64,000 bases of DNA from Nitrososphaerota archaeon (GTDB lineage Archaea; Thermoproteota; Nitrososphaeria; Nitrososphaerales; Nitrosopumilaceae): contig JAGWFT010000002.1 of assembly GCA_028867755.1 (NCBI GenBank), forward strand, positions 124,001 to 188,000. Direction: 5' to 3'. The notes beneath the pieces were generated by a model that worked only from the letters and a program-made list of their open reading frames with translations, ran no database searches and had not been told where the DNA came from. Shown here piece after piece: positions 1 through 64,000 of this stretch; position 1 is the stretch's first letter; every line of letters starts with the position of its first letter. Both the position numbers and the translations under genes were made by a program.

Positions 1-287
1 AAAGTTTTGCAAGAATTCATGAAACCAATTTGAAAAAACAAGGTGTACTTGCATTAACATTTGCCAATTCTTCTGATTATGACAAGATACAAGAAACTGA
101 CAGAATAAGCATAGTTGAGATCTCAGATATGAAGCCAGAAAAACAGTTACGCGCTTACATAATTCATGAAGACGGCATAAAAGAGGAGATACTGTTGAAT
201 CACTCTTACAACAATTTCCAGATAAAATGGTTCCAGGCAGGTTCTGCTCTTAACATATTACGCGAAAGCGAGAATTTATTACATTAG
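1..287 (+). CDS. acn: Aconitate hydratase, C-terminal fragment (cut by window edge)
   Basis: The frame is open from the left edge and reads SFARIHETNLKKQGVLALTF, the conserved stretch near the end of aconitase domain 4 (the usual form is ARIHETNLKKQGxLxLTF), followed by YDKI and a short tail to the stop at 285-287. Aconitase interconverts citrate and isocitrate in the cytosolic TCA cycle. Only about 95 C-terminal residues are present, so the [4Fe-4S] ligand region lies outside the window. A TTG at 30 could be mistaken for a start, but the family match continues upstream of it, so this is a truncated gene. An isocitrate-type dehydrogenase lies at 57.5-58.5 kb. Confidence 0.85.
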   Translation, partial: SFARIHETNLKKQGVLALTFANSSDYDKIQETDRISIVEISDMKPEKQLRAYIIHEDGIKEEILLNHSYNNFQIKWFQAGSALNILRESENLLH

Positions 288-354
288 AACAAATGGCTTG
301 TCATAGGCAAAACTCAGCAACTTAAAATGTTTTGATAGTGATATTATACATGTA

Positions 355-588
355 ATGAGCAACAAGTTTGACCCAAACGAGTTGTACAACAGAGTGGTTC
401 ACTATTACATTGACAAAAAAAAGTATTCTAAAGAAAAGGCAAATCAGATAGCACAAAGAGTCGTTCAAAGGGAAAAAACAAGGCACACGTGTAAAAATGA
501 AAACTGCGGTCATCTAATGGAAGATCATATCAGAACTAAAGAGACATGTATGGTCTTAGATTGTGATTGCAGACAGTTTGTCAGCTAG
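355..588 (+). CDS. Small Cys-rich (probable zinc-binding) protein, 77 aa
   Basis: No named family is recognised. The N-terminal half is basic and helical. The C-terminal third holds five cysteines in the order CKNENCGH, then C and CDC near the end, plus two histidines, which suggests one zinc site. A TATATT-like stretch about 18 nt upstream (334-341) may be its promoter. The last 8 nt overlap the convergent oxidoreductase gene. Reading-frame integrity and the patterned cysteines argue for a real gene; function is unknown. Confidence 0.7.
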   Translation: MSNKFDPNELYNRVVHYYIDKKKYSKEKANQIAQRVVQREKTRHTCKNENCGHLMEDHIRTKETCMVLDCDCRQFVS

Positions 589-1579
589 AAATTTTCAAGA
601 TTATCTTTCCAAACTGGGAACTTTTTTCCATCTTCTGGTGAGCAGACTTGGCATCTTTGAGAGAAAATATGCTGTCAATTATTGGCTTTATCTTCCTTGA
701 TTTCATGAATTTGTGTAATGAGATTAACTGAGACTTTGTGCCAAGATATGCACCAATTATGCTTGCTTCCTTGCTGTAAAAAGCTCTGATGTTTACGTTA
801 GCTTCTCCTCCAGTGGTGGTGCCACAAGCAACCATCCTTCCACCAACCTTTAGCATCTCGATACTTATTGGCCATGTCTTTGCTCCAACATGATCAATTA
901 CAGCATCCACGCCTTGGTTGTTGGTATGCTTGAGGGTCTCAGTTATGACATCTTTTCTACTTCTATCTATGACAAGATGTGCACCAAGTTTTTTTGCAAG
1001 CCTTGATTTGCTTTTATTTGATGCAACAGTTATGACTCTAAGACCCTTTGCTCTTGCAAGCAATATTGCTGCAGAGCCAACACCACTGTTTGCTCCCCAA
1101 ACAAGTATTGTGTCGCCTTTCCTACATCTTGATCTTTCAAGCATATTCCATGCAGTAAGATATGATACATTCAATGCTGATGCTTCTGCATCAGTAAACC
1201 AATCTGGTTTTTTTACAATATTTTTTTGTGGAACTAGAACCATCTCGGCATAACCGCCATGATACTTGCCAAAACCGCCTATGATAGAAAATGATATTCT
1301 TGGTATGTTGCTTTGTATTGCTGGATGCACTACCACCTTTTCACCCTTCTTGAATCTTCCAAACCCTTCTACAAGCGTACCACAAATATCGCAGCCTAGA
1401 ACGTGAGGAAATGATACTTGTTTTCCAGGAAGGCCATTTCTAACCCAGATGTCAAGGTGGTTTACTGCACAATAATCTACTCTAACTATTGCATGGCCCT
1501 TGGTTGGTTGCGGATTGTTAATCTCTTCGTACGACAACACGTCAGGCCCGCCATGTTTTCTAATTACTACTGCCTTCAA
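581..1579 (-). CDS. Zinc-type alcohol dehydrogenase-like / quinone oxidoreductase (MDR superfamily)
   Basis: A 332-residue medium-chain dehydrogenase/reductase. The N-terminal GroES-like domain (MKAVVIRKHGGPDVL, then HVLGCDICGTLVEG) resembles zinc-independent or single-zinc MDR proteins. The Rossmann domain carries the nucleotide motif WGANSGVGSAAILLARAKG (about residue 160-180), the AxxGVG-type signature of NADPH-binding quinone reductases. It is likely a cytosolic NAD(P)H-dependent oxidoreductase; the substrate cannot be told from sequence. It follows valS on the same strand, with a gap of about 75 nt. Confidence 0.85.
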   Translation of the reverse strand: MKAVVIRKHGGPDVLSYEEINNPQPTKGHAIVRVDYCAVNHLDIWVRNGLPGKQVSFPHVLGCDICGTLVEGFGRFKKGEKVVVHPAIQSNIPRISFSIIGGFGKYHGGYAEMVLVPQKNIVKKPDWFTDAEASALNVSYLTAWNMLERSRCRKGDTILVWGANSGVGSAAILLARAKGLRVITVASNKSKSRLAKKLGAHLVIDRSRKDVITETLKHTNNQGVDAVIDHVGAKTWPISIEMLKVGGRMVACGTTTGGEANVNIRAFYSKEASIIGAYLGTKSQLISLHKFMKSRKIKPIIDSIFSLKDAKSAHQKMEKSSQFGKIILKISS

Positions 1580-1654
1580 TTATACCACATAACAAAAAAT
1601 CACTATTTAAAGAACATAGAATTTTTGAAACTGGCTCTTCACAAAAAGAGTCTG

Positions 1655-3973
1655 TTATGAAGTAAGGTTGTGCATGGCTTGCAAATCCTTTGCAAACTGT
1701 TGCAGTTCGCCAGGAATATTCATTTCAATTGAGTCCTTCAAAGACAAGTTAAGTTCCTTTTTCTTGTTCCATACATTGGAGTTAAACTCTGTAATTGTTT
1801 TTGTGAATCTTGTCCAGTCTTCACGATTTTCTGACTGTGGGAATTTTTCCTTATGGACTGTTTTGTCAGAATATAGAGTCTGCCAAAGGTAGTCTGTGAT
1901 AAATGGTGTTATGGGTGCAAGAAGAAGCAACAATGTGGAAAGAACCTTGTGCAACGTGAAGATTGCTGCATCTCTTTCTTCTTCGCTAAAACTACTGCTA
2001 TATGCGCGACCTTTTACCATCTCGATATAATGTGCAGCAAATAAATTCCATGTAAATTCGCGAATGCTAGTTGATGGGACAAAAAAGTTGTAATCATCAA
2101 ATCCTTTCTTACACTCTGCTACCATCTTATCCAATTCTGATAATATCCAGTTATCTGTTGGAGTGGTCTTGGCAGATTTGATAACTGGAAAGCCTGACAA
2201 GAATCTTGATATGTTCCACAGTTTGCTGAGAAATTTCTTCGTGGTTTCAATTTTTTGCTCAGAGCATCTAAAGTCATAACCGAGATTTATCTCGCTTGCA
2301 CTCCAGAATCGGAATGTGTCTGCACCAAATTTTTGAATCACTGGAAGTGGATCGATAACATTCCCTTTGCTTTTGCTCATCTTTGTACCATGTTCGTCAA
2401 CACCATAACCCATTATCCATGCCTCGTTCCATGGTGTTAATCCAGTAAGCTGCTCACATCTCAAGATTGTATAATAGAGCCAAGTCCTCACAATGTCTTT
2501 TGACTGTGGCCTGATTGTTGTGGGATAGGTTTTCTTGAAGAACTCGTCATCACGACTATACTTTGAGACGTATAGGGGTGAGACGCTTGAATCCATCCAT
2601 GTATCAAACGTTCTTTCCTCTCCTACAAACTCTGTTGCCCCACATTTTGTGCATTTTGAGATGGGGCTTGGATCTGTCCATGGCTTGTAATACTTGCCAG
2701 GTTCAGGCACGTGCGGCTCTGAGCATTTTTTACAGTACCATATTGGAATTTCTGTTCCATAAAATCTTCTTCTTGAGATAGGCCAGTCTATGGTTATGGA
2801 TTCTAGCCAATTCATGAGAATCTGTTTATGCATCGCAGGATGAAATACAATCTTAGATCCTAACTCTTTGATTTTCTCCACAGACTCTTTTTGCTTTAGA
2901 TAATATTCCTCCATTGGGATTATCTCGATTGGGGCCTTGCTTCTCTCAGAAATGGGAGTTCTGTGATTGATGTTTTCTATTTTTTCTACCAAGTTTTGAT
3001 TCTGAAGGTCTTCGATTATCTTTTCTCTTGCTTGTTTTACTTTGAGTCCTGCATATGGCCCTGCAACTTCTGTCATCCTGCCGTTCTTGCCAATAGCTAC
3101 GATCTCTTGCAGTTTAAGTTCCCTGAATAGTGCAACATCATTCTGATCACCATAGCTGCAAACCATTACAGCTCCAGAACCAAATTCTTTTTCTGCTGAA
3201 GGATGGGTTCTTACTTGAACTTCTCTATTTATGACAGGAATTATTGCATTCTTACCTATGACATCAGAATGTCTTTCATCTTCTGGGTTTACAATTATTG
3301 CTTGACATGCACACAAAAGCTCAGGCCTGGTACTAGCTATGGTAAGATTTTTGTCAGAATCTTTTATCTTAAATTTCATGTAAACTAGCTTTGTTGGAAT
3401 TTCTTCGTAGATTATTTCTGCGTCTGCAATAGTGGTTCCGGTAATCCAGTCATAGTTATTTGGTCTATTTGCGATGTACACTAGTCCCTTTTTCCACAAT
3501 TCTATGAATGTGGCCTGTGTAAGGGAGCGATATTGTTCTGAATCAGTTCTGTAATATTCTGAGAAATTACCGCTAAGCCCTAGGTTTTTCATTATCTGAA
3601 TCATCTCTGCCTCAAGGTCATCTAGTGCAGTAGCACACAATTTCAAAAACTCGGCCCTGTCTGTCTCATGCATCCTTATACCGTGTTTTTTCTCTGTGTA
3701 CATCTCCACAGGAAGACCATTTCTGTCAATTCCTATTGGAAAAAGAACATTCTTTCCTGTCATCCTTGCAGTCCTTGCAATCATGTCTATCTGTGCATAG
3801 TGAGCAGCTGCTCCTATGTGCCAAGGTCTTCCAGATGGGTATGGGGGAGGCGTATCAATTACAAAAACTTCGCCTTGTGGTTTGAACTCGTAGGTGTGAG
3901 AATCTTCCCATTGTTTTAAAATCTGTTTTTCAATCTCGGGATTCCATGCTGTTTCCTTTATCTTTGGTTCCAT
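1655..3973 (-). CDS. valS: Valyl-tRNA synthetase
   Basis: Class I aminoacyl-tRNA synthetase that charges tRNA-Val. The HIGH box is seen as PYPSGRPWHIGAAAHY and the KMSKS box as GTKMSKSKGN, with the editing (CP1) domain between them and WMDSS before the KMSKS region. The frame is open to 4045, but that extension would run into the upstream gene. The ATG at 3973 (MEPKIKETAWNPEIEKQ) fits the family N-terminus and starts just 4 nt after the PTPS stop, so I use it; this gives 772 residues. The gene probably forms a transcript with the PTPS-like gene. Confidence 0.95.
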   Translation of the reverse strand: MEPKIKETAWNPEIEKQILKQWEDSHTYEFKPQGEVFVIDTPPPYPSGRPWHIGAAAHYAQIDMIARTARMTGKNVLFPIGIDRNGLPVEMYTEKKHGIRMHETDRAEFLKLCATALDDLEAEMIQIMKNLGLSGNFSEYYRTDSEQYRSLTQATFIELWKKGLVYIANRPNNYDWITGTTIADAEIIYEEIPTKLVYMKFKIKDSDKNLTIASTRPELLCACQAIIVNPEDERHSDVIGKNAIIPVINREVQVRTHPSAEKEFGSGAVMVCSYGDQNDVALFRELKLQEIVAIGKNGRMTEVAGPYAGLKVKQAREKIIEDLQNQNLVEKIENINHRTPISERSKAPIEIIPMEEYYLKQKESVEKIKELGSKIVFHPAMHKQILMNWLESITIDWPISRRRFYGTEIPIWYCKKCSEPHVPEPGKYYKPWTDPSPISKCTKCGATEFVGEERTFDTWMDSSVSPLYVSKYSRDDEFFKKTYPTTIRPQSKDIVRTWLYYTILRCEQLTGLTPWNEAWIMGYGVDEHGTKMSKSKGNVIDPLPVIQKFGADTFRFWSASEINLGYDFRCSEQKIETTKKFLSKLWNISRFLSGFPVIKSAKTTPTDNWILSELDKMVAECKKGFDDYNFFVPSTSIREFTWNLFAAHYIEMVKGRAYSSSFSEEERDAAIFTLHKVLSTLLLLLAPITPFITDYLWQTLYSDKTVHKEKFPQSENREDWTRFTKTITEFNSNVWNKKKELNLSLKDSIEMNIPGELQQFAKDLQAMHNLTS

Positions 3974-3977
3974 GTCA

Positions 3978-4799
3978 CTATGATCTTGAGATCTGTGAAA
4001 TAATATGGGCTCCTTTGTTATAGCCCTCGTAGATGTATACTCCAACTGCCTCTACGTTCTTTGGCATCTTGGGAACCAAGAGTTTTATTATTTCAGTTGA
4101 CAGGTTTTCTACCGTAGCTTCTCCCTCTAGAAGATACGTAGTATTTTTTGGAAGTTGTAGATCGAATTTTCCTTTAGGGCCATCAAATGCAATATTATAG
4201 TGAAGATCATCTTCTTTTACAAGATACCTTTTGTTGATGAAGAATTTGTGGTCTATGACTGAGATCACTTCCTTGATTATTTTTTTTGCATCGCCAAAAT
4301 CTAAAAGCAAATTATTTTTCATTTCACCTACAAGTTCTACCATGACTGATGATGTATGACCATGCAAAATGGAGCATTTTTCTACTAGAGGTAAGATATG
4401 TGCATAATCAAATGCAAATGATGGATCTTCCATAAATATTGAGCCTGTCTGGACATCCCTTGTCTTGTAAAGTACAATGTCATCAAGCTCTTTTAGTTGG
4501 GCAGCAAGTTTTGGATGACCTATGGCAATTATTCTTGAATCGGGATTTTCTTGTTTTAATTCCTTGTATTTTGATATGTCCTTCTCGTCATCTATTATCT
4601 CTATGAGTCCTTTTTCAGTCTTAAAATCAATGTTAACCTTTTTTCCATTGTTTAGTGTGAAGTTGTGATCATATTCGTACTCCATGCCAAGAAATGTTAG
4701 CATCTCAGCTATGGAAAGCTCCGTCCTGCTTCTCATGAGATTTCCCTTTTTGTCGATATAGCGAAAATCCGAGTCAAGAATTGCCGAACCGCTTGGCAT
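3978..4799 (-). CDS. 6-pyruvoyl-tetrahydropterin synthase/QueD-like domain with N-terminal nuclease-like domain
   Basis: 273 residues from ATG 4799. Residues about 125-273 form a PTPS/QueD domain. His134 (FDYAHIL) and His146/His148 (LHGH) are in the zinc positions, Cys142 sits four residues before HGH as the catalytic Cys, and there is a DH pair (IDHKFF) and a late Glu (YIYEG). Residues 1-120 look like a PD-(D/E)XK-type fold (RSRTELSIAEML, then KVNIDFK and LIEIID), a family resemblance only. Box A TTTATATA (about 4823-4830) lies about 27 nt before the start, so the mRNA should be leaderless. The substrate (dihydroneopterin triphosphate or a relative) is inferred from the family and from the PCD gene next to it. 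Confidence 0.8.
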   Translation of the reverse strand: MPSGSAILDSDFRYIDKKGNLMRSRTELSIAEMLTFLGMEYEYDHNFTLNNGKKVNIDFKTEKGLIEIIDDEKDISKYKELKQENPDSRIIAIGHPKLAAQLKELDDIVLYKTRDVQTGSIFMEDPSFAFDYAHILPLVEKCSILHGHTSSVMVELVGEMKNNLLLDFGDAKKIIKEVISVIDHKFFINKRYLVKEDDLHYNIAFDGPKGKFDLQLPKNTTYLLEGEATVENLSTEIIKLLVPKMPKNVEAVGVYIYEGYNKGAHIISQISRS

Positions 4800-4854
4800 T
4801 TGAAAAATTTTGGATTGTCCGTATATAAATTCTGTACAGATTGTTAGTATGGTG

Positions 4855-5142
4855 TTATCTTGCCAAAGAGTTGAGTGTCTTTGCAAGATTGATGTCATTT
4901 TGTGTTATTCCTCCTGCATCATGAGTAACCAATTCCACCTTGATCTTATTGTAAACGTTGAACCATTCTGGATGGTGGTTCATCTTTTCTATGTGTATAG
5001 CAGCCTTGGTCATAAAACCAAAGGCCTCTATAAAATCGGTAAAAACGAAATCCTTGTGAAGCTTACCATTTAAGACACTCCACCCTTGCAAGCTTGTCAA
5101 CTCTTGTTTAATTTGTTCCTCGGTTAGTTTGGCTAATGCCAT
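4855..5142 (-). CDS. phhB: Pterin-4-alpha-carbinolamine dehydratase (PCD/DCoH family)
   Basis: A 95-residue single-domain protein of normal PCD length, carrying the signature HIEKMNHHPEWFNVYNKI followed by VELVTHDAGGIT. The family dehydrates 4a-hydroxytetrahydropterin to recycle tetrahydropterin cofactors. It lies just upstream of the PTPS-like gene on the same strand, so the two probably act in one pterin pathway. The start is 52 bp from the divergent PP-loop gene. The TATA-like box at 5161-5171 sits about 24-26 nt from this start. Confidence 0.92.
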   Translation of the reverse strand: MALAKLTEEQIKQELTSLQGWSVLNGKLHKDFVFTDFIEAFGFMTKAAIHIEKMNHHPEWFNVYNKIKVELVTHDAGGITQNDINLAKTLNSLAR

Positions 5143-5160
5143 GATTTTTTCTAGCGAACC

Positions 5161-5171
5161 CTATATTTAAC
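5161..5171. promoter_or_regulatory. Box A shared by divergent leaderless genes
   Basis: CTATATTTAAC lies midway in the 51-bp gap between the PCD gene (start 5142, minus) and the PP-loop synthase (start 5194, plus). Its centre (about 5166) is about 24 nt from one start and about 28 nt from the other, the spacing expected for TATA-directed leaderless transcription in both directions. The element reads TAAATATA on the minus strand and TATATTTA on the plus strand. Confidence 0.55.
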
Positions 5172-5193
5172 TCTCATAGAAAAAATATCACAC

Positions 5194-5964
5194 ATGAGCA
5201 AAATGACAAACCTTGTTACACAAACACATGAGAAAATAATTCATGCAGTAAAAAACACGGTAACATCAAAAAAAATTGGAATTGCATTTTCTGGTGGAGT
5301 TGATAGCTCACTTTTGGCAAAAATTTGCTCTGACATTGGATTTGATGCAGTGCTGCTTACAATAGGATTTGAAGGCTCACATGATATTGAATTTTCAAAA
5401 AAAATTGCAACTTTTTTGGGGTTCAGGCATATTACTTTGACTATACAAAAAGAATCATTCTCAAGTGTAGCAAAAGAGATAAGACTCAAAATCAAGACAG
5501 ACAATCTTTCTTGGAATGAAAACTGTATTGCATTTCATTATGTATCAAAACTTGCACAAGAGCATGGGATTAAAAAAGTTCTTACCTCAAATGGCATAGA
5601 TGAGCTCTTTTGTGGTTACAATGCTTACAGGGAAGTTGTAGAAAATGGAGAAAAAGCAGTCATGGCTCTGATGGACTCAAAACTTGAGAACGAACTTAAC
5701 ATGATGAAGGCAGTAGATACTGTATCTGCGGATTTTGGTGTAAAAATACTCCAACCATTACTCTCTGAGGAATTTATTGCCTTTGCCAAAACCATTCCAA
5801 TTGAGGAGAAGATAAAAAACAAAGATGACTTGATTCGAAAACACATAATCCGGAGACTGGCTTTATCCATTGGTGTTCCTAGCGACTCTGCATTGAAAAG
5901 AAAAAAGGCGTTACAATACGGTTCTCTTATTCACAAAAATTTGATAAATCTCAAGAAAACTTAA
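5194..5964 (+). CDS. Asparagine-synthase-type PP-loop ATP pyrophosphatase
   Basis: 256 residues. The PP-loop motif is IGIAFSGGVDSSLLAK (residues about 28-43). A second conserved stretch, LTSNGIDELFCGYNAYRE, matches the asparagine synthetase synthase domain (GxGxDExFxGY). There is no N-terminal glutaminase domain, so it would use ammonia or a partner; related archaeal proteins are annotated as asparagine synthase-like or as tRNA/cofactor adenylating enzymes. It activates a carboxyl or carbonyl group with ATP; the exact substrate is unknown. The start is probably leaderless. The 3' end overlaps purB by 14 nt, convergently. Confidence 0.82.
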   Translation: MSKMTNLVTQTHEKIIHAVKNTVTSKKIGIAFSGGVDSSLLAKICSDIGFDAVLLTIGFEGSHDIEFSKKIATFLGFRHITLTIQKESFSSVAKEIRLKIKTDNLSWNENCIAFHYVSKLAQEHGIKKVLTSNGIDELFCGYNAYREVVENGEKAVMALMDSKLENELNMMKAVDTVSADFGVKILQPLLSEEFIAFAKTIPIEEKIKNKDDLIRKHIIRRLALSIGVPSDSALKRKKALQYGSLIHKNLINLKKT

Positions 5965-7312
5965 AACATGACTTTTTGACTAGGTTGTAGACATTTCTGA
6001 TTATTTGACCAGATGCACCCAAGTGGTTTTCTGGAACAAAAATTCTGTCTATCTCTTCTTCTGTGAGATGCAATGAGATTGCACTATCGTTTTTTACTGC
6101 ATCTTTGAAATCAATTCTATTCTCTGATGCTGCAAATGCAACACGCTGTATGTCTCTGTATGCTTCAAATCTGGGAACTCCTTTCTTTATGAGAGCCTCA
6201 AGTACAAATTCTGAAAAGATCTGACCTTTGGTGAATTCCAAATTATTTCTGATTTGTTCCTCGTTGACATATAACCTTCTTAGAATTATTGTCATCGCTT
6301 CTAGCATCTCGTCTATGAGAATGGAGCCTGTGGGAAGAATGAATCGTTCATTGGCAGAATTTGAAAGATCTCGTTCATGCCAGAGTGGAATGTTTTCAAA
6401 TGCTACAGAAATCTGGCTTCGCAATAGCTTTGAAAGTGATGTAACACGTTCGCTTTTTACTGGGTTTCTCTTAACTGGAACCGCACTACTGCCCATCTGC
6501 CCTTTCTTGAATGGTTCTGCCACTTCTCCTATCTCTGTTCTTTGAAGATTTCGTATCTCTACTGCCAACTTTTCTAGCGTAGCGCCAATTAGTGCTATAG
6601 AAAAAATAAACTCTGCATATCTCTCGCGAGGCACAACTTGAGTTGTGACGTCTGCAGGAAACAAGGCAAGTTTTTTTGCAACTCTTTTTTGAACCTCAAG
6701 TGCCTTTGCTCCCATGAGAGAGCCTGTTCCTACCACTCCAAGAGTCTTGCAAATTAGAATTCTTTTCTTTACTTCCTCAATTCTTTCAATGTGTTTTGCC
6801 ATTTCAAGTGACGAGTTTGCAAATTTTAAACCAAATGAAATTATGCTCGCATGTTGACCATGAGTTCTGCCAACTGCTGGTGTATCCTTGTACTTTACTG
6901 CTAATTCTGCTAAAATGATGGCAAGTTTTGCTATCTTGGGTTCTATTATGCTAATTGCATCTCTTATTTGCAAAGAATTACTAGTGTCAACAAGATCATT
7001 GCTTGTCAAACCGTAATGAATCCAAGGCCTTGCAGAAGATTTGCATATCTCACTGAGCGCTTCCACCAAGGCTGCTGTGTCATGATCGCTTTTTGCCTCT
7101 AACTGTTTTACTCTCTTTACAGTTATCTTTCCAGATCTTGCCATTTGTGCTATGTTCTGTGCTGCACTTTTTGGTATCATCCTTATCTCTGATTGTGCCT
7201 GAGCAACAGCTCCTTCGATCTCTAGTTGATATGAAATCTTTTTTTGGTCGTCAAAAATTTCCTTCATGGCATCTGTTCCGTAACGACCTGCATCAATTGG
7301 CAGTATTGTCAT
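5951..7312 (-). CDS. purB: Adenylosuccinate lyase
   Basis: Fumarase/aspartase superfamily lyase acting twice in purine synthesis (SAICAR to AICAR, adenylosuccinate to AMP). The signature loop appears as GQMGSSAVPVKRNP. Conserved GRTHGQHA and LTSNDLVDTSNS are also present. The frame opens at 7330, but the ATG at 7312 (MTILPIDAGRYG) matches the family N-terminus (PIDxxRYG), giving 453 residues. purA is in the same window at 21.9 kb. Confidence 0.95.
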   Translation of the reverse strand: MTILPIDAGRYGTDAMKEIFDDQKKISYQLEIEGAVAQAQSEIRMIPKSAAQNIAQMARSGKITVKRVKQLEAKSDHDTAALVEALSEICKSSARPWIHYGLTSNDLVDTSNSLQIRDAISIIEPKIAKLAIILAELAVKYKDTPAVGRTHGQHASIISFGLKFANSSLEMAKHIERIEEVKKRILICKTLGVVGTGSLMGAKALEVQKRVAKKLALFPADVTTQVVPRERYAEFIFSIALIGATLEKLAVEIRNLQRTEIGEVAEPFKKGQMGSSAVPVKRNPVKSERVTSLSKLLRSQISVAFENIPLWHERDLSNSANERFILPTGSILIDEMLEAMTIILRRLYVNEEQIRNNLEFTKGQIFSEFVLEALIKKGVPRFEAYRDIQRVAFAASENRIDFKDAVKNDSAISLHLTEEEIDRIFVPENHLGASGQIIRNVYNLVKKSCFKFS

Positions 7313-7418
7313 ACATCTAAAAGAAACCATACTAGCAAAATAAATCTACTTGAAGAGATGAGCCTGTGCCTTACTCATGATTTAAATTGTGTCCAAATAT
7401 CCTTTTTCGCAGAAAGAA

Positions 7419-8870
7419 ATGACTTCGTTAACTCCAAAAAAAATAGGTAACATGGAATATAGAATTGAAGCAGACGCTTCTCGGGGCATGAAGGTTCCAG
7501 TCACAATATATGCAGACGAAGGATTATTGCAAAAAATGCTAACTGATAGGACTATTACTCAAGCTGTAAATGTTTCTACTTTGCCAGGAGTTGTAAAACA
7601 CGTGGTGGTACTCCCAGACGGCCATGAGGGATACGGCTTTCCTGTTGGAGGAGTAGCAGCCATGGATGCTGAAGAAGGAATGATCAGCCCTGGTGGAGTT
7701 GGCTATGACATAAACTGTGGTGTCAGGCTGATAAGGACAAACCTCACAGAAAAAGATGTAAGGCCAAAACTCAAGGACCTCGTGCTTGAGCTCTTCAAGT
7801 CTATTCCTTCTGGTGTTGGCTCTAAAGGAGCTGTAAAACTAAGTTCCTCAGATCTTGATGAGGTTCTTGTGCGGGGAGTACAATGGGCAGTAGATCATGG
7901 ATATGGTTCAAAAGATGATGCTGATGTATGCGAAGAAAATGGCCAAATAAAAAACGCTGACCCAAATAGAGTATCACAAACTGCACGTAAGCGAGGCTCT
8001 CCACAACTTGGTAGTCTTGGTTCAGGTAACCATTTTCTTGAGGTTCAGCGTGTTGAACAAATTCATGATAAAGAAGCTGCAAATAGGATGGGAATTTACA
8101 ATGAAGGACAAATAACTGTGCTAATCCACTGTGGTTCACGAGGATTTGGGCATCAGGTCTGTAGCGATTATCTTAGAACATCTGAACAAGCACTTCAAAA
8201 ATATAAAATAAATCTAGTAGACAGAGAACTTGCCTGCGTGCCAAATTCTTCTGAAGAGGGAGAGTCTTATAGAAAAGCAATGTTTGCAGCGTTGAACTTT
8301 GCGTGGAGCAACAGACAGATGATCACACACTGGACAAGAAAGGCATTTGAGAGAGTCTTCGGGCAAACCGAAGCAGATTTGGATATGCGACTTATCTATG
8401 ATGTAGCTCATAACATAGCAAAGGTTGAAAAACACAAAATTGATGGTGAATTACGCTCAGTGGTAGTTCACAGGAAAGGTGCAACAAGAGCATTTCCAAA
8501 AGGCAGAGATGAGATACCGCAGAAATATCGTGACTTGGGGCAACCTGTCTTTATTCCAGGTTCTATGGGTACGGGTAGCTGGATTCTTTTAGGAAAACCT
8601 GGCTCAATGGACTTGAGCTTTGGTTCTACTGCACATGGAGCAGGAAGAATGATGTCAAGATCTGCAGCACGACGTAGTTTCACTGAAAGCCAAGTTCAAA
8701 AATCTCTTGGTGACAAAGGAATTTTCATAAAAGCTTTGACAAGAGAAGGTGTAGTTGAAGAGACACCAGAGGCATACAAGGATGTGGATGCCGTGGCAAA
8801 TGTATCTCATGAAATGGGGATAGCAACAAAAGTAGCTAAACTTGTTCCTATAGGTGTAATCAAGGGATGA
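7419..8870 (+). CDS. rtcB: RNA-splicing ligase RtcB
   Basis: GTP-dependent 3'-phosphate RNA ligase that joins tRNA halves after intron removal. Conserved blocks: LPDGHEGYGFPVGGVAA, GGVGYDINCGVRL (metal-binding Cys), GSGNHFLE, HCGSRGFGH, HNIAK, and C-terminal GSMGTGSWILLG with STAHGAGR (the guanylylated His region). The frame opens with GTG at 7389. A TTTAAAT box at 7381-7387 lies directly before it, so an ATG at 7419 or 7452 is more plausible; I use 7419, but the start is uncertain. The stop overlaps the next gene by 4 nt. Confidence 0.95.
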   Translation: MTSLTPKKIGNMEYRIEADASRGMKVPVTIYADEGLLQKMLTDRTITQAVNVSTLPGVVKHVVVLPDGHEGYGFPVGGVAAMDAEEGMISPGGVGYDINCGVRLIRTNLTEKDVRPKLKDLVLELFKSIPSGVGSKGAVKLSSSDLDEVLVRGVQWAVDHGYGSKDDADVCEENGQIKNADPNRVSQTARKRGSPQLGSLGSGNHFLEVQRVEQIHDKEAANRMGIYNEGQITVLIHCGSRGFGHQVCSDYLRTSEQALQKYKINLVDRELACVPNSSEEGESYRKAMFAALNFAWSNRQMITHWTRKAFERVFGQTEADLDMRLIYDVAHNIAKVEKHKIDGELRSVVVHRKGATRAFPKGRDEIPQKYRDLGQPVFIPGSMGTGSWILLGKPGSMDLSFGSTAHGAGRMMSRSAARRSFTESQVQKSLGDKGIFIKALTREGVVEETPEAYKDVDAVANVSHEMGIATKVAKLVPIGVIKG

Positions 8871-9307
8871 CAGAGGAAGACAAAGAACTAGAACTTTTGA
8901 AGGCAAAAAGACTACTTGAGATGCAAAAAAACCTCTCTCAGAAACAGAAAATTGACGAGTCAAAAACGCAACAACCAGCGCCTTCTGTACCTGCACGAGA
9001 AGTTGTTGTCAAGCAACTTGGCTATAGGGGACTTGAAGTTCTTGAAAATGCAGAGGCACAGTTTCCCGGGGAAACCAAATTGGTGATAGAAAAACTTGCA
9101 GAGCTAATGCAATCTGGAGAGGTATCTGAAATAATTGATGGAGGTAAACTGCTTACGCTTTTTAGGTCAATTGGAGTACGAGTCAAAGTACAAACCACGA
9201 TAAAAGTTGAACAGGATGGAAAATTGGTATCATGGTCTGACAAATTAAAGAAGGTAGAAGATGATCTTGACGTAGTTGATACAGATATTCCACCTGAAAA
9301 TCCTTAG
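8867..9307 (+). CDS. PDCD5-like DNA-binding protein
   Basis: 146 residues, starting in the ATGA overlap with rtcB, so very probably co-transcribed and translationally coupled. The N-terminus LKAKRLLEMQKNLS, a Pro-rich linker, then a helical region ending in LVIEKLAELMQSGEVSEIIDG, resembles the archaeal PDCD5/TFAR19 family (DNA-binding, helical core, with a free N-terminal helix). The C-terminus is longer than the usual 110-120 residues and acidic. The family assignment comes from pattern recognition and would need an HMM search to confirm. Confidence 0.65.
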   Translation: MTEEDKELELLKAKRLLEMQKNLSQKQKIDESKTQQPAPSVPAREVVVKQLGYRGLEVLENAEAQFPGETKLVIEKLAELMQSGEVSEIIDGGKLLTLFRSIGVRVKVQTTIKVEQDGKLVSWSDKLKKVEDDLDVVDTDIPPENP

Positions 9308-9365
9308 TTTATTTATGCCGACAAATCAAATTTTATAATTGCATGGCCAACCTAGAATAGTAAAG

Positions 9366-9401
9366 ATGGCTTTATCTGCAGGCTATAGTTGGGGAACTTG
9401 A
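9366..9401 (+). CDS. Candidate 11-codon leader ORF (MALSAGYSWGT)
   Basis: An ATG at 9366 starts 11 codons and its TGA stop (9399-9401) overlaps the ATG of the next gene by one base. A box A (TTTTATAATT, 9331-9340) centred about 9335 puts the transcript start at about 9361-9366, so this would be the first, leaderless, ORF of the mRNA, with re-initiation at 9401. No known leader peptide resembles it. Confidence 0.3.
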   Translation: MALSAGYSWGT

Positions 9402-9724
9402 TGAATAACAGACCAACTATCTTAGAAATTGCAAGTACTAGTTATGAAACAGAAATTGAATTGATTTCTTTTGCAATGAATAGCTTACAATTGCTTTGTG
9501 ATGTACGTAATGGATTTCTTATCAGCGAACCCATGCATAGATTTGGTTGGGCGTTTTTCAAGATATTGATAAAAGATGAACTCTTGTCTGCGATGCAACT
9601 AAAAGTTGATGACAAGATCCAAAAATCTAAAGGAAAAAAATATGAAGAAAAATTTGCTAGCTTTATGGCAAATCTCTTCGAACAAAATAATGCAAAAGTA
9701 AAGGTAAAATTGATAGAAGGCTAG
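9401..9724 (+). CDS. Conserved-looking hypothetical protein, 107 aa
   Basis: No family recognised. Predicted mostly helical, with a basic C-terminal half ([16 protein letters not shown], then KVKVKLIEG). The frame extends to a TTG at 9389, but the ATG at 9401 is preferred because it is coupled to the upstream mini-ORF. It overlaps the convergent S11 gene by 4 nt. It could be a nucleic-acid-associated protein, but only the charge supports that. Confidence 0.65.
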
Positions 9725-10125
9725 ACTCTTCTTCCTCTTTTGCCACCCTTTTTACGGGTAGTGTCATGAGGAATTGGCGTTACGTCATCGATTCTTCCGA
9801 TCTTAAATCCGCCTCTTGCTAGTGCTCTAATTGCTGCTTGTGCTCCAGGTCCTGGAACTCTAGATCCGACTCCGCCAACAGCTCTTACTCTAATATGAAG
9901 TCCTGTGAAGCCCTTGTCATGAGCAGACTCGACTACTGCTGCAGTAGACTTCATTGCAGCATATGGAGATGACTCGTATCTGTCTGCATTTACATGTCTT
10001 CCACCAGAACTGATGGATACAGTCTCGGCTCCGGAGACATCTGTGATATGAACAATAGTATTGTTATAACTACTATAGATGTGGGCGACGCCCCATTTCT
10101 CCTTAGTTTCTTGCTCTGACAACAT
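9721..10125 (-). CDS. rps11: 30S ribosomal protein S11 (uS11)
   Basis: 134 residues with the full S11 signature: [40 protein letters not shown] and [16 protein letters not shown], then a basic tail ([12 protein letters not shown]). It binds 16S rRNA at the platform. In many archaea S11 lies in the S13-S4-S11-RpoD operon; here it is not next to S4 or S13 but follows thiL, so it has been separated from that operon. Confidence 0.98.
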
Positions 10126-10155
10126 TTCAGAGCTCTATAACGGGTTTAAAAAACA

Positions 10156-11112
10156 TTAGGATCTAAGATGAACCCAACCACATCGTTTGAGAATCCTTTC
10201 TTGCGTCTTGTCTCTGAGAACGACGTTTTTGCCATTGGTGACATGGCCTATTTCAAAAATGGGAACATGGAGTCTTTTTGCAAATCTCCTGACTGCATTC
10301 ATGTTCTTTGTAGGTATTGTGGCAACTATCTCGTATTCTTCGCCGCCGCAAAAGACAAGATCTGTCAAGCTAACTTTCTTATTTTTTGCAAATGTCTCTA
10401 CGTCGGCTCCAGTTGGAATTTTTGTTATGACAAATCTCTTCTTGCTCAATTTGCTCATGTCATTTAGAGTGATAGATAGACCATCGCTTGAATCCATGGA
10501 CGAAGAAAAATATCTCGCAGATCTCAATCCGAACTCTAGTCTTGGTGTAGGTAAAAAGACGCTTTTCTTACATTTTTTAACAAATTTTGTATGTGTTCTG
10601 ATGTTTTGAAGAATCATCTTTAATCCTGATGAAGAATACCCAAAAGGCCCAGACACAATTATTCTGTCACCATTTCTTGCTCCACCTCTTGGTATTATTC
10701 TGTCGCCAATTCCAAACATAGAAACTTCAATGACAATCTCTTTTCCCTTGTTTACATCTCCGCCAACTATCTTTACGCCAAATTCCTTTGATGCTGTAGA
10801 AAAGCCATTTGCTAGCTCACTTATCATTTTTCTAGTAAATCCATGAGGAATAGCTAGTGAAATAGTCGCGTATCTAGGCTTGATTCCCTTGCAGGCAAAG
10901 TCGCTCACACATGAAACCATGCTCTTTCTAGCCACCTGATGTAACTTCATGCCAAGTGGAACGTCTGTACTTTGAACCAACATGTCTGATTTTACAATAA
11001 AGTTTCTGCTTGGCATTGTCAAGATCTCCAAGTCTTCTGGAACAAAGTTTGATTTTTGTCCAAAACGACTCTGGAATATTCTAATGATTTCTATTTCGTC
11101 TGGCTTCTTCAT
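10156..11112 (-). CDS. thiL: Thiamine-monophosphate kinase
   Basis: 318-residue member of the PurM/ThiL ATP-binding family, which phosphorylates thiamine monophosphate to thiamine pyrophosphate. Conserved features: VKSDMLVQSTDVPLGM, VSDFACKGIKPRYATISLA, the VGGDVNKG metal-binding stretch, and the glycine motif VSGPFGYSSSG. The MDSSDGLS block matches the family's DxSDGL. It overlaps the phosphohexomutase gene by 32 nt at its 5' end, so the two are co-transcribed. Confidence 0.9.
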   Translation of the reverse strand: MKKPDEIEIIRIFQSRFGQKSNFVPEDLEILTMPSRNFIVKSDMLVQSTDVPLGMKLHQVARKSMVSCVSDFACKGIKPRYATISLAIPHGFTRKMISELANGFSTASKEFGVKIVGGDVNKGKEIVIEVSMFGIGDRIIPRGGARNGDRIIVSGPFGYSSSGLKMILQNIRTHTKFVKKCKKSVFLPTPRLEFGLRSARYFSSSMDSSDGLSITLNDMSKLSKKRFVITKIPTGADVETFAKNKKVSLTDLVFCGGEEYEIVATIPTKNMNAVRRFAKRLHVPIFEIGHVTNGKNVVLRDKTQERILKRCGWVHLRS

Positions 11113-12436
11113 AGCTCTTACTGACTAGACTGGTCACTTCTTTTTCTATATCCTTTACTTTCCTAAAATCATTTGATTCAGCAGAAACTCTGATACTGTG
11201 TTCTGTATTGGATTGTCGCACTAGAACCCAACTATCATCATCTATGATTGACTTTACCCCATCCATTGTTATTATATGACTGAATTTCTTTTTCATCTTC
11301 TTTGTTAGTATTTCAATAGTTTTTTTGTGAAATTTCGAGTCTACATTTACCTTGGCTCTTCTTTGGAAATAACCTTCCATGAATTTGACAATGTCTAAAA
11401 ATTCCTTTGTTCCAACCATTGATGCAATCAAACCGCTGGTGAGCAGCCCATCTCTACACATATTAAATTCAGGTAAAATAAATCCAGCACTACTTCCTTC
11501 CCCACCTGCTTGAGAATTTGTCTTTAACATTAAATCAACAACATTGGCTTCTCCCACCTTAGATATCTTAACTTGACCTCCTTCATTGTTGATGAATTTT
11601 TCAATTGCAACACTTGTATCTATACTCAAAACAAATTTTTTGTATCCAATTTCAAGTGCTTTAGCAACTCCCAGTCCGAGAGTAGTATCTGGGGTTTGCT
11701 TCTTACCATCTCTTACTACTACTAGCCTGTCTCCATCTAAATCAAATGCAAATCCAATGGCTCCATTCTTGGATAGTCTTGTCAGGTCTGATAGCCTGTC
11801 AGAAGTTGGATCAGGACCACGCGAGGACTTGCCGGGAATGTGATTTATTTTTTTTACTTTGCATCCAATCCTGTCTAAAAGCAATGGGGCTACTTCAAAG
11901 GCTGCTCCGCCTCCAACGTCTACAACAACATTTGGTCTGCCCTTTACATTACCAATTAATTTTGCTGCCTCGTTGACATAGCTTGAATCAATCTCCGATT
12001 CTGAGCCAATTTTTTCCCTTGAATCTGGTTTTTTCTTTAGTAGGCATTCTAATTCTGATTCATTGATGCCTCTGCCATCTATGATAAATTTTAGACCGTT
12101 CCATTCAAGGGGATTGTGAGATGATGTTACTATCAATCCACTCCCATACTTTCTTGATTCTCTGAATGCTACTGGAGTAGGTGCTATTCCTAAATTGTAA
12201 ACTGCGATGCCTCTTTCCATGAGAGCCGCAGAAGCAACATGAGAGAGAATCTCACTTGATGGTCTGGTATCACGAGCCAGAGCACATTTTTTTGATTTTA
12301 TTAGATGAGAAAAATTATAACAAAAATGAATTATATCTTTGAGGTTAAGGTCGTCTAAAAAAATTCCGCGTACTCCGGAAATTGATACCTTCAATGACTG
12401 GAAAGCACAAAGGCTTTTTATAAACTCTGATGGCAT
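11081..12436 (-). CDS. glmM: Phosphoglucosamine mutase / phosphomannomutase family
   Basis: 451-residue alpha-D-phosphohexomutase. The phosphoserine loop is seen as IVTSSHNPLEWNGLKF, the metal-binding loop as FDLDGDRLVVV (DxDxDR), and the sugar-binding loop as GGEGSSAGFI (GEGSG-like). It interconverts hexose 1- and 6-phosphates for surface-sugar synthesis; archaeal members are often bifunctional for glucosamine and mannose/glucose. The start lies only 11 bp from the divergently transcribed tRNA-Thr, so each promoter must overlap the other gene. Confidence 0.88.
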   Translation of the reverse strand: MPSEFIKSLCAFQSLKVSISGVRGIFLDDLNLKDIIHFCYNFSHLIKSKKCALARDTRPSSEILSHVASAALMERGIAVYNLGIAPTPVAFRESRKYGSGLIVTSSHNPLEWNGLKFIIDGRGINESELECLLKKKPDSREKIGSESEIDSSYVNEAAKLIGNVKGRPNVVVDVGGGAAFEVAPLLLDRIGCKVKKINHIPGKSSRGPDPTSDRLSDLTRLSKNGAIGFAFDLDGDRLVVVRDGKKQTPDTTLGLGVAKALEIGYKKFVLSIDTSVAIEKFINNEGGQVKISKVGEANVVDLMLKTNSQAGGEGSSAGFILPEFNMCRDGLLTSGLIASMVGTKEFLDIVKFMEGYFQRRAKVNVDSKFHKKTIEILTKKMKKKFSHIITMDGVKSIIDDDSWVLVRQSNTEHSIRVSAESNDFRKVKDIEKEVTSLVSKSYEEARRNRNH

Positions 12437-12447
12437 TGCGAACCAAT

Positions 12448-12521
12448 GCCTCGATAGCTCAGCCTGGTAGAGCGAACGCCTCGTAAGCGTTAGGCCGCGG
12501 GATCGAATCCCGCTCGAGGCT
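12448..12521 (+). tRNA. tRNA-Thr (CGT)
   Basis: Cloverleaf folds fully: acceptor GCCTCGA pairs with TCGAGGC, anticodon stem AACGC/GCGTT encloses the loop CTCGTAA with anticodon CGT, and the T stem GCGGG/CCCGC encloses ATCGAAT. The discriminator base is T. No CCA is encoded and there is no intron. The T loop begins with A instead of the usual T54. Confidence 0.95.
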
Positions 12522-12579
12522 CATCAATTACATTTTCAAAAATTTTACAAATATTTTTGTTATATGGAATGTCGAAAAT

Positions 12580-12678
12580 TCAAAATTGTTTGTTCTGTTC
12601 GTGTCCTTCATCCAGAGTTTCTATATCTAATTCTAATTCTTTTGCAAGCCCTTTCCACCATACTAACACTTCTGTCAT
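12580..12678 (-). CDS. Candidate microprotein, 32 aa (region 12522-12953)
   Basis: In the 430-bp gap between tRNA-Thr and the winged-helix gene, the minus strand has ATG at 12678 opening a 32-codon frame with Glu/Leu-rich, protein-like composition (MTEVLVWWKGLAKELELD, then IETLDEGHEQNKQF). GGGGAG lies 8 nt before the ATG, and TCTATAAAGG (about 12713-12722) could be the TATA box. An overlapping frame starting slightly upstream also looks protein-like, so a degenerate gene is possible. I see nothing else in the gap. Confidence 0.35.
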   Translation of the reverse strand: MTEVLVWWKGLAKELELDIETLDEGHEQNKQF

Positions 12679-12953
12679 CCCAATACTCCCCAAACATAGA
12701 CAAGACTACACCTTTATAGATCTGTCGGTCGCTTTATACCCAATCTGCAGATCCATTTCTGATCTAAAAAATTCATTAGAACTTTTCAATAATGATTTTT
12801 GTATCTTTTTGTAAATGTAGTAAAGGAATTCTGCAAGATCGCTTTTTTGAAATCTGATGACACATATCTCAAAATCCACTTTGAAACATTTTAGATAATC
12901 TATTGGTTTCTAGATTAGAGTTTCTGAAATTAAAAATGTAGTAGAGGTGTGGC

Positions 12954-13235
12954 TTAGAGTTCTAGGCCGAAAGAGTCAGCCAAGCTCTGGAATTGTATGT
13001 AGGTTTCTAGGTACTGCTTGCCTTTTGAAGTAATGACAAACGTATTTTTGCCATCGAATTCTATCCTGTTTATTAGGCCTGCTCCAGTTAGGTTGTCAAT
13101 AAACTTGGAGAGCCTTGAATGTGATAAGTTAGCCTTTGTTAGAAGTGATGTTACATTAATGCCATTTACGCCACTTTCTTCTGTGACCGATAGCAGATCT
13201 CGTACTATCTGCATGCTAGTTCTATACGCAACCAT
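12954..13235 (-). CDS. Winged-helix transcriptional regulator (HTH_45-like)
   Basis: 93 residues: YRTSMQIVRDLLS, then a helix-turn-helix (VTSLLTKANLSHSRLSKFID), the wing (GLINRIEF, NTFVITSKGKQYL) and a C-terminal helix ending SLADSFGLEL. This is the small archaeal winged-helix family expanded in Thaumarchaeota. It is clearly paralogous to the protein at 19793-20083. Minus-strand box A CCTTATATC (about 13258-13266) is about 27 nt before the start, so the mRNA is probably leaderless. The targets are unknown. Confidence 0.85.
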   Translation of the reverse strand: MVAYRTSMQIVRDLLSVTEESGVNGINVTSLLTKANLSHSRLSKFIDNLTGAGLINRIEFDGKNTFVITSKGKQYLETYIQFQSLADSFGLEL

Positions 13236-13323
13236 ATTCGGTACTTATAAGGCGTGGTGATATAAGGGTATTACGCTTCCTCTCACGAAACACTGCTTAC
13301 CAAATAATTCTATTATGAAACAG

Positions 13324-13331
13324 ATTTTATC
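13324..13331 (+). promoter_or_regulatory. Box A of the YkgJ-like gene
   Basis: ATTTTATC is centred about 26 nt before the TTG at 13354. This TTG is the only start after an in-frame stop at 13345-13347, and the spacing indicates a leaderless transcript beginning at a TTG codon. Confidence 0.5.
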
Positions 13332-13353
13332 CCTTTTCAATACTTAGATCGTA

Positions 13354-13911
13354 TTGGATTTTTCTTGCATAGAGGGGTGTTCCAAATGCTGTATAGAAAG
13401 GGAATACTATCCATCTGTGAAATTTGGCAAAGTAGGAGTGCTAATCCTGCCTGACGAGAAACAAAAAATAGAGTTTCTTGCAAAAAATCACTCTACTAAA
13501 GTGATAATTCTTCCTAGGATAGGAATCTCAGAAAAAAATGACAAGCCAGATGAAATTCTTGCATATCAAATGATGGGCAAAGAACCTAATGGAAACACAT
13601 GTCCTTTTCTTGATACTGAAAGCAGTGAGCGATCGCCACATGGTGGATACAAGTGTAAGATATACCAAGATAGACCACTTGCTTGCAGGGCTTATCCACT
13701 AATCGAGTCTTCACCTCCTGTATTAGATCCAAAATGCAAATTCTGCGAAAGTTGTTCTAGTCCTACTGGAAATATTCATTCTGAACTTGAATCGCTTGCT
13801 AAAATAAAGAACAAGATGGAAACCAAAGCGCAATACATATGGCGATATGCTACGGGAATAGGGGAAGAGTCAGATAAATCTCAGATAAAGACTGGTTGGT
13901 TTTTAGTTTGA
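13354..13911 (+). CDS. YkgJ-family CxxCC metal-binding protein
   Basis: 185 residues starting at TTG. The N-terminal motif CIEGCSKCC, the central YKCKIYQDRPLACRAYPL and the C-terminal CKFCESC form the YkgJ cysteine pattern, thought to bind zinc or an Fe-S cluster. Family members are implicated in metal or redox functions but have no settled activity. The start is fixed by an upstream in-frame stop. The 3' end overlaps the convergent zinc-ribbon gene by 9 nt. Confidence 0.8.
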   Translation: MDFSCIEGCSKCCIEREYYPSVKFGKVGVLILPDEKQKIEFLAKNHSTKVIILPRIGISEKNDKPDEILAYQMMGKEPNGNTCPFLDTESSERSPHGGYKCKIYQDRPLACRAYPLIESSPPVLDPKCKFCESCSSPTGNIHSELESLAKIKNKMETKAQYIWRYATGIGEESDKSQIKTGWFLV

Positions 13912-14067
13912 TTTGTTCACTCTTTCATGAGTGCCTGGATAATGTTCAGAGATCTTTTTGGAATAGCACTTGCTACACAAAAGTCCCTTGACATTCCATG
14001 TTTCCATAGGATGGTATTCATGATCCAAGGGGCCGTTGCATACACCACATTTTTTTGCTTCTTCCAC
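13903..14067 (-). CDS. Zinc-ribbon microprotein, 54 aa
   Basis: A GTG-started frame with two CxxC knuckles 21 residues apart: KKCGVCNGPLDHEYHPMETW, then LLCSKCYSKKISEHYPGTHE. This is the spacing of a single zinc ribbon; four cysteines and several histidines are present. An in-frame stop lies 7 codons upstream, so GTG at 14067 is the only good start. No named family is recognised. The composition and clean Cys spacing support a real gene. Confidence 0.7.
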   Translation of the reverse strand: MEEAKKCGVCNGPLDHEYHPMETWNVKGLLCSKCYSKKISEHYPGTHERVNKSN

Positions 14068-14132
14068 GTTTGAAAATTCATTTTTTCGTTATAAAAAGCA
14101 TGTTAAATACTACTAATTTCATACAGTAAGAC

Positions 14133-14202
14133 AGCGGTAGACGGATGGCTAATGTGGACCTCCTGCAAGAGACCTATCGGTCACCCATCTGCCGCTACTT
14201 TT
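14133..14202 (+). ncRNA. Candidate structured small RNA of unknown class
   Basis: AGCGGTAGA (14133-14141) pairs with TCTGCCGCT (14188-14196) as a 9-bp stem, allowing one G-T pair. Inside it, GTGGACC (14154-14160) can pair with GGTCAC (14179-14184) with one bulged G, and CTC/GAG can close a CTGCAA loop. TTAAATACT (14103-14111) fits a box A about 26 nt before 14133, and TTTT follows the stem at 14199-14202, as expected for an independent transcription unit. It is not a cloverleaf tRNA, and no C/D boxes or ACA tail are seen. A 3' structure of the AIPR mRNA is the alternative. Confidence 0.45.
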
Positions 14203-14214
14203 CATATATAGTTT

Positions 14215-15969
14215 TTAGAAAAGATCTTGTACTATTTTTCGGATGCCAGTTATCTCGTCTTCTTCCTGTTTTATTTTCTTCTCAATGACCCGTATCATGG
14301 AATCTAGCCAAAGATGGTGTGAGAAGAAATTATGATATGTATTTGCAGCAGTCATCTCATCGTCAACTACAGTATCCTCTAAAAATTTTGTCACTACAGT
14401 ATCTGTAAGTTTTAAGATTCTCTGGTTTAGTTTGACACTTTTAAAAATTGGCTCTAACTTTGAAATATCTTCCTTGAAATCCCCTTTGGTAAGAAGTATT
14501 TTTTCATGCAGAATTTTAAAGTAAACTGCAACAAAAAACAGTGTTGCGTATCTTTTTGTTTTGTGGCCTCCCTTCTTTCCATAACTTAATGCTACTTTTG
14601 CATATTCTTTTACAAGATAAGGATACAACAACAGCCTGCAATCGTCTTTTAATTTTTCATTGAATACTTCGTCATACTTACTTCCCCTTGGTAAGAACTG
14701 TGCAGGAGAACTGTATGATTCTGTAGGTCTTTGTTCAATTCCGGCTACAAATACCTGTATTGCATCTTTGGCAACAATTACTTTTTTGTGGTTGTCAGGA
14801 AGATACTTGTTGTATGTGGGGTCACCTAAGAATTCAGATTGCTGAGATTTTGCTTTACTATCAAATGACCCAGCTTGTATCTCATAAAAATACCTGAAAT
14901 TCTCCATTTGAGATTTGATTGATTTGTGAAAGTCCATAAGGGAAACCAGATCTTTTCCTCTTACTGCATTCTGAGAGTTTCTATATTTTGTAATGTTGTT
15001 CTGGTCCATCTCATCCGCTGCCTTGATTATGGTCACAGTAATACTTCCATCCAGATTGTGAGTTCGCTTTGCATGGTCTAGTACTGAATTGGATGTTTGA
15101 GCACCATTGACTATTTGTGGTGCATGCAAAAGTATCGAGTTATCTTCAAGCTCTTCAAAATCATTTACAACTATAGTTATACCGTTATTATAGTAAAAGA
15201 ACTTGTTTGGCGATTCTTGCAAGGTCTCACGAAGACCCTTGTTTACAGTAGTTTTGAACTGCATCCATTGCCTTATGTTTGATTCAAAGACATAATCCCT
15301 GTTTTTTGTAACAAAGTTAGTTAATTCTCTCAGCTTTAGGATGCCAAGAAGTGTATTCTGGTATCGTAGCTTGCATTCTAGCCTTATGGAGGCCTTTTTT
15401 CCAACTGCTGGCTTTCTTATCCTGTCCCAAAGTTTTTGAATTATTATATCAATATCGTATATCTCAATAGATTCGTAATTTTCCTCATCTACTCTTTGGT
15501 CAGTAACATAAACACATTCAATTTTTAGATTTTTTTCCTGAATCTGTGTTACAAGGCGTGCAATCTCAGGTCGCATTTTTGAAATGTCCTTTGCACGTAA
15601 ACTTTGTACGTCTTGCCTAAACTTGGCAATTGCTTCCATAGAGTGTGATGTACCATATTTTGATTGAAAGAGATAGACCTTGTCTTCAGAAAAGTCAACT
15701 GGTAGATATGCATCTATGCCAAGATCGTTTGGGCCATCAACGATCGCATCAGTTGCATCATCTTCCGTTGCTTCAAAAACTCTTGTAAGCACCCATTGGA
15801 GAAAATTATGGCCTTTTTCAACTTCACTTTGAGCGTCTTCTGCATATTCTTTAACACTATCTCGTATGTTTTGAGCAAATCCTTCTAATGGTTGCCCACT
15901 GAGTGACTGCTGTAAAAGGGGTCTTGCACCTGGTATGTATTCTAGTAATCCATTATTTCTATCGGCCAA
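14215..15969 (-). CDS. AIPR-family (abortive infection/phage-resistance) protein
   Basis: 584 residues. The central block FFYYNNGITIVVNDFE followed by APQIVNGAQTSNSV is the AIPR signature. The N-terminus has NDLGIDAYL (Asp86) then VYLFQSKYG (Gln102-x-Lys104), which fits a PD-(D/E)XK nuclease core. Family members are found in phage-defence loci. Here it stands alone: no methyltransferase, helicase or antitoxin gene is adjacent, only the candidate small RNA downstream and tRNA-Cys upstream. A target next to a tRNA hints at acquisition by transfer, but no integrase or att repeat is visible. Confidence 0.85.
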   Translation of the reverse strand: MADRNNGLLEYIPGARPLLQQSLSGQPLEGFAQNIRDSVKEYAEDAQSEVEKGHNFLQWVLTRVFEATEDDATDAIVDGPNDLGIDAYLPVDFSEDKVYLFQSKYGTSHSMEAIAKFRQDVQSLRAKDISKMRPEIARLVTQIQEKNLKIECVYVTDQRVDEENYESIEIYDIDIIIQKLWDRIRKPAVGKKASIRLECKLRYQNTLLGILKLRELTNFVTKNRDYVFESNIRQWMQFKTTVNKGLRETLQESPNKFFYYNNGITIVVNDFEELEDNSILLHAPQIVNGAQTSNSVLDHAKRTHNLDGSITVTIIKAADEMDQNNITKYRNSQNAVRGKDLVSLMDFHKSIKSQMENFRYFYEIQAGSFDSKAKSQQSEFLGDPTYNKYLPDNHKKVIVAKDAIQVFVAGIEQRPTESYSSPAQFLPRGSKYDEVFNEKLKDDCRLLLYPYLVKEYAKVALSYGKKGGHKTKRYATLFFVAVYFKILHEKILLTKGDFKEDISKLEPIFKSVKLNQRILKLTDTVVTKFLEDTVVDDEMTAANTYHNFFSHHLWLDSMIRVIEKKIKQEEDEITGIRKIVQDLF

Positions 15970-16029
15970 GTCTGATTTGGATAGAATTTGGTGTATTTAG
16001 TAAAGTAGGTTATTATGATATACTCAAAA

Positions 16030-16101
16030 AGGTGAGGAAGGGATTCGAACCCCTATAGATTCGCTCTGCAGGCGAACGCATAGCCGCTCTGCCACCTCAC
16101 C
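16030..16101 (-). tRNA. tRNA-Cys (GCA)
   Basis: On the minus strand the acceptor GGTGAGG pairs with CCTCACC, with discriminator T as expected for Cys. The anticodon stem TTCGC/GCGAA encloses CTGCAGA, anticodon GCA. The T arm AGGGG-TTCGAAT-CCCTT is normal. No intron and no encoded CCA; a short T-run follows the 3' end. Confidence 0.96.
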
Positions 16102-16142
16102 GCAATCAAAAAGGTTTCCTATGAACAATTAAATCTTTTAGA

Positions 16143-16364
16143 TCAGAATTTTGAAAACTGTTTTGCAGCTAGCCTGACATCTTCTGCCTTGATTGTTTTT
16201 CTACCCGCATGTGTAGACATCTCAACTGCACTCTTGGCAATGGATGCTCCCACCTCTTCCAATATTCTTCTCAATTCATTTGCTGACTCGTCGCTTACTC
16301 TGTCAGCACCAGCCTTTTTTAGGATCCTGTACATGACAGAGAGACCAAATTCAGATGTTGTCAT
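16143..16364 (-). CDS. Archaeal histone
   Basis: 73 residues forming one histone fold: an alpha1 region with FGLSVMYRILKKAGADRVSD, the long central helix (SANELRRILEEVGASIAKSA) and the C-terminal part AGRKTIKAEDVRLAAKQFSKF. The RKTIKAEDV stretch is the conserved L2/alpha3 DNA-contact element. It has the usual archaeal length and no tails. Minus-strand box A (CTTTTATCTC, 16385-16394) is about 25 nt upstream. Confidence 0.97.
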   Translation of the reverse strand: MTTSEFGLSVMYRILKKAGADRVSDESANELRRILEEVGASIAKSAVEMSTHAGRKTIKAEDVRLAAKQFSKF

Positions 16365-16461
16365 GTTTTAATTTCAAGTATCTGAGATAAAAGACTTCAA
16401 GTGGAAAAAAGACTATCTGTGGATCGATTTATACACACTATTTCGTGGTTTATAGTATACC

Positions 16462-17220
16462 ATGAGCTGGTTGACTGACGCCCACATTCACTTGTCTGAT
16501 AGTGAGTTCAAGCCAGAATGGCAGTTCATACTTGTCGCCATGGATAAGATGCGAATAAAAGCATGTTGTGTATCTATGGACTATCAAAGCTCAAACGCAA
16601 CATTAGAACTAGGTACAAAAAGCCCACTAGTTCTTCCGTTTCTTGGAATACATCCAGAAAAAGCTGGAAATGAAGAACTAGAACCAGTATTAGATTTGAT
16701 AATGAAAAACTCTAACAAAATATCAGGTATTGGGGAGATTGGTCTTGACAGGACATATGTCTCTGACGAGAATGGTTTTAATCGTCAGGTTGATGTTTTT
16801 GAGAAGATGTTATCCTTGGCTGAAAAGCTCAAAAAACCAGTATCAATTCATTCCAGAAAGACATTAGAGGAGATATTTTCTATTTTGCCATCGTATCATA
16901 TTGATGGAGTTTTGTTACATTGGTTTGCAGGAAATAAAAAACAACTACAAAAAGCCATGGACTTGGGATGTTATGTTTCGTATGGTCCTGCCATGGTTTA
17001 TTCTCAAGATAAGCAAATTCTTCTCACCCAGACAGAACCTAGTAAGATCTTGTTAGAAACAGATGGACCGGTAAAATTCTCAAAATGTTTTGGATACAAA
17101 ACTACACAAATAACATTTCTTCCAAGTGTTCTTTTTTGTGCATCACAGATTCTAGGTAAAAGATATGATGAGACACTTGAAGCTATAGAAAAAAATATGA
17201 ATTCATATCTTGGCGTATAG
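16462..17220 (+). CDS. tatD: TatD-family metal-dependent hydrolase
   Basis: 252-residue TIM-barrel hydrolase. Metal ligands are seen in TDAHIHLSD (HxH), GIGEIGLDRTY (the Glu), IHSRK (His), LLHWFAG (His) and LLETDGP (Asp). The family includes 3'-5' DNA exonucleases and related deoxyribonucleases, so a role in nucleic acid turnover is likely. Its neighbour S17e follows after 16 nt. Confidence 0.9.
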   Translation: MSWLTDAHIHLSDSEFKPEWQFILVAMDKMRIKACCVSMDYQSSNATLELGTKSPLVLPFLGIHPEKAGNEELEPVLDLIMKNSNKISGIGEIGLDRTYVSDENGFNRQVDVFEKMLSLAEKLKKPVSIHSRKTLEEIFSILPSYHIDGVLLHWFAGNKKQLQKAMDLGCYVSYGPAMVYSQDKQILLTQTEPSKILLETDGPVKFSKCFGYKTTQITFLPSVLFCASQILGKRYDETLEAIEKNMNSYLGV

Positions 17221-17236
17221 GTATAAAATACCCCTT

Positions 17237-17512
17237 ATGCCAACCGGTAACGTGAATAGAGTCAGACGAATTTCTACCGAACTGATGGCTACTTATAAAG
17301 GAGAATTTGGTACTGATTTTAAGCAAAATAAGACACTACTTAACGAAGTTGCAATTGTAAGATCAAAAGGACTAAAAAATGAGATTGCAGGCTATATCAC
17401 GGCCCATTTGAGACGAGAACTTGAAGAGCAAGAAGAAAAAGATGCACAAGCAATGGATCGTGCACAACCTGTAGAAGAAACTGAAGAGATGGAAGAGCAA
17501 CTTATCAGCTAA
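17237..17512 (+). CDS. rps17e: 30S ribosomal protein S17e (eS17)
   Basis: 91 residues from ATG 17237 (MPTGNVNRVRRISTELM). Family features: YKGEFGTDFKQNKTLLNEVA and SKGLKNEIAGYITAHLRREL. The frame extends upstream to 17210 inside tatD, but the basic MPTGNVNRVRRI start matches eS17. The acidic C-terminal extension (EEQEEKDAQAMDR, then EETEEMEEQ) is longer than in many eS17 proteins. Confidence 0.93.
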   Translation: MPTGNVNRVRRISTELMATYKGEFGTDFKQNKTLLNEVAIVRSKGLKNEIAGYITAHLRRELEEQEEKDAQAMDRAQPVEETEEMEEQLIS

Positions 17513-17571
17513 GTTCTCAGGCAATTCACAAACCAAAAATTCCATATTGAGCTAATGAATTTCTTAATCTT

Positions 17572-18351
17572 ATGATAACAGTAAAACTTCTAGGTGGTGC
17601 CAAGCGGTCTTTTCCATCTGACAAGTTATCGATTGAAAACTCTATGATGGTATCTGATCTGCTTGTCTTTCTTCAGGGCTCTGTTCCAAAAAATATGCCT
17701 GCATTTGATACAAGAAATATCCTAGTTGCAATAAATGGAATAGACTCTTCTGTTTTGCAAGGAGGTGACACATTACTCAAGGATGGAGATGTTGTCAGTA
17801 TAATTCCAGTAGTACATGGCGGCAGTAAAACTAGAGTCAGCTTTTGTATCTCAAATCACAATGTAGAACTAATCCGACTAGGAAAAACTGATGATGATCC
17901 TATATCACTTCTTGATAGTCTGAGAACAAGATTTCCTGATCTAATCATTCAGGGTGTTCGATTACAATATGTTCTAAATGTCAACCATGCAAAGAGAGTA
18001 ATTGGAATCTCGTTGGAGGCAAGAAAGACTGGTACGTTGCTTTCTAACAAAATTGAGACTGATATATTGATGAGATTTGCAGGTACTAGACAGATTAATG
18101 ATGCAATCAATAAAGTAGGATTACAAAAGGACCAAGACTCTATCTTGGTTTTGATTGGAAAAAAGTCTCTAATCAACAAGCTTTTTGCTGTGATCTATGG
18201 CATGACCAAGCCAATAACCCCATTTCCTAATAATGCTAATTTCATAAAGAAAGAATTCAATATAACAAAGAAAGAACTTGACTGTGTAGTATTATCAAAG
18301 GATCCACTAGAGGATCTACTAGTTGAGAGATCTGCAGTATTACTCCATTGA
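17572..18351 (+). CDS. Ubiquitin-like (MoaD/ThiS/SAMP) domain fused to KEOPS subunit Cgi121
   Basis: 259 residues in one uninterrupted frame. Residues 1-84 are a beta-grasp domain of MoaD/ThiS type (MITVKLLGGAKRSF; ILVAINGIDSS; LKDGDVVSIIPVVHGG) ending in Gly83-Gly84. Residues about 87-259 match Cgi121, the KEOPS subunit that binds the tRNA tail during t6A synthesis: NHAKRVIGISLEARKTGT, ETDILMRFAGTRQINDAI, DSILVLIG. Fusion of a Gly-Gly ubiquitin-like module ahead of another protein recalls ubiquitin-fusion precursors; whether it is cleaved is unknown. The 3' end overlaps the THUMP gene by 12 nt. Confidence 0.82.
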   Translation: MITVKLLGGAKRSFPSDKLSIENSMMVSDLLVFLQGSVPKNMPAFDTRNILVAINGIDSSVLQGGDTLLKDGDVVSIIPVVHGGSKTRVSFCISNHNVELIRLGKTDDDPISLLDSLRTRFPDLIIQGVRLQYVLNVNHAKRVIGISLEARKTGTLLSNKIETDILMRFAGTRQINDAINKVGLQKDQDSILVLIGKKSLINKLFAVIYGMTKPITPFPNNANFIKKEFNITKKELDCVVLSKDPLEDLLVERSAVLLH

Positions 18352-18861
18352 GTCTCGCTTTAGTTTTAGAGTGCTTACTATGCCCTGTTCTTTTAGTACT
18401 GATACCCCAGTCATGTTTCCAAGAACTTCAACTATGATATTCCAGTCATATTTTTCAAGAGATACTTTGTTTTCTACAATTTCTGCAATAGAGTCAATTA
18501 TCTCTTTAGAGGACAACTCTGATCCACGTTTTTCAATTGTGATTCTATAGGAATCATCTGATTGCATATTCCCAATGTGCCTTTGTACAGATTCCACTAT
18601 TGCACCAAGCGTAGTCTTGGTTGACTCTTGAATTGGTATGAACCTATGACAGTATCTAACGCTCCAAGGCTCATCAAGAATTTTTGTTCTAATCTTACCT
18701 ACAGCTTCGAAAGGATCTAGCGATGTATCAACTATAACTATGCCTGAAAAATCACTACTCTTCGCCTTTACCTCATCATCTCCTAGTGTTTGAAGAATGT
18801 TTGAAATCTCGTCAGATGCTTCTTCTTCAAGATGTCTGCTGCATGTTACAATTAGATTCAA
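18340..18861 (-). CDS. Stand-alone THUMP-domain protein (Tan1/THUMPD1-like)
   Basis: 173 residues. The THUMP signature is clear: PWSVRYCHRFIPIQ, SYRITIEKRGSELSS, and IIVEVLGNMTGVSVLK. Stand-alone THUMP proteins of the Tan1 type bind tRNA and assist the N4-acetylcytidine acetyltransferase; the TmcA partner is not in the window. The gene overlaps sua5 by 4 nt, so the two form an operon, and it converges on the Cgi121 fusion gene. Confidence 0.85.
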   Translation of the reverse strand: MNLIVTCSRHLEEEASDEISNILQTLGDDEVKAKSSDFSGIVIVDTSLDPFEAVGKIRTKILDEPWSVRYCHRFIPIQESTKTTLGAIVESVQRHIGNMQSDDSYRITIEKRGSELSSKEIIDSIAEIVENKVSLEKYDWNIIVEVLGNMTGVSVLKEQGIVSTLKLKRDSME

Positions 18862-19457
18862 ACTAGTGCAAGTAGCTCCTTTTCATTAATTTTTCCTTGA
18901 CGTATTATGCGAAATTTACTTCCGACCACTTCTACTATGGTAGACTCTATGGGATTTGGTATTATTCCACCGTCTAACAGTATGTCATACCCTTCTAACT
19001 TGCCTATTATTTCCTGAGAGTTTGATGAAGATGGATGACCAGAAACATTTGCACTTGTTCCTACAAGCAATCTGCATTCTTTGAGAAGATCTAGTGTGCA
19101 TGGATGATTTGGTACGCGCACTGCTATTTTTTTATCAAGACCAAGAGATTCTGCAATTTTTTGTTCTTTTATGTCAAGAAGTAACGTTAACGGACCTGGC
19201 CAGAACTTGGCTGCAATTTTCTTTGACAGATCATCAAAAATGGCGATCTTTGATATCTCAGAGATAGAAAAACCCAGAACAGGAAGTTGCTTTGATTCTT
19301 CTCGCCCCTTGATTCTGTAAATCATTCTAACTGACTTGCTGTTAAATGGATCACATCCTATTCCATATACTGTATCTGTTGGGAAAACCACAACACCACC
19401 ATTTTTGACTATCTTTGATGCTGTGATGATTCCATTATGGTCACAAGGCACGATCAT
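18858..19457 (-). CDS. sua5: Threonylcarbamoyl-AMP synthase (Sua5/YrdC)
   Basis: 199 residues covering the YrdC domain: GGVVVFPTDTVYGIGCDP at the start, KGREESKQLPVLG, WPGPLTLLL, IAVRVPNHP and GTSANVSG. It makes threonylcarbamoyl-AMP from Thr, bicarbonate and ATP, the first step of t6A formation on ANN-decoding tRNAs; KEOPS does the transfer. It lacks the extra C-terminal Sua5 domain (about 340 residues in full-length Sua5), so it is a YrdC-length enzyme. Confidence 0.93.
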   Translation of the reverse strand: MIVPCDHNGIITASKIVKNGGVVVFPTDTVYGIGCDPFNSKSVRMIYRIKGREESKQLPVLGFSISEISKIAIFDDLSKKIAAKFWPGPLTLLLDIKEQKIAESLGLDKKIAVRVPNHPCTLDLLKECRLLVGTSANVSGHPSSSNSQEIIGKLEGYDILLDGGIIPNPIESTIVEVVGSKFRIIRQGKINEKELLALV

Positions 19458-19529
19458 GACCTATTTGATAAATGGCAGTAAATTATCTCTTCTAAAAATG
19501 ATATAAGGTCGTATGCTGTATGTCTCTTC

Positions 19530-19643
19530 ATGGACGATGAAATACCTCAATGTCAGTGTCCACCAGGCGCAGAAACATACGTAAATGATGACGGCATGAA
19601 CATTTGTGTTTCATGCGGCGGCTGGGTAGCACCTGTCATGTGA
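19530..19643 (+). CDS. Cys-rich microprotein, 37 aa
   Basis: ATG 19530 starts MDDEIPQCQCPPGAETYVND, then MNICVSCGGW before the stop. CQC and CVSC form one plausible zinc site. GATATAAGG (19499-19507) lies about 27 nt before the ATG, the leaderless promoter spacing seen across this window. No family recognised. Confidence 0.6.
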   Translation: MDDEIPQCQCPPGAETYVNDDGMNICVSCGGWVAPVM

Positions 19644-19712
19644 TGATACCATTTACAAACAATATAGGTACGTCTGCAAGTCTTTTATAGGAAAATATTT
19701 TCTTTGATCTTG

Positions 19713-19796
19713 ATGTCTGAGGAGCTTGAGAATGATTTTGAAGATGATTTTGATGACGATATAGAAGACGAATACGCTGAAAATGAATCTGACTAA
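19713..19796 (+). CDS. Highly acidic microprotein, 27 aa
   Basis: MSEELENDFEDDFDDDIEDE followed by YAENESD: about two thirds of the residues are Asp or Glu and none is Lys or Arg. CTTTTATAGG (19680-19689) is centred about 27 nt before ATG 19713, so it should be transcribed and translated as a leaderless mRNA. The stop overlaps the end of the convergent winged-helix gene by 4 nt. Such a peptide could mimic DNA or bind a basic protein, but that is speculation. Confidence 0.5.
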   Translation: MSEELENDFEDDFDDDIEDEYAENESD

Positions 19797-20083
19797 ATTC
19801 TTAACCCAAAGGAATCTGCAAATTCTCTAAAACCTCGATAGGCCTGTAGAAATTCTCTGCCCCTTGAACTGATTCTGTATTTGCAAGCCCTATCTGATGT
19901 GGTCTGTTCCAGAAGGCCCTGTTGAACCAAGGTTTCCAAGATCTTGGCCAGTCTTCCATATGAGACATTTGCTTTTCTTATTAGGTATGTTACACTTGCC
20001 CCCGATTCATCTGGAGCTTCATCTCTAGTAGTAGAGAGAATATCTCCTATGATACTCATGTGAGTTCTATACACTGCCGCCAA
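19793..20083 (-). CDS. Winged-helix transcriptional regulator (HTH_45-like), paralogue
   Basis: 96 residues, the same architecture as the protein at 12954-13235: VYRTHMSIIGDILS, helix-turn-helix VTYLIRKANVSYGRLAKILE, the wing (KYRISSRGREFL) and a terminal FADSFGLRI. The shared ends (YRTxMxI and FADSFGL) show common ancestry. It overlaps the upstream membrane-protein gene by 17 nt, so the two are probably co-transcribed and the regulator may respond to that membrane protein. Confidence 0.85.
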   Translation of the reverse strand: MAAVYRTHMSIIGDILSTTRDEAPDESGASVTYLIRKANVSYGRLAKILETLVQQGLLEQTTSDRACKYRISSRGREFLQAYRGFREFADSFGLRI

Positions 20084-20717
20084 GTTTCATACCTCCTCTT
20101 AATGGGACCTGAGAAATTGGAATGAATAGTGCACCAAGGCCTGTTATTTTTGTGGAAATTGAGATGAAATAGAGTATTGATTTTGGAAATACTACTGAAT
20201 ACCAACCTAGGAACTCGCCTAGGGCAAGTAAGCCAAGTCCGGCAGCAACAAAGATAGTGCTCCTCTTCCTATTCTCCATATACGACATAATGGTCTCAAT
20301 CGTGCCATATACCAATAGGATAAAAGAAATTGACCTTATAATATGCTCAATTGAATTTCCTGGTATGATGAAAAGCGGGAATATGATGGATTTGAAGTAC
20401 CTAGACTTTGGGAAAAACGATTTAATACCGTGTGAGAATGCGATGAAAAAGTACCCTATTGTCTGAATTCCTATGCCGAGTGTTTGAATCCAACTGTCAA
20501 GCTGTGCATATTTTAGTATGAACAACTCTGTCATGTACCCAAATCCAACTACTCCAAAACCTATGCCAATTGAAAAAAAAGCGATGTTTAACCTGAATAA
20601 TGTAGGACTTCCTGTATTTTTGAATCCAATATAAGAGAAAATTCCTAATGCGAGTCCAACAACAAACCCTAACAAGTTAAGGGTTGTTTCGAGAACTGCA
20701 TCAGGTGCGAAGGCCAA
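20067..20717 (-). CDS. Polytopic membrane protein, about 7 TM segments
   Basis: 216 residues with about seven hydrophobic segments (for example LLGFVVGLALGIFSYIGF, AFFSIGIGFGVVGFGYM, IGIQTIGYFFIAFSHGI and FVAAGLGLLALGEFLGW). The layout resembles thaumarchaeal 7-TM sensor-like proteins and the membrane part of some archaeal histidine kinases, but no cytoplasmic catalytic domain is attached. It is coupled to the winged-helix gene, so a membrane-sensor/regulator pair is a reasonable hypothesis. Confidence 0.8.
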   Translation of the reverse strand: MAFAPDAVLETTLNLLGFVVGLALGIFSYIGFKNTGSPTLFRLNIAFFSIGIGFGVVGFGYMTELFILKYAQLDSWIQTLGIGIQTIGYFFIAFSHGIKSFFPKSRYFKSIIFPLFIIPGNSIEHIIRSISFILLVYGTIETIMSYMENRKRSTIFVAAGLGLLALGEFLGWYSVVFPKSILYFISISTKITGLGALFIPISQVPLRGGMKLGGSV

Positions 20718-20769
20718 CTAAACGCACTAGTATTTCGAAATTAATTAAAGCCTTGTAGTAGCTTTTTTT

Positions 20770-20976
20770 CTACCACTCATCAAGAGTTCCTGCTGGGGAA
20801 CCGTTTGTATCTTTGGCATAATCTCCAAGTATGTCAGAATATGTGGCATCCTTATACGCTACGAACCTAACATATTCCCCATACGTCATATCCAAGGAAC
20901 ATTTTGCACATTTTACATAGGAAAAGTCATCCCCTAATTCAGCTATTGCGTCGCATTTGGGACACTTGATCTTCAT
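20770..20976 (-). CDS. Small zinc-ribbon protein, 68 aa
   Basis: N-terminal zinc ribbon CPKC (MKIKCPKCDAIAELG) and CAKC (YVKCAKCSLDM) followed by an acidic, Tyr-rich tail (ATYSDILGDYAKD). The start ATG has KIKCPKC at once, typical of small archaeal zinc ribbons. Function unknown; stand-alone ribbons often act in transcription or translation. Confidence 0.75.
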   Translation of the reverse strand: MKIKCPKCDAIAELGDDFSYVKCAKCSLDMTYGEYVRFVAYKDATYSDILGDYAKDTNGSPAGTLDEW

Positions 20977-21047
20977 ATTCTATTTTGGGCGATTTCCCTA
21001 ATATCTCTTCTTAAAGAAATAAATTTGCTAAATTCTGATGGCTTGCT

Positions 21048-21323
21048 ATGGCAAAAAATTGTACCAAGTGCAAAAAGGAAATTCCTGATAATGTAGAGCT
21101 AGATCCAATAGCAGCTGTCTATCCTTGCTGTAATGAGTGCTGGGAAGAATGGAAGCAGTATAGGGTTATGGTCATGAATGAAATGCGACTAGATATGTCA
21201 ATGCCAGACCACAGAAAAGTGGTAAAAAGATACGAAAAGGTCTTTGTTGGTGTAATGACACCTGAAGGAGATGTTGTCAATTTTGCCGATGAGAATCAGC
21301 GAAAGCCTGACAAGCCACTCTAA
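21048..21323 (+). CDS. YggX-like (Fe(2+)-trafficking/oxidative-damage) protein with zinc knuckle
   Basis: 91 residues. CTKCKKEIPDN and CCNEC form a Cys-rich N-terminus. The middle segment EEWKQYRVMVMNEMRLDMSM followed by PDHRKVVKRYE closely follows the YggX pattern (W-Q-INE-L-x-HR). YggX relatives protect Fe-S proteins under oxidative stress. The added cysteines are not in bacterial YggX and could bind metal directly. Box A AAATAAATTT is about 24 nt upstream. Confidence 0.65.
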   Translation: MAKNCTKCKKEIPDNVELDPIAAVYPCCNECWEEWKQYRVMVMNEMRLDMSMPDHRKVVKRYEKVFVGVMTPEGDVVNFADENQRKPDKPL

Positions 21324-21781
21324 ATTCTTATCTCTTTTTTGGCCCTTTCTGGAATTAAAAGATAAAGCCTCTTTCTTGAATCGTTATCAAGGGAATTCAC
21401 AACTTTGCCTATGGAGTTTGATATCTTATTTTTTTGTTCATCTGTTAATGAAAGATATATCTCTAAAATTCCATCTAGATTAAATGCAATTATCTTTTCG
21501 GGATGATTTGTAATCTCAATAATGTATGTGCTAAACATTACATGTCTTTGTTCTTCTGATAGATTGCATAACACTTCAAGCCATGTCTTAAACAAGGTTG
21601 AGAACTTGTCAAACTGGATGGTAGGGCCTGCCTGTAGTGCGTTATTTATGATCTCCGCCTTGTCTTCCTTTGACATTGAAAAAAATTCTGACAGCCTTTT
21701 TTGTAGTATGGGTTTGCGGAGAAATTCAGGAAGATTTGCCAAGGAAATGATGATGTTTCCTGCATAGTTTGGCTCTGACAT
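21320..21781 (-). CDS. Helical hypothetical protein, 153 aa
   Basis: No family recognised. Predicted all-alpha with regularly spaced Leu/Ile (FLRKPILQKRLSEFFSMSKE, LFKTWLEVLCNLSEEQRHVM, ILEIYLSLTDEQKNKISNS); the repeated LSxEQ-type pattern suggests three similar helical units. No signal peptide or metal site. It overlaps the end of the YggX-like gene by 4 nt, convergently. Confidence 0.7.
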   Translation of the reverse strand: MSEPNYAGNIIISLANLPEFLRKPILQKRLSEFFSMSKEDKAEIINNALQAGPTIQFDKFSTLFKTWLEVLCNLSEEQRHVMFSTYIIEITNHPEKIIAFNLDGILEIYLSLTDEQKNKISNSIGKVVNSLDNDSRKRLYLLIPERAKKEIRI

Positions 21782-21861
21782 GCAAAGTTGCAGTTCATCT
21801 TCTTTGCTAAAATTGTATTGCTAAGATTTGGCTTAAATATCTCCCCATATGCTCCTCCTTT

Positions 21862-22866
21862 ATGCCTTCTACAGTTATTGTTGGTGGTTTCTTTGGAGAT
21901 GAAGGTAAAGGCAAAATTGTTTCATATCTTGCCATGAAGGATAATCCTGTAATAGCTGTTAGAGGAGGTGTAGGACCCAATGCAGGTCACACTATAGAAC
22001 ATGATGGTAAAAAATACAAAGTAAGAATGCTTCCAAGTGCGTTTCTAAATCCTAATACAAGATTACTAGTGGGACCAGGTGTTGTGATAAGCTTGGATGT
22101 GTTGCTAAAAGAAATATCTGAATTTGGTACTCAGGATAGATCCTTTGTTGACTATCAATGTGGAATCATTGAGGACTCTCACAGGGTGGCTGATTCTCAA
22201 GGAAGACTGAAAGAATCTATTGGCAGTACAGGAACAGGAACCGGGCCTGCCAATGCAGATAGAGCCATGAGAACACTGAAACTTGCAAAAGAGATTGACT
22301 CTCTCGCATTGTATCTTGATGATATTCCAAATGCAGTTAATTTTGCTCTGGAAAGAAAAGAACAAGTTTTGGTAGAGGGAACCCAAGGAACTTTTCTCTC
22401 ACTATGGCACGGAACATATCCATATGTTACCTCAAAGGATGTCACAGCATCTGGAATATGTGCCGATGTGGGGCTAGGGCCAAAAAGCGTTGACGAGGTG
22501 GTAATTGTCTTCAAATCGTTTGTTACTAGAGTGGGAGAAGGTCCTCTGAAAAATGAAATAAGTCCAGAAAAGGCAACTGCAAAAGGATGGCAAGAGGTTG
22601 GCACTGTTACAGGTAGACAAAGACGAGCGGCAGAATTTGATTTTGAACTTGCAAAAAGATCTATAATGCTAAACAGTGCAACACAGATTGCAATCACAAA
22701 GCTTGATGTAGTTTATCCTGAATGTGCCCACATGCAATCGTTTTCTGACCTCAGCTCGCCTGCCAAATATTTCATCAAAACCATTGAAGATAAACTCAAG
22801 GTGCCTGTAACTTTGATTGGTACTGGTCCTGAAGTCAACGATACTATTGATAGACGAAACCAGTAA
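21862..22866 (+). CDS. purA: Adenylosuccinate synthetase
   Basis: GTP-dependent ligation of IMP and Asp to adenylosuccinate. The N-terminal loop appears as VIVGGFFGDEGKGKIV (GDEGKG) and the IMP-binding loop as GVGPNAGHTIE. Later blocks are GTGTGPANADRAMR, EGTQGTFLSLWHGTYPYVTS and KLDVVYPE. At 334 residues it has the shorter archaeal form rather than the approximately 430 residues of bacterial PurA. purB is at 6-7.3 kb. Confidence 0.96.
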   Translation: MPSTVIVGGFFGDEGKGKIVSYLAMKDNPVIAVRGGVGPNAGHTIEHDGKKYKVRMLPSAFLNPNTRLLVGPGVVISLDVLLKEISEFGTQDRSFVDYQCGIIEDSHRVADSQGRLKESIGSTGTGTGPANADRAMRTLKLAKEIDSLALYLDDIPNAVNFALERKEQVLVEGTQGTFLSLWHGTYPYVTSKDVTASGICADVGLGPKSVDEVVIVFKSFVTRVGEGPLKNEISPEKATAKGWQEVGTVTGRQRRAAEFDFELAKRSIMLNSATQIAITKLDVVYPECAHMQSFSDLSSPAKYFIKTIEDKLKVPVTLIGTGPEVNDTIDRRNQ

Positions 22867-22900
22867 AACAACAAACGACTACTTTTAATGGGGTAATTTT

Positions 22901-22907
22901 AGGAGGG
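22901..22907 (+). promoter_or_regulatory. Strong Shine-Dalgarno site
   Basis: AGGAGGG lies 5 nt before ATG 22913. It is the clearest Shine-Dalgarno sequence in the window and contrasts with the leaderless starts used by many other genes here, implying this gene has a 5' leader or is internal to the purA transcript. Confidence 0.7.
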
Positions 22908-22912
22908 ATTCT

Positions 22913-23566
22913 ATGGTTAAGCATCCATGTTATGTTGAAGTTTCTGATATGATTGAATTCTCAAGACTTGTCTGTGCTTTGGAAAGAATTCCTCGTACGG
23001 TCTTTTCTTTTGCATTAGATGGAAAGGATGTAATTTGTGTTCAAATGGATCTCCTAAAAGAAAGGCCAGTTAGCTATTATGTACAAAATACAAAAGTTGG
23101 CCACTATCTTTCATATGGTTTTAAAACAAATAAGGAAGATTGCGATGTTGTCAACACCATAACAAATCCAACCTATCTTTACTCTCCAATCATAAGGGTA
23201 AAATCATTGCCAGAATCACTCAAACCTGAAACTGCTGAACCTGAAGTGATGTATGAACCGCTTGAGCTTGAGGATCTGGCAAGCTTGATAAAACTAAGCT
23301 ATGGTTTTGAAGAATCTCCGTTCCCATTGTTTGCATTTTCTGATGGTACAAAATGGTTTGTAGGTGTGTTTATGAACTTTAACGAATCTGATGAGGCATC
23401 ATATTTTTGTCATGTCAAAATTGACTATGAACCTGCAAAACCATTCCTAAAGTATTCAAGTAAGGATGGCATTGAACCCTCCTTTGTTAGTGGTCTAAAT
23501 GAACATGGTTACTCATACCTTAAGGTAATAAAGCTAAAAGGTAAACATCCACTAGTCAAGCTATGA
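22913..23566 (+). CDS. Hypothetical protein, 217 aa, upstream of pyrF
   Basis: No family recognised. It appears to have two similar alpha/beta halves: each pairs an acidic segment with an aromatic-rich strand (SYYVQNTKVGHYLSYGF in the first, TKWFVGVFMNFNESDEASYF in the second). No signal peptide or membrane segment. A perfect Shine-Dalgarno site sets the start, and the ATGA overlap with pyrF indicates translational coupling and possibly a link to pyrimidine metabolism. Confidence 0.75.
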   Translation: MVKHPCYVEVSDMIEFSRLVCALERIPRTVFSFALDGKDVICVQMDLLKERPVSYYVQNTKVGHYLSYGFKTNKEDCDVVNTITNPTYLYSPIIRVKSLPESLKPETAEPEVMYEPLELEDLASLIKLSYGFEESPFPLFAFSDGTKWFVGVFMNFNESDEASYFCHVKIDYEPAKPFLKYSSKDGIEPSFVSGLNEHGYSYLKVIKLKGKHPLVKL

Positions 23567-24315
23567 TTGGTTTTAGAAAAAGAATAGAAAAAGCTTCTTC
23601 AGGAAAGAGTAGAATAATACTTGCAAATGATTTAGATGACACTGATGTTGGCAAATTAGAAAAAAAAACAATTGCCAACATAAACAGGCTTAACAAATAT
23701 CTCTGCGCAATCAAACTCAATTTTCATGTTATACTACCTTTGAGTGACAAAAGCTTAACAAAAATAAATCGACTTGCTCACAGCAAAGGATTACAAACAA
23801 TTGCTGACATCAAACTAAACGATATCGGAAATACAAACATGATTGCTATCCAGAGACTTTGGAAATGCGGATTTGATGCAGTCATAGCAAATCCCATAAT
23901 GGGACTTGAAAATCTCAAGCAACTAGTCAAGACTGCTCATAGTGATGGACATGGCGTGATAACGCTTGTACACATGAGTCATCCAGGTGCAAAGTTAGGA
24001 TATGGGCTTAGCATAAAAGATCCTAGAACAGGAAAAACGCAAAAGCTTCATGATTTATTCTTAAAATGGTCGTACTCTTCAAATGTTGATGGCATAGTTG
24101 TGGGAGCTACAGTACCCGATATCATATCTTCTGTAAAAAAAACTGTTAGAGGTCACTGTGAAATTTATTCACCAGGTGTAGGAACACAAGGTGGAGACGC
24201 AAACAAGACTTTGCAAGCAGGATCTAGTTATCTAATAGTAGGAAGGACAATTCTTAATTCTAAAAACCAGATCCTAGAAGCAAAAAAGCTCCAGCAACTA
24301 AGTCTTGAATCCTAA
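23563..24315 (+). CDS. pyrF: Orotidine 5'-phosphate decarboxylase
   Basis: 250-residue TIM barrel. ILANDLDD supplies the first Asp, AIKLNFH the Lys strand, and IADIKLNDIGNTN the catalytic DxKxxD block. Phosphate-binding PGVGTQGGD and VGRTIL are near the C-terminus. It makes UMP from OMP. pyrD and pyrK are at 48-49.7 kb, so the pathway genes are scattered. The 3' end overlaps the convergent Nudix gene by 18 nt. Confidence 0.92.
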   Translation: MIGFRKRIEKASSGKSRIILANDLDDTDVGKLEKKTIANINRLNKYLCAIKLNFHVILPLSDKSLTKINRLAHSKGLQTIADIKLNDIGNTNMIAIQRLWKCGFDAVIANPIMGLENLKQLVKTAHSDGHGVITLVHMSHPGAKLGYGLSIKDPRTGKTQKLHDLFLKWSYSSNVDGIVVGATVPDIISSVKKTVRGHCEIYSPGVGTQGGDANKTLQAGSSYLIVGRTILNSKNQILEAKKLQQLSLES

Positions 24316-24714
24316 CTCGCTTATTTTTTTCAACAAATTCTGAGCTGTTTTATACGTTAATTTCTTCAGTGCATCATCGAATTTGAGCCATGTGAATGCG
24401 AGATGTTCGTGTGATATCTCAACATGTTCTGTTGGGGTCTTTGCCAGAAAGAAAACAACTTCTTTGTGTACTAGTTCTCCATCTCGTTGATAATGATATT
24501 CCACCTTGTTCTGAAAACCATCTACAAAATCAACCTCAGTTATGCCTGTCTCTTCTTTGATCTCTCTTAAGACTGTCTGCTTGAATGTCTCTCCTTTCTC
24601 AATATTTCCTTTAACAAAATCCCAATGTCCAGAGGGATAGTTCAAAAGCAAGTAGAATTTACCTGATGGCGTTTCACGGTATAAAATTGCTCCAGATGAT
24701 CTTTCTTCAAGCAT
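24298..24714 (-). CDS. Nudix hydrolase (Ap4A hydrolase-like)
   Basis: 138 residues. The Nudix box is complete: GNIEKGETFKQTVLREIKEE followed by TGI (GX5EX7REUXEEXGU). The N-terminus RSSGAILYRE and HWDFVKGNIEKGE match asymmetrical diadenosine tetraphosphatases, which clear Ap4A made by aminoacyl-tRNA synthetases. It may be co-transcribed with uppS (gap 37 nt). Confidence 0.88.
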   Translation of the reverse strand: MLEERSSGAILYRETPSGKFYLLLNYPSGHWDFVKGNIEKGETFKQTVLREIKEETGITEVDFVDGFQNKVEYHYQRDGELVHKEVVFFLAKTPTEHVEISHEHLAFTWLKFDDALKKLTYKTAQNLLKKISELGFKT

Positions 24715-24751
24715 ATGATTGTAATTTTAAAACTAGGAGTATTTCTCTTTT

Positions 24752-25513
24752 TTATTTGCCCAGTCTGCGGCCTCTCTTCTGAAACGTTCTGATAGCTCGC
24801 ATAAGATCAATTTTTCTAAATTCTGGCCAATAAACATCCATGAAAACAAGCTCGCTGTAGGCACTCTGCCACATTAAAAACCCACTCAGTCGTTTCTCGC
24901 CTGAAGTTCTCAATATCATATCAGGAGATGATTGTGGAAGATGTGATGTGTAAAGACATGATTCTATTACATCTTTGTCTATCTGATTCACATCAAGAGA
25001 ACCATCCTTGATCCTAGTAGCAATTTTCTTTATCGCATCAACCAATTCATTTTGCCCTCCATAAGCTATTGCTATATTGAGATAATGGTTATCATAGTCT
25101 TTTGTCACTGTTTCAAGCTTGTTTAGGATTTCTCTTAGGAAATCTGGTAGCAGCTCAACACTTCCAATTGCCTTTACTCGCATGTGGTTTTTATGAATTC
25201 GAGGATCATTGTACAGTTTCTCTAATCTCTTGTTAATCAATTCATAAAGCTGACCTAATTCTTCATCATTTCTGGCTAGATTTTCTGCTGACAGGACATA
25301 AAGAGTGATTATCTTGATGTTTAGCTCCTCACACCAGTCTAACAGTTTTTCAACTGCGTCTGCTCCTCTAAAATGTCCATCTGCTTTCAAAACTAGGTTT
25401 CTTTTAGCCCATCTTCTATTACCGTCAAGTATGATTGCTATGTGTTTTGGGATCTCTCCAGTCCGTATTTCTTTTTCAAGCTTCCTAGAATAAAGTGTGT
25501 AAAAACCACCCAA
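24752..25513 (-). CDS. uppS: Isoprenyl diphosphate synthase, cis-type (UppS family)
   Basis: 253 residues. Catalytic HIAIILDGNRRWAKR, substrate-binding LYVLSAENLAR and the C-terminal DMILRTSGEKRLSGFLMWQ with SAYSELVF are all present. It elongates prenyl diphosphates to polyprenyl carriers for glycosylation of surface proteins (dolichyl-type carriers in archaea). It directly follows the DUF373 membrane-protein gene (gap 17 nt), probably in one operon. Confidence 0.95.
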   Translation of the reverse strand: MGGFYTLYSRKLEKEIRTGEIPKHIAIILDGNRRWAKRNLVLKADGHFRGADAVEKLLDWCEELNIKIITLYVLSAENLARNDEELGQLYELINKRLEKLYNDPRIHKNHMRVKAIGSVELLPDFLREILNKLETVTKDYDNHYLNIAIAYGGQNELVDAIKKIATRIKDGSLDVNQIDKDVIESCLYTSHLPQSSPDMILRTSGEKRLSGFLMWQSAYSELVFMDVYWPEFRKIDLMRAIRTFQKRGRRLGK

Positions 25514-25530
25514 CTGGAAAGTCTTATCTT

Positions 25531-26679
25531 TTATTCCGATAGTACCTCGCCACCCTTCTTCCTTCTATATTTGTGGAAGAGCAGTGACGCTGATATCAGT
25601 ATTACTGCTAGGCCTGCAAGCAATGGCGGGATTAGCGTGAACGGGCTTTCACCTTTTGTCATGACTGTAGCAAATTGTGCAACTATTGGGTAGAGAGTTA
25701 CAAGCACGATGATTCTTAGTATGTCGGTAATTGATCTCATGCTTCCTCTAAACCAGCTACTCAGCAATGATCCTCCGAGTATACAACCAAATCCCATCCA
25801 GAGAAATGGCAACATTCCGGAGAAAAACAAACCCATTGTTTGTTTGTTCATGATCAGTTTGAGTACTTCATCTGGTTTTGCTGCTGATATTTGTGGAGTG
25901 ATAGTACCAATTCCAGCTGTTACCGATGCTAGAACAAAAATAATTCCTGCCACAAGTGTAAATACTCTTATGAATCCAGCAGGAGTTGGCTTTGTCCAAT
26001 GTGTCCACGCTCTGTCGATATCAAATGCTCTGATAAGAAATGCCCCTCCTAGAACGCTTACCATTACTGCAAAAATTTCTTTAGTAAGTCCAAGAACTGT
26101 TGCGATTCCTCCAATTACCAATAAAATTCCAGGAACTCCTAGAAAGAATTTTGAATACTTTGAATCAAATGCAATAGCTTTCAGATATCTTCCCAAGACT
26201 GCATAAGAATATTCTACAGTTCTACTGACTCTCATAACAACTCGTTTGACTGATACGATAGGTAAAACATTTTGAATTATTGGAATTACACTTTCATCAT
26301 CTTCTCCATCTGACACAATCACTGCGCCGTTAGCTGAAAATGCTTCTACAATGCTTCGTACCTGTAAAACAATTTTTTCATCTCCTTGAACTCCCTTGTT
26401 TTCTGTTCCAGAAACAATTGCTACTTCTGCTTGGTATCCTTTGCTTACCAAATCTTCAAAAGTTTTAACAGCTGCAAAAATGGAATTAGAATCTGCATCT
26501 TCTGGATCTTCAAGCGCTAGTCTCTGTGCTGCTTCGATGCAAGCATTTCGTCCTACCACTGGAGTAGCAACACCTGCCTTACTTCCTATATCATCATCTC
26601 TATCAACACATATTACCAATAACCTGCTGGTTTTTGTTTCTGTACTGCTCTTTGGTAAGCTTGTCTCCTTGGTAGACAT
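25531..26679 (-). CDS. DUF373 integral membrane protein
   Basis: 382 residues. The soluble N-terminal domain has the DUF373 motif LLVICVDRDDDIGSKAG and ALEDPEDADSNSIFAAVKTF; the C-terminal half has about six membrane segments (for example FFLGVPGILLVIGGIATVLG, IMNKQTMGLFFSGMLPFLWM and LIPPLLAGLAVILISASLLF). DUF373 is archaea-specific with no assigned activity. The acidic CVDRDDD loop could bind metal or a nucleotide. Its place before uppS suggests a lipid-carrier or envelope role. Confidence 0.88.
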   Translation of the reverse strand: MSTKETSLPKSSTETKTSRLLVICVDRDDDIGSKAGVATPVVGRNACIEAAQRLALEDPEDADSNSIFAAVKTFEDLVSKGYQAEVAIVSGTENKGVQGDEKIVLQVRSIVEAFSANGAVIVSDGEDDESVIPIIQNVLPIVSVKRVVMRVSRTVEYSYAVLGRYLKAIAFDSKYSKFFLGVPGILLVIGGIATVLGLTKEIFAVMVSVLGGAFLIRAFDIDRAWTHWTKPTPAGFIRVFTLVAGIIFVLASVTAGIGTITPQISAAKPDEVLKLIMNKQTMGLFFSGMLPFLWMGFGCILGGSLLSSWFRGSMRSITDILRIIVLVTLYPIVAQFATVMTKGESPFTLIPPLLAGLAVILISASLLFHKYRRKKGGEVLSE

Positions 26680-26781
26680 ACATACGAAAATCGTACTTCC
26701 TATTAATTAATCTAATTTCTACTAAATATTACAAAAATTGAAGAAACTTTTGACCCTCTCATGAGACCATATTTGATAATC

Positions 26782-27279
26782 TCAGGGTCTTGTCTCATTA
26801 GATTTTGCAATAAATGAGTTAGTATCGTTCTCCAACGAGTCTAACTTTGACATCTCATCTGACAGGTCGTTAGAAGAAATGTTGCCCTTCATCTTGTTGG
26901 CAAGAGAGATGGTCTCTGTGAGATAATCATTGTACTTTTTCAAAGCCTCATCATAGCTGAGATAACTCATCCTCCATTCAGGTGGAGGATTACTTTCTAT
27001 AAGCTCAGTTACAAGGGAGGTAGTTTGAGACGATGATGTCTGTGCTCTAGCTATAAAGTCGTCAGGTGCAAGAGTATTGTTTAACAAACTCTTTAGATCA
27101 GAATCCATCTCAGTCATTATCAACAGGTGTTTCTCTTTTACCCCGTCTATCTCATTTCCATAGTCTGATACAACAAAAGTCGGTCCTCTATTTTCTGGCA
27201 TTATCCATATGACAGAACTTGCGGCTGCTATGGCACCGAGTATTATTATAGTGATGACAATGCCTTTTTTGGTTGCCAT
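26782..27279 (-). CDS. Membrane-anchored extracellular protein, 165 aa
   Basis: One N-terminal hydrophobic segment after a short basic start (MATKKGIVITIIILGAIAAA) acts as a signal anchor; the remainder is polar, helical and Asn/Ser-rich. Sites such as NNT, NIS, NDT and NET fit surface N-glycosylation. The amphipathic segments suggest a coiled-coil-like ectodomain. No family recognised. Confidence 0.75.
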   Translation of the reverse strand: MATKKGIVITIIILGAIAAASSVIWIMPENRGPTFVVSDYGNEIDGVKEKHLLIMTEMDSDLKSLLNNTLAPDDFIARAQTSSSQTTSLVTELIESNPPPEWRMSYLSYDEALKKYNDYLTETISLANKMKGNISSNDLSDEMSKLDSLENDTNSFIAKSNETRP

Positions 27280-27407
27280 TCAGATGAGTCTCTTTAAGAC
27301 GTTTAAAAGTATAACTCAGTAAAACAATTTGATGATTCAATTAGTCAATCTGTTAATTTCTTCAAGTTGGATCATTTCAATCTAAGAAATATCAAAAAAA
27401 TGCAACT

Positions 27408-27492
27408 ATTTATATAAATTCTTCACATGCGATCTAAGAAGGACATTGTAAAAATTTAACAGCCTCTAGCGTATAGTGAAATAATTTTTACA
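27408..27492 (+). promoter_or_regulatory. Palindromic TATA box followed by 10-bp inverted repeat
   Basis: ATTTATATAAAT (27408-27419) is a perfect palindrome and the strongest TATA-like element in this 252-bp gap. Its predicted start site is about 27440, just before TGTAAAAATT (27447-27456), whose exact reverse complement AATTTTTACA lies at 27483-27492. The RNA would fold into a 10-bp hairpin with a 26-nt loop. A second box, CTAAATACC (27500-27508), lies about 28 nt before the DUF5679 start. The element may be a small RNA or a leader. Confidence 0.4.
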
Positions 27493-27531
27493 GCGTCTTG
27501 CTAAATACCACTTCCTTCGTAAGAAAACGAA

Positions 27532-27675
27532 ATGACTCAAGCATACTGCGTAAAGTGCAGGAAGAAAGTCGAGATCGCAAATCCAAAAGAAGTTAAGCTA
27601 AAGAATGGACGACCTGCGGTAAAGGGAACCTGCCCAAAGTGTGGCACTAATGTCTTTCGAATAGGAAAGCCTTAA
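27532..27675 (+). CDS. DUF5679-type zinc-ribbon protein, 47 aa
   Basis: MTQAYCVKCRKKVEIANPKE, then GRPAVKGTCPKCGTNVFRIG before the stop: two CxxC knuckles with the AYCVKC and CPKCGT-FRIGK pattern of DUF5679, a ribbon also seen at the end of bacterial topoisomerase I-like proteins. Box A about 28 nt upstream supports a leaderless transcript. Function unknown; probably RNA or DNA binding. Confidence 0.85.
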   Translation: MTQAYCVKCRKKVEIANPKEVKLKNGRPAVKGTCPKCGTNVFRIGKP

Positions 27676-27724
27676 GTGCCATTTTCTTCTTTTTTGAAGT
27701 AAATCCATATAGGTAACACTATTT

Positions 27725-28159
27725 TTGAATAGGCAGTTGACAAAAAGTGATTATGAAAAACTACTAAAAAAAGTACAAGATAAAGTATCTGAAACTAGAA
27801 AAGATACTACATCTAGATTTGAACTTCCAAAAGTAGATATCATGTGGCAAGGAAATAGGACATTCTTTCGTAACTTTTCAGAATTTCCAAAGATCTTGCG
27901 CAGAGAGCCTGAAAAAATACTTCAGTATCTTTCTAAAGAATTTGCCACTCCAGCTCAATTTGCAGGTGACAAAGCTGTGTTTGTAGGTAAAAAGGAGCCT
28001 CAGGAATTTACATCTCTTCTGAACATATATGTCAAAGAGTATGTAGAATGCCCAACATGTAAGAGTCCTGATACTAGAGTAGAAAAATCTAACCGCGTTC
28101 ACTTTCTTGTTTGTGAAGCCTGTGGTGCCAAGTCGTCTCTAAAGGGCCAATACGCATAA
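27725..28159 (+). CDS. eif2b: Translation initiation factor aIF2 subunit beta
   Basis: 144 residues: an N-terminal helix, the alpha/beta core (NRTFFRNFSEFPKILRREPE and HLxK-like ILQYLSKEFATPAQ) and the C-terminal zinc ribbon VECPTCKSPDTR with FLVCEACGAKSSL. It is part of the aIF2 heterotrimer that brings initiator tRNA to the ribosome. TTG is the only start that covers the N-terminus. It overlaps the next gene by one base. Confidence 0.95.
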   Translation: MNRQLTKSDYEKLLKKVQDKVSETRKDTTSRFELPKVDIMWQGNRTFFRNFSEFPKILRREPEKILQYLSKEFATPAQFAGDKAVFVGKKEPQEFTSLLNIYVKEYVECPTCKSPDTRVEKSNRVHFLVCEACGAKSSLKGQYA

Positions 28160-28455
28160 TGGCTTTTAGTGTAAAAATTGTTAATCATCAACGTAACAGA
28201 ATGCTAAACATATGTGACGTTGATCTTGTCGGACGAACACTCGTTGAATCAGATTTTAAAATGAACCTGACTCCAAGTTATTTTTCAGAGAGAGTAGTAG
28301 ATGAAAAAGAAGCAGAACAATTACTACTGCATTCTTCTATCATCAACATGGTTGGAGAAAAAACAATTGCTTTGTCTGTAAAACTTGGAGTAGGATCACC
28401 AAAAGGAGTCAAAAAGATTAACGGTGTACCATTCCTTCTGGTTTTTAAATTTTAA
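28159..28455 (+). CDS. DUF424 family protein
   Basis: 98 residues: FSVKIVNHQRNRMLNICDVD at the start, MNLTPSYFSERVVDEKEAEQ in the middle and INGVPFLLVFKF at the end, matching archaeal DUF424. Its ATG overlaps the aIF2-beta stop by one base, and DUF424 sits beside aIF2-beta in many archaea, so a role in translation or tRNA handling is inferred. No catalytic motif is visible. Confidence 0.82.
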   Translation: MAFSVKIVNHQRNRMLNICDVDLVGRTLVESDFKMNLTPSYFSERVVDEKEAEQLLLHSSIINMVGEKTIALSVKLGVGSPKGVKKINGVPFLLVFKF

Positions 28456-28503
28456 CAAATACAACAGTTATATACGCACTGAGCAGATCGAAGACTGATA
28501 ATT

Positions 28504-28815
28504 TTGGGAAAGCGTAAGGTGTTAAACGAAAGCGAACTGAAGGAAATGAAAATACCTGAAGAGGGAGAAATGCTTGGTAGAGTTATCAAACTATTAGGTA
28601 GTGATCACGTCTTGGTAAGATGTACTGATGAAAAAACAAGAATGGGAAGAATCCGTGGTAAACTGAAACGAAAAATATGGATCCGTGATAATGACATTGT
28701 TGTTATAGCACCTTGGGATTTCAAGGCAGATGATAGGGGAGATATCACATGGAGATACACATTGTCACAGGTAGATTGGTTAAAGGAAAACGGCCACTTG
28801 GCAAAAGATTTCTAA
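28504..28815 (+). CDS. eif1a: Translation initiation factor aIF1A
   Basis: 103 residues with an OB-fold: EEGEMLGRVIKLLGSDHVLV, KLKRKIWIRDNDIVVIAPWD, DRGDITWRYT. Acts in the decoding site during initiation. The start is a TTG (TTGGGAAAGCG) preceded by an AT-rich stretch with TATA-like sequence, so it may have its own promoter apart from the DUF424 gene. Confidence 0.95.
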   Translation: MGKRKVLNESELKEMKIPEEGEMLGRVIKLLGSDHVLVRCTDEKTRMGRIRGKLKRKIWIRDNDIVVIAPWDFKADDRGDITWRYTLSQVDWLKENGHLAKDF

Positions 28816-28852
28816 TAGCGCAATCAATTTTACCAAGTTTGTTTAATTCAAA

Positions 28853-29638
28853 ATGTTGACAGATGAACTTGAAAAAAAGTTAGCAAAAAGAATTGACGGT
28901 AAACTTTTAGAAAAAGAAAGAGAACGAAAATCAGAGAAAGATGGATTTGACAAGAACAAAGTTCTAGATGAGGTTTTTGACAAATCCACAATGATGACTC
29001 TTTCAGGACTAAAAAACTCTGGAACAATTTCTTATGTAAATGGTGCTGTAGGTTCAGGCAAAGAATCGAAAACATATTGGGCTGTTGGACCGTCTGGGAA
29101 GGATTTGGCATTGAAGATATATCTTGTAGCAACTTCGAACTTCAAAAAGAGATATCCGTATTTGCTGGGAGATCCTAGATTTACGAAAATAAGGAAAGGC
29201 ACAAGACATTTGGTTGAGCTTTGGGCACAAAAAGAGTTTGGGAACCTAACTCAATGCTTCAAGATGGGGTTGCCATGTGTAAAGCCTATAACTGTGATAA
29301 AAAATGTGCTTGTACTAGAGTTTGTAGGTAAAAATGGTGTACCTGAACCCACCCTGGTTGAGACTGAAGTTGATTACAAAGATTATGAAAATGCTATATC
29401 CATTATTGAAGACTTGTACAATAAGGCAAAGATAGTACATGCAGACTTTTCTGAATACAACATATTCAAGACAGAAAAAGGGCTACTAGTTTTTGATTTT
29501 GGATCTGCCATAGATATAAGACATCCTAATGCGATCAAATTTCTTGAGAGAGACATTAAAAATATAACTAAATTCTTTGTTAAAAGGGGATTGACAGTTA
29601 CAAATCCATCTGATATCGTAAAGAGGATAATGAAATGA
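28853..29638 (+). CDS. rio1: RIO-type serine/threonine kinase Rio1
   Basis: 261 residues. Phosphate-loop GAVGSGKESKTYWA, the flexible-loop/hinge FVGKNGVPEPTL, catalytic IVHADFSEYNIF and metal-binding LLVFDFGSAID match RIO kinases. They work in late maturation of the small ribosomal subunit. It overlaps the KH-protein gene by 4 nt; the pair is a conserved archaeal ribosome-biogenesis unit. Confidence 0.94.
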   Translation: MLTDELEKKLAKRIDGKLLEKERERKSEKDGFDKNKVLDEVFDKSTMMTLSGLKNSGTISYVNGAVGSGKESKTYWAVGPSGKDLALKIYLVATSNFKKRYPYLLGDPRFTKIRKGTRHLVELWAQKEFGNLTQCFKMGLPCVKPITVIKNVLVLEFVGKNGVPEPTLVETEVDYKDYENAISIIEDLYNKAKIVHADFSEYNIFKTEKGLLVFDFGSAIDIRHPNAIKFLERDIKNITKFFVKRGLTVTNPSDIVKRIMK

Positions 29639-30207
29639 TCTTTGAAAAAACCATTCTAGTACCTCTTGAAAGAGTAGGGGCTCTAATAGGAAAATCTGGA
29701 AGAATAAAGGCCAAGATAGAAAAAATATGTTCAGTTTCTTTATCAATCGATGGTCAAACAGGAGAGATTATTATTAGAGGAGCTGGTGATGTTGAAAATG
29801 TGTTGCCATTCAAAGCAGAAGAGATTGTACTGGCAATAGGTCGTGGGTTTTCTCCTGACAAAGCCATGCGACTTCTTGAAGGCGAAAACTCATTACATAT
29901 AATTGATTTACGAGAATTTGTGGGAAAATCAACAGCACAAATTGAACGAGTCAAGGGCAGAATAATAGGTGAAGGTGGAAGAGTTAGAAAAAATATTGAA
30001 GAACTAAGCGGAGCCACTCTCTCTGTTTATGGTCGCACTGTTGCTATAATTGGAGAAGGCAAGCAACTACGATCTGCTGTTCAAGCTATTACTGCTCTTT
30101 CAAATGGAAGTACTCATGGGAAAGTTTACAACGATCTTCAAGAATCAAGGAGAAGACAAAAGATGGAAAAATTACAACTCTGGGAAGGAGAAAACATCTT
30201 TGAGTAA
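29635..30207 (+). CDS. dim2: KH-domain RNA-binding protein (Dim2/Pno1 homologue)
   Basis: 190 residues with two KH domains, seen as GALIGKSGRIKAKIEK (GxxG about residue 19) and GRIIGEGGRVRKNIEELSG (about residue 105). Archaeal Dim2 binds the 3' end of 16S rRNA and partners with Rio1 and Nob1. It is coupled to rio1 upstream and topo VI-B downstream (8-nt overlap). Confidence 0.92.
   Translation: MIFEKTILVPLERVGALIGKSGRIKAKIEKICSVSLSIDGQTGEIIIRGAGDVENVLPFKAEEIVLAIGRGFSPDKAMRLLEGENSLHIIDLREFVGKSTAQIERVKGRIIGEGGRVRKNIEELSGATLSVYGRTVAIIGEGKQLRSAVQAITALSNGSTHGKVYNDLQESRRRQKMEKLQLWEGENIFE
30182..30189 (+). promoter_or_regulatory. Shine-Dalgarno site deciding the topo VI-B start
   Basis: GGGAAGGA lies about 10 nt before the TTG at 30200 and inside the end of the Dim2 gene. 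It supports a TTG start with an 8-nt overlap rather than the upstream ATG at 30050, which would overlap Dim2 by 158 nt. Confidence 0.55.
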
Positions 30208-32035
30208 AGAAACCTTTAGCCAAATCTCGCCTAGTGAGTTTTTCTACAGAAATAGAGATCTTGCAGGCTTTAGTAATCCTACTAGGTCATTATACACATC
30301 AGTAAGAGAATTTGTAGAGAATGCGCTTGATGCATGTGATCAAAAGAAAATACTGCCAGACATACATTTATCCATAAAAGCAGTAGATCCTGAACAACCA
30401 GACCCAAAACATTATGTTTTAACGGTAAAAGACAACGGTCCTGGAATAGATCCAAAACATGTACCTCATGCGTTTGGAACTGTTCTTTATGGCTCAAAAT
30501 TTGGGCTCAAGCAGGCAAGAGGAATGTTTGGTCTTGGTGCTACAATGGCTATACTGTATGGTCAAATAACTACAAACAAACCAGTGACCGTCAAAAGCTG
30601 TTCTGATGGAAAAACAGTTGATGAATTTGTGATGTTGCTTGATATCCAGAAAAACAAACCTGTGATTTTAAAACATAACACAAAAGAGGCAACAAAGACA
30701 GGACTGTCTGTAAGTATAGTGCTTGAGGGAGATTACTCAAAAGCAGGATTGAAGGTACGTGATTATGTTTCACAAACATCGCTTATCACACCTTATGCTT
30801 CTATAACATTTGAAGATCCATCTGGCGAAAAATCACATTATCCAAGAATTGTAAAAGAAATGCCACCCCCACCTACAATAATCAAACCGCATCCACATGG
30901 TGTAGATGTTGAAACAATCAGGAGGATGATAGTAGATACTCATTATCAGATTCCTGTACTTGATGATAATATGATAGGGAAAGTAAAGAAGGAATTAGGT
31001 TTACAAAAGAAAAATCTTGGAACTAAAGATATGCTTGAAAGAGCACAGAAGAGATGGTCTGACCTATCAAGGCCTGTGAGAATAATAGTTTCCGTTATGT
31101 CATTTTTGAATGTAGATTTTGATGGGTTGCAGAAGATACGGATTGACGATATTGATGTTGCTAATAAAAAAATCACTTATTGGGATTTTGGTCAGTCACA
31201 ATCTCACGCAATAGATCTTGATCCAGAGAGTCCATACTATAAGCAACTTGCAAACACAGTTCAAGGAGATACTCTGCTTACCTTTCTGACTAAACGATTC
31301 CAAAGGATAGGGCCAACTACTGCAGAAAAATTCTGTGAATTTGCAAAATTAAAACCTGAAAGAAGGATAGGTAGTATGACCAACGAGGAATTAGTTAGAT
31401 TATCTGATGCACTGCAAAAATTCGATGATTTCCTGTCTCCTGACCCAAGCTGCTTGGCACCATTGGGAGAAGAACCTCTTTCTAAGGGAATTATGAAGTT
31501 TTTCAACCCTGAATTTGCTTCTGTAATGCAACGCAGTGCTTCTGCATATTCTGGATTTCCATTTGTAGTGGAGATGGGTATTGCATACGGGGGAGATATT
31601 CCATCATCTGGGCTCAAGGTATACCGCTTTGCCAACAGGATTCCTCTGCTTTATGATGAAGGAAGCGATGTTGTACTAAAGATTGTCAATGAAATGGATT
31701 GGAGTAGATACAAAGTAAAAGGAGATCCACCTCTTGTTATTGTCTCTCATATCTGCTCTACTAGAATTCCGTATAAGACTGTAGGAAAAGAAAACGTTGC
31801 AGATAGACCAGAACTTGAACGTGAACTAAAAAATGCGTTGCAATATTTAGCAAGAAAACTTGCTGTTCACATGTCAAGGCAGGGAGCAGCAGACATGGCA
31901 AAGAAAAGAGCAAACCTTTATGCAAAATATGTTCCACTTATCGCACAATTTGCAGCAGAATTGTCTGGAAAGAAAAAGGAACCAAATTATAAACAACTGA
32001 TAAAGATGGGAAGTGAATTTGAAGAACAAGTCTAA
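30200..32035 (+). CDS. top6B: DNA topoisomerase VI subunit B
   Basis: 611 residues from TTG 30200 (SKETFSQISPSEFFYRN). GHKL ATPase motifs are intact: EFVENALDACD (N box), VKDNGPGID (G1) and GMFGLGATMAI (G2). The H2TH segment and transducer domain follow, with KFFNPEF and ISTRIPYKTVGKE-type stretches near the end. With subunit A it forms the type IIB topoisomerase that relaxes DNA and decatenates chromosomes. Confidence 0.95.
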   Translation: MSKETFSQISPSEFFYRNRDLAGFSNPTRSLYTSVREFVENALDACDQKKILPDIHLSIKAVDPEQPDPKHYVLTVKDNGPGIDPKHVPHAFGTVLYGSKFGLKQARGMFGLGATMAILYGQITTNKPVTVKSCSDGKTVDEFVMLLDIQKNKPVILKHNTKEATKTGLSVSIVLEGDYSKAGLKVRDYVSQTSLITPYASITFEDPSGEKSHYPRIVKEMPPPPTIIKPHPHGVDVETIRRMIVDTHYQIPVLDDNMIGKVKKELGLQKKNLGTKDMLERAQKRWSDLSRPVRIIVSVMSFLNVDFDGLQKIRIDDIDVANKKITYWDFGQSQSHAIDLDPESPYYKQLANTVQGDTLLTFLTKRFQRIGPTTAEKFCEFAKLKPERRIGSMTNEELVRLSDALQKFDDFLSPDPSCLAPLGEEPLSKGIMKFFNPEFASVMQRSASAYSGFPFVVEMGIAYGGDIPSSGLKVYRFANRIPLLYDEGSDVVLKIVNEMDWSRYKVKGDPPLVIVSHICSTRIPYKTVGKENVADRPELERELKNALQYLARKLAVHMSRQGAADMAKKRANLYAKYVPLIAQFAAELSGKKKEPNYKQLIKMGSEFEEQV

Positions 32036-33116
32036 ACATAGAACATCAGAGGAAAAAAAGGAAAAACTTCTTTCCTTACTGCAAAAGCAAGGTCTTAACA
32101 TCTATGAAGATCTTGACCATGGAAAATTTCCGCAGTTTGTTATTCCAAGTAGATCTGTAAATAACATTGTCTACGACAAGAAACTAAGACAGTATATTCT
32201 TGGAAATGCAAGCGCAATCAGAAGCGCAAGAAACATGTCACAACTTCGTTCTTACACACAGCTAGCATGGCTTGCATTTTTTGTTAATAGATTAGTAAAA
32301 GAGGGCAAATCCTCTACACTGAGAGACATTTACTATTCATCGCAAGCATTCAGTATTGATTTTGAAGACCAGCCAGAATCAGATAATATCATAGTAGACT
32401 TGGAAGCTGTCACTTCAAGCCCTCGTGAAGAATTCCATATCTTTCCTGAGGAAAGAAGCAGTGTATTTGGAGATTTGACTATTGAATATACGGTACCAGG
32501 CTATGAAGGTAAAAGAATGAATCTTTCTGATCATCCTGATGGATATCTCATAGGGCCAAGTCTTAGTAGTGCAGAATTGGTGGATACTAGCGCTGAATTG
32601 GTCATCGCAATTGAGAAGGGTGGTCTTTTCACAAGATTTGTAGAAGAAAATGTACACAAAAAATTTAAGTCAATCATTGTGGATACTGCTGGTCAGGCTC
32701 CAAGATCTACACGAAATCTCTTGAGGAGACTGAATCAGGAAATGGGGTTACCAGTAGTAATTCTGGCTGACGGTGATGTATATGGTGAACATATTGCTAT
32801 GGTTATAAAATCTGGATCAGCTAATGCTGCACATTTACGTGAACTAACTGTCCCAGATGCCAAATGGCTTGGAGTGTGGGCTACTGATATTGAAAAATAC
32901 AAACTTCCAACCATTCCAATGACAGAGTCTGACATTAAAAGAATCTATGATTTACAAAAAGATCCAAGATATCAAGAAGGAAATTGGAAGAAACAATTAG
33001 AAGTCTTTCTAAAACTCAAACGAAAAGCAGAACTAGAGGCCTTCTCAAAATATGGCTTGACAAATATCACTGACAAATATCTTCCAGCAAAACTGGAAGA
33101 ATCAAAGAGCTTCTAA
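32013..33116 (+). CDS. top6A: DNA topoisomerase VI subunit A (Spo11-like)
   Basis: 367 residues. The catalytic tyrosine lies in STLRDIYYSSQAF; the Toprim metal ligands are IAIEKGG (Glu) and ILADGDVYGEHI (DxD). It overlaps subunit B by 23 nt if GTG 32013 is used, or 17 nt from TTG 32019. Both starts are possible. The 3' end overlaps the HSP20-type gene by 15 nt, convergently. Confidence 0.95.
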   Translation: MNLKNKSKHRTSEEKKEKLLSLLQKQGLNIYEDLDHGKFPQFVIPSRSVNNIVYDKKLRQYILGNASAIRSARNMSQLRSYTQLAWLAFFVNRLVKEGKSSTLRDIYYSSQAFSIDFEDQPESDNIIVDLEAVTSSPREEFHIFPEERSSVFGDLTIEYTVPGYEGKRMNLSDHPDGYLIGPSLSSAELVDTSAELVIAIEKGGLFTRFVEENVHKKFKSIIVDTAGQAPRSTRNLLRRLNQEMGLPVVILADGDVYGEHIAMVIKSGSANAAHLRELTVPDAKWLGVWATDIEKYKLPTIPMTESDIKRIYDLQKDPRYQEGNWKKQLEVFLKLKRKAELEAFSKYGLTNITDKYLPAKLEESKSF

Positions 33117-33590
33117 TTTCTTTATTCTTAGCGTTAGTACACCATTTCTGTATTTGAAGTCGTGTATGGCCATATCTGGCGTCGCCTCAATTGGAACTTC
33201 CTTTGAAAAGTGACCTGAACCACGCACATACAAGATTCCGCTAATTAATCTCACAGTAACCTGATCCTCTGGACCTGGGACCTCTGCTACAAATACAATC
33301 TCATTATCGCCTTTAATTAGATCGTAGACCCAGTTCTTTGTTTCTGATTCTTTAGGCGCATATTGAGGCTGACTGTCTTTTGTCATTTTCTTGAGCACTC
33401 TTACCCAATAGATCATAATCACAGCTGTTATTCCAATTAAAATGAAGCTAACATATCCAGAATCATTTCTCAATGATAGTGCATATACGACTCCTAAGAA
33501 GAGCAAAACCATCAGTGGTATTATAAAATCAAACGATTTATCGTTAGAATATCGGTTTTTGTAGCTGGTCAATCTGTTCTGTATAAGCAA
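33102..33590 (-). CDS. Membrane-anchored HSP20/alpha-crystallin-domain protein
   Basis: 162 residues: two N-terminal membrane helices (FDFIIPLMVLLFLGVVYALS and GYVSFILIGITAVIMIYWVR), a short linker, then an alpha-crystallin/CS-type sandwich (IVFVAEVPGPEDQVTVRL, LYVRGSGHFSKEVPI, YRNGVLTLRIKKL). The GVLTLRI motif is the conserved end of the HSP20 core. Membrane-tethered small chaperones are less common than soluble ones; it may guard membrane or surface proteins. Confidence 0.82.
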   Translation of the reverse strand: MLIQNRLTSYKNRYSNDKSFDFIIPLMVLLFLGVVYALSLRNDSGYVSFILIGITAVIMIYWVRVLKKMTKDSQPQYAPKESETKNWVYDLIKGDNEIVFVAEVPGPEDQVTVRLISGILYVRGSGHFSKEVPIEATPDMAIHDFKYRNGVLTLRIKKLEAL

Positions 33591-33660
33591 TCATCCATCC
33601 AAATATAAATACTCGTTGAATTTTCAAGATGATATTCTAGTTTATTCTCTGTAGGTATAC

Positions 33661-34236
33661 TTAATCGTTAATTGATGGGTTTGATGTTCCCCATCTCTTG
33701 AAAAGATCGTGCTCAATTCCAAATTGGTCAAGGCACTTTCCAACTACATGATTTAACAGGTCATCTACATTTTTTGGTTTGTTGTAAAATCCAGGCATTG
33801 CAGGTAGAATTACTATTCCTATTCTTGCAAGCTTTAACATGTTTTCAAGATGAATGCTTGTCAATGGGGTCTCTCTAGGAACAATTACCATCTTGCGAGA
33901 TTCTTTTATGGTTACACCAGCAGCTCGTGCAACAAGAGTCTCTTCATACCCATTAGCTATGCTTGAAAGTGTCTTCATACTGCAAGGTATTATGATCATT
34001 CCATCTGTTTTGTGCGTTCCACTTGAAACACTTGCAGCCATATTGGAATCTTCAGAATAGCTACCTGCTAATGATTTGACATATTTTAAATCAAAATCTG
34101 TTTCTAATGCCAGACATTTTTTAGCCCATTCTGTCATTATTAGATGAACATCAACATTACAGCGTTTTAGGACTTCAAGCATTCTTATTCCATAAACAAT
34201 GCCTGAACTACCTGTTATCCCTACTATTAGTCTCAT
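33661..34236 (-). CDS. ubiX: Flavin prenyltransferase UbiX
   Basis: 191 residues from ATG 34236 (MRLIVGITGSSGIVYGIRML). The glycine-rich GITGSSG flavin site, MIIIPCSMKTLSSIANGY and the VIVPRETPLTSIHLENMLKL block (REtPls) define UbiX. It prenylates FMN to prFMN for UbiD-type decarboxylases. The frame runs to 34251, but the closer ATG fits the family. The box A at 34255-34266 lies about 25 nt upstream. Confidence 0.92.
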   Translation of the reverse strand: MRLIVGITGSSGIVYGIRMLEVLKRCNVDVHLIMTEWAKKCLALETDFDLKYVKSLAGSYSEDSNMAASVSSGTHKTDGMIIIPCSMKTLSSIANGYEETLVARAAGVTIKESRKMVIVPRETPLTSIHLENMLKLARIGIVILPAMPGFYNKPKNVDDLLNHVVGKCLDQFGIEHDLFKRWGTSNPSIND

Positions 34237-34254
34237 AATAGAACTGATCACATT

Positions 34255-34266
34255 CGTTATTTAATT
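34255..34266. promoter_or_regulatory. Probable shared box A (ubiX / HTH protein)
   Basis: TCGTTATTTAAT spans the 54-bp gap between ubiX (start 34236, minus) and the HTH gene (start 34291, plus). The TTATTTAA core is centred about 34260, about 25 nt from one start and about 30 nt from the other, a second candidate for two-way use of one TATA element. Confidence 0.4.
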
Positions 34267-34290
34267 TCATAGTTTTGAGCATCTTTAATT

Positions 34291-34674
34291 ATGGCAAAAT
34301 TTGTCTCAGAATTTGTGAGTGTAAGCATAAATGACGTTGAAGAAAAACTTGCTTCAGAACTCAGATTATCTCCAATGCAAGCAAAAGTTTTCGTTTTGGT
34401 TGTAAAAGAAGGAAAAAGATCTGCAAATGATATTGCAAAAAGTCTTGGAATATCAGACTTGGAAGCATCTATGATTGCAAAAAGTCTTGTTGACTTGGGA
34501 GGTTTTATAGACATAACAAAGACAGAGTTTGAATCCATGCATCCAAGATTTGCTGTAGTTAATATGTATCGAAGAATGTGTTTGAGAGAAAATATTACTT
34601 TTAAAAAGAATTTATTGGTAGACAACATATCAATTATTTTAGAAAAACCATATGATGATGCAAGAACTAAATAG
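34291..34674 (+). CDS. Helix-turn-helix (TrmB-like) DNA-binding protein
   Basis: 127 residues. A winged helix covers residues about 20-75: LSPMQAKVFVLVVKEGKRSA, NDIAKSLGISDLEASMIAKS, LVDLGGFIDITKTEFESMHP, as in TrmB/SSV-type regulators. The C-terminus (YRRMCLRENITFKKN) is basic and helical. It is divergent from ubiX, but nothing else ties the two functionally. Confidence 0.78.
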   Translation: MAKFVSEFVSVSINDVEEKLASELRLSPMQAKVFVLVVKEGKRSANDIAKSLGISDLEASMIAKSLVDLGGFIDITKTEFESMHPRFAVVNMYRRMCLRENITFKKNLLVDNISIILEKPYDDARTK

Positions 34675-34696
34675 AACTAAATATTGAGAAGGAACG

Positions 34697-35095
34697 ATGT
34701 CTGGAGAACAAGATTCCTGTAAACATGAGATAGTTTACTTTGGGGTTACTAACATAAACTATGAAAAAAGGACCATAGGTTCTGTAGACACTTGGCGTTG
34801 TGCAAAGTGCAAGAAAATCTTTTGTGAAGAAAAACAACTTGGAATTGAGAGTATTGTTGATTATGTAGGAATGCCAAAAATATCTTCAGATCAGAAATGG
34901 GCTGTTCTTCTGTGTAATCTGAAAAAACACAAGGAAAAATGGAAACTTGTTAAAATTAAAAAAGATGATGAAATTCAACATGAGTGTTTGGAAGAAAAAG
35001 TTGTTACTCTTAAAGTTAAAGACTTTAAAATAGAAGATGACAAGCACTGGAATTTTTTAATTGAAAACTCTGTAAATAAGGCAATAGAGATATAG
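34697..35095 (+). CDS. Hypothetical protein with C-terminal metal-site hints, 132 aa
   Basis: No family recognised. An early CKHE and a central zinc-ribbon-like WRCAKCKKIFCEEK suggest one zinc site, followed by a basic alpha/beta region. It starts 22 nt after the HTH gene on the same strand, so it may share that transcript. Confidence 0.7.
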   Translation: MSGEQDSCKHEIVYFGVTNINYEKRTIGSVDTWRCAKCKKIFCEEKQLGIESIVDYVGMPKISSDQKWAVLLCNLKKHKEKWKLVKIKKDDEIQHECLEEKVVTLKVKDFKIEDDKHWNFLIENSVNKAIEI

Positions 35096-35103
35096 AATAT
35101 ACT

Positions 35104-35388
35104 ATGAATCTTGAGGTTCATATCAACAATGTGCATGGCAGTCAAATGGCAGCCAAAATAACAGGTATTTTTATCATAGATGGTAATTCCTTCAAGTTTA
35201 GCGCTATAGCCTTTGGAAGAATAGGGGGGCATAATATTGGGGCAAAGATTTCAAAATCTGTTCAAAAAGAATTGGCAAAACTCGGCTATGATGTAGATGA
35301 AGTAATAGGTGAACTGCAACAAAAGCTAGTTCATGGGGATATATCTCTCCCTGAGGGCCTTACAAAAGAATCCTTTGCAGATAGCTAA
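35104..35388 (+). CDS. Hypothetical protein, 94 aa
   Basis: A compact alpha/beta protein: strands ([20 protein letters not shown] and [17 protein letters not shown]) followed by a long helix ([20 protein letters not shown]). No metal or nucleotide motif. It follows the previous gene by 8 nt, so an operon is likely. The last 4 nt overlap the convergent phosphorylase gene. Confidence 0.7.
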
Positions 35389-36179
35389 AACCCTGCTTCT
35401 TCTAATGCCTTGGCACAAGAACAACTTCTTTGTTGAGGGATCAAGTCGAGAAGTATTCCAAGAAGATTCTTTGTGGTATGTACATTTTTTGAGAGCGTCT
35501 CTAAAACCTCTTTGGCAGTTACTGGCTTGTCTGCCCATACATCATAATCTGTAACAGTAGAAACTGAGACATAACATATTTGAGCCTCTCTTGCAAGCTG
35601 GCATTCTGGAACTAGGGTCATTCCTATGATGTCAGCTCCTATGACATTTTTGTAGAACTTGGACTCTGCTCTTGTAGAGAATCTCGGTCCTTCTATGCAA
35701 ACATAGGTAGCATCCTTATGCAAGTGCAAATCCATCTTTTTTGCAGCACTATATACTGAGGTCTGAAGCTCCGGACAAAAAGGATCAGCAACTGATATGT
35801 GGACTACCTTATTATCTTCATACAAAGTATATTTTCTTGATTTTGTAAAATCGATAAACTGAGTAGGAATTACAAAATCCCCAGGTTTTAATTTCTCTTG
35901 CAGGCTGCCAACAGCTGATGGTGCTATTATTCGCTTTATGCCCATTTCCTTGAAGGCCCAAATGTTTGCTCTAAAGTTTATCAGATGTGGAGGAATTGTA
36001 TGCTTTCTTCCATGTCTTGGCATGAAAGCAACTTTTCTACCTTTGTAAATTCCAACTGTTATTGAATCAGAAGTTTTTCCAAAAGGAGTTTCTACTGTAA
36101 TCTCTCTACTCTCGCTTAGTAACCCTGGATCATAAATCCCAGTACCACCAAATATTCCAATTTCAGCCTGTTCGGTCAA
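35385..36179 (-). CDS. mtnP: S-methyl-5'-thioadenosine phosphorylase
   Basis: 264 residues: [54 protein letters not shown] and [15 protein letters not shown]. It cleaves methylthioadenosine to adenine and methylthioribose-1-phosphate. Two cysteines in RSCSC near the end recall the CxC disulfide described in archaeal MTA phosphorylases. It overlaps apt by 4 nt, so the adenine made here is passed to Apt. Confidence 0.93.
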
Positions 36180-36688
36180 TATTTCACCAATGTCTCGTGT
36201 CGATAATTCTTGATTACTTTAGATCCTTTCAGGTCTGTTAGTTCTATAATGAATGCAAAACCAATAACCTTTCCACCCAATTTTTCAACTAATTTGGCTG
36301 CAGCCTTTGCAGTTCCACCAGTTGCAAGTAAATCATCACATATGAAGATCTTCTCGCCTTTTTTGATTGCACTACTCTGAATTTCCATGGTAGCAGTACC
36401 GTACTCTATATTGTATGTCAGTTTGTGCGTGGGGCCTGGTAATTTTCCTTGTTTTCTTATCATTATCATCCCTTTGTTATATTTGAGGGCCAATGCACAA
36501 GCTAGTGGAAAGCCTCTTGATTCTATGCCAACAAAGACGTCTACTTCGTTAGAATGTATGCGCTTTGAGAATTCGTCTACTACAAGTGAAAGTGCGGCTG
36601 GATCTCTTAAAAGAGGACTAATATCTCTAAACAAAATGCCCTTTTTTGGAAAATCAGGAATCTCCGCAATTTTGTCTTTTAGGTTCAC
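36176..36688 (-). CDS. apt: Adenine phosphoribosyltransferase
   Basis: 170-residue type I PRTase. [19 protein letters not shown] and the PRPP loop [20 protein letters not shown] are clear. It converts adenine to AMP. The GTG start (36688) has TATA-like AATATTTTTTAC about 26 nt upstream, so it is probably leaderless. With mtnP it forms a two-gene purine salvage operon. Confidence 0.93.
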
Positions 36689-36736
36689 AACTGTCTCACA
36701 ATCTGTGGATGTAAAAAATATTTCTTAATTTGGAGT

Positions 36737-38902
36737 TTATTGAATTGTTATAGGTGTAGTCACTATTCCAACTGTGGTCTTCACTTGTACTGTATAAATT
36801 CCAGGGCTAGCAGTCTTTGGAACTATCCACTCTGTGCTATAGTCTCCACGATTTGTTGACTGTATTTGTAAGGTATCAAGTGTAGAGTTGCCTGCTCCAA
36901 GTATCTTGATAATTACACCCACTGACTGACCTACTCCGCTTCCTGAAATCTGAACAATGCTGTCTGCCGAATAGTTTGGAGGATTTTTATCCAATTGGAC
37001 TGTCATTAAAGACTGAGATCTTACATTGATGGGCAAACTCTTGTGATCTATACCGCTTGTAGCATCTATCTCCCAAGTTCCAGGAGAACCATCATCAGGT
37101 ATTCTAAAGTCAAATGCCGAAAAAATTCCTGATTTATCAACAAATGTCTGTTCAGATTTTGTCTCTTGACCAGTTGGGTCTGTCAAAGCAATTTGTAGGA
37201 TACAATCGGCATTGGCATTTCCAAAAAGAAGTATGTTGTCTCCTGGGAAGTACGTGTCTTTCACAGTTCTAAGCGATATCTGTCCGCATCCTGTTTGAAG
37301 TCCTACTGCAAAGGACTCTGCTACTTTATCATTGCCTCTAGTAAGTACTGCAGAATAAATGCCTGGAGTGTAAGATGTTAAATTAAATGAATATGTGGCT
37401 ATTCCATTTGTCCCAACTTCAATAGTGTCAGAAAACTTTTCTTGGTTAGAAGGATCCACTATTACAAGATTTAATGTTGAAGCAGGAGGTGCTGAAATGT
37501 TGAGAACTGGTTTATCAGAAACTTGGTAATTTAATTTGTCCAAAGTAGCTGTTAGTCGTGCTACAGGATCAGCTCCGACTCCGACATAGAGTGGAACTGA
37601 ATCTGTTCCTTGCGATGCAGTTATAATGTAAGTGCCTATGATAGCAGTACCGCTTGTTTCATATGTTAATGAAATTTTTCCATCAGATGTGACATTAACA
37701 TCTTTTGCATATACCTGAATTCCGGTCGGATCTGTTATTATAACAGCTATAGGTTGGTTAGATATGGCGGTACCATTGATTTCTATGGTTTGTCCTGGCT
37801 CGTATTTCTGCTGTGGTGTTGATATTGAAATTTGATGTATAGTTGTTACGGTATAATCCTTGGTAACTTGGTGTTTCCCATCAGAAGATATCACTGTGTA
37901 CTTGCCAAATGGTCTGTCGATAGGAATCGTTTGTAAAACTGAATAGTTTCCATTTTTGTCAGCTGTTGCTGTAAAAGTTGTTATGCTTGTTCCAGTTGAA
38001 TCAGATATGGAAATTGTTACGGTACTACCAGGATTTGAAGTTCCATTGATTGCCCCTGTATCTCCAGGATGCAATATGGGGTTAACATTCACAGTTAATG
38101 GAATTGCTTGTTGGCCAGTTATATGAGATGGTGGTGCCTGCACTATTGTTGTAGTGAACGTTTTCTGATTGTTGGCCTGATCTTTTATAACAAAATCTAC
38201 GCTTCCGGGTTGTTGATTTTGTGGAACTGTTGTGGTAACTACAAAGTTACCATTGCTATTTGATGAAAAAGAGTATAATTTTTGGTTGCCTAGATACAAA
38301 TCAAGAGGTGTCGATGATGCAAAACTTTGACCAATAATGCGAATATCGAAGCCAGGCGCTGGTGTTGAGGGTATTATTCTGAAATTTGACATTCCTAATA
38401 TTCCAGGATTTGTTGATTGTTGGTTAGTTTGCTGATTTTGCTGTTGATTGTTTTGTTGGTTCTGCTGTTGATTTTGTTGTTGGTTCTGTTGCTCTGGAGC
38501 TCCAATTTCACCTGTGCCTAGTTGATTGTTATTTGCATTGGATGCAGTCCATACAAGATCTGGTGTTTGCTGATCCGTACTGATTGTAAATGTTATAGAG
38601 TTGCCAGGATTGATTGGGATTGAAGTAGAAAAAGCTATTGTGGTAGGAGATGTTTTCTTTCCAATCCACCCATTTCCTAACGTAAACGATTTAAAATCTC
38701 CATTTTTAATCTGCAAAGTAAAAGATGTAATGTCTGAAGTGTTTGAAGCACTGTTAGTAATTTGGAGCAATGTTTTCTCACCTACATTCGTTGCAGTTAC
38801 TGTGACCAAGTCTGATGAGGCATGTGCTGCTGGTATGAGGATGGCAAGCATGCCGCTAATAATTAAAGCAAGAATGACGCTAGACTTCAATATACTCAAC
38901 AA
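36737..38902 (-). CDS. Secreted multi-domain Ig-like surface protein
   Basis: 721 residues. A signal peptide (SSVILALIISGMLAILIP then AAHASS) is followed by a domain of about 120 residues, a Gln/Asn-rich linker (QQNQQQNQQQNQQNNQQQ, about residues 130-165), then at least five Ig-like or MG2-like beta units with the repeated YxPGD/PGxT-type turns and TDPTG. No C-terminal anchor is seen, although the final VGIVTTPITIQ may pack as the last strand. It is probably a cell-surface or matrix protein. Homologues with a PEFG tail exist, but none is present here. Confidence 0.8.
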   Translation of the reverse strand: MLSILKSSVILALIISGMLAILIPAAHASSDLVTVTATNVGEKTLLQITNSASNTSDITSFTLQIKNGDFKSFTLGNGWIGKKTSPTTIAFSTSIPINPGNSITFTISTDQQTPDLVWTASNANNNQLGTGEIGAPEQQNQQQNQQQNQQNNQQQNQQTNQQSTNPGILGMSNFRIIPSTPAPGFDIRIIGQSFASSTPLDLYLGNQKLYSFSSNSNGNFVVTTTVPQNQQPGSVDFVIKDQANNQKTFTTTIVQAPPSHITGQQAIPLTVNVNPILHPGDTGAINGTSNPGSTVTISISDSTGTSITTFTATADKNGNYSVLQTIPIDRPFGKYTVISSDGKHQVTKDYTVTTIHQISISTPQQKYEPGQTIEINGTAISNQPIAVIITDPTGIQVYAKDVNVTSDGKISLTYETSGTAIIGTYIITASQGTDSVPLYVGVGADPVARLTATLDKLNYQVSDKPVLNISAPPASTLNLVIVDPSNQEKFSDTIEVGTNGIATYSFNLTSYTPGIYSAVLTRGNDKVAESFAVGLQTGCGQISLRTVKDTYFPGDNILLFGNANADCILQIALTDPTGQETKSEQTFVDKSGIFSAFDFRIPDDGSPGTWEIDATSGIDHKSLPINVRSQSLMTVQLDKNPPNYSADSIVQISGSGVGQSVGVIIKILGAGNSTLDTLQIQSTNRGDYSTEWIVPKTASPGIYTVQVKTTVGIVTTPITIQ

Positions 38903-39012
38903 AAGAGCAACTCGCCTCTAAATTAAAGCTTAATGATAATTTATTCATTCATGGTTATCTTGATTTGAGTGTGATCTGTGAGTACGATAAAAATTCTAAA
39001 AATAGATGCCTC

Positions 39013-41091
39013 TCATGGATGGCGTGTTGTTGCCTGTGAGACTAGATTTTGATTCTGTCTTATGCGCTCAGCTATTAACCTGTACAAAGACCTAAACTGG
39101 TCCTTGGTTTTATCAGTTAAAAAGTCAGTCTCACCTATAGATATTTTTTCACATATGTATCTGCATATTTCCTCTCTATCGAATTTCTCCCACCCTAGAT
39201 GTTGATTTTCCTTCCAAATTTCATTTAGGTTATCTATTATGCTTTTTTTCCCCTTGGACAAGACCACATCTTTAGTTAGTGCCTTGTATCCCTCTTTTCT
39301 GAGCTTTACTTCGTATGTTTGATTTACAGCATACAAATAATCGTCATCCATTACCAAATCTTCCAAAAACTGCTTTGCCTGTCCACCAAGCTCAAAGAAT
39401 ATCATTTGTACCTTTTTGAATTGATTTGATTCAAGCTGAGCGGCAATCTGACCAGACTCGTCTGTGTTGTCAAGCAATACAAATGTATCATATCCATGAT
39501 TTCTGTAAAATATGGCCAAAGACATGACAGAGTTTTTGCTATAAGCAGGAACTATGTTCAATGGGTTCATGGAAAGGTTTGGGTCTTTTAGAAACTTGTC
39601 AAATGCGTTAAGATACATGCAATCTGACATTGTTTCAACAATGATTACTGGTCTTGAATTAAACCCAATCTGTCTGTCTACAATTGATTCTGTCAGTCCT
39701 CTTGAAAGACCGTATAGTATGGGGATTAATGTCTGATCGTCTGCATTCCAGTAATCATAGTAAATATGACTTAGGTGCTTTCTTTTATCGAGTTCCACAA
39801 CCAAAAGATTTCCAGGAGTATAATCAAATATCATGAACGGTGAATGTGTAGCATACAGTATCTGATTGGATCCGGCAAGACCTTTGAGCAGATCAGATAT
39901 GCCTCGCTGCTGTGCAGGATGTAAGTTTCTTGCTGGCTCATCAAGCAACAATATTGCTTCTTTTAATTCTGCTTTTTGAGTTTCTGCTGCAAAGTTTACT
40001 ATGAAAGAAAATGTCCATTTGAATCCTTCAGCTCTTCTATTCAAAAGACCTGTATTGGTAACGGTTCCATCCTTGTGAACATCAGATATTACTACACTCA
40101 AAATATTTCCTGGATTCCATCTCAACTCTACATGAATGGGATCTCCTTTCCATGCTGGATTGAGTCTATCACTAAGTTTTCTACTTGATGTGTGAAGCAG
40201 TTTTATCAGCCTTGAAGGACTATCCTGCGCATCTGCAAGTTTTTGTGCGTCAAGTTCTGCCAGATAAAATAAATTCATGACAGTTTCGGCCTTGTCAAAC
40301 TCTTCTATATACTCCAGTCCTTTTGGCCTAATTCCCTTTGTCTCTCTCAAGAACTCTTCGAGGTCAATGTTTCCAAGTATCTTCTTGTAGTCTGAAAAAT
40401 AGACAAACCTTGGATGTAATCTATCCTCGATGAAATTCTCCAAGGCAGACCTTTCAGTCGTTCCTATCAGCATGTTATCAAATATGTAATCCAAATCTTC
40501 ATAGATCTTTTTCCATTCTGATATTATGCGTGGATCCTCTGAGGCCAGTAAGTATATGTTGTTGTTGAATTCTGCCATCATATTCATGAAAACATCTCTT
40601 GTTCTTGGTGGGGGGGTGACTAGGAATTTTGTATCTACACGTATTCTTATGGGGTTTGGCATGGCATTGACAAAATCCTGTATTCTTTCTACGAAATTTT
40701 CCCAGGAATTGAGCCTCTTGCTTGCTTCGCCGCTTATCTTGATCTCTCCAAAGTCGTATTGAACGCGCGGATTCTTGTTTGTCCTGTAAATCTTAACTTT
40801 TCTTACGTCCTGTAGATTTGGAAATTTTTCTCTAATTAGTGTAATCTCCTTTTCATTGAATTCAAAATCTCCTTCGGCAAGCCTAACTTCAGACTTTAAC
40901 TCCTCTGTCATTTCATCACAGAGATCTAAATCTGAAATCTTTTGATCTTTATTTAGTAAAGTTAGAGCTTCAAGTATTGTTGTCTTGCCACTCTCATTTC
41001 TTCCCACAAATGCAGCCAAATCTCCAACCTTAATTTCACCAGAATCATGAATGCAACGATAAGCTCTAACTCTAAATTTCCTAAGTCGCAT
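39013..41091 (-). CDS. OLD-family ATPase/nuclease (ABC-type ATPase plus Toprim)
   Basis: 692 residues. N-terminal Walker A VGRNESGKTTILEAL, ABC-type Walker B ILLLDEPARNLHPAQQRG, and YATHSPFMI before the switch His. A C-terminal Toprim-like region follows: VIIVETMSDCMYLNAF and DTFVLLDNTDESGQIA. OLD proteins are nucleases in phage defence and DNA repair. The Toprim first motif is VETMSD rather than VEGxSD, and the acidic pair is DNTDESG, so activity may differ. It stands alone without a Gaj/UvrD partner. Confidence 0.85.
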   Translation of the reverse strand: MRLRKFRVRAYRCIHDSGEIKVGDLAAFVGRNESGKTTILEALTLLNKDQKISDLDLCDEMTEELKSEVRLAEGDFEFNEKEITLIREKFPNLQDVRKVKIYRTNKNPRVQYDFGEIKISGEASKRLNSWENFVERIQDFVNAMPNPIRIRVDTKFLVTPPPRTRDVFMNMMAEFNNNIYLLASEDPRIISEWKKIYEDLDYIFDNMLIGTTERSALENFIEDRLHPRFVYFSDYKKILGNIDLEEFLRETKGIRPKGLEYIEEFDKAETVMNLFYLAELDAQKLADAQDSPSRLIKLLHTSSRKLSDRLNPAWKGDPIHVELRWNPGNILSVVISDVHKDGTVTNTGLLNRRAEGFKWTFSFIVNFAAETQKAELKEAILLLDEPARNLHPAQQRGISDLLKGLAGSNQILYATHSPFMIFDYTPGNLLVVELDKRKHLSHIYYDYWNADDQTLIPILYGLSRGLTESIVDRQIGFNSRPVIIVETMSDCMYLNAFDKFLKDPNLSMNPLNIVPAYSKNSVMSLAIFYRNHGYDTFVLLDNTDESGQIAAQLESNQFKKVQMIFFELGGQAKQFLEDLVMDDDYLYAVNQTYEVKLRKEGYKALTKDVVLSKGKKSIIDNLNEIWKENQHLGWEKFDREEICRYICEKISIGETDFLTDKTKDQFRSLYRLIAERIRQNQNLVSQATTRHP

Positions 41092-41199
41092 CTAGCGGCT
41101 ATTGCCAAGTCTATGATTTAACTTATTCGTCAAAATTATCATGAGGATTCATTTTTCGACCAAATAGATATAAGGGAATTCAAGTGGTTAGATTACGAA

Positions 41200-41673
41200 A
41201 TGGGTGCAAGAAAAATAGCTTATGTTGTTTTTGTACTTCCTGTAGTTATTTCAGTAATACTTGGTGGTTATGTTCTATCAAATGTTTTGGCACAACCAGA
41301 CAAACAACTAAACATGTGGCAGTTTAACTTTGTAATCCTACCTGCTCAAGAAGGTAGCAAAGATATCAAAATAGTAAATCTTTTGAATTCATATTCGATA
41401 TCTGCACCACTTAACTTTACTGTAAGAGTGAATAACACTTCTTTTGACTGTGGAGACTTGTACATGACAGTTTACAATCTAAATACAAAGCAAGCTGTGG
41501 CTCAAAATGCCTACTTTTCACAGTGTTTTGTACAAAATAATTCAACTCTGCCAATTAATGAGGTATTTTCTCCAGCTATCAATAGCACAGGAAGTTACCA
41601 GATCGTGGCAGATATGAGAGACAAATCATATCAAAATGACATAAACGTGACTGCTACATTTAACGTTCAATAA
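41200..41673 (+). CDS. Secreted/membrane-anchored hypothetical protein, 157 aa
   Basis: An N-terminal hydrophobic segment (YVVFVLPVVISVILGGYVLS) then a beta-rich ectodomain. Potential N-glycosylation sites include NNT, NST and NVT, and a Cys pair (FDCGD, FSQCFVQ) could form a disulfide. No family recognised. The fold is compatible with a surface Ig-like domain. Confidence 0.72.
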   Translation: MGARKIAYVVFVLPVVISVILGGYVLSNVLAQPDKQLNMWQFNFVILPAQEGSKDIKIVNLLNSYSISAPLNFTVRVNNTSFDCGDLYMTVYNLNTKQAVAQNAYFSQCFVQNNSTLPINEVFSPAINSTGSYQIVADMRDKSYQNDINVTATFNVQ

Positions 41674-41740
41674 ATGAATTATATGTTATTATATTGCAAT
41701 TGACCAAGTACTTGTAAGGAAACGTTATTGGGATATAATT

Positions 41741-42403
41741 ATGGCTAAAAAAACAGAAAAAAAATCATCAAAAACTGAAGAGAAATCAAAGAAAGCAGAA
41801 GAGAAGACAAAGAAGACAGAAGAAAAGAAATCAAAGAAAGCAGAAGAGAAGACAAAGAAGACAGAAGAAAAGAAATCAAAGAAAGCAGAAGAGAAGACAA
41901 AGAAGACAGAAGAAAAGAAGATGTCAAAGGCAGACAAAAAGAAGCTCGAAGCAAAGAAAAAACAAGTAGAGCTTACCGAAGAGGAGCTAGAAGAAATTGA
42001 TGAAAAAGAGATTGAAAACTTTGAGATTGAAGGATTGGATATGGAAAAACTCAAAACAACAGTGCTTGACTATGTCGCAAAACGAGGAGATGATGGCATG
42101 TTCCAAAGCGAACTGTGGAAGAAACTCAAACTCTCAAGCAGAGATGGTTCAAGACTTGCTCTAAAACTTGAAAGACAGCATCTTATAAAAAGGGAAAAAA
42201 TTCTACAAGACGGAAGGTGGACATACAAACTTAAGATTGCTCATGTTCCTGTTAGTACTCAATCAATTGAATCCGCACCATGTCTTATCTGCCCTGTAGA
42301 ACAAAAGTGTACAGTAGAAGGCGAAGTGAGCCCAAGAACTTGTCCATTGATAGAGCAATGGGTTTTGACTGAATTTGCAAATTCTAAAACGAAAAAGAAA
42401 TGA
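41741..42403 (+). CDS. tfeB: RPC34/TFE-beta homologue with Lys/Glu-rich repeat tail
   Basis: 220 residues. Residues about 100-165 form a winged helix (MFQSELWKKLKLSSRDGSRL, LKLERQHLIKREKILQDGRW). Cys181, 184, 190 and 201 (CLICPVEQKC, then SPRTCPLIEQW) match the Fe-S cysteines of eukaryotic RPC39/RPC34 and archaeal TFE-beta, which helps open the promoter with TFE-alpha. Residues 1-75 are a Lys/Glu tail built from a 15-residue repeat. It overlaps rlmE by 4 nt. Residue positions fit TFE-beta; the function is transferred from known archaeal TFE-beta. Confidence 0.83.
   Translation: MAKKTEKKSSKTEEKSKKAEEKTKKTEEKKSKKAEEKTKKTEEKKSKKAEEKTKKTEEKKMSKADKKKLEAKKKQVELTEEELEEIDEKEIENFEIEGLDMEKLKTTVLDYVAKRGDDGMFQSELWKKLKLSSRDGSRLALKLERQHLIKREKILQDGRWTYKLKIAHVPVSTQSIESAPCLICPVEQKCTVEGEVSPRTCPLIEQWVLTEFANSKTKKK
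41783..41917 (+). repeat. Three identical 45-bp tandem repeats in the TFE-beta gene
   Basis: The unit encodes KSKKAEEKTKKTEEK and occurs three times in a row with no base differences between copies, as read from the sequence. The identity implies recent expansion or conversion. The minus strand of this run shows long Ser/Phe-rich frames; those are shadows. Confidence 0.85.
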
Positions 42404-42996
42404 AACTATTAGATGCAAGACGAGATTTATACCGAAGATTAGCTCATCAGGAAGGCTATAGGAGCAGAGCTGCATACAAGCTCAAAGAACTAAACACATC
42501 TTACAGAATTATTGGACCGGGATTTTATGTATTAGATCTAGGGTGTTCTCCTGGCGGATGGACTCAGGTTGCTCTTGAATTGGCAGGAAACAGAGGAAAA
42601 GTTATGGGCATTGACAAATCCTTTGTTGAAGAAATCACAAATGCTCACATAATACGAGGAGACATTGAAGATGAGTCAATTGTAGAATCCGTCTTTGAAT
42701 ATTTTGGCTCAAAGGTAAATGCTGTAATATGTGATCTTTCTCCACAGATTACAGGCACGTGGTCTATAGATCACGGCAGACAAATCTCTCTGAATTATGC
42801 CGCAAGTAAAATAATGGATCATGTTCTTGCAAAAAAAGGAAATGCATTGTTTAAGGTCTTTGACGGCGAGTATTCAAATGAATTTCGTGATTATTTGAAG
42901 AAAAAATTTGCCAAAGTACAGCTAAAGAAACCAAAAGCAAGTAGAAAAACAAGTAGTGAATTGTATCATATCTGCTTGGGATATCTTGGGCATTAG
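42400..42996 (+). CDS. rlmE: 23S rRNA (uridine-2'-O)-methyltransferase RlmE/FtsJ
   Basis: 198 residues. KLLDARRDLYRRLAHQEGYR with SRAAYKLKEL at the start, SAM-binding VLDLGCSPGGWTQVALE, and catalytic D (VICDLSPQITG) and K (ALFKVFDGE) positions of the K-D-K-E tetrad fit FtsJ. It 2'-O-methylates the ribosomal A loop. It starts in the ATGA overlap with TFE-beta and converges on trm1 (4-nt overlap). Confidence 0.92.
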   Translation: MKLLDARRDLYRRLAHQEGYRSRAAYKLKELNTSYRIIGPGFYVLDLGCSPGGWTQVALELAGNRGKVMGIDKSFVEEITNAHIIRGDIEDESIVESVFEYFGSKVNAVICDLSPQITGTWSIDHGRQISLNYAASKIMDHVLAKKGNALFKVFDGEYSNEFRDYLKKKFAKVQLKKPKASRKTSSELYHICLGYLGH

Positions 42997-44129
42997 ATTA
43001 TAGCCAAGATTTCATCTACACGTGCGTCTGTCTTAAAGGCTGCAGGATTAAGACTTGTCGCACTTGCTCTAAAACCAGATTTTTGAAGCTTTTCTATTGT
43101 TTTTGCAAGTGAAATTGGTGCAGACTGCTTTATGTGAGCTATCTCGTCAATTGTGAAATATGTGGGAGGCATATCGATTTCAGCCTTGCATTTTTCTAGT
43201 ATTTTTTTACATGATTTGTCCACTTGAAATTGGTTTTCTTCAACAATCATGTCATTTACAAAGTCCTTGGTGTAGAGATTTCCAATCCAGAGTGGACCTG
43301 CAAGTTCTGCCTTTGAATTACAAACTTTGCATTCATGGCTAGTCTCTTTTGTAATGTGTCTATTGCCACATTTTTTACAATGTAATATGTAGCCTATTTC
43401 CTCGTCATCACCTGTTCTGACAAGTACCTTGACGTATGTCTTGTAGTAATGCATATTATTTTGTACAAATAGCGGTACTATTTTTACATCTAGTCTTCCT
43501 GCAACCATGCTTATGCATCCAAGAATTAGTCTGAGTGCAATCTCATTGCCATATTCAGTTCTAACTGGGACACCATAGTATTTTCGCTTACAAGCAACAG
43601 GAAATAATCCGTGCAATACTGTAAGATCTGTGGCTGTGGCAGACAGAAGGCCACCATGAAATGTAGCTCTAATCCCACAATCTAGGTACCTAGATGGAGA
43701 TCCAAAAGGATCTATGTCTACAATTGCTCCTCTTTGTTCTCTTTTGGAGTGCAAGCTAAGAAACCTACAAGCTTCATTTTCAGAAAAAATACAATTTGTA
43801 ACATTGTTTAATTTAGCAATGTTCTCAGCAATCTCTAAGGCCTTTGGGTTTACGTCATTGATGAAAACTTTTTCTATAATATTCAATTCGTTTGCGGCTC
43901 TGATGCTTCTTGCACCTATGCCTGAAAGCGAATCAAGCAAGATTTTTGGTCCCTTGAAATTTTTTAGGAAAGTAGCATATGCTATTATTGAAAAGTCTCT
44001 GCTCACCTTTGCTCTTGGATTGAAGAAAGCAGGCTCTCTGGGAGGGGCTTTCTCTACTAATGATTCCTTAGGTACTAGGAGCTTGGTTGTACCCTCAACT
44101 ATCTCGGCAAGATCTGATTCCAACTGCAT
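42993..44129 (-). CDS. trm1: tRNA (guanine-N2)-dimethyltransferase Trm1
   Basis: 378 residues: FFNPRAKVSRDFSIIAY, LLDSLSGIGARSIRAANE (SAM loop), IVDIDPFGSPSRYLD (catalytic DPFG), SATATDLTVLHG. A zinc ribbon is seen as HCKKCGNRH and ECKVCNSK. Makes m2,2G26 in tRNAs. Confidence 0.94.
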   Translation of the reverse strand: MQLESDLAEIVEGTTKLLVPKESLVEKAPPREPAFFNPRAKVSRDFSIIAYATFLKNFKGPKILLDSLSGIGARSIRAANELNIIEKVFINDVNPKALEIAENIAKLNNVTNCIFSENEACRFLSLHSKREQRGAIVDIDPFGSPSRYLDCGIRATFHGGLLSATATDLTVLHGLFPVACKRKYYGVPVRTEYGNEIALRLILGCISMVAGRLDVKIVPLFVQNNMHYYKTYVKVLVRTGDDEEIGYILHCKKCGNRHITKETSHECKVCNSKAELAGPLWIGNLYTKDFVNDMIVEENQFQVDKSCKKILEKCKAEIDMPPTYFTIDEIAHIKQSAPISLAKTIEKLQKSGFRASATSLNPAAFKTDARVDEILAII

Positions 44130-44205
44130 GATGTAATCTAAAATGAATTAATAAGTTAAAATGTACGCACTAACGCTCAGGCAAGCCACGGAATTTTTGT
44201 AAAAT

Positions 44206-44555
44206 TTAATGATCTAAAACAGGTAATAAGATGTGAATTTGAGTTCCCCCATTGACTCCTGATTCTGCCCAGATTTTGCCACCATGACTTTCAATTATGC
44301 CTTTACAAACAGATAAACCAAGTCCAGTTCCACCATGCTCTCTTGTGGAAGATGTAGAACCAGAGGTTCGCTTTATCTCAGCACCACTCCAACCGTCTGG
44401 TATTGCAACTTGAACTCTATAGTTGGTGTTAACATACGTTGTTCCATTTACGGGAGTACGTGTTCCTTGAAATTGGTGCTGGCCTGAGTTGCAAATATTG
44501 AACCTGCAAAAAAGATGATCGCTACAAACCCTAAAAATAAAATAGTTTTCAACAC
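44206..44555 (-). pseudogene. Chimeric remnant: exported protein N-terminus joined to histidine-kinase C-terminus
   Basis: On the minus strand a GTG/TTG start (44555/44552) opens a signal peptide (LKTILFLGFVAIIFFAGSIF, then ATQAS) that stops about 34 codons later. The +1 frame resumes with TPVNGTTYVNTNYRVQVAIP and DGWSGAEIKRTSGST, then turns into a histidine-kinase ATPase tail: EHGGTGLGLSVCKGIIESHG and AESGVNGGTQIHILLPV. The kinase G1/G2 motif GGTGLGLS is clear. Box A-like ATATATTTAT (44571-44580) sits about 26 nt before the start. The frameshift, the missing kinase body and the join suggest a decayed fusion left by deletion. Confidence 0.65.
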
Positions 44556-44711
44556 GTAAACTTGGTTTTCATATATTTATGGATTGGTAAACATTGTTCT
44601 TGATGAGAACTTTTTATTTTGTTGAAGAATAAAAATTACAGTTAAAGATATTTCTACATTACTGATGATTCCTACCCGAACCTTAAGTACAAAAATCGAC
44701 GAATCAAAATC

Positions 44712-45287
44712 ATGAAGACATTCATTCTTCTTTTGTTTCTAACAGGCTCACTAATGATACCAATGGGATTGTCATCAGCTGAATCAGAAGATCAGTCAAG
44801 CAAAAACAATTCTGCCTCTTCACAGTATGGCACACTTTCGTTTGTAGACTATTCTAGCGCTACAGGGGAAGGTATAGGCCAACAAACCTCTGATTTTGTG
44901 CATAAATCCAAAGAATTACTTAAAGAACAAAGGCAAGAAACACTTGCCTCGATAAAAGAAACTCATGCAAAAATTCATGATACATCTATACAAGAGAAGA
45001 AAACAATAACTGAGCAGCGCAAAAATGAAATGACAGCAATTAAAGAAAAATCCCACACAGAAACACAACAATTTCAAACACTTTTCAAAGACTTTAGAAA
45101 TAGTGTCATTGAACTAGGACATGGCAAAGGCTCTGGTTCAAATCAAGATGGAAATACTACATCGAAAATAAATAACAAAGCTTCCATAGATCAAATACTA
45201 TCAGGTATCACGCACACGTCAAACTCTTCTGCCCTGTATGAACATGTAAACCGCAGTACTTCCAATCACTCTCATGGAAAGCATTAA
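44712..45287 (+). CDS. Secreted coiled-coil hypothetical protein, 191 aa
   Basis: A signal peptide (MKTFILLLFLTGSLMIPMGL) is followed by a Ser/Asn-rich region, a long charged amphipathic helix (FVHKSKELLKEQRQETLASI, IKETHAKIHDTSIQEKKTIT) and a Ser/His tail with NHSHGKH. Coiled coil is likely. No family recognised; probably surface-exposed. Confidence 0.75.
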   Translation: MKTFILLLFLTGSLMIPMGLSSAESEDQSSKNNSASSQYGTLSFVDYSSATGEGIGQQTSDFVHKSKELLKEQRQETLASIKETHAKIHDTSIQEKKTITEQRKNEMTAIKEKSHTETQQFQTLFKDFRNSVIELGHGKGSGSNQDGNTTSKINNKASIDQILSGITHTSNSSALYEHVNRSTSNHSHGKH

Positions 45288-45365
45288 AATTGTACATTGT
45301 AGAAAAGTGAGTACAAAAAATCAAGACCTACACAATTTAATACATCTAGCGAAAAAACAATTCAA

Positions 45366-45986
45366 ATGTTAGTCTGCGGGGTTGATGATGCTGGAAGAGG
45401 CTCAGTACTGGGCCCGCTTGTTATTGCAGGCATACGCATAGAGCGTAAAAAAATAAAACAGCTTTCTGATATTGGGGTCAAAGACTCAAAGCAGCTTAGC
45501 CCTTATGCACGTGAGAATTTGTACAAAAAAATACTTGCAATCGTAGATGATTACTATGTGGCAAAAATCTCTCCACGTATAATAGATCAAAGCGTAAAAA
45601 AGAATGCGCTAAACCAACTGGAGGGAAGATACATGGCCAAAGTAATTGCTAAACTAAAGCCTGATTCTGCATATGTTGATTCATGTGATGTAAATCCAAA
45701 AAGATTTGGTTTGTTAATTTCGAAACTTGCTCACATTAACAAAGTATACTCAAGCCATCATGCTGATCAGAGATTTCCAGTAGTTTCTGCAGCTTCTATT
45801 ATAGCCAAGGTGAACAGAGACAGGGCTATTGAGAAGATAAGGAAAAATTTTGATGTGGGAAGCGGCTATCCGTCAGATTCTAAGACAATGAATTTCATAA
45901 AAAAAGCCATTGACTTGGATGGTGTACCGCCAAAATTTGTGAGAAAGAGTTGGAAGCCAGTTAAGATCTTGCTTGGCATGAGCTAA
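45366..45986 (+). CDS. rnhB: Ribonuclease HII
   Basis: 206 residues. VCGVDDAGRGSVLGPLVIAG (the DEAGRG-like motif, here DDAGRG), VKDSKQLSP, AYVDSCDVN and ASIIAKVNRDRAIE match RNase HII. It removes ribonucleotides and RNA primers from DNA. The first acidic pair is Asp-Asp rather than Asp-Glu, a common variant in archaeal enzymes. It converges on the fibrillarin gene with no gap. Confidence 0.93.
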   Translation: MLVCGVDDAGRGSVLGPLVIAGIRIERKKIKQLSDIGVKDSKQLSPYARENLYKKILAIVDDYYVAKISPRIIDQSVKKNALNQLEGRYMAKVIAKLKPDSAYVDSCDVNPKRFGLLISKLAHINKVYSSHHADQRFPVVSAASIIAKVNRDRAIEKIRKNFDVGSGYPSDSKTMNFIKKAIDLDGVPPKFVRKSWKPVKILLGMS

Positions 45987-46661
45987 TTATCCTAGATATT
46001 TTGCAACAATCATGCTATGATCCTTCTCATACGGCTCCAAGTTAAGCTCTTGGACTATCTCAAAATTGTCTTTTAATTTTCTGGCCTCATTGCGAGTTAT
46101 CTCTGAAGGATCTTTAGTAACGTCTATGCTTCGTGTTTTTATTACAAGCATCATGTAACCGTCTTTTTTTAGATATGTCTTGCAATTTAGTATTGCAATC
46201 TCTGTCTGGTCTGGCTGTGCAATGTCTACATAAACAACATCAACTCCCCCATACACTGAAAAGTACTCTTTAGGATTTCTTGCGTCTTGAAGAATGGGTA
46301 CAATGTTTGCCCTGTAAGATGCAACTCTGTCAAGAAATTCTCGTGCAACTCTGCTTGTGTGCTCGACGCAAAATACAATTCCGCTTGGACCTACAATGTC
46401 TGAAACATGGCTTGCAGTAGTTCCAGTGGAGACTCCAAGATAAAGAACTCGTGACTTTCTAACTATCGGAAGCATTCCAAGATTATTCATTATGGCGGCA
46501 CCAAGCTTACTCCTAAACGGATCCCAGGCCCTGAATTCTTCGTCACTGATTTTGACTAGTTTTTCTTTGTAAACTTGATTTCCTGGAACGAGATTTAAAG
46601 TAGCGAGTTTTTTTTCTCCATCTATTTTAACCCAGAAAATGTTACCTTCTTCGTTTTCCAA
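45987..46661 (-). CDS. flpA: Fibrillarin-like rRNA/tRNA 2'-O-methyltransferase
   Basis: The methyltransferase of box C/D RNPs. FRAWDPFRSKLGAAIMNNLG, VLYLGVSTGTTASHVSDIVG (SAM loop) and VDVVYVDIAQPDQTEI are diagnostic. The frame opens at 46814, but that would overlap nop5 by over 170 nt; the TTG at 46661 (LENEEGNIFWVKIDG) gives a 20-nt overlap and a normal 224 residues. It forms an operon with nop5, its partner in the RNP. Confidence 0.93.
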   Translation of the reverse strand: MENEEGNIFWVKIDGEKKLATLNLVPGNQVYKEKLVKISDEEFRAWDPFRSKLGAAIMNNLGMLPIVRKSRVLYLGVSTGTTASHVSDIVGPSGIVFCVEHTSRVAREFLDRVASYRANIVPILQDARNPKEYFSVYGGVDVVYVDIAQPDQTEIAILNCKTYLKKDGYMMLVIKTRSIDVTKDPSEITRNEARKLKDNFEIVQELNLEPYEKDHSMIVAKYLG

Positions 46662-47919
46662 ATTTCCTTCGTTTTGACTTTTGCCAGTCGTTCTTTTTGT
46701 CTCTTTGTCTGCCAAAATCACCTTGTCTTCCATCTCTGCGTTCAAAAGGTCTACGTTGTTGGCGTTGTACTGGTATTGGAGGCCTCTCAGGAGGTTCTTT
46801 GTATTTTTCTCCAATCTCGCCTATTCTTACATTTAATTTTTCAAAGAGTGTATCGTTTCTTCCTGCTCCAAAGACATCTACTCTGGCAGCAAGAGCCGCT
46901 TTTGCTGCAATTGCTCTTGCAATCTTACCCCGCTGCCACTTGGGAGCTGCATGAACAAGAGTATGCTGGAACAGTAAACCATGTTTTGGAGGCTGTGCAC
47001 CAGTTTTCAGAGAACGGAAAAGTGCTTTTTCTGCTCCTAGGATTTGAATCGTACTTGCAGGCATGGTGGCTAGTCTTTTGAGACTGCCTGCTCTTCCAAG
47101 TATCCTGGCCCCCACCGAAGTTCCTAAAATTACAGAAATATTTGGAGCTATTGTCTGCATCTGTGTCTCTATGTGTTTTTCTAAAGTTGCCCTCAACTCA
47201 AACAATTCCAAGATCTGTTTTGCAATGCTTTGTACTATTGCAAGATTTTCATTAGAAATTTGACCTCCCCTGCTCTTTGCTTGCAAGAGAGACAACATCT
47301 CTACCTTTTCATCAGGAAATCCTGCGTCAGCATATACTTTTTGATTGAGATCATCTCTACGACCAGCTAGAACTATTTTAGAATAACCAATAATTGTATC
47401 AATTAGATTATCCAATTCTGGAAAGTGAAGACCGTACCACTCTCTGAGTCTTGAGCTTAACAGATTGATAATCTTGTCAGTCTCATCCAATACGTTAATG
47501 GCTTGAATGATGTGAAGATCGGGGCTTTCTGATATTTCCGTAACCTTTGAAGAGGACAGTTGCATTGCAAACTCTCTTAATTTTCCCCTCGCATCACCTT
47601 CATTTGTTGCAAAACCCGAATCTACAAGAACTCTGAGTTTGGATGATTGGATTGTTTCAATCTTGTTCTCCTCCATAAGTTCGGCATCTATTGATTTTTT
47701 CCTTAGTATTTTGAGAAGGCTTGTGTCGTTAACAGATATGCCTGTTCCTATCTTGGAAAGGAATTGTTCAAGCTCGTTAATGTTAGCCAATTCCTTTTTT
47801 ACTTCGATGTATTCCTTTGCAGAATTTCTAAATGGAATTGATTTTACACATTTGTTGTTATCAAAAATTGCTATGCCGAGCTCTGTTAGAATTACAGAAT
47901 GCATACAAGGCATTTCCAT
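46642..47919 (-). CDS. nop5: Nop5/Nop56-family C/D RNP core protein
   Basis: 425 residues. The N-terminal domain binds fibrillarin; the coiled coil and the NOP domain follow: IAPNISVILGTSVGARILGR, AGSLKRLATMPASTIQILGA, HGLLFQHTLVHAAPKWQRGK. The C-terminal tail is Arg-rich (ERRDGRQGDFGRQRDKKND). The NOP domain binds the L7Ae-guide RNA complex. The exact start is uncertain (47919, 47913 or 47904). Confidence 0.94.
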   Translation of the reverse strand: MEMPCMHSVILTELGIAIFDNNKCVKSIPFRNSAKEYIEVKKELANINELEQFLSKIGTGISVNDTSLLKILRKKSIDAELMEENKIETIQSSKLRVLVDSGFATNEGDARGKLREFAMQLSSSKVTEISESPDLHIIQAINVLDETDKIINLLSSRLREWYGLHFPELDNLIDTIIGYSKIVLAGRRDDLNQKVYADAGFPDEKVEMLSLLQAKSRGGQISNENLAIVQSIAKQILELFELRATLEKHIETQMQTIAPNISVILGTSVGARILGRAGSLKRLATMPASTIQILGAEKALFRSLKTGAQPPKHGLLFQHTLVHAAPKWQRGKIARAIAAKAALAARVDVFGAGRNDTLFEKLNVRIGEIGEKYKEPPERPPIPVQRQQRRPFERRDGRQGDFGRQRDKKNDWQKSKRRKFGKRRR

Positions 47920-47991
47920 GTCTTACTAAAAAAGGTAACATTAGAGGACTCGTATCAACTGTTATAAGAGAACCAATTTTTATAATTAGAA

Positions 47992-48900
47992 GTGACTCCC
48001 GACATCTCGACAAATGTGGGGCCAATATCACTTGAACGACCCACAATGCTTGCCTCAGGCATTCTTGGTATTTCACTTGAAGTTTTTGCTCGCTTATATA
48101 AGGAAGGAGCAGGTGCGCTTGTAACAAAATCACTAAGCAAGGAACCTTGGGAGGGATATCCAAATCCTACTGTAGTTGGAGTCAAAAGTGGATATCTAAA
48201 TGCGGTTGGACTTTCAAATCCTGGAGCAGAATATTTTGCAAAGATGATCTCATCTAACAAAACTATTCCAATTGTTGTCAGCTTGGTCGGTTCTATTCCA
48301 GAAGACTTTACTTTTATGATAAAACAATTTGAGAACGCCAAGGTTCTTGCTTACGAGTTAAACCTATCATGCCCTCACGTTGAAAAAGTAGGACTTGAAG
48401 TAGGCGATGATCCTAATCTTGTACAAAAAATAGTAAAAGAAGTAAAACAAGCATCAAAGGTTCCAGTAATAGCCAAAGTAGGTCTTGGCTCATCTGATTA
48501 TCTAGAAACAGTAAGAGCATCTTGTGAAGCAGGCATCGATGCGATAACTGCAATAAATACAGTAAGGGCAATGGCAATTGATGTTGAAACTATGCGGCCA
48601 ATTCTTAGTCACAAAATAGGAGGACTGTCGGGAACTCCAATAAAGCCAATTGCAGTACGATGTGTTTATGAAATCTCGTCAAAATTTGACATTCCAATCA
48701 TGGGATGTGGCGGAGTGTCAAGCTGGGAAGATGCAGTTGAATTCATACTTGGGGGTGCTAGCGCAGTACAAATTGGAAGTGCCATTGCAGAAAAATGGGT
48801 TGGAACATTCTCTGAAATAAACAGCGGAATATCAAAATACATGGAAAAGAAAAATTTTCAGAAGATTGGTGATATGGTTGGCATTGCAAAGAAATACTGA
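47992..48900 (+). CDS. pyrD: Dihydroorotate dehydrogenase B, catalytic subunit
   Basis: 302 residues. LASGILGISLEVFARLYKEG, the FMN-binding LNLSCPHVEK, active-site GVKSGYLNAVGLSNPG, and the phosphate-binding IMGCGGVSSWEDAVEFILGG. The GTG start (47992) has TTATAAG about 27 nt upstream, so it is leaderless. It precedes pyrK, whose product passes electrons from NAD(H). Confidence 0.93.
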   Translation: MTPDISTNVGPISLERPTMLASGILGISLEVFARLYKEGAGALVTKSLSKEPWEGYPNPTVVGVKSGYLNAVGLSNPGAEYFAKMISSNKTIPIVVSLVGSIPEDFTFMIKQFENAKVLAYELNLSCPHVEKVGLEVGDDPNLVQKIVKEVKQASKVPVIAKVGLGSSDYLETVRASCEAGIDAITAINTVRAMAIDVETMRPILSHKIGGLSGTPIKPIAVRCVYEISSKFDIPIMGCGGVSSWEDAVEFILGGASAVQIGSAIAEKWVGTFSEINSGISKYMEKKNFQKIGDMVGIAKKY

Positions 48901-48910
48901 TTCCTCAACC

Positions 48911-49696
48911 ATGGTCACAATTGAGAAGGTAATTGATGAAACTCCAACTGTGCGTACTCTGGTCTTTTCTGATGACTTTTTAGCAAATGTATTGCCAGGA
49001 CAGTTTGCAATGGTTTGGATTCCAGGAACAAACGAGCTTCCAATGAGTGTAATGGTATCCCAAGAAAAAGGAAAAGCAGCCTTTACGGTTAGAAAACATG
49101 GCTTGTCCTCAACAGCACTTTATTCTGTAAAAGCAGGTGAACAAATTGGAGTTAGGGGGCCATATGGAAATTCCTTTACCATAAAGCAGGGAAGATTATT
49201 GCTTGTGGGAGGAGGAACCGGACTTGTTCCTCTAATGCGACTAGTGACATTTTTGAAAAAGACTAATGATGTGACAGTAATAATGGGAGCTAAAACAAAA
49301 CAAGAAGTTTTCTTTGATGGATTGGCAAATAAACTTCTAGAGCAAAACAAACACAAAGTTCTAGTGGTAACTGAGGACGGAACACATGGACAATCAGGAT
49401 TAGTAACAGACGTAATGCAAAGATTGCTCAAAGAAAGTACATTTGATGCAGTTTACACCTGTGGACCTGAAAAAATGATGCACAAAGTAGTACAACTTGC
49501 TTTTGAAAAAGGAATCTATGCTGAAGCAAGTATTGAAAGAATGATGAAATGTGGGATGGGACTCTGCGGAAGTTGTTGCTTTGGCGATGTCTTGGCATGC
49601 AAAGATGGCACGGTGTTTGATGGCCAATACTTGCTTACAAACAAGGAATTTGGATACACTCATAGAAGTAAGTCAGGCATATTAGAAAACTATTAG
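48911..49696 (+). CDS. pyrK: Dihydroorotate dehydrogenase B, electron-transfer subunit
   Basis: About 261 residues from ATG 48911 (MVTIEKVIDETPTVRTLVFS). An FAD domain (PGQFAMVWIPG, LPMSVMV), an NAD-binding GGGTGLVPLMRL, and a C-terminal [2Fe-2S] site MMKCGMGLCGSCCFGDVLAC are present. The ATG lies 11 nt after pyrD. A longer frame to 48866 overlaps pyrD by 35 nt and is less likely. Confidence 0.92.
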   Translation: MVTIEKVIDETPTVRTLVFSDDFLANVLPGQFAMVWIPGTNELPMSVMVSQEKGKAAFTVRKHGLSSTALYSVKAGEQIGVRGPYGNSFTIKQGRLLLVGGGTGLVPLMRLVTFLKKTNDVTVIMGAKTKQEVFFDGLANKLLEQNKHKVLVVTEDGTHGQSGLVTDVMQRLLKESTFDAVYTCGPEKMMHKVVQLAFEKGIYAEASIERMMKCGMGLCGSCCFGDVLACKDGTVFDGQYLLTNKEFGYTHRSKSGILENY

Positions 49697-49757
49697 ATTT
49701 TAGACTCGGAAATACGGGAAACCTTAAAATGCTATAGAAATTCATTGAGATTGAAAA

Positions 49758-51482
49758 TTGGGTCACCCAAAAGTTGTATTAAGTGCTGATCGTACGTTAA
49801 TGTCGCCTTATCGTGGGATATCTTTAGCTACATTCTTTGGATGTGCTCCTGCAATTGATCCTCACAGACCAAAGAACAGTATGTGGTATTTTCTTTTAAA
49901 AAATCAAGTAACTCCTAAGGTACTTTTCGATTTCATTTGTAATCCAATCACACATACAAATGGAGTTGCTAACTTTGCACCATATGGACTACGAAAAGTA
50001 GAGGCTGCTCTGTTGAGAGATGGCTACAGAAGAGAAGATGTTGTAGTTGCACATCCAGATCACATTGACAAATTCATCGGTCCTGAAACCGAAGTTGTTG
50101 GTACATACGAAATGGACCCATTAGGAATGGGGCCTGTTACGATGACTTTCACTTATGGTAGAAAACAGACGTCATATGATGAATTTTACAACGCAGATTT
50201 ACACAAGAAAATCAATGAAGCAAAGAAAAAGAATGGAAGCCATGCCAAGGTAATTGTTGGTGCATCTGGAACTTGGCAATACAACTATGATCCAAAGAAA
50301 ATCCAAGAATATGGTTTGTATGCCGTATTGGAAGGAGAGCTTGGTGGCATTGCTCCTGAAATAGATGGCCACGCAGGTCAATTCTTTAACAAACTAATCG
50401 GCGGAGAATTTGATAACATGAATCCTTTTGTTAAAAGTGATTTCAAAGTTGAAGTAAAAGAATTTGGAAGAGATAATGACAAGTTTCACGGAAGATTCAT
50501 CCATTATTGGGATGAGCCTGAAATTGATCAAATTCCTGATATTGTGGAACCTAGCATGCACGGAATGGTTGAGGTCATGCGAGGCTGTGGTAGAGGTTGT
50601 AAATTCTGTGATGTTACTTTACGACCTCTCAGATACTATCCTCCAGAGAAAGTAAAAAGAGAGATTGAAATTAACATAAAAAAAGGCGGACAAAAAAATG
50701 CTTGGCTGCATAGTGATGATATCTTTGTGTACGGTCTTGACCCGAAAAAGACAAAGAACATGGCACCAAACAGGGAGGCACTTGAAGAGCTATTCACGGC
50801 AGTAATGTCTACTGGTATAGTTCACACAAATCCTACTCACGGTACACTTGCAGGTGCAATAGCTGATGAAAAATTAATTCCAAACATTTCAAAAATTATC
50901 AGATCAAGTGTAGAGAACAAGATTGGAATTCAGTGTGGATTTGAGACAGGAAGCCTCAGACTAATCGGAAAATATGCTGATAGAAAATTATCACCATACA
51001 AACCAGAAGAATGGCACTGGGTTGTAAAAGAAGGTGTAAAGACACTAAACGAGAATCACTGGATACCTGCATTTACACTCATCATGGGCCTTGACAATGC
51101 AGAGACCGAAGAGGATGCATGGGAGACAATACGCCTCATAAACGAACTAGAAAGAGAACAGCCAGAATCCATGTTTACTACAACACCTTTGACTTTTGTT
51201 CCAATTGGATTACTTGAAAAATCAGAGTTCTTCGATATTGGAAATGAGATGACTGCAGCTCAGCTGGGTGTAATGTACAAGACATGGCAGCACAACTTCA
51301 AGTATGGAATTCAAAAGTTCATGGACAAGACAGGACACAACAGCACAGTCAAGAGAAAGTTGTTCACAGCACTTGCAAAATCTCTAGGTGGTGTTCCATT
51401 GGGTGCAATGGAAAAGTTTGCAAGAAAGAAAGGCGGAGAACACGAAAGAGTAATTGAAACAATCAAAGCCAAATACTGGTAG
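49758..51482 (+). CDS. Radical-SAM protein with cobalamin-binding-like N-terminus
   Basis: 574 residues. The N-terminal about 250 residues resemble B12-binding-like domains (VVLSADRTLMSPYRG, LRKVEAALLRDGYRREDVVV). The radical-SAM cluster is VEVMRGCGRGCKFCD (CxxxCxxC), followed by a TIM barrel with IQCGFETGSLRLIG. Methanogens and thaumarchaea share this family. Possible roles include methylation or ring formation on lipids or cofactors; the substrate is not inferable. TTG start. Confidence 0.85.
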   Translation: MGHPKVVLSADRTLMSPYRGISLATFFGCAPAIDPHRPKNSMWYFLLKNQVTPKVLFDFICNPITHTNGVANFAPYGLRKVEAALLRDGYRREDVVVAHPDHIDKFIGPETEVVGTYEMDPLGMGPVTMTFTYGRKQTSYDEFYNADLHKKINEAKKKNGSHAKVIVGASGTWQYNYDPKKIQEYGLYAVLEGELGGIAPEIDGHAGQFFNKLIGGEFDNMNPFVKSDFKVEVKEFGRDNDKFHGRFIHYWDEPEIDQIPDIVEPSMHGMVEVMRGCGRGCKFCDVTLRPLRYYPPEKVKREIEINIKKGGQKNAWLHSDDIFVYGLDPKKTKNMAPNREALEELFTAVMSTGIVHTNPTHGTLAGAIADEKLIPNISKIIRSSVENKIGIQCGFETGSLRLIGKYADRKLSPYKPEEWHWVVKEGVKTLNENHWIPAFTLIMGLDNAETEEDAWETIRLINELEREQPESMFTTTPLTFVPIGLLEKSEFFDIGNEMTAAQLGVMYKTWQHNFKYGIQKFMDKTGHNSTVKRKLFTALAKSLGGVPLGAMEKFARKKGGEHERVIETIKAKYW

Positions 51483-51522
51483 AAACCAAATACATAAATT
51501 GCATTAAAAGACAAAGTGATTC

Positions 51523-51702
51523 GTGCCAACTCACGGATCGCTTACTAAAGCAGGTAAAGTTAGAGGCCAAACTCCAAAAGTTCCAGCAAGAGAAAGGCAT
51601 GGAGAAATTGGCAGTGCAAGAAATCGTGATAATTTTAGAAAAAGATTCATCCTAAAACGAGTTCCTGGACAAAATAAACCAGGCCAAAGAAGAAGAAAGT
51701 AA
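51523..51702 (+). CDS. rps30e: 30S ribosomal protein S30e (eS30)
   Basis: 59 residues from GTG: PTHGSLTKAGKVRGQTPKVP, RERHGEIGSARNRDNFRKRF and GQNKPGQRRRK. GSLxxAGKVRGQTPKV is the eS30 core. In eukaryotes S30 is made as a fusion with a ubiquitin-like protein (FUBI); here it is free-standing. TACATAAAT (about 51491-51499) lies about 28 nt before the GTG, so the mRNA is leaderless. Confidence 0.93.
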   Translation: MPTHGSLTKAGKVRGQTPKVPARERHGEIGSARNRDNFRKRFILKRVPGQNKPGQRRRK

Positions 51703-51788
51703 AATCATAATTTTACTGTATTTTACAAAAAACTCCCTTAACCCAGTAACAGAATCCTTTTTTATAGTTAAAGACGGGGAATCTTTGA

Positions 51789-52043
51789 ATGTCTATATCT
51801 GAATCCAACTCTGTTGGCTGTTCCAAATTAATTGACGTGCGAGGTTGCCAAGAATCAAAACCGACCAAGCAGGGAAAGCATTATTCTGTTGATATCAATA
51901 ACGACCCGCGAGTTCTCTTCAAGGATACAATAGGTAATGGAAGAGAGATGAAGTTCAAGCGAAACTCTACTATTACCATAACAAGTGAGAAGATATTTTA
52001 TAATCGAGACGATGTGGAAATAAAGCCTGCTAGCATAACCTAG
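51789..52043 (+). CDS. Hypothetical protein, 84 aa
   Basis: No family recognised. Two Cys (GCSKLIDVRGCQ) could bind metal, followed by a basic beta-rich region (GREMKFKRNSTITITSEKIF). It lies 86 nt after S30e and may be transcribed with it. Confidence 0.65.
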   Translation: MSISESNSVGCSKLIDVRGCQESKPTKQGKHYSVDINNDPRVLFKDTIGNGREMKFKRNSTITITSEKIFYNRDDVEIKPASIT

Positions 52044-52181
52044 TCAATTTGTAAATATTAATTTTACAAGTAGCGATGATTATAGAGAAAGAAAACCAAG
52101 TCAAACATGTACACATGAATAGAACTGTATCGCGAAGAACTAGAGAAAACATAATTGTGTGTAATTATATTACAGTATAGT

Positions 52182-52352
52182 ATGGACGACCCTACACTAG
52201 GAGTAAAAAAGAAATTCAAAGAATACCAGGTAAAAACAGACGATCTTCTAGAAGATATAGGAAACGTATTAACGGATTTTGAGAAAAAGAAAGATCCACA
52301 ACTATTGTATGAAGGAATTAAAGAATTGGTAAAAAAGTTCTCAGATGTATAA
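52182..52352 (+). CDS. Small charged helical protein, 56 aa
   Basis: Starts MDDPTLGVKKKFKEYQVKTD and continues DFEKKKDPQLLYEGIKELVK. The ORF extends upstream to 52155 with GTG, but ATG 52182 is the better start. The Lys/Glu pattern suggests a helical protein; function unknown. Confidence 0.55.
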   Translation: MDDPTLGVKKKFKEYQVKTDDLLEDIGNVLTDFEKKKDPQLLYEGIKELVKKFSDV

Positions 52353-52370
52353 ATGGACAAAACTTGACAG

Positions 52371-52514
52371 AAAGAAAAGAATACCTATCTCAGATCACAC
52401 ATGGGATTAGAGGGAAAAACTCCTAGTGAAGCCTGTGGCATCAAGATAGAAGGAGATAACAAGTGGGTTACATTGATACAAAATGCAGTAAGGGATAAAC
52501 ATCTTCCAAACTGA
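52371..52514 (+). pseudogene. Transposase C-terminal remnant
   Basis: This frame reads NTYLRSHMGLEGKTPSEACG and then NKWVTLIQNAVRDKHLPN. RPHMGLxGKTPAE followed by NKWxTLI is the usual tail of DDE-type transposases of archaeal insertion sequences, so this is probably the last part of such a gene. There is no catalytic core and no terminal inverted repeat nearby, so it is a fossil, not a mobile element. Confidence 0.55.
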
Positions 52515-52576
52515 GTAACTTTTCAGTTGTTTCGTCTGGTGTCATAAATCAAATAAAATATGATGAAATTAGAGAA

Positions 52577-52867
52577 CTATTTTTTCAGGCTTTCTATTTC
52601 GGCTTTCAGTTGCTCAATCTCTGTTCTTAGATTAATTATAGTAACCGCATGTTTGTTCATTTGATCCCCCATTTGAGAAACTAGATTGTACAACACAACT
52701 ACTTGCTTCAATATTCCACTGTCTACATCAGCCCTTCTTTTTATCTCTGGGTCTGTTGCATTTCTTGATTCTAAACCATATCCAGCTATTATCTCATTAA
52801 GTTCTGAGATCCTCTTTTGCATGTTATCTTTTGCTTGATCTACTTTAGCTCTATCTTCTCTCTCCAC
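52577..52867 (-). CDS. Coiled-coil hypothetical protein, 96 aa
   Basis: Two helical segments: DRAKVDQAKDNMQKRISELN at the start and AVTIINLRTEIEQLKAEIES at the end, the latter with heptad spacing of Ile/Leu. No family recognised. It is divergent from radA (130 bp). Confidence 0.65.
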   Translation of the reverse strand: MEREDRAKVDQAKDNMQKRISELNEIIAGYGLESRNATDPEIKRRADVDSGILKQVVVLYNLVSQMGDQMNKHAVTIINLRTEIEQLKAEIESLKK

Positions 52868-52996
52868 GCTGAGAAAACTAGGTTCTAAAACTTAAACTTA
52901 CCAACCGATCTTAACAGGTTTAGAAAACAATCGCAAACCTAACAGTTCCTCAAATCAATATCTTTATTAGGTACTCGTACCGTAACATACGGTAAG

Positions 52997-53995
52997 ATGG
53001 ATGATTTAAGATTAGAAAGTCTAGAAGGGGTAGGCCCCGTAACTTCCAAGAAGCTTAGCGATGCAGGAGTCCATAACATACTAGATCTTGTTGTAAGAGG
53101 TCCTGTAGACATATCAGAAATCACCGGCATGGATATTGATGCTGCTGTAAAACTGGTAAACAAGGCAAGACAACAACTAGTTGAGAATGGTCAACTCCAA
53201 AAAGAGTTTGTCACTGCAACAGAGATTTACAAAAGAAGACAGGATATAGGTAAGATCTCTACTGGAACTAACTCACTTGACACTCTATTTGATGGAGGAA
53301 TCGAGACACAGGCAGTCACCGAAGTTTATGGTGAATTTGGTTCTGGAAAGACACAACTTTGTCACACATTATGTGTAAATGTTCAAAAGCCAAAAGAAGA
53401 AGGTGGACTCGATGGTGGAGTCTTGTATATTGATACTGAAGGAACTTTCAGACCAGAAAGAATAGTTTCAATTGCAAAAGCAAAGGGAATAGAACCAGAA
53501 AAAGCCCTTGACAGAATCATAGTGGCAAAAGCATACAATAGCTCTCATCAAGAGCTAATCATGCAAGAAGTTGGTCCTGTTATAGAAGAAAACAAGATAA
53601 AACTAATTGTAGTGGATTCCGCAGTTGGATTATTCAGGGCAGAGTATCTTGGCAGAGGAACTCTATCCGTAAGACAACAAAGACTAAACAAGTTTATGCA
53701 TTTACTTGCAAGAACTGCAGAAGCATACAATATTGCAATAATTGCTACCAATCAAGTCCAGTCGTCTCCAGACACGTTCTTTGGCGATCCAACAAGACCA
53801 GTTGGAGGAAACGTTGTCGGTCACGCATCAACTTATCGTGTTTACCTGAAAAAGTCTGGCAAGAAGAGAATTGCAAGAATGGTAGACAGTCCACACCACC
53901 CAGAACAAGAAGTGCTCTTTACTGTTACTGAGGGCGGCATCGCAGATTCAGAAGAAGATACAAAGAAGAAAAAGAAAGATGGACTTGAAGAATAG
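52997..53995 (+). CDS. radA: DNA repair and recombination protein RadA
   Basis: 332 residues. HhH domain (LESLEGVGPVTSKKLSDAG), then the Walker A EVYGEFGSGKTQLCHTL and Walker B IKLIVVDSAVGLFR, with STYRVYLKKSG late. It is the archaeal RecA/Rad51 recombinase. The C-terminus adds a KKKKKDGLEE tail. The T-rich stretch after the stop (54051-54066) may end the transcript. Confidence 0.97.
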   Translation: MDDLRLESLEGVGPVTSKKLSDAGVHNILDLVVRGPVDISEITGMDIDAAVKLVNKARQQLVENGQLQKEFVTATEIYKRRQDIGKISTGTNSLDTLFDGGIETQAVTEVYGEFGSGKTQLCHTLCVNVQKPKEEGGLDGGVLYIDTEGTFRPERIVSIAKAKGIEPEKALDRIIVAKAYNSSHQELIMQEVGPVIEENKIKLIVVDSAVGLFRAEYLGRGTLSVRQQRLNKFMHLLARTAEAYNIAIIATNQVQSSPDTFFGDPTRPVGGNVVGHASTYRVYLKKSGKKRIARMVDSPHHPEQEVLFTVTEGGIADSEEDTKKKKKDGLEE

Positions 53996-54050
53996 GTCCA
54001 ATCCTTATTTCCTTTATTTGTCGTAGATGTTCAAGTGCCAAAACAAACCG

Positions 54051-54066
54051 ATTTTTTCCTTTTTCT
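54051..54066 (+). terminator. T-tract terminator after radA
   Basis: The plus strand reads GATTTTTTCCTTTTTC about 56-70 nt after the radA stop, consistent with archaeal T-tract termination. It lies before the box A of the next gene. Confidence 0.45.
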
Positions 54067-54109
54067 AGCCAGTAAGTGTTAAATTAAGGTCAACTGAAGT
54101 CCTAGCGAT

Positions 54110-54409
54110 ATGACTACCAAGAAACCACGAGGTCACTCTCACGGCTTTATGCACAAGGCAAGATCCGTTATGACAAAAGATGGGGTTAGAGGAGTATCCT
54201 TCTTACTTCGAGAGTACAAGGTAGGAGACAAAGTTCTGGTAATCATAGACCCGTCACAACACAAAGCTCTTCCACATCGCAGATATCACGGCAAGGTAGG
54301 TACTGTAAATGCAGTGGGACGTAGAACAGTAAAATTGGCAGTAAAACTTGGCAACAAGACAAAAACCTTAATCACTAGGTTAGACCATATCAAACCGTTT
54401 GGTGTATAA
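54110..54409 (+). CDS. rpl21e: 50S ribosomal protein L21e (eL21)
   Basis: 99 residues: KPRGHSHGFMHKARSVMTKD, VGDKVLVIIDPSQHKALPHR, YHGKVGTVNAVGRRTVKLAV. Box A GTTAAATTAAG (54078-54088) sits about 27 nt before the ATG, so the transcript is leaderless and begins this operon: L21e, Rpo4, DUF655, KsgA, HemK2-type methyltransferase, a cluster conserved in archaea. Confidence 0.96.
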   Translation: MTTKKPRGHSHGFMHKARSVMTKDGVRGVSFLLREYKVGDKVLVIIDPSQHKALPHRRYHGKVGTVNAVGRRTVKLAVKLGNKTKTLITRLDHIKPFGV

Positions 54410-54411
54410 TA

Positions 54412-54738
54412 ATGGAAGAAATTAAGAAAAAACAACCTATCTCTATTCCGGAAGTTAAAGAAATTATGGAAAAAGTAGATCCTGAATCTATGGATCAAAT
54501 TCAGAGATGGACATATGATTATGTTACCAAATTTACAAAAATTGATTCAAAGGCTGGAAAGAAACTCAAGCAACAACTTGTAAAAGAATGTGCTGTGACT
54601 GACGAAGAAGCAGTTGAAATTGTAAATAATCTTCCAAGTACCGAGGCAGAGCTGAGAGCGTTTACTTTTGGCTGGAAAAAATTGATTCTAGCAGAGACGC
54701 TTGAAAAGATGCTAAAGATAATCAAGGAGAACACCTAG
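54412..54738 (+). CDS. rpo4: DNA-directed RNA polymerase subunit Rpo4 (F)
   Basis: 108 residues: SIPEVKEIMEKVDPESMDQI, RWTYDYVTKFTKIDSKAGKK and IVNNLPSTEAELRAFTFGWK. With Rpo7 it forms the polymerase stalk. It starts 2 nt after L21e, so translational coupling is likely. Confidence 0.93.
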   Translation: MEEIKKKQPISIPEVKEIMEKVDPESMDQIQRWTYDYVTKFTKIDSKAGKKLKQQLVKECAVTDEEAVEIVNNLPSTEAELRAFTFGWKKLILAETLEKMLKIIKENT

Positions 54739-54758
54739 TTTTAGGAGCAGGAGTTTTC

Positions 54759-55319
54759 TTGGAGAGAGCTCAAACTAGAAAGTATGAAGAGTACGCATAC
54801 GTGTTAGATTTTGTAACTAGAGGAAAATCAACTACCGTGCGCGGAAGAGATGGAATCATTGTTACAGCATTAGGAGAGGAAAGACTCACTATACTGGAAT
54901 TACTTGCAATGCCAAATTCTACTTTTGAAATTGGAGAACGTGTATACATTGGAAAGGAAGGAAGGACAAAAATTCTCTCAGTACTAGGAAGACTGGAATA
55001 TAATCAAATATCATCTTCTGCACAAAGCGAGTTAGTATCGGTAGTTGAAAAGATAGTTACACAAAATGAACAGCGATTTATGGATTATCTAAACAATGCA
55101 CAGCCCCTGACTCCTAGGATACATGCACTAGAATTGATTCCAGGAATTGGAAAGACCTACATGAAGACAATGCTTGCAGAAAGAGAGAAACGAAAGTTTT
55201 CTGACTTTAAGGATTTGCAAGGAAGAGTGGGACTCAAAGAACCTGCAAAACAAGTTGCAAAAAGAATCATTGAAGAGATCACCGGTGAATCTAGGATGAA
55301 TCTCTTTGTCAGAAAATAA
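54759..55319 (+). CDS. DUF655 (HhH-containing RNA/DNA-binding) protein
   Basis: 186 residues. EEYAYVLDFVTRGKSTTVRG begins an OB-like domain; ALELIPGIGKTYMKTMLAER and FKDLQGRVGLKEPAKQVAKR are helix-hairpin-helix motifs. DUF655 sits between Rpo4 and KsgA in archaea and is presumed to act in ribosome or RNA biology. TTG start; overlaps ksgA by 14 nt. Confidence 0.85.
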   Translation: MERAQTRKYEEYAYVLDFVTRGKSTTVRGRDGIIVTALGEERLTILELLAMPNSTFEIGERVYIGKEGRTKILSVLGRLEYNQISSSAQSELVSVVEKIVTQNEQRFMDYLNNAQPLTPRIHALELIPGIGKTYMKTMLAEREKRKFSDFKDLQGRVGLKEPAKQVAKRIIEEITGESRMNLFVRK

Positions 55320-56016
55320 GCGTCGCTTACTTGGGCAGCACTTTCTAACTTCAAATTCTGTTGCAAAGTCTATCGTTAATCTTGCAGCCATTAAACGAGA
55401 TGATATTGTTCTTGAAGTGGGAACCGGAAAGGGAATACTGATTCCGTATCTGTGTAGAAAAGCAAAAAGAGTAATCTCTGTTGAAAAGGATTCTGGGCTT
55501 TACAAGGATGCAAAGGCCAAGTTTTCTGCCACTTCTAATCTGTCTTTAGAACACGGTGATGCCTTTGAGATGGATGATCTTGATTTTACTGTATTTGTCT
55601 CAAATCTACCCTATTCAGAGAGCCGAAATGCCATAGAATGGCTTGTACAACAGGAGTTCTCTCATGCAGTAATAATGGTCCAGAGTGAATTTGCCCAAAA
55701 ATTGCTTGTAGGGGAGGGAAAGAACAGACGGGCAGTTTCTGTGATTGCTAGGTATTGCATGGAAATGAAAAAAATCATGGATGTCAAAAAAACCAACTTC
55801 CAACCTAGGCCAAATGTTGATTCAGTAGTAATCTATCTAAAACAAAAACAAAAGATATCAAAAGAGGTCATAGCAGCTACTAACAAGCTCTTTTCCTTTA
55901 AGAGAAAGACCATACGAACTATTGCACGAAAATTTGACCTGACTGTAGATTCTGATAAAAGACTAGAAGATCTATCTGATGGAGAGATAATTGAGATTGC
56001 AAAAAAAGTCATTTGA
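55306..56016 (+). CDS. rsmA: 16S rRNA adenine dimethyltransferase (KsgA/Dim1)
   Basis: 236 residues. LLGQHFLTSNSVAKSIVNLA, SAM loop VLEVGTGKGILIPYL, catalytic VSNLPYSESRNAIEWL (the NLPY motif) and NFQPRPNVDSVVI. It dimethylates two adenines in the 16S 3' end. At 236 residues it is a little shorter than most KsgA. TTG start. Confidence 0.93.
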   Translation: MSENKRRLLGQHFLTSNSVAKSIVNLAAIKRDDIVLEVGTGKGILIPYLCRKAKRVISVEKDSGLYKDAKAKFSATSNLSLEHGDAFEMDDLDFTVFVSNLPYSESRNAIEWLVQQEFSHAVIMVQSEFAQKLLVGEGKNRRAVSVIARYCMEMKKIMDVKKTNFQPRPNVDSVVIYLKQKQKISKEVIAATNKLFSFKRKTIRTIARKFDLTVDSDKRLEDLSDGEIIEIAKKVI

Positions 56017-56530
56017 TGATTACTACAGGCCAGCAGAAGATACATTCTTTCTTGCCAATTATATCCAAAATGAAAAGGGAAGTACAGCACTTGATATTGG
56101 CACAGGGTCTGGTTTTCTTGCAAAAATTCTATCTGACAATTTCAAACTTGTAGTATCAACTGATATCAACTTTAATGCATTAAAAAAAGCTCACGAGATT
56201 GTAGAAAATTGCATTTGCTGTAATGCTGCAGACGCCCTGAATTGCAATTTTGATTTAATAGTATGTAACTTGCCATATCTGCCATCTGATCAAATCATTG
56301 ATCCTGCAGTAGATGGACTAACAGAGGGGCTTGATGTTACTACAAATATAATAAAATCAGCAAGTAATGTAGTCAAGCAAAAAGGCAAGCTGGTATACCT
56401 AACATCATCTCTTGCAAACTATACAGAATTAATGAAAAGGACTGAGAGCCTTGGTTTTTCTATAAAAATAATTGCAAAAAAGAAACTGTTCTTTGAAGAA
56501 CTAGTGCTTGTAGAATGTATCAAACTCTAA
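55991..56530 (+). CDS. HemK2/Mtq2-type methyltransferase
   Basis: 179 residues. YYRPAEDTFFLANYI, the SAM loop ALDIGTGSGFLAKIL, and CNLPYLPSD (the NPPY motif as NLPY). Mtq2/N6AMT1 relatives methylate the Gln of the GGQ loop in class I release factors with a Trm112 partner. It overlaps ksgA by 26 nt at the TTG 55991 start, or 20 nt from TTG 55997. Confidence 0.85.
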   Translation: MRLQKKSFDDYYRPAEDTFFLANYIQNEKGSTALDIGTGSGFLAKILSDNFKLVVSTDINFNALKKAHEIVENCICCNAADALNCNFDLIVCNLPYLPSDQIIDPAVDGLTEGLDVTTNIIKSASNVVKQKGKLVYLTSSLANYTELMKRTESLGFSIKIIAKKKLFFEELVLVECIKL

Positions 56531-56588
56531 ATCTATCTCAAAGCGAATAAGCATTACGTATAAGATATGAGTGGGGTTTATCTCTAAA

Positions 56589-57494
56589 ATGGTTGTATTG
56601 TATTCATTGAAACTAAGGTATGTGGGGTATGGTATTGTACCAATACTTGCCTGTCTTTTCATGTTGACAGGAAGTGCATATGCGTCGGACGCTCAGGTAG
56701 TAATTGTCAATGGGACATCAAACCACTGCCTGCCGTATCTCTCATGCTACAAGCCTTTTGAGATAGACGTGACTCCAGGCTCTACTGTTACATGGATAAA
56801 CAATGATAACAGAACCCATACTGTTACAACAGGAACATCAAATTATGGTCCTATGGGATTATTTGATAGCGGACAAATACTTCCAGGTCATTACTTTACA
56901 CAGTTCTTTGGTACAATAGGAAAATACCCATATTACGATAAGACAGACATGTGGCCTTCCGGAGTAGTTGTTGTAAATAATGAAGGTCCAACTCATGCCG
57001 AGCTTGGATGGATTAACGGTTCACTTTTGATAACTAGAGAAGGCAATCAGAGTCCAACACTTGTGATGACAAAACAGATTAAAAATACAGGAGGCACTGA
57101 TGCAAACTCGATAATTTTCAGATTACGCATACTTAACGACAGTGGATTTCTCTTTTATGACAACATCACTACTGAAAATATACCAGCAAAGCAGGTATCT
57201 CCAGTAACATTTGCATGGAACGACCCGCAACCTGGAAAGTACAGGTTGAATTTTGAAGCAGCAGCTGACAATCTTATCGGACAGAACAATGCAAGTGGAG
57301 GCTATACATACGACATCATTTCCATTCCAAAGATTAACGTAGGCCAAGAACAAAATCTGGCATCAGAAAACTTTACACTAAATGGAAATGCAACAGTTCC
57401 AGAATTTGGCCCGCTGTCTTATGTGATCTTGATATTTGCAGTCTCCTCCGTTCTAGTGGTATCTACTCGCTCTAGACTTAACGCTAGAATTTAA
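56589..57494 (+). CDS. Secreted cupredoxin-like protein with PEFG-type C-terminal sorting signal
   Basis: About 301 residues from ATG 56589. A signal peptide (YGIVPILACLFMLTGSAYAS) is followed by a plastocyanin-like domain with CLPYLSCYKPFEIDV, WINNDNRTHTVTTG and YPYYDKTDMWPSG. The copper His in HTV is there, but the C-terminal loop has Asp where Cys and His ligands usually occur (YYC..HPWM). The end VPEFGPLSYVILIFAVSSV plus a basic RSRL fits PEFG sorting. Box A GTATAAG (56558-56564) is about 27 nt before ATG 56589; the GTG at 56571 is an alternative start. Confidence 0.8.
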   Translation: MVVLYSLKLRYVGYGIVPILACLFMLTGSAYASDAQVVIVNGTSNHCLPYLSCYKPFEIDVTPGSTVTWINNDNRTHTVTTGTSNYGPMGLFDSGQILPGHYFTQFFGTIGKYPYYDKTDMWPSGVVVVNNEGPTHAELGWINGSLLITREGNQSPTLVMTKQIKNTGGTDANSIIFRLRILNDSGFLFYDNITTENIPAKQVSPVTFAWNDPQPGKYRLNFEAAADNLIGQNNASGGYTYDIISIPKINVGQEQNLASENFTLNGNATVPEFGPLSYVILIFAVSSVLVVSTRSRLNARI

Positions 57495-58523
57495 TTATTT
57501 TCGCAACTTTTGTTTTGCAATCTCTGCAATTGTTTCTGCCATTTTTGTAGTTGTAGCACTCCCACCAATGTCAAATGTTACAGATTTGCCTTCATTGATG
57601 ACTTGTTCTGTAGCTGCAAAGATTGCGTCCTTTATGTGGGCCTCCCCTAGGTATTCAACCATCCAAGCACCAGATAATATTGCAGCAGTCGGATTTACCT
57701 TGTTTTGACCCTTGAAGGAAGGGGCACTTCCATGTGCAGCTTCAAACATGGCAAACGAGTCTCCCATGTTTGCCGAATATACTAATCCTATTGACCCAAT
57801 TATGCCTGACGCAAGCTCAGATATGATATCCATGAACAGGTTGGTGCTTACAAGAACAGCTCCGTTGAATTGTTCTGGTTTTATGACCAGTTGCTGAGTC
57901 ATGTTGTCAATATACAATTCTTCTATTGCTATGCCAGGATTTACCTTGGCTGCTTTTTCAATCTCTTCCCAAAAAATTCCATCTGTAACTTTTAGTATAT
58001 TTCTCTTGGTTATGGCTACAACTTTTCTCATGTTGTATCTTTTTGCCCATGAAAATGCAGAATTGATGAATCTACCAGATCCCTGTCTTGTAATCTTTCT
58101 TATTGCTATTGCAGCATCATTTGATATTTTAAATTCAATTCCTGTGTAAAGACCTTCAGTGGCTTCTCTGAAACAAACAAAATCAAGCGATCTGTCTGGG
58201 GTTATTCTTTTGTATGTCTTGATGGGTCTGATGTTAGAATAAAGTTCAAATTTTTGGCGTAGCGTGACTGCAACACTTCTTGGTGCATTTGGTTTTGGAA
58301 TTGTTGTGGTGGGTCCCTTGAAGCACGCATCAGAGTCTTCCAGTATATTCATGGTAGAATCAGGAATGTATGTCTCTCCGCCATGTTTTTCCCATTGCTC
58401 AGAGCCTGCATCACATAAAATTAATTCAGTCTGAGTGTTGCATAATTTTAAGACATGTAGCATTGCGTCTACTATTTCAGGTCCTATACCGTCGCCTCTT
58501 ATCACAGCAGCTTTTTTACCCAA
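57495..58523 (-). CDS. icd: Isocitrate/isopropylmalate dehydrogenase family (probable isocitrate dehydrogenase)
   Basis: 342 residues of the beta-decarboxylating dehydrogenase family. KAAVIRGDGIGPEIVDAML, RQKFELYSNIRPIKTY (substrate Arg), FREATEGLYTGIEF, the metal loop VSTNLFMDIISELASG and FEAAHGSAPSFKGQNKVNPT are present. Thaumarchaeal homologues serve the TCA cycle; isopropylmalate or homoisocitrate dehydrogenase cannot be excluded. It ends one base after the cupredoxin stop, convergently. Confidence 0.85.
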   Translation of the reverse strand: MGKKAAVIRGDGIGPEIVDAMLHVLKLCNTQTELILCDAGSEQWEKHGGETYIPDSTMNILEDSDACFKGPTTTIPKPNAPRSVAVTLRQKFELYSNIRPIKTYKRITPDRSLDFVCFREATEGLYTGIEFKISNDAAIAIRKITRQGSGRFINSAFSWAKRYNMRKVVAITKRNILKVTDGIFWEEIEKAAKVNPGIAIEELYIDNMTQQLVIKPEQFNGAVLVSTNLFMDIISELASGIIGSIGLVYSANMGDSFAMFEAAHGSAPSFKGQNKVNPTAAILSGAWMVEYLGEAHIKDAIFAATEQVINEGKSVTFDIGGSATTTKMAETIAEIAKQKLRK

Positions 58524-58633
58524 AACAGGCGAGCTTGCAGATCCAGTATATTTAACTCTATAGAAATTTTTCTTGGAATAAGATCACAGAAAATCCCAAA
58601 CCTTAAACCATAATTCTCTGATGATATAATTAT

Positions 58634-59380
58634 ATGAAAATAGTTCAAATCTCAGACATTCACGTAGGAGGACAATTCCAAGAGGATGTCTTCGATCAAG
58701 TGGTATCTGAAGTCAATGAACTCAGGCCTTCTGCTATTGTAGTAACAGGTGATCTAACTAACGAGGGCTTGCTCAAGGAATATGAAAAATGCAAGAAAAA
58801 ATTTGCAGAGTTTGAGACCAACAGGATAATTGCAGTAAGTGGTAACCATGATTATAGAAACACAGGATATCTCTTGTTCAAAAAATTCTTTCCTATAGAC
58901 TCTGTAAACGAGCTTGATGAAGATACTATACTTGTAACTATTGGAACTGCAAGGCCTGACAGGGATGAAGGCGAGGTTGGGTACAGGCAGAACCTCTGGC
59001 TTGAGCGTACCATGAAAAAATATGAAGGTAAGACAAAGATACTTGCCATGCACCATCACCTGATTGGTGTGCCAGATACAGGCACTGACAGGGTTACAGT
59101 GATTGATTCTGGTGATGTATTGCGTACTGCACTTGCAAGCAAGATAGATTTGGTAATTTGTGGCCACAAGCACAGGCCGTGGTTTTGGCATTTTGGACAT
59201 TTGACTATTGCTAATGCCGGTACTGCATCATCTGAAAGGATGAGAGGTCTTTTTGCAAATACCTACAACATAATTACTATTGAAAAAGGCAAGATCAAAG
59301 TAGACCTTAAAATCGTTGGTGGCAAAAGAATGTCACTAAAAGACCTTGTTGAAAACTACAAGCGTTTTGGTGAAGAATAG
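58634..59380 (+). CDS. Calcineurin-like metallophosphoesterase
   Basis: 248 residues. ISDIHVGG (DxH), VVTGDLTNEG (GDxx), AVSGNHDYRN (GNHD), HHHLIGVP, GHKHRP (GHxH) are the full metal site. Resembles class III cyclic-nucleotide phosphodiesterases of the CpdA type; substrate unproven. TATATT-like sequence lies about 15 nt upstream. Confidence 0.9.
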   Translation: MKIVQISDIHVGGQFQEDVFDQVVSEVNELRPSAIVVTGDLTNEGLLKEYEKCKKKFAEFETNRIIAVSGNHDYRNTGYLLFKKFFPIDSVNELDEDTILVTIGTARPDRDEGEVGYRQNLWLERTMKKYEGKTKILAMHHHLIGVPDTGTDRVTVIDSGDVLRTALASKIDLVICGHKHRPWFWHFGHLTIANAGTASSERMRGLFANTYNIITIEKGKIKVDLKIVGGKRMSLKDLVENYKRFGEE

Positions 59381-59430
59381 GTAAATTATCTACCAAGATT
59401 AATTAACAGTTTAAATTTCAGCACATCTGT

Positions 59431-59514
59431 GCGGGGGTCGCCTAGCCTGGTAGGGCGTGGGATTGCTAATCCCATGTCCGCAAGGACCCGTGGGTTCAAA
59501 TCCCACTCCCCGCG
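59431..59514 (+). tRNA. tRNA-Ser (GCT)
   Basis: Acceptor GCGGGGG pairs with TCCCCGC (one G-T pair), discriminator G as expected for Ser. Anticodon stem TGGGA/TCCCA encloses TTGCTAA with anticodon GCT. A long variable arm (TGTCCGCAAGGACCC) is present, as is the T arm GTGGG-TTCAAAT-CCCAC. A T5 run follows at 59516-59520. Confidence 0.96.
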
Positions 59515-59515
59515 C

Positions 59516-59520
59516 TTTTT
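59516..59520 (+). terminator. T-run after tRNA-Ser
   Basis: Five T residues begin two bases after the discriminator, a simple archaeal T-tract terminator for the tRNA transcript. Confidence 0.5.
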
Positions 59521-59572
59521 GCGATCTATAACACTTAGACTTAATAAACCGAATTTGAGATTCTTTCCAATA

Positions 59573-59734
59573 ATGGTAAGGCGAAAAACAGTAAAACCAA
59601 GAACAAGTGGTCCAAAGAACATTACAACAGGTTTGTGTCCAAAGTGTGGGACAATAGGCAAAATTTTGATTATAGGCGTGATTGGCAGCGAGAAAGGCAA
59701 GTGCCAAGCATGCAATGGCGAATTTGACCTGTAG
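59573..59734 (+). CDS. Zinc-ribbon microprotein, 53 aa
   Basis: Starts MVRRKTVKPRTSGPKNITTG and holds LCPKCG and KCQACNGE knuckles with hydrophobic ILIIGVIG between them. A longer frame runs back through the tRNA and is not real. CTTAATAAACC (59540-59550) sits about 28 nt before ATG 59573, so it is leaderless. The basic start suggests RNA or ribosome binding; family unknown. Confidence 0.72.
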   Translation: MVRRKTVKPRTSGPKNITTGLCPKCGTIGKILIIGVIGSEKGKCQACNGEFDL

Positions 59735-59806
59735 CAAAATACTGACAAAACCCTCAACAAAATAAACCATAAATTTTTAAGATCAGATCTAGCGCAGACT
59801 GGGTAT

Positions 59807-59980
59807 ATGTCACAAGGTGCAGAAGAATCCATTTACGAACGAGTAGCTAGGCTTGAAGATGAAGTAGCAACACTTCGACACGAAGTGGATATCATAAAAG
59901 GTACAATGAGAAACAAGATTGTACGATATGAACACAGACTGATAAAGAAAGGAAATGACGTTAAATCAATTATTGATTAG
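59807..59980 (+). CDS. Coiled-coil microprotein, 57 aa
   Basis: Starts MSQGAEESIYERVARLEDEV and continues ATLRHEVDIIKGTMRNKIVR, a heptad pattern of Leu/Val/Ile, ending in GNDVKSIID. The TTTTTAAG at 59775-59782 is about 28 nt before ATG 59807. The 3' end overlaps the convergent SirB1-like gene by 11 nt. Confidence 0.6.
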   Translation: MSQGAEESIYERVARLEDEVATLRHEVDIIKGTMRNKIVRYEHRLIKKGNDVKSIID

Positions 59981-60791
59981 CTTTTTCCTTTATACTTCTT
60001 ATCAAATCTAAAACATAATCAACATCATTTGCTTCAGGTGCCAATTCCAAGTATTGCTCAAGTGATTGTATAGCAGATTCGTTTTGAAGCAGTCGTGACT
60101 GGATGATTCCCTTGTCTCTGATCTCTTCTGGCGAATCAGGGGCAAGCCCTAGAACCATGTTTATGCAATGCATGGCCATCTTGTAATTAAAAGACTGCAT
60201 ATAGGAATTTTTTAGATTGTTTGTAATCCGAATCAATATTTTTTCTGGCTCTATCTCATTTAGGTAGTCTGGGCTGAACTGGATACCGCTGCCATATGTG
60301 GTATCAAGTATCTCCTGCAGATCCTCAACATCTAACAGAATGCCTCCGTTGAAAGGATCAAGTATCATCTCTTCTGAATATTTTACCAAAAAGTGTCCTG
60401 GAAAACCAACAGGTCTTAGGTCTAGTCCTATGTGGGTGCCAAGCTGGCTGTAAATTATTGATAGAGTAATTGGTATGCCGCTTTGCTTGTCAATTACTAC
60501 ATTTAGAAAGTTGTTCCTAGGGTTGTAATAATCATCACTATCGCCATGAAAACCAAGATTATCAAACATGTATTCATTTAACATAGAGATAAGATACGTT
60601 GGATTTTTCACATCCGAAACAGAGTTTCGCAGCTCTTCTCCCATGAAATTTAATTTTTGAATATAGTGATTCAGATCAAGATCGGGAAATTCTAGTGTCT
60701 GGGCAAGCTTTAGGCATTTTTCCACAAGTGAGTATTGCGGACTCTTTGCATAAGTAATCCATTCTGCTACAAATGGATCAAAATCGCTCAT
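59970..60791 (-). CDS. SirB1/transglutaminase-like protein with TPR-type C-terminus
   Basis: 273 residues. DDYYNPRNNFLNVVIDKQSG, IPITLSIIYSQLGTHIGLDL, PVGFPGHFLVKY and LDPFNGG define the SirB1 core (transglutaminase fold without the usual Cys). The C-terminal MAMHCINMVLGLAPDSPEEI and SAIQSLEQYLELAPEA resemble two TPR units. Function not established for the family. It overlaps the peptidase-like gene by 4 nt, so the two form an operon. Confidence 0.85.
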   Translation of the reverse strand: MSDFDPFVAEWITYAKSPQYSLVEKCLKLAQTLEFPDLDLNHYIQKLNFMGEELRNSVSDVKNPTYLISMLNEYMFDNLGFHGDSDDYYNPRNNFLNVVIDKQSGIPITLSIIYSQLGTHIGLDLRPVGFPGHFLVKYSEEMILDPFNGGILLDVEDLQEILDTTYGSGIQFSPDYLNEIEPEKILIRITNNLKNSYMQSFNYKMAMHCINMVLGLAPDSPEEIRDKGIIQSRLLQNESAIQSLEQYLELAPEANDVDYVLDLIRSIKEKANQ

Positions 60792-61978
60792 ATTCTTTTA
60801 AGATAACTTTCAGGATTTTTGAGCTCTCTTGTTGTAGGAGGATTGCTAATCAGTGTCTTGTATGTGTCTTTTCCAAGCTTACCTGACACATATTCTGTGA
60901 AATCCATTCCCATGCTCTTTCTTACCTGATATGAGGATATGTCTGTGTTAGCAAACGTTACCAAGTAGTTGTGAAAGTCTCTGTCATCTTTTAGGATGCT
61001 TCTGACTGCAAACTCTGCCATTCCTTCCATCATTGTAAATGCCGCATGGTGAGTTTGTATGGGCTTGAGCCATCTTTGATAAATGTCTAGAAGTTGTGGA
61101 ATTATTTCTAGTATCTTTGGGTCAACTGATACATTTGTAAATGTCATCACATCAGGACCAAGAACTTTTACAATAAAATTATCAGGATTCAAAGTGAAAA
61201 AGAGATTCGCCCTCTGCGTTATTGGATATTCCTCTGGAACAGGAGGAAGCTGCAAGTATTCATAGAGTTCTTTTATTTTGGAGCTATCTAATGCAAGTAC
61301 TATGTTTGCAAGTTCTTCGTTTATCTCATTTACTGTAGTTACTGCATTCTTGTTTGTTTCATAGAGATTTTTTTGCACAGAGTGAACTTGCTCTTCTAAT
61401 ATGGTCATCTTCAAAGCTCCAAGGTAGCCTGAATTTACTTGCTGATAATTAGATTCGTATGGAGCTCCCTGCTTGTGCAAAATTATTTTCGGATAGCTTG
61501 AGAGTACAAATCTGTTTAGGTATATTGTTGACTCGTAAAAGTCTCCATATGTAGTAGATATCTGCGAGATGTACCCTTTGGCATATGTAGAATATACTAA
61601 AAATTGTGAAGTATTACTCTTTGCAAGCTGGGCTATTTTCTCTGTATTTTCATGTGCTATTGCAGTGAACAGTTCATCTACAAACAAAGCCGAGTTTTGT
61701 GTAGGGAATACCTTGCGACCTTTGAGGCGCTTGAATTCTATCAAATCTGGAAACTCTACTTTGACTGTGTCTGAAACCAAGATTCCGGTAAACTGGAGGA
61801 CTTTTTGGGCACTCTCAGAAAACAGCCTCTCTGATATCGTCTTGATGTCCTCAAAAGATATCTTTGAGGCAAAGACCTCGGTAGCCTTTGATTGTGATTC
61901 TTTTATTGTATTTTCCTCGCTTAATTCAACTGAAATCTGGTCCAAAAGTGCAAAGGCAAATTCCTCAAACTCGTCCAT
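60788..61978 (-). CDS. Peptidase-like (gluzincin-related) protein of unknown activity
   Basis: 396 residues. The middle helix ILEEQVHSVQKNL has EEQVH (residues 195-199) in place of the metallopeptidase HExxH. About 120 residues on, EGMAEFAV (residue 318 on) matches the glutamate helix of gluzincins. The first His is replaced by Glu, so it may be a pseudo-enzyme or bind metal differently. No signal peptide. This is weak pattern recognition and needs structure prediction. Confidence 0.6.
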   Translation of the reverse strand: MDEFEEFAFALLDQISVELSEENTIKESQSKATEVFASKISFEDIKTISERLFSESAQKVLQFTGILVSDTVKVEFPDLIEFKRLKGRKVFPTQNSALFVDELFTAIAHENTEKIAQLAKSNTSQFLVYSTYAKGYISQISTTYGDFYESTIYLNRFVLSSYPKIILHKQGAPYESNYQQVNSGYLGALKMTILEEQVHSVQKNLYETNKNAVTTVNEINEELANIVLALDSSKIKELYEYLQLPPVPEEYPITQRANLFFTLNPDNFIVKVLGPDVMTFTNVSVDPKILEIIPQLLDIYQRWLKPIQTHHAAFTMMEGMAEFAVRSILKDDRDFHNYLVTFANTDISSYQVRKSMGMDFTEYVSGKLGKDTYKTLISNPPTTRELKNPESYLKRI

Positions 61979-62076
61979 TCCAATTTTGATAACCTAAACC
62001 AATTTAACATTAACTTTGGCATCAAACATTGCTAAAAGATCAAAAAAGGCAGCAAAGCTATTAGAAATATTACAAA

Positions 62077-62196
62077 ATGGCTCAAAACAGCATGTTACCA
62101 GTACACAACTCAGGCAAGGGCATGCTAAAGTCTAAGTTACAAAAGCATTATCTTTCTGTTTTGATAATAAAAAACAATGCAGTCAAACTGCTCTAG
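62077..62196 (+). CDS. Candidate small ORF, 39 aa, before the PNGase-like gene
   Basis: ATG 62077 opens MAQNSMLPVHNSGKGMLKSK and ends KNNAVKLL, overlapping the PNGase-like start by 20 nt. The composition is basic and nondescript. It may only be the 5' region of the larger gene. Confidence 0.2.
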   Translation: MAQNSMLPVHNSGKGMLKSKLQKHYLSVLIIKNNAVKLL

Positions 62197-62926
62197 TCTT
62201 GATTTTGGTGCTATCAAGAACTCTTTTCTGTTTTACAAGACCGTAACAAGCCAGTACAAAAACCCTCAAGTATTAAGGTCTGTCAGGGAATTGATACCTA
62301 AAGATGTACTGGAGGCAGACTTGGTTCCATCACTTTTGAAGTGGTTCAAGGGTTTTATGACCTGGACTCCAAACCAAATTGTCTGCGACAAATGTAACAC
62401 AGGAGACAAGATGCAAGTTACGATACAAACAGGAAATACTTGGATGATACGCAAAACAGAGGTTCATACTTGCAGTAAGTGTGGAACAGAGAAGATAATT
62501 CCAAGATACAATGACGTGTTGAAAATTGCCAAGACAAGATATGGAAGATGCGGTGAATGGTCCATACTTTTTGGCGCCATCCTAAATTCATTATCTATTG
62601 AATCTAGAATTGCATATGATTACCTTGATCACTGCTGGAATGAGATACTTGTTGATGGCAAGTGGTTTCATGCAGATTCTACGTTTGAATATCCATATTC
62701 GTTTGATAATCCTCACTATTACGAACGAAACTGGAAGAAACAGTACGTCTATGTCATTGCATTCTCGCCAGACAAGATAGAAGACGTTACAGGCAGATAC
62801 ACAGAACAATGGGACACAGTTTTGTTACGAAGAAAGAGCTTGGGCCAGTCTGGAAGTGTCAATGTAAGCTCCATTGACGACCTTCAGAATTTTTACACTA
62901 CTATACAATCACTTTATAGCAATTAG
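62177..62926 (+). CDS. Transglutaminase-fold protein resembling eukaryotic peptide:N-glycanase
   Basis: 249 residues. A zinc knuckle CDKC (70/73) and CSKC (99/102), then RYNDVLKIAKTRYGRCGEWS with Cys125, YDYLDHCWNEI with His152 and KWFHADSTFEY with Asp167 form the C-H-D triad. The tail NWKKQYVYVIAFS, EDVTGRYTEQ and LLRRKS follows the PNGase (NGLY1/Png1) core closely. Those enzymes remove N-glycans from proteins. The PUB domain is absent. Archaeal S-layer glycans would be a possible substrate; inference only. The 3' end overlaps the MFS gene by 4 nt. Confidence 0.8.
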   Translation: MQSNCSSLDFGAIKNSFLFYKTVTSQYKNPQVLRSVRELIPKDVLEADLVPSLLKWFKGFMTWTPNQIVCDKCNTGDKMQVTIQTGNTWMIRKTEVHTCSKCGTEKIIPRYNDVLKIAKTRYGRCGEWSILFGAILNSLSIESRIAYDYLDHCWNEILVDGKWFHADSTFEYPYSFDNPHYYERNWKKQYVYVIAFSPDKIEDVTGRYTEQWDTVLLRRKSLGQSGSVNVSSIDDLQNFYTTIQSLYSN

Positions 62927-64000
62927 GACTTTTGTGATGTATCAACTGATCTTTGTTTTCCAGGCTTTAGGAAAAATGCACAAGTTATGATTGCTCCGGA
63001 ACACAACTCAATTGCAGTGAAACTATAAAACGGCAACGCATAACTTATTGTGAAAAGTATTGCCCCTATGATTGTTCCAGCAGACGCTGACACATTTCTT
63101 AATACGTCATATACAGCAAATAGTGCTGGTCTTTTCTCTCTTGGTGTCAGCTCAATTTGAAGAGCCTCATGTGTTGGGCCATAATTTACGCCTGTTGCAA
63201 TCATTGCAAGCAATATTGCAAGTATCCACCAAAATGAATGCTCTAGTATAAGAAATATCGAGAGCGGGGCTGTCGTGATGACAGACAGCAATAGTATCTT
63301 TCTCTTGTCAAACCTGTCTGAAACAATTCCAAGTGGTGTTCTAACTAGATTTGCAAACAAGATCTGCATGCTCAGTATTATTCCCCACTGGAAGCTGTCA
63401 AGCTTTGCAATGGTGATGCCATAAAATATCAGGTAAGGGCCCATTATCGAATTTGCTACAATAACTAGTATGTAAGCTGAAAGCAATGGAATCAGTGCTT
63501 TTGGTAGCGTAACAAGATTGGACCAGAAATTCTTTGAATGGTAAAATACCGATTCAAAAGACTCTGGATTTTTTCTATTGTGTAACAGTGATTGTTCTGG
63601 TTTCACATGTAACGGTTTTAGCTCGTTTTCACGCAAGAACTTGACTAGCAATATGGTAGAAATTGGTGATATCATAAGTGCTATTATTGCTCCAAGCCTG
63701 AATCCGTCTACTGCTCCCATTGTGTAAACTAGGTATCCGCCCACAAGGGGTGCAAAGATGGAGGGTATGGTGGTAAGTGTTTGGTAAAGTGAGAGCTGAG
63801 CAGTCCTATTTTTTTGTACTGTGGCATCAGCTACTAGTTGTCGCCAAGCAGTAGAACTGATTCCCCCTATTGCTCCAATCAATATTGGAATTGAAAGCAC
63901 GGCCCAGCTGTTTGATAGGTAATAACCAAAAAGTATGGCAGGTCCTATCCATGATGTCATGATTGCAATCTTTTTGAGATTGTGCCTTCCAGTAATGACT
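62923..64000 (-). CDS. Major facilitator superfamily transporter (5' end cut by window)
   Basis: The frame is open to the right edge, reading VITGRHNLKKIAIMTSWIGP in place of a start, so an N-terminal part is missing. At least ten hydrophobic segments are seen (IGAIGGISSTAWRQL, FRLGAIIALMISPISTILLV). The SDRFDKRK loop (residues with ISDRFDKRK-like charge) is the MFS motif between TM2-3 or TM8-9. Substrate unknown. It converges on the PNGase-like gene. Confidence 0.82.
   Translation of the reverse strand, partial: VITGRHNLKKIAIMTSWIGPAILFGYYLSNSWAVLSIPILIGAIGGISSTAWRQLVADATVQKNRTAQLSLYQTLTTIPSIFAPLVGGYLVYTMGAVDGFRLGAIIALMISPISTILLVKFLRENELKPLHVKPEQSLLHNRKNPESFESVFYHSKNFWSNLVTLPKALIPLLSAYILVIVANSIMGPYLIFYGITIAKLDSFQWGIILSMQILFANLVRTPLGIVSDRFDKRKILLLSVITTAPLSIFLILEHSFWWILAILLAMIATGVNYGPTHEALQIELTPREKRPALFAVYDVLRNVSASAGTIIGAILFTISYALPFYSFTAIELCSGAIITCAFFLKPGKQRSVDTSQKS

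What the first reader, a model, noticed from the sequence alone, without database searches (positions are those of the whole stretch)
17572..18351. Ubiquitin-like domain ending in Gly-Gly fused to KEOPS subunit Cgi121
One frame joins an 84-residue MoaD/ThiS/SAMP-type beta-grasp domain ending VVHGG to a full Cgi121 domain. Residues 83-84 are the Gly-Gly that E1-like enzymes and JAMM proteases use in SAMP/Urm1/ubiquitin chemistry. It could be a processed precursor that yields a free modifier plus Cgi121, or a tethered modifier controlling t6A synthesis. Sua5 and a tRNA-binding THUMP protein lie alongside. I know of no described system that does this.
Basis: partly seen in the sequence, partly recalled or inferred. 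Interest (0 to 1): 0.75.

Follow-up and report, generated by a model that had tools for sequence, protein, structure and literature searches.

The report
Ubiquitin-like protein fused to KEOPS subunit
In ammonia-oxidising archaea one gene joins a small ubiquitin-like protein to a tRNA-modification subunit, a fusion first reported in 2010; here we show it arose from two neighbouring genes and that its Gly-Gly join never changes, which makes it likely that the cell cuts the two apart.

Summary
The ORF 17572-18351 is a 259-residue protein: a ThiS/Urm1-type beta-grasp domain ending exactly at His82-Gly83-Gly84, then a complete Cgi121. The claim that nobody has described it is wrong: Makarova & Koonin (2010, PMC2948915) reported this fusion as conserved in all Thaumarchaea, beside S17e. 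What is added here: (1) His-Gly-Gly is invariant in 96 of 96 class members, fused or not, although the Ubl halves fall to 19% identity; the residues just after it vary freely. (2) In sister families the same locus holds two adjacent, often overlapping genes, and the Ubl gene usually stops at HGG-stop or a few codons beyond. The fusion is therefore that gene pair with the stop lost, several times over. (3) The only other Ubl domain found in this genome is also fused (Ubl-E1), so no free Ubl gene was found. (4) Two JAMM proteases with intact motifs are present. (5) About 20 close relatives have lost E1 entirely, yet keep the fusion and its HGG with no detectable relaxation. Best reading: a precursor cut after Gly84, as in MoaX, giving a Urm1-like protein plus Cgi121. 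Cleavage is inferred, not shown, and the Ubl probably also has an E1-independent role.

The parts
17572..18351 (+). Ubl-Cgi121 fusion gene (259 aa)
17572..17823 (+). Ubl half, residues 1-84, ThiS/Urm1-type beta-grasp
   Evidence: ThiS E 3.4e-9 up to Gly84; Urm1 E 2.2e-5 for the half alone; AlphaFold2 and Foldseek
17815..17823 (+). His82-Gly83-Gly84 junction codons (CAT GGC GGC), next residue Ser85
   Evidence: invariant in 96/96 class members, fused and separate
17824..18351 (+). Cgi121 half, residues 85-259, and stop codon
   Evidence: NF011465 E 2.2e-32, CGI-121 E 2.7e-9; Foldseek to Bud32-Cgi121 structures
17210..17512 (+). ribosomal protein S17e gene directly upstream, same strand, in nearly all loci examined
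   Evidence: Ribosomal_S17e E 1.2e-15; synteny
16462..17220 (+). TatD-like nuclease gene, first gene of the TatD-S17e-Ubl-Cgi121 row
   Evidence: TatD_DNase E 4.9e-47; synteny
18340..18861 (-). THUMP-domain protein, convergent, 3' end overlaps the Cgi121 3' end by 12 bases
   Evidence: THUMP E 3.4e-6; synteny
18858..19457 (-). Sua5, the first enzyme of t6A synthesis
   Evidence: Sua5_yciO_yrdC E 4.8e-53

Best explanation
The gene is a fused form of an old two-gene cassette: a Urm1/SAMP-type Ubl gene followed, often with overlap, by cgi121. Most likely the 259-residue chain is cut after Gly84 (HGG|S), probably by one of the genome's two JAMM metalloproteases. That would release an 84-residue Ubl with a mature HGG end, and a Cgi121 that starts at Ser85 and joins Kae1, Bud32 and Pcc1 in KEOPS. 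Shown: the anatomy, the invariant HGG, the gene-pair state in relatives ending at or near HGG, and the presence of JAMM, E1 and the KEOPS subunits. Inferred: the cleavage itself, the protease, and what the released Ubl does. Because relatives without E1 keep it, the Ubl probably has a role near KEOPS that does not need E1, in addition to any modifier or sulfur-carrier role where E1 exists.
For: HGG is invariant in 96/96 class members; only one other of 89 Ubl columns is invariant, and the lowest Ubl identity is 19%. In 65 fusions of the window's family, positions 85, 86 and 87 changed 16, 18 and 18 times by parsimony, positions 82-84 never. In sister families the pair is separate and the Ubl ends at HGG-stop (17 of 26 pairs that are not recent breaks) or within a few codons. 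A Ubl ending at or near HGG next to cgi121 also occurs outside the class. Fused and separate states interchange at least 4-5 times on the tree, plus fusions in two deep families. Half of the distinct fusions, this one included, have no in-frame start codon within 22 codons after GG, so free Cgi121 could there arise only by cutting (this gene). The residue after GG is Ser in 55 of 97; M. tuberculosis MoaX is cut at Gly82-Ser83 and needs Gly81, and DRJAMM cuts a MoaD-MoaE fusion. Both JAMM proteins in this genome have an intact HxHP...S..D motif. No free Ubl gene was found in this genome. Of 74 fused or extended Ubls, 73 come from genomes with a JAMM match.
Against: No cleavage has been seen and proteomic supplements could not be searched. 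JAMM genes are nearly universal in the class, so their presence says little; the JAMM/extension association rests mostly on one family without JAMM (Fisher p 0.004, not corrected for descent). If the Ubl existed only to be charged by E1, its full retention in E1-less genomes would be odd. An invariant GG could also be needed for folding or for binding KEOPS.
Confidence: 0.5

Rival explanations
1. Stable fusion: the Ubl stays joined to Cgi121 and works in place as a KEOPS part, or as a folding and solubility aid for Cgi121; the HGG stretch is kept for structure or for binding a partner, not for chemistry. In pair species the two proteins would bind each other without a covalent join.
For: About 20 family genomes with no ThiF-type E1 keep the whole Ubl half with HGG. 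Its rate relative to Cgi121 on those branches is not raised (odds ratio 1.13, p 0.22). Adjacency and overlap in relatives fit a physical complex. Cgi121 overexpressed alone in S. islandicus was not detected but was when co-expressed with Bud32.
Against: A permanent join does not explain why the free-standing Ubl in most relatives ends exactly at HGG. The stretch right after GG is poorly conserved and modelled with low confidence. Most E1 losses are recent: only 0.85 changes per site lie surely after loss.
Confidence: 0.33
2. Tethered modifier: the Ubl on Cgi121, or after release, is charged by the genome's E1 and conjugated to KEOPS or other proteins, or serves as a sulfur carrier for tRNA thiolation with NcsA. 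This is the Makarova and Koonin suggestion.
For: The genome has a Ubl-E1 gene and an NcsA-like gene. Sulfolobus Urm1, which also ends HGG, is conjugated to 330 proteins.
Against: The E1 carries its own fused Ubl and sits beside a threonine-synthase-like gene; both are missing together in E1-less relatives while the Cgi121 fusion stays. E1 cannot act on a blocked C-terminus without prior cutting. NcsA is present with or without E1.
Confidence: 0.12
3. Neutral fusion: an occasional loss of the stop codon between two overlapping genes, with no functional meaning beyond equal dosage.
For: Fusion and separation interchange on the tree and overlaps of a few codons are common.
Against: The fusion has held in essentially the whole family and arose several times; HGG has not drifted.
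Confidence: 0.05

Closest known systems
Ubl-Cgi121 fusion of Thaumarchaeota, Makarova & Koonin 2010 (PMC2948915)
   Same: the same protein, described as conserved in all Thaumarchaea then available and next to S17e
   Different: that paper had few genomes; the passages read do not discuss the gene-pair ancestors, the HGG conservation across both states, or E1-less lineages
MoaX, fused MoaD-MoaE of M. tuberculosis (PMC4326299), and D. radiodurans MoaD-MoaE (PMC8832034)
   Same: Ubl at the N-terminus, Gly-Gly at the junction, Ser next in MoaX, partner protein behind; separate genes in relatives
   Different: partner is MoaE, not Cgi121; cleavage is shown there and only inferred here
Sulfolobus Urm1 (PMC12625751; gene context in PMC2948915)
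   Same: Urm1-type Ubl ending His-Gly-Gly, gene beside S17e
   Different: free-standing there, with conjugation shown
Eukaryotic ubiquitin-ribosomal protein precursors (own knowledge)
   Same: Ubl made as a linear fusion to a translation-related protein and released by cutting after Gly-Gly
   Different: unrelated partner; not the same family

Membership tests
ThiS/MoaD/Urm1 ubiquitin-like family | beta-grasp fold | tested here: met
   ThiS E 3.4e-9; Foldseek to Urm1 and SAMP1 structures
ThiS/MoaD/Urm1 ubiquitin-like family | Gly-Gly at the end of the domain | tested here: met
   HGG invariant in 96/96
ThiS/MoaD/Urm1 ubiquitin-like family | free C-terminal glycine | tested here: inconclusive
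   blocked by Cgi121 as encoded; free in pair species; cutting not testable here
SAMP/Urm1 modifier | activation by an E1 | tested here: inconclusive
   E1 present in this genome but absent in about 20 relatives that keep the Ubl
SAMP/Urm1 modifier | conjugation to lysines or sulfur transfer | not testable with these tools
   needs experiment
Cgi121 | family profile and fold | tested here: met
   NF011465 E 2.2e-32, above its cut-off; Foldseek to Bud32-Cgi121
Cgi121 | KEOPS partners in the genome | tested here: met
   Kae1 and two Pcc1-family genes by Pfam; Bud32 recognised by eye from its sequence motifs near Kae1
Cgi121 | binds the tRNA 3' CCA end | not testable with these tools
   shown for M. 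jannaschii Cgi121
MoaX-like cleaved Ubl precursor | Ubl-GG-partner order with separate genes in relatives | tested here: met
MoaX-like cleaved Ubl precursor | a suitable protease in the genome | tested here: met
   two JAMM genes with intact motif; the MoaX protease itself is unidentified in the source read
MoaX-like cleaved Ubl precursor | cleavage after Gly-Gly | not testable with these tools
   needs proteomics or an in vitro assay

The most novel reading that the evidence does not exclude
A Urm1-type ubiquitin-like protein that works without any E1: in E1-less ammonia-oxidising archaea its HGG end serves KEOPS directly, as a cut or joined subunit, with no adenylation or conjugation. That would be a non-covalent use of a ubiquitin tail in tRNA modification.
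Probability: 0.22. Interest if true: 0.8.

Novelty: already known. Interest (0 to 1): 0.5.

Why it matters
The fusion has been in print since 2010; no functional study of it was found, and none of the four KEOPS papers searched here turned up a mention. The gene-pair ancestors, the invariant HGG and the E1-less lineages turn a vague 'linked to SAMPylation' idea into two testable ones: is it cut after Gly84, and what does a ubiquitin tail do where no E1 exists? Either answer would bear on how the ubiquitin family and the t6A machinery came to be connected.

Tried and rejected
Chance or assembly artefact: rejected, since dozens of species share the fusion at the same place. Separate Cgi121 by internal translation start: excluded for this gene and about half of the distinct fusions, which have no in-frame start codon in the 22 codons after GG. 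E1-less genomes as mere incompleteness: rejected for the core set, since 20 genomes (90-99% complete) lack E1 by two different queries, ten of them also lack the neighbouring threonine-synthase-like gene, and all have only one ThiS match; G116 and G160 were set aside because the neighbour gene lies at a contig end. E1-less retention as proof of E1-independence: not claimed, because most losses are young. One Pfam call failed on wrong coordinates and was repeated. The G105 split (probable frameshift error in an A run) and the G028 split (in-frame TGA after HGGA) were not counted as secure evidence of fission.

Full report
What is there. The ORF at 17572-18351 encodes 259 residues. Residues 1-84 match ThiS (E 3.4e-9) up to the last profile position at Gly84, and Urm1 when scanned alone (E 2.2e-5); residues 108-258 match the Cgi121 equivalog model (E 2.2e-32). 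AlphaFold2 gives two confident domains and a low-confidence stretch at residues 81-90. Foldseek finds Cgi121 structures first, then Urm1 and SAMP1. The junction reads IIPVVHGG|SKTR.

Prior art. Makarova & Koonin 2010 state that a Ubl-Cgi121 fusion is conserved in all Thaumarchaea then sequenced, is apparently cotranscribed with S17e in N. maritimus, and may mean control of KEOPS by SAMPylation (PMC2948915). They also mention the Ubl-E1 fusion in Thaumarchaeota. Term searches of four later KEOPS papers turned up no mention of the fusion.

Conservation and origin. A class sample of 200 genomes was searched for Cgi121 and the surrounding DNA read. In the window's family the fusion is near universal. 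In other families the same place, TatD-S17e-Ubl-Cgi121 facing THUMP and Sua5, holds two genes. The Ubl gene then ends at HGG-stop in 17 of the 26 clear pairs, and a few codons later in the rest (for instance HGG-Cys-Leu-stop in family f2). In deeper lineages a further gene of about 540 bases lies between them (L096, L098). Fusion also occurs in part of family f3 and, with HGG at the join, in G032 and G047 of deeper families. The tree needs five changes between fused and separate, four of them forced by well-supported branches; two of the five rest on G028 and G105, whose splits could be sequencing errors. Outside the class a Ubl ending at or near HGG adjoins or lies near cgi121 in a few genomes.

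The HGG. Over 96 class members, 68 fused and 28 separate (the 28 include G028 and G105), only four Ubl columns are invariant: one glycine and H-G-G. In 65 family fusions the three residues behind GG changed 16-18 times each, HGG never.

Machinery. This genome's only other ThiS-type domain is the N-terminus of a Ubl-E1 protein with its own ...AVAGG|SELSS junction (L123:1925-3241), so no free Ubl gene was found; a very diverged one could be missed. It has two JAMM proteins with intact motifs, NcsA, Kae1 and two Pcc1-family genes, and a Bud32-like gene recognised by eye.

E1-less relatives. Twenty genomes of the family lack E1 by both a profile and a protein query, and ten of them were checked and also lack the threonine-synthase-like gene that adjoins it. 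All keep the fusion and its HGG. Ubl changes relative to Cgi121 are not raised on those branches (odds ratio 1.13, p 0.22). This points to a role without E1. But only 0.85 changes per site lie surely after loss, and zero change on those branches is seen in 77 of 257 columns, so the point is suggestive only. Five of the twenty have weak profile matches below the E1 level, taken as unrelated Rossmann proteins.

Mechanism. The pattern matches MoaX and D. radiodurans MoaD-MoaE, where a Ubl fused to its partner is cut to be active, at GG|Ser in MoaX. I therefore favour cutting after Gly84 (0.5) over a permanent join (0.33) and an E1-charged tether (0.12). Genomes without JAMM exist in family f7, where the Ubl is separate and ends bare at HGG; this fits but is one clade.

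Verdict. Observation right, novelty claim wrong, processing idea strengthened, function still open.

Noticed in passing
L133:1033-2553 (G165, family f7): A ThiS-type domain (E 2.3e-10) without Gly-Gly is fused to the N-terminus of a MiaB/MtaB-like methylthiotransferase (UPF0004, Radical SAM, TRAM). If it makes ms2t6A, this is another Ubl-t6A link, in a family where no JAMM was found.
   Followed up: partly
L123:706-3241 (G000:C24): A threonine-synthase-like PLP enzyme directly precedes the Ubl-E1 fusion, and in ten E1-less relatives checked both are missing; possibly a protein-thiocarboxylate amino-acid pathway.
   Followed up: partly
L047, L055, L061, L105: In family f2 the free Ubl ends HGG-Cys-Leu/Ile or HGG-Gly-Cys-Leu, a short tail that would need trimming to expose Gly-Gly.
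   Followed up: no
window 14215-15969 (-): 584-residue AIPR protein (Pfam E 2.5e-55), best PADLOC match AbiU (4.7e-43): a likely abortive-infection phage defence gene.
   Followed up: no
G000:C24:636016 and G000:C35:76865: Two Pcc1-family genes, fitting the Pcc1/Pcc2 pair described for archaeal KEOPS.
   Followed up: no
class sample, family f14 (G008, G012, G041, G057): No ThiS-type domain was found in any of these four genomes, and none of them is among the listed Cgi121 matches: a lineage that may do without both.
   Followed up: no
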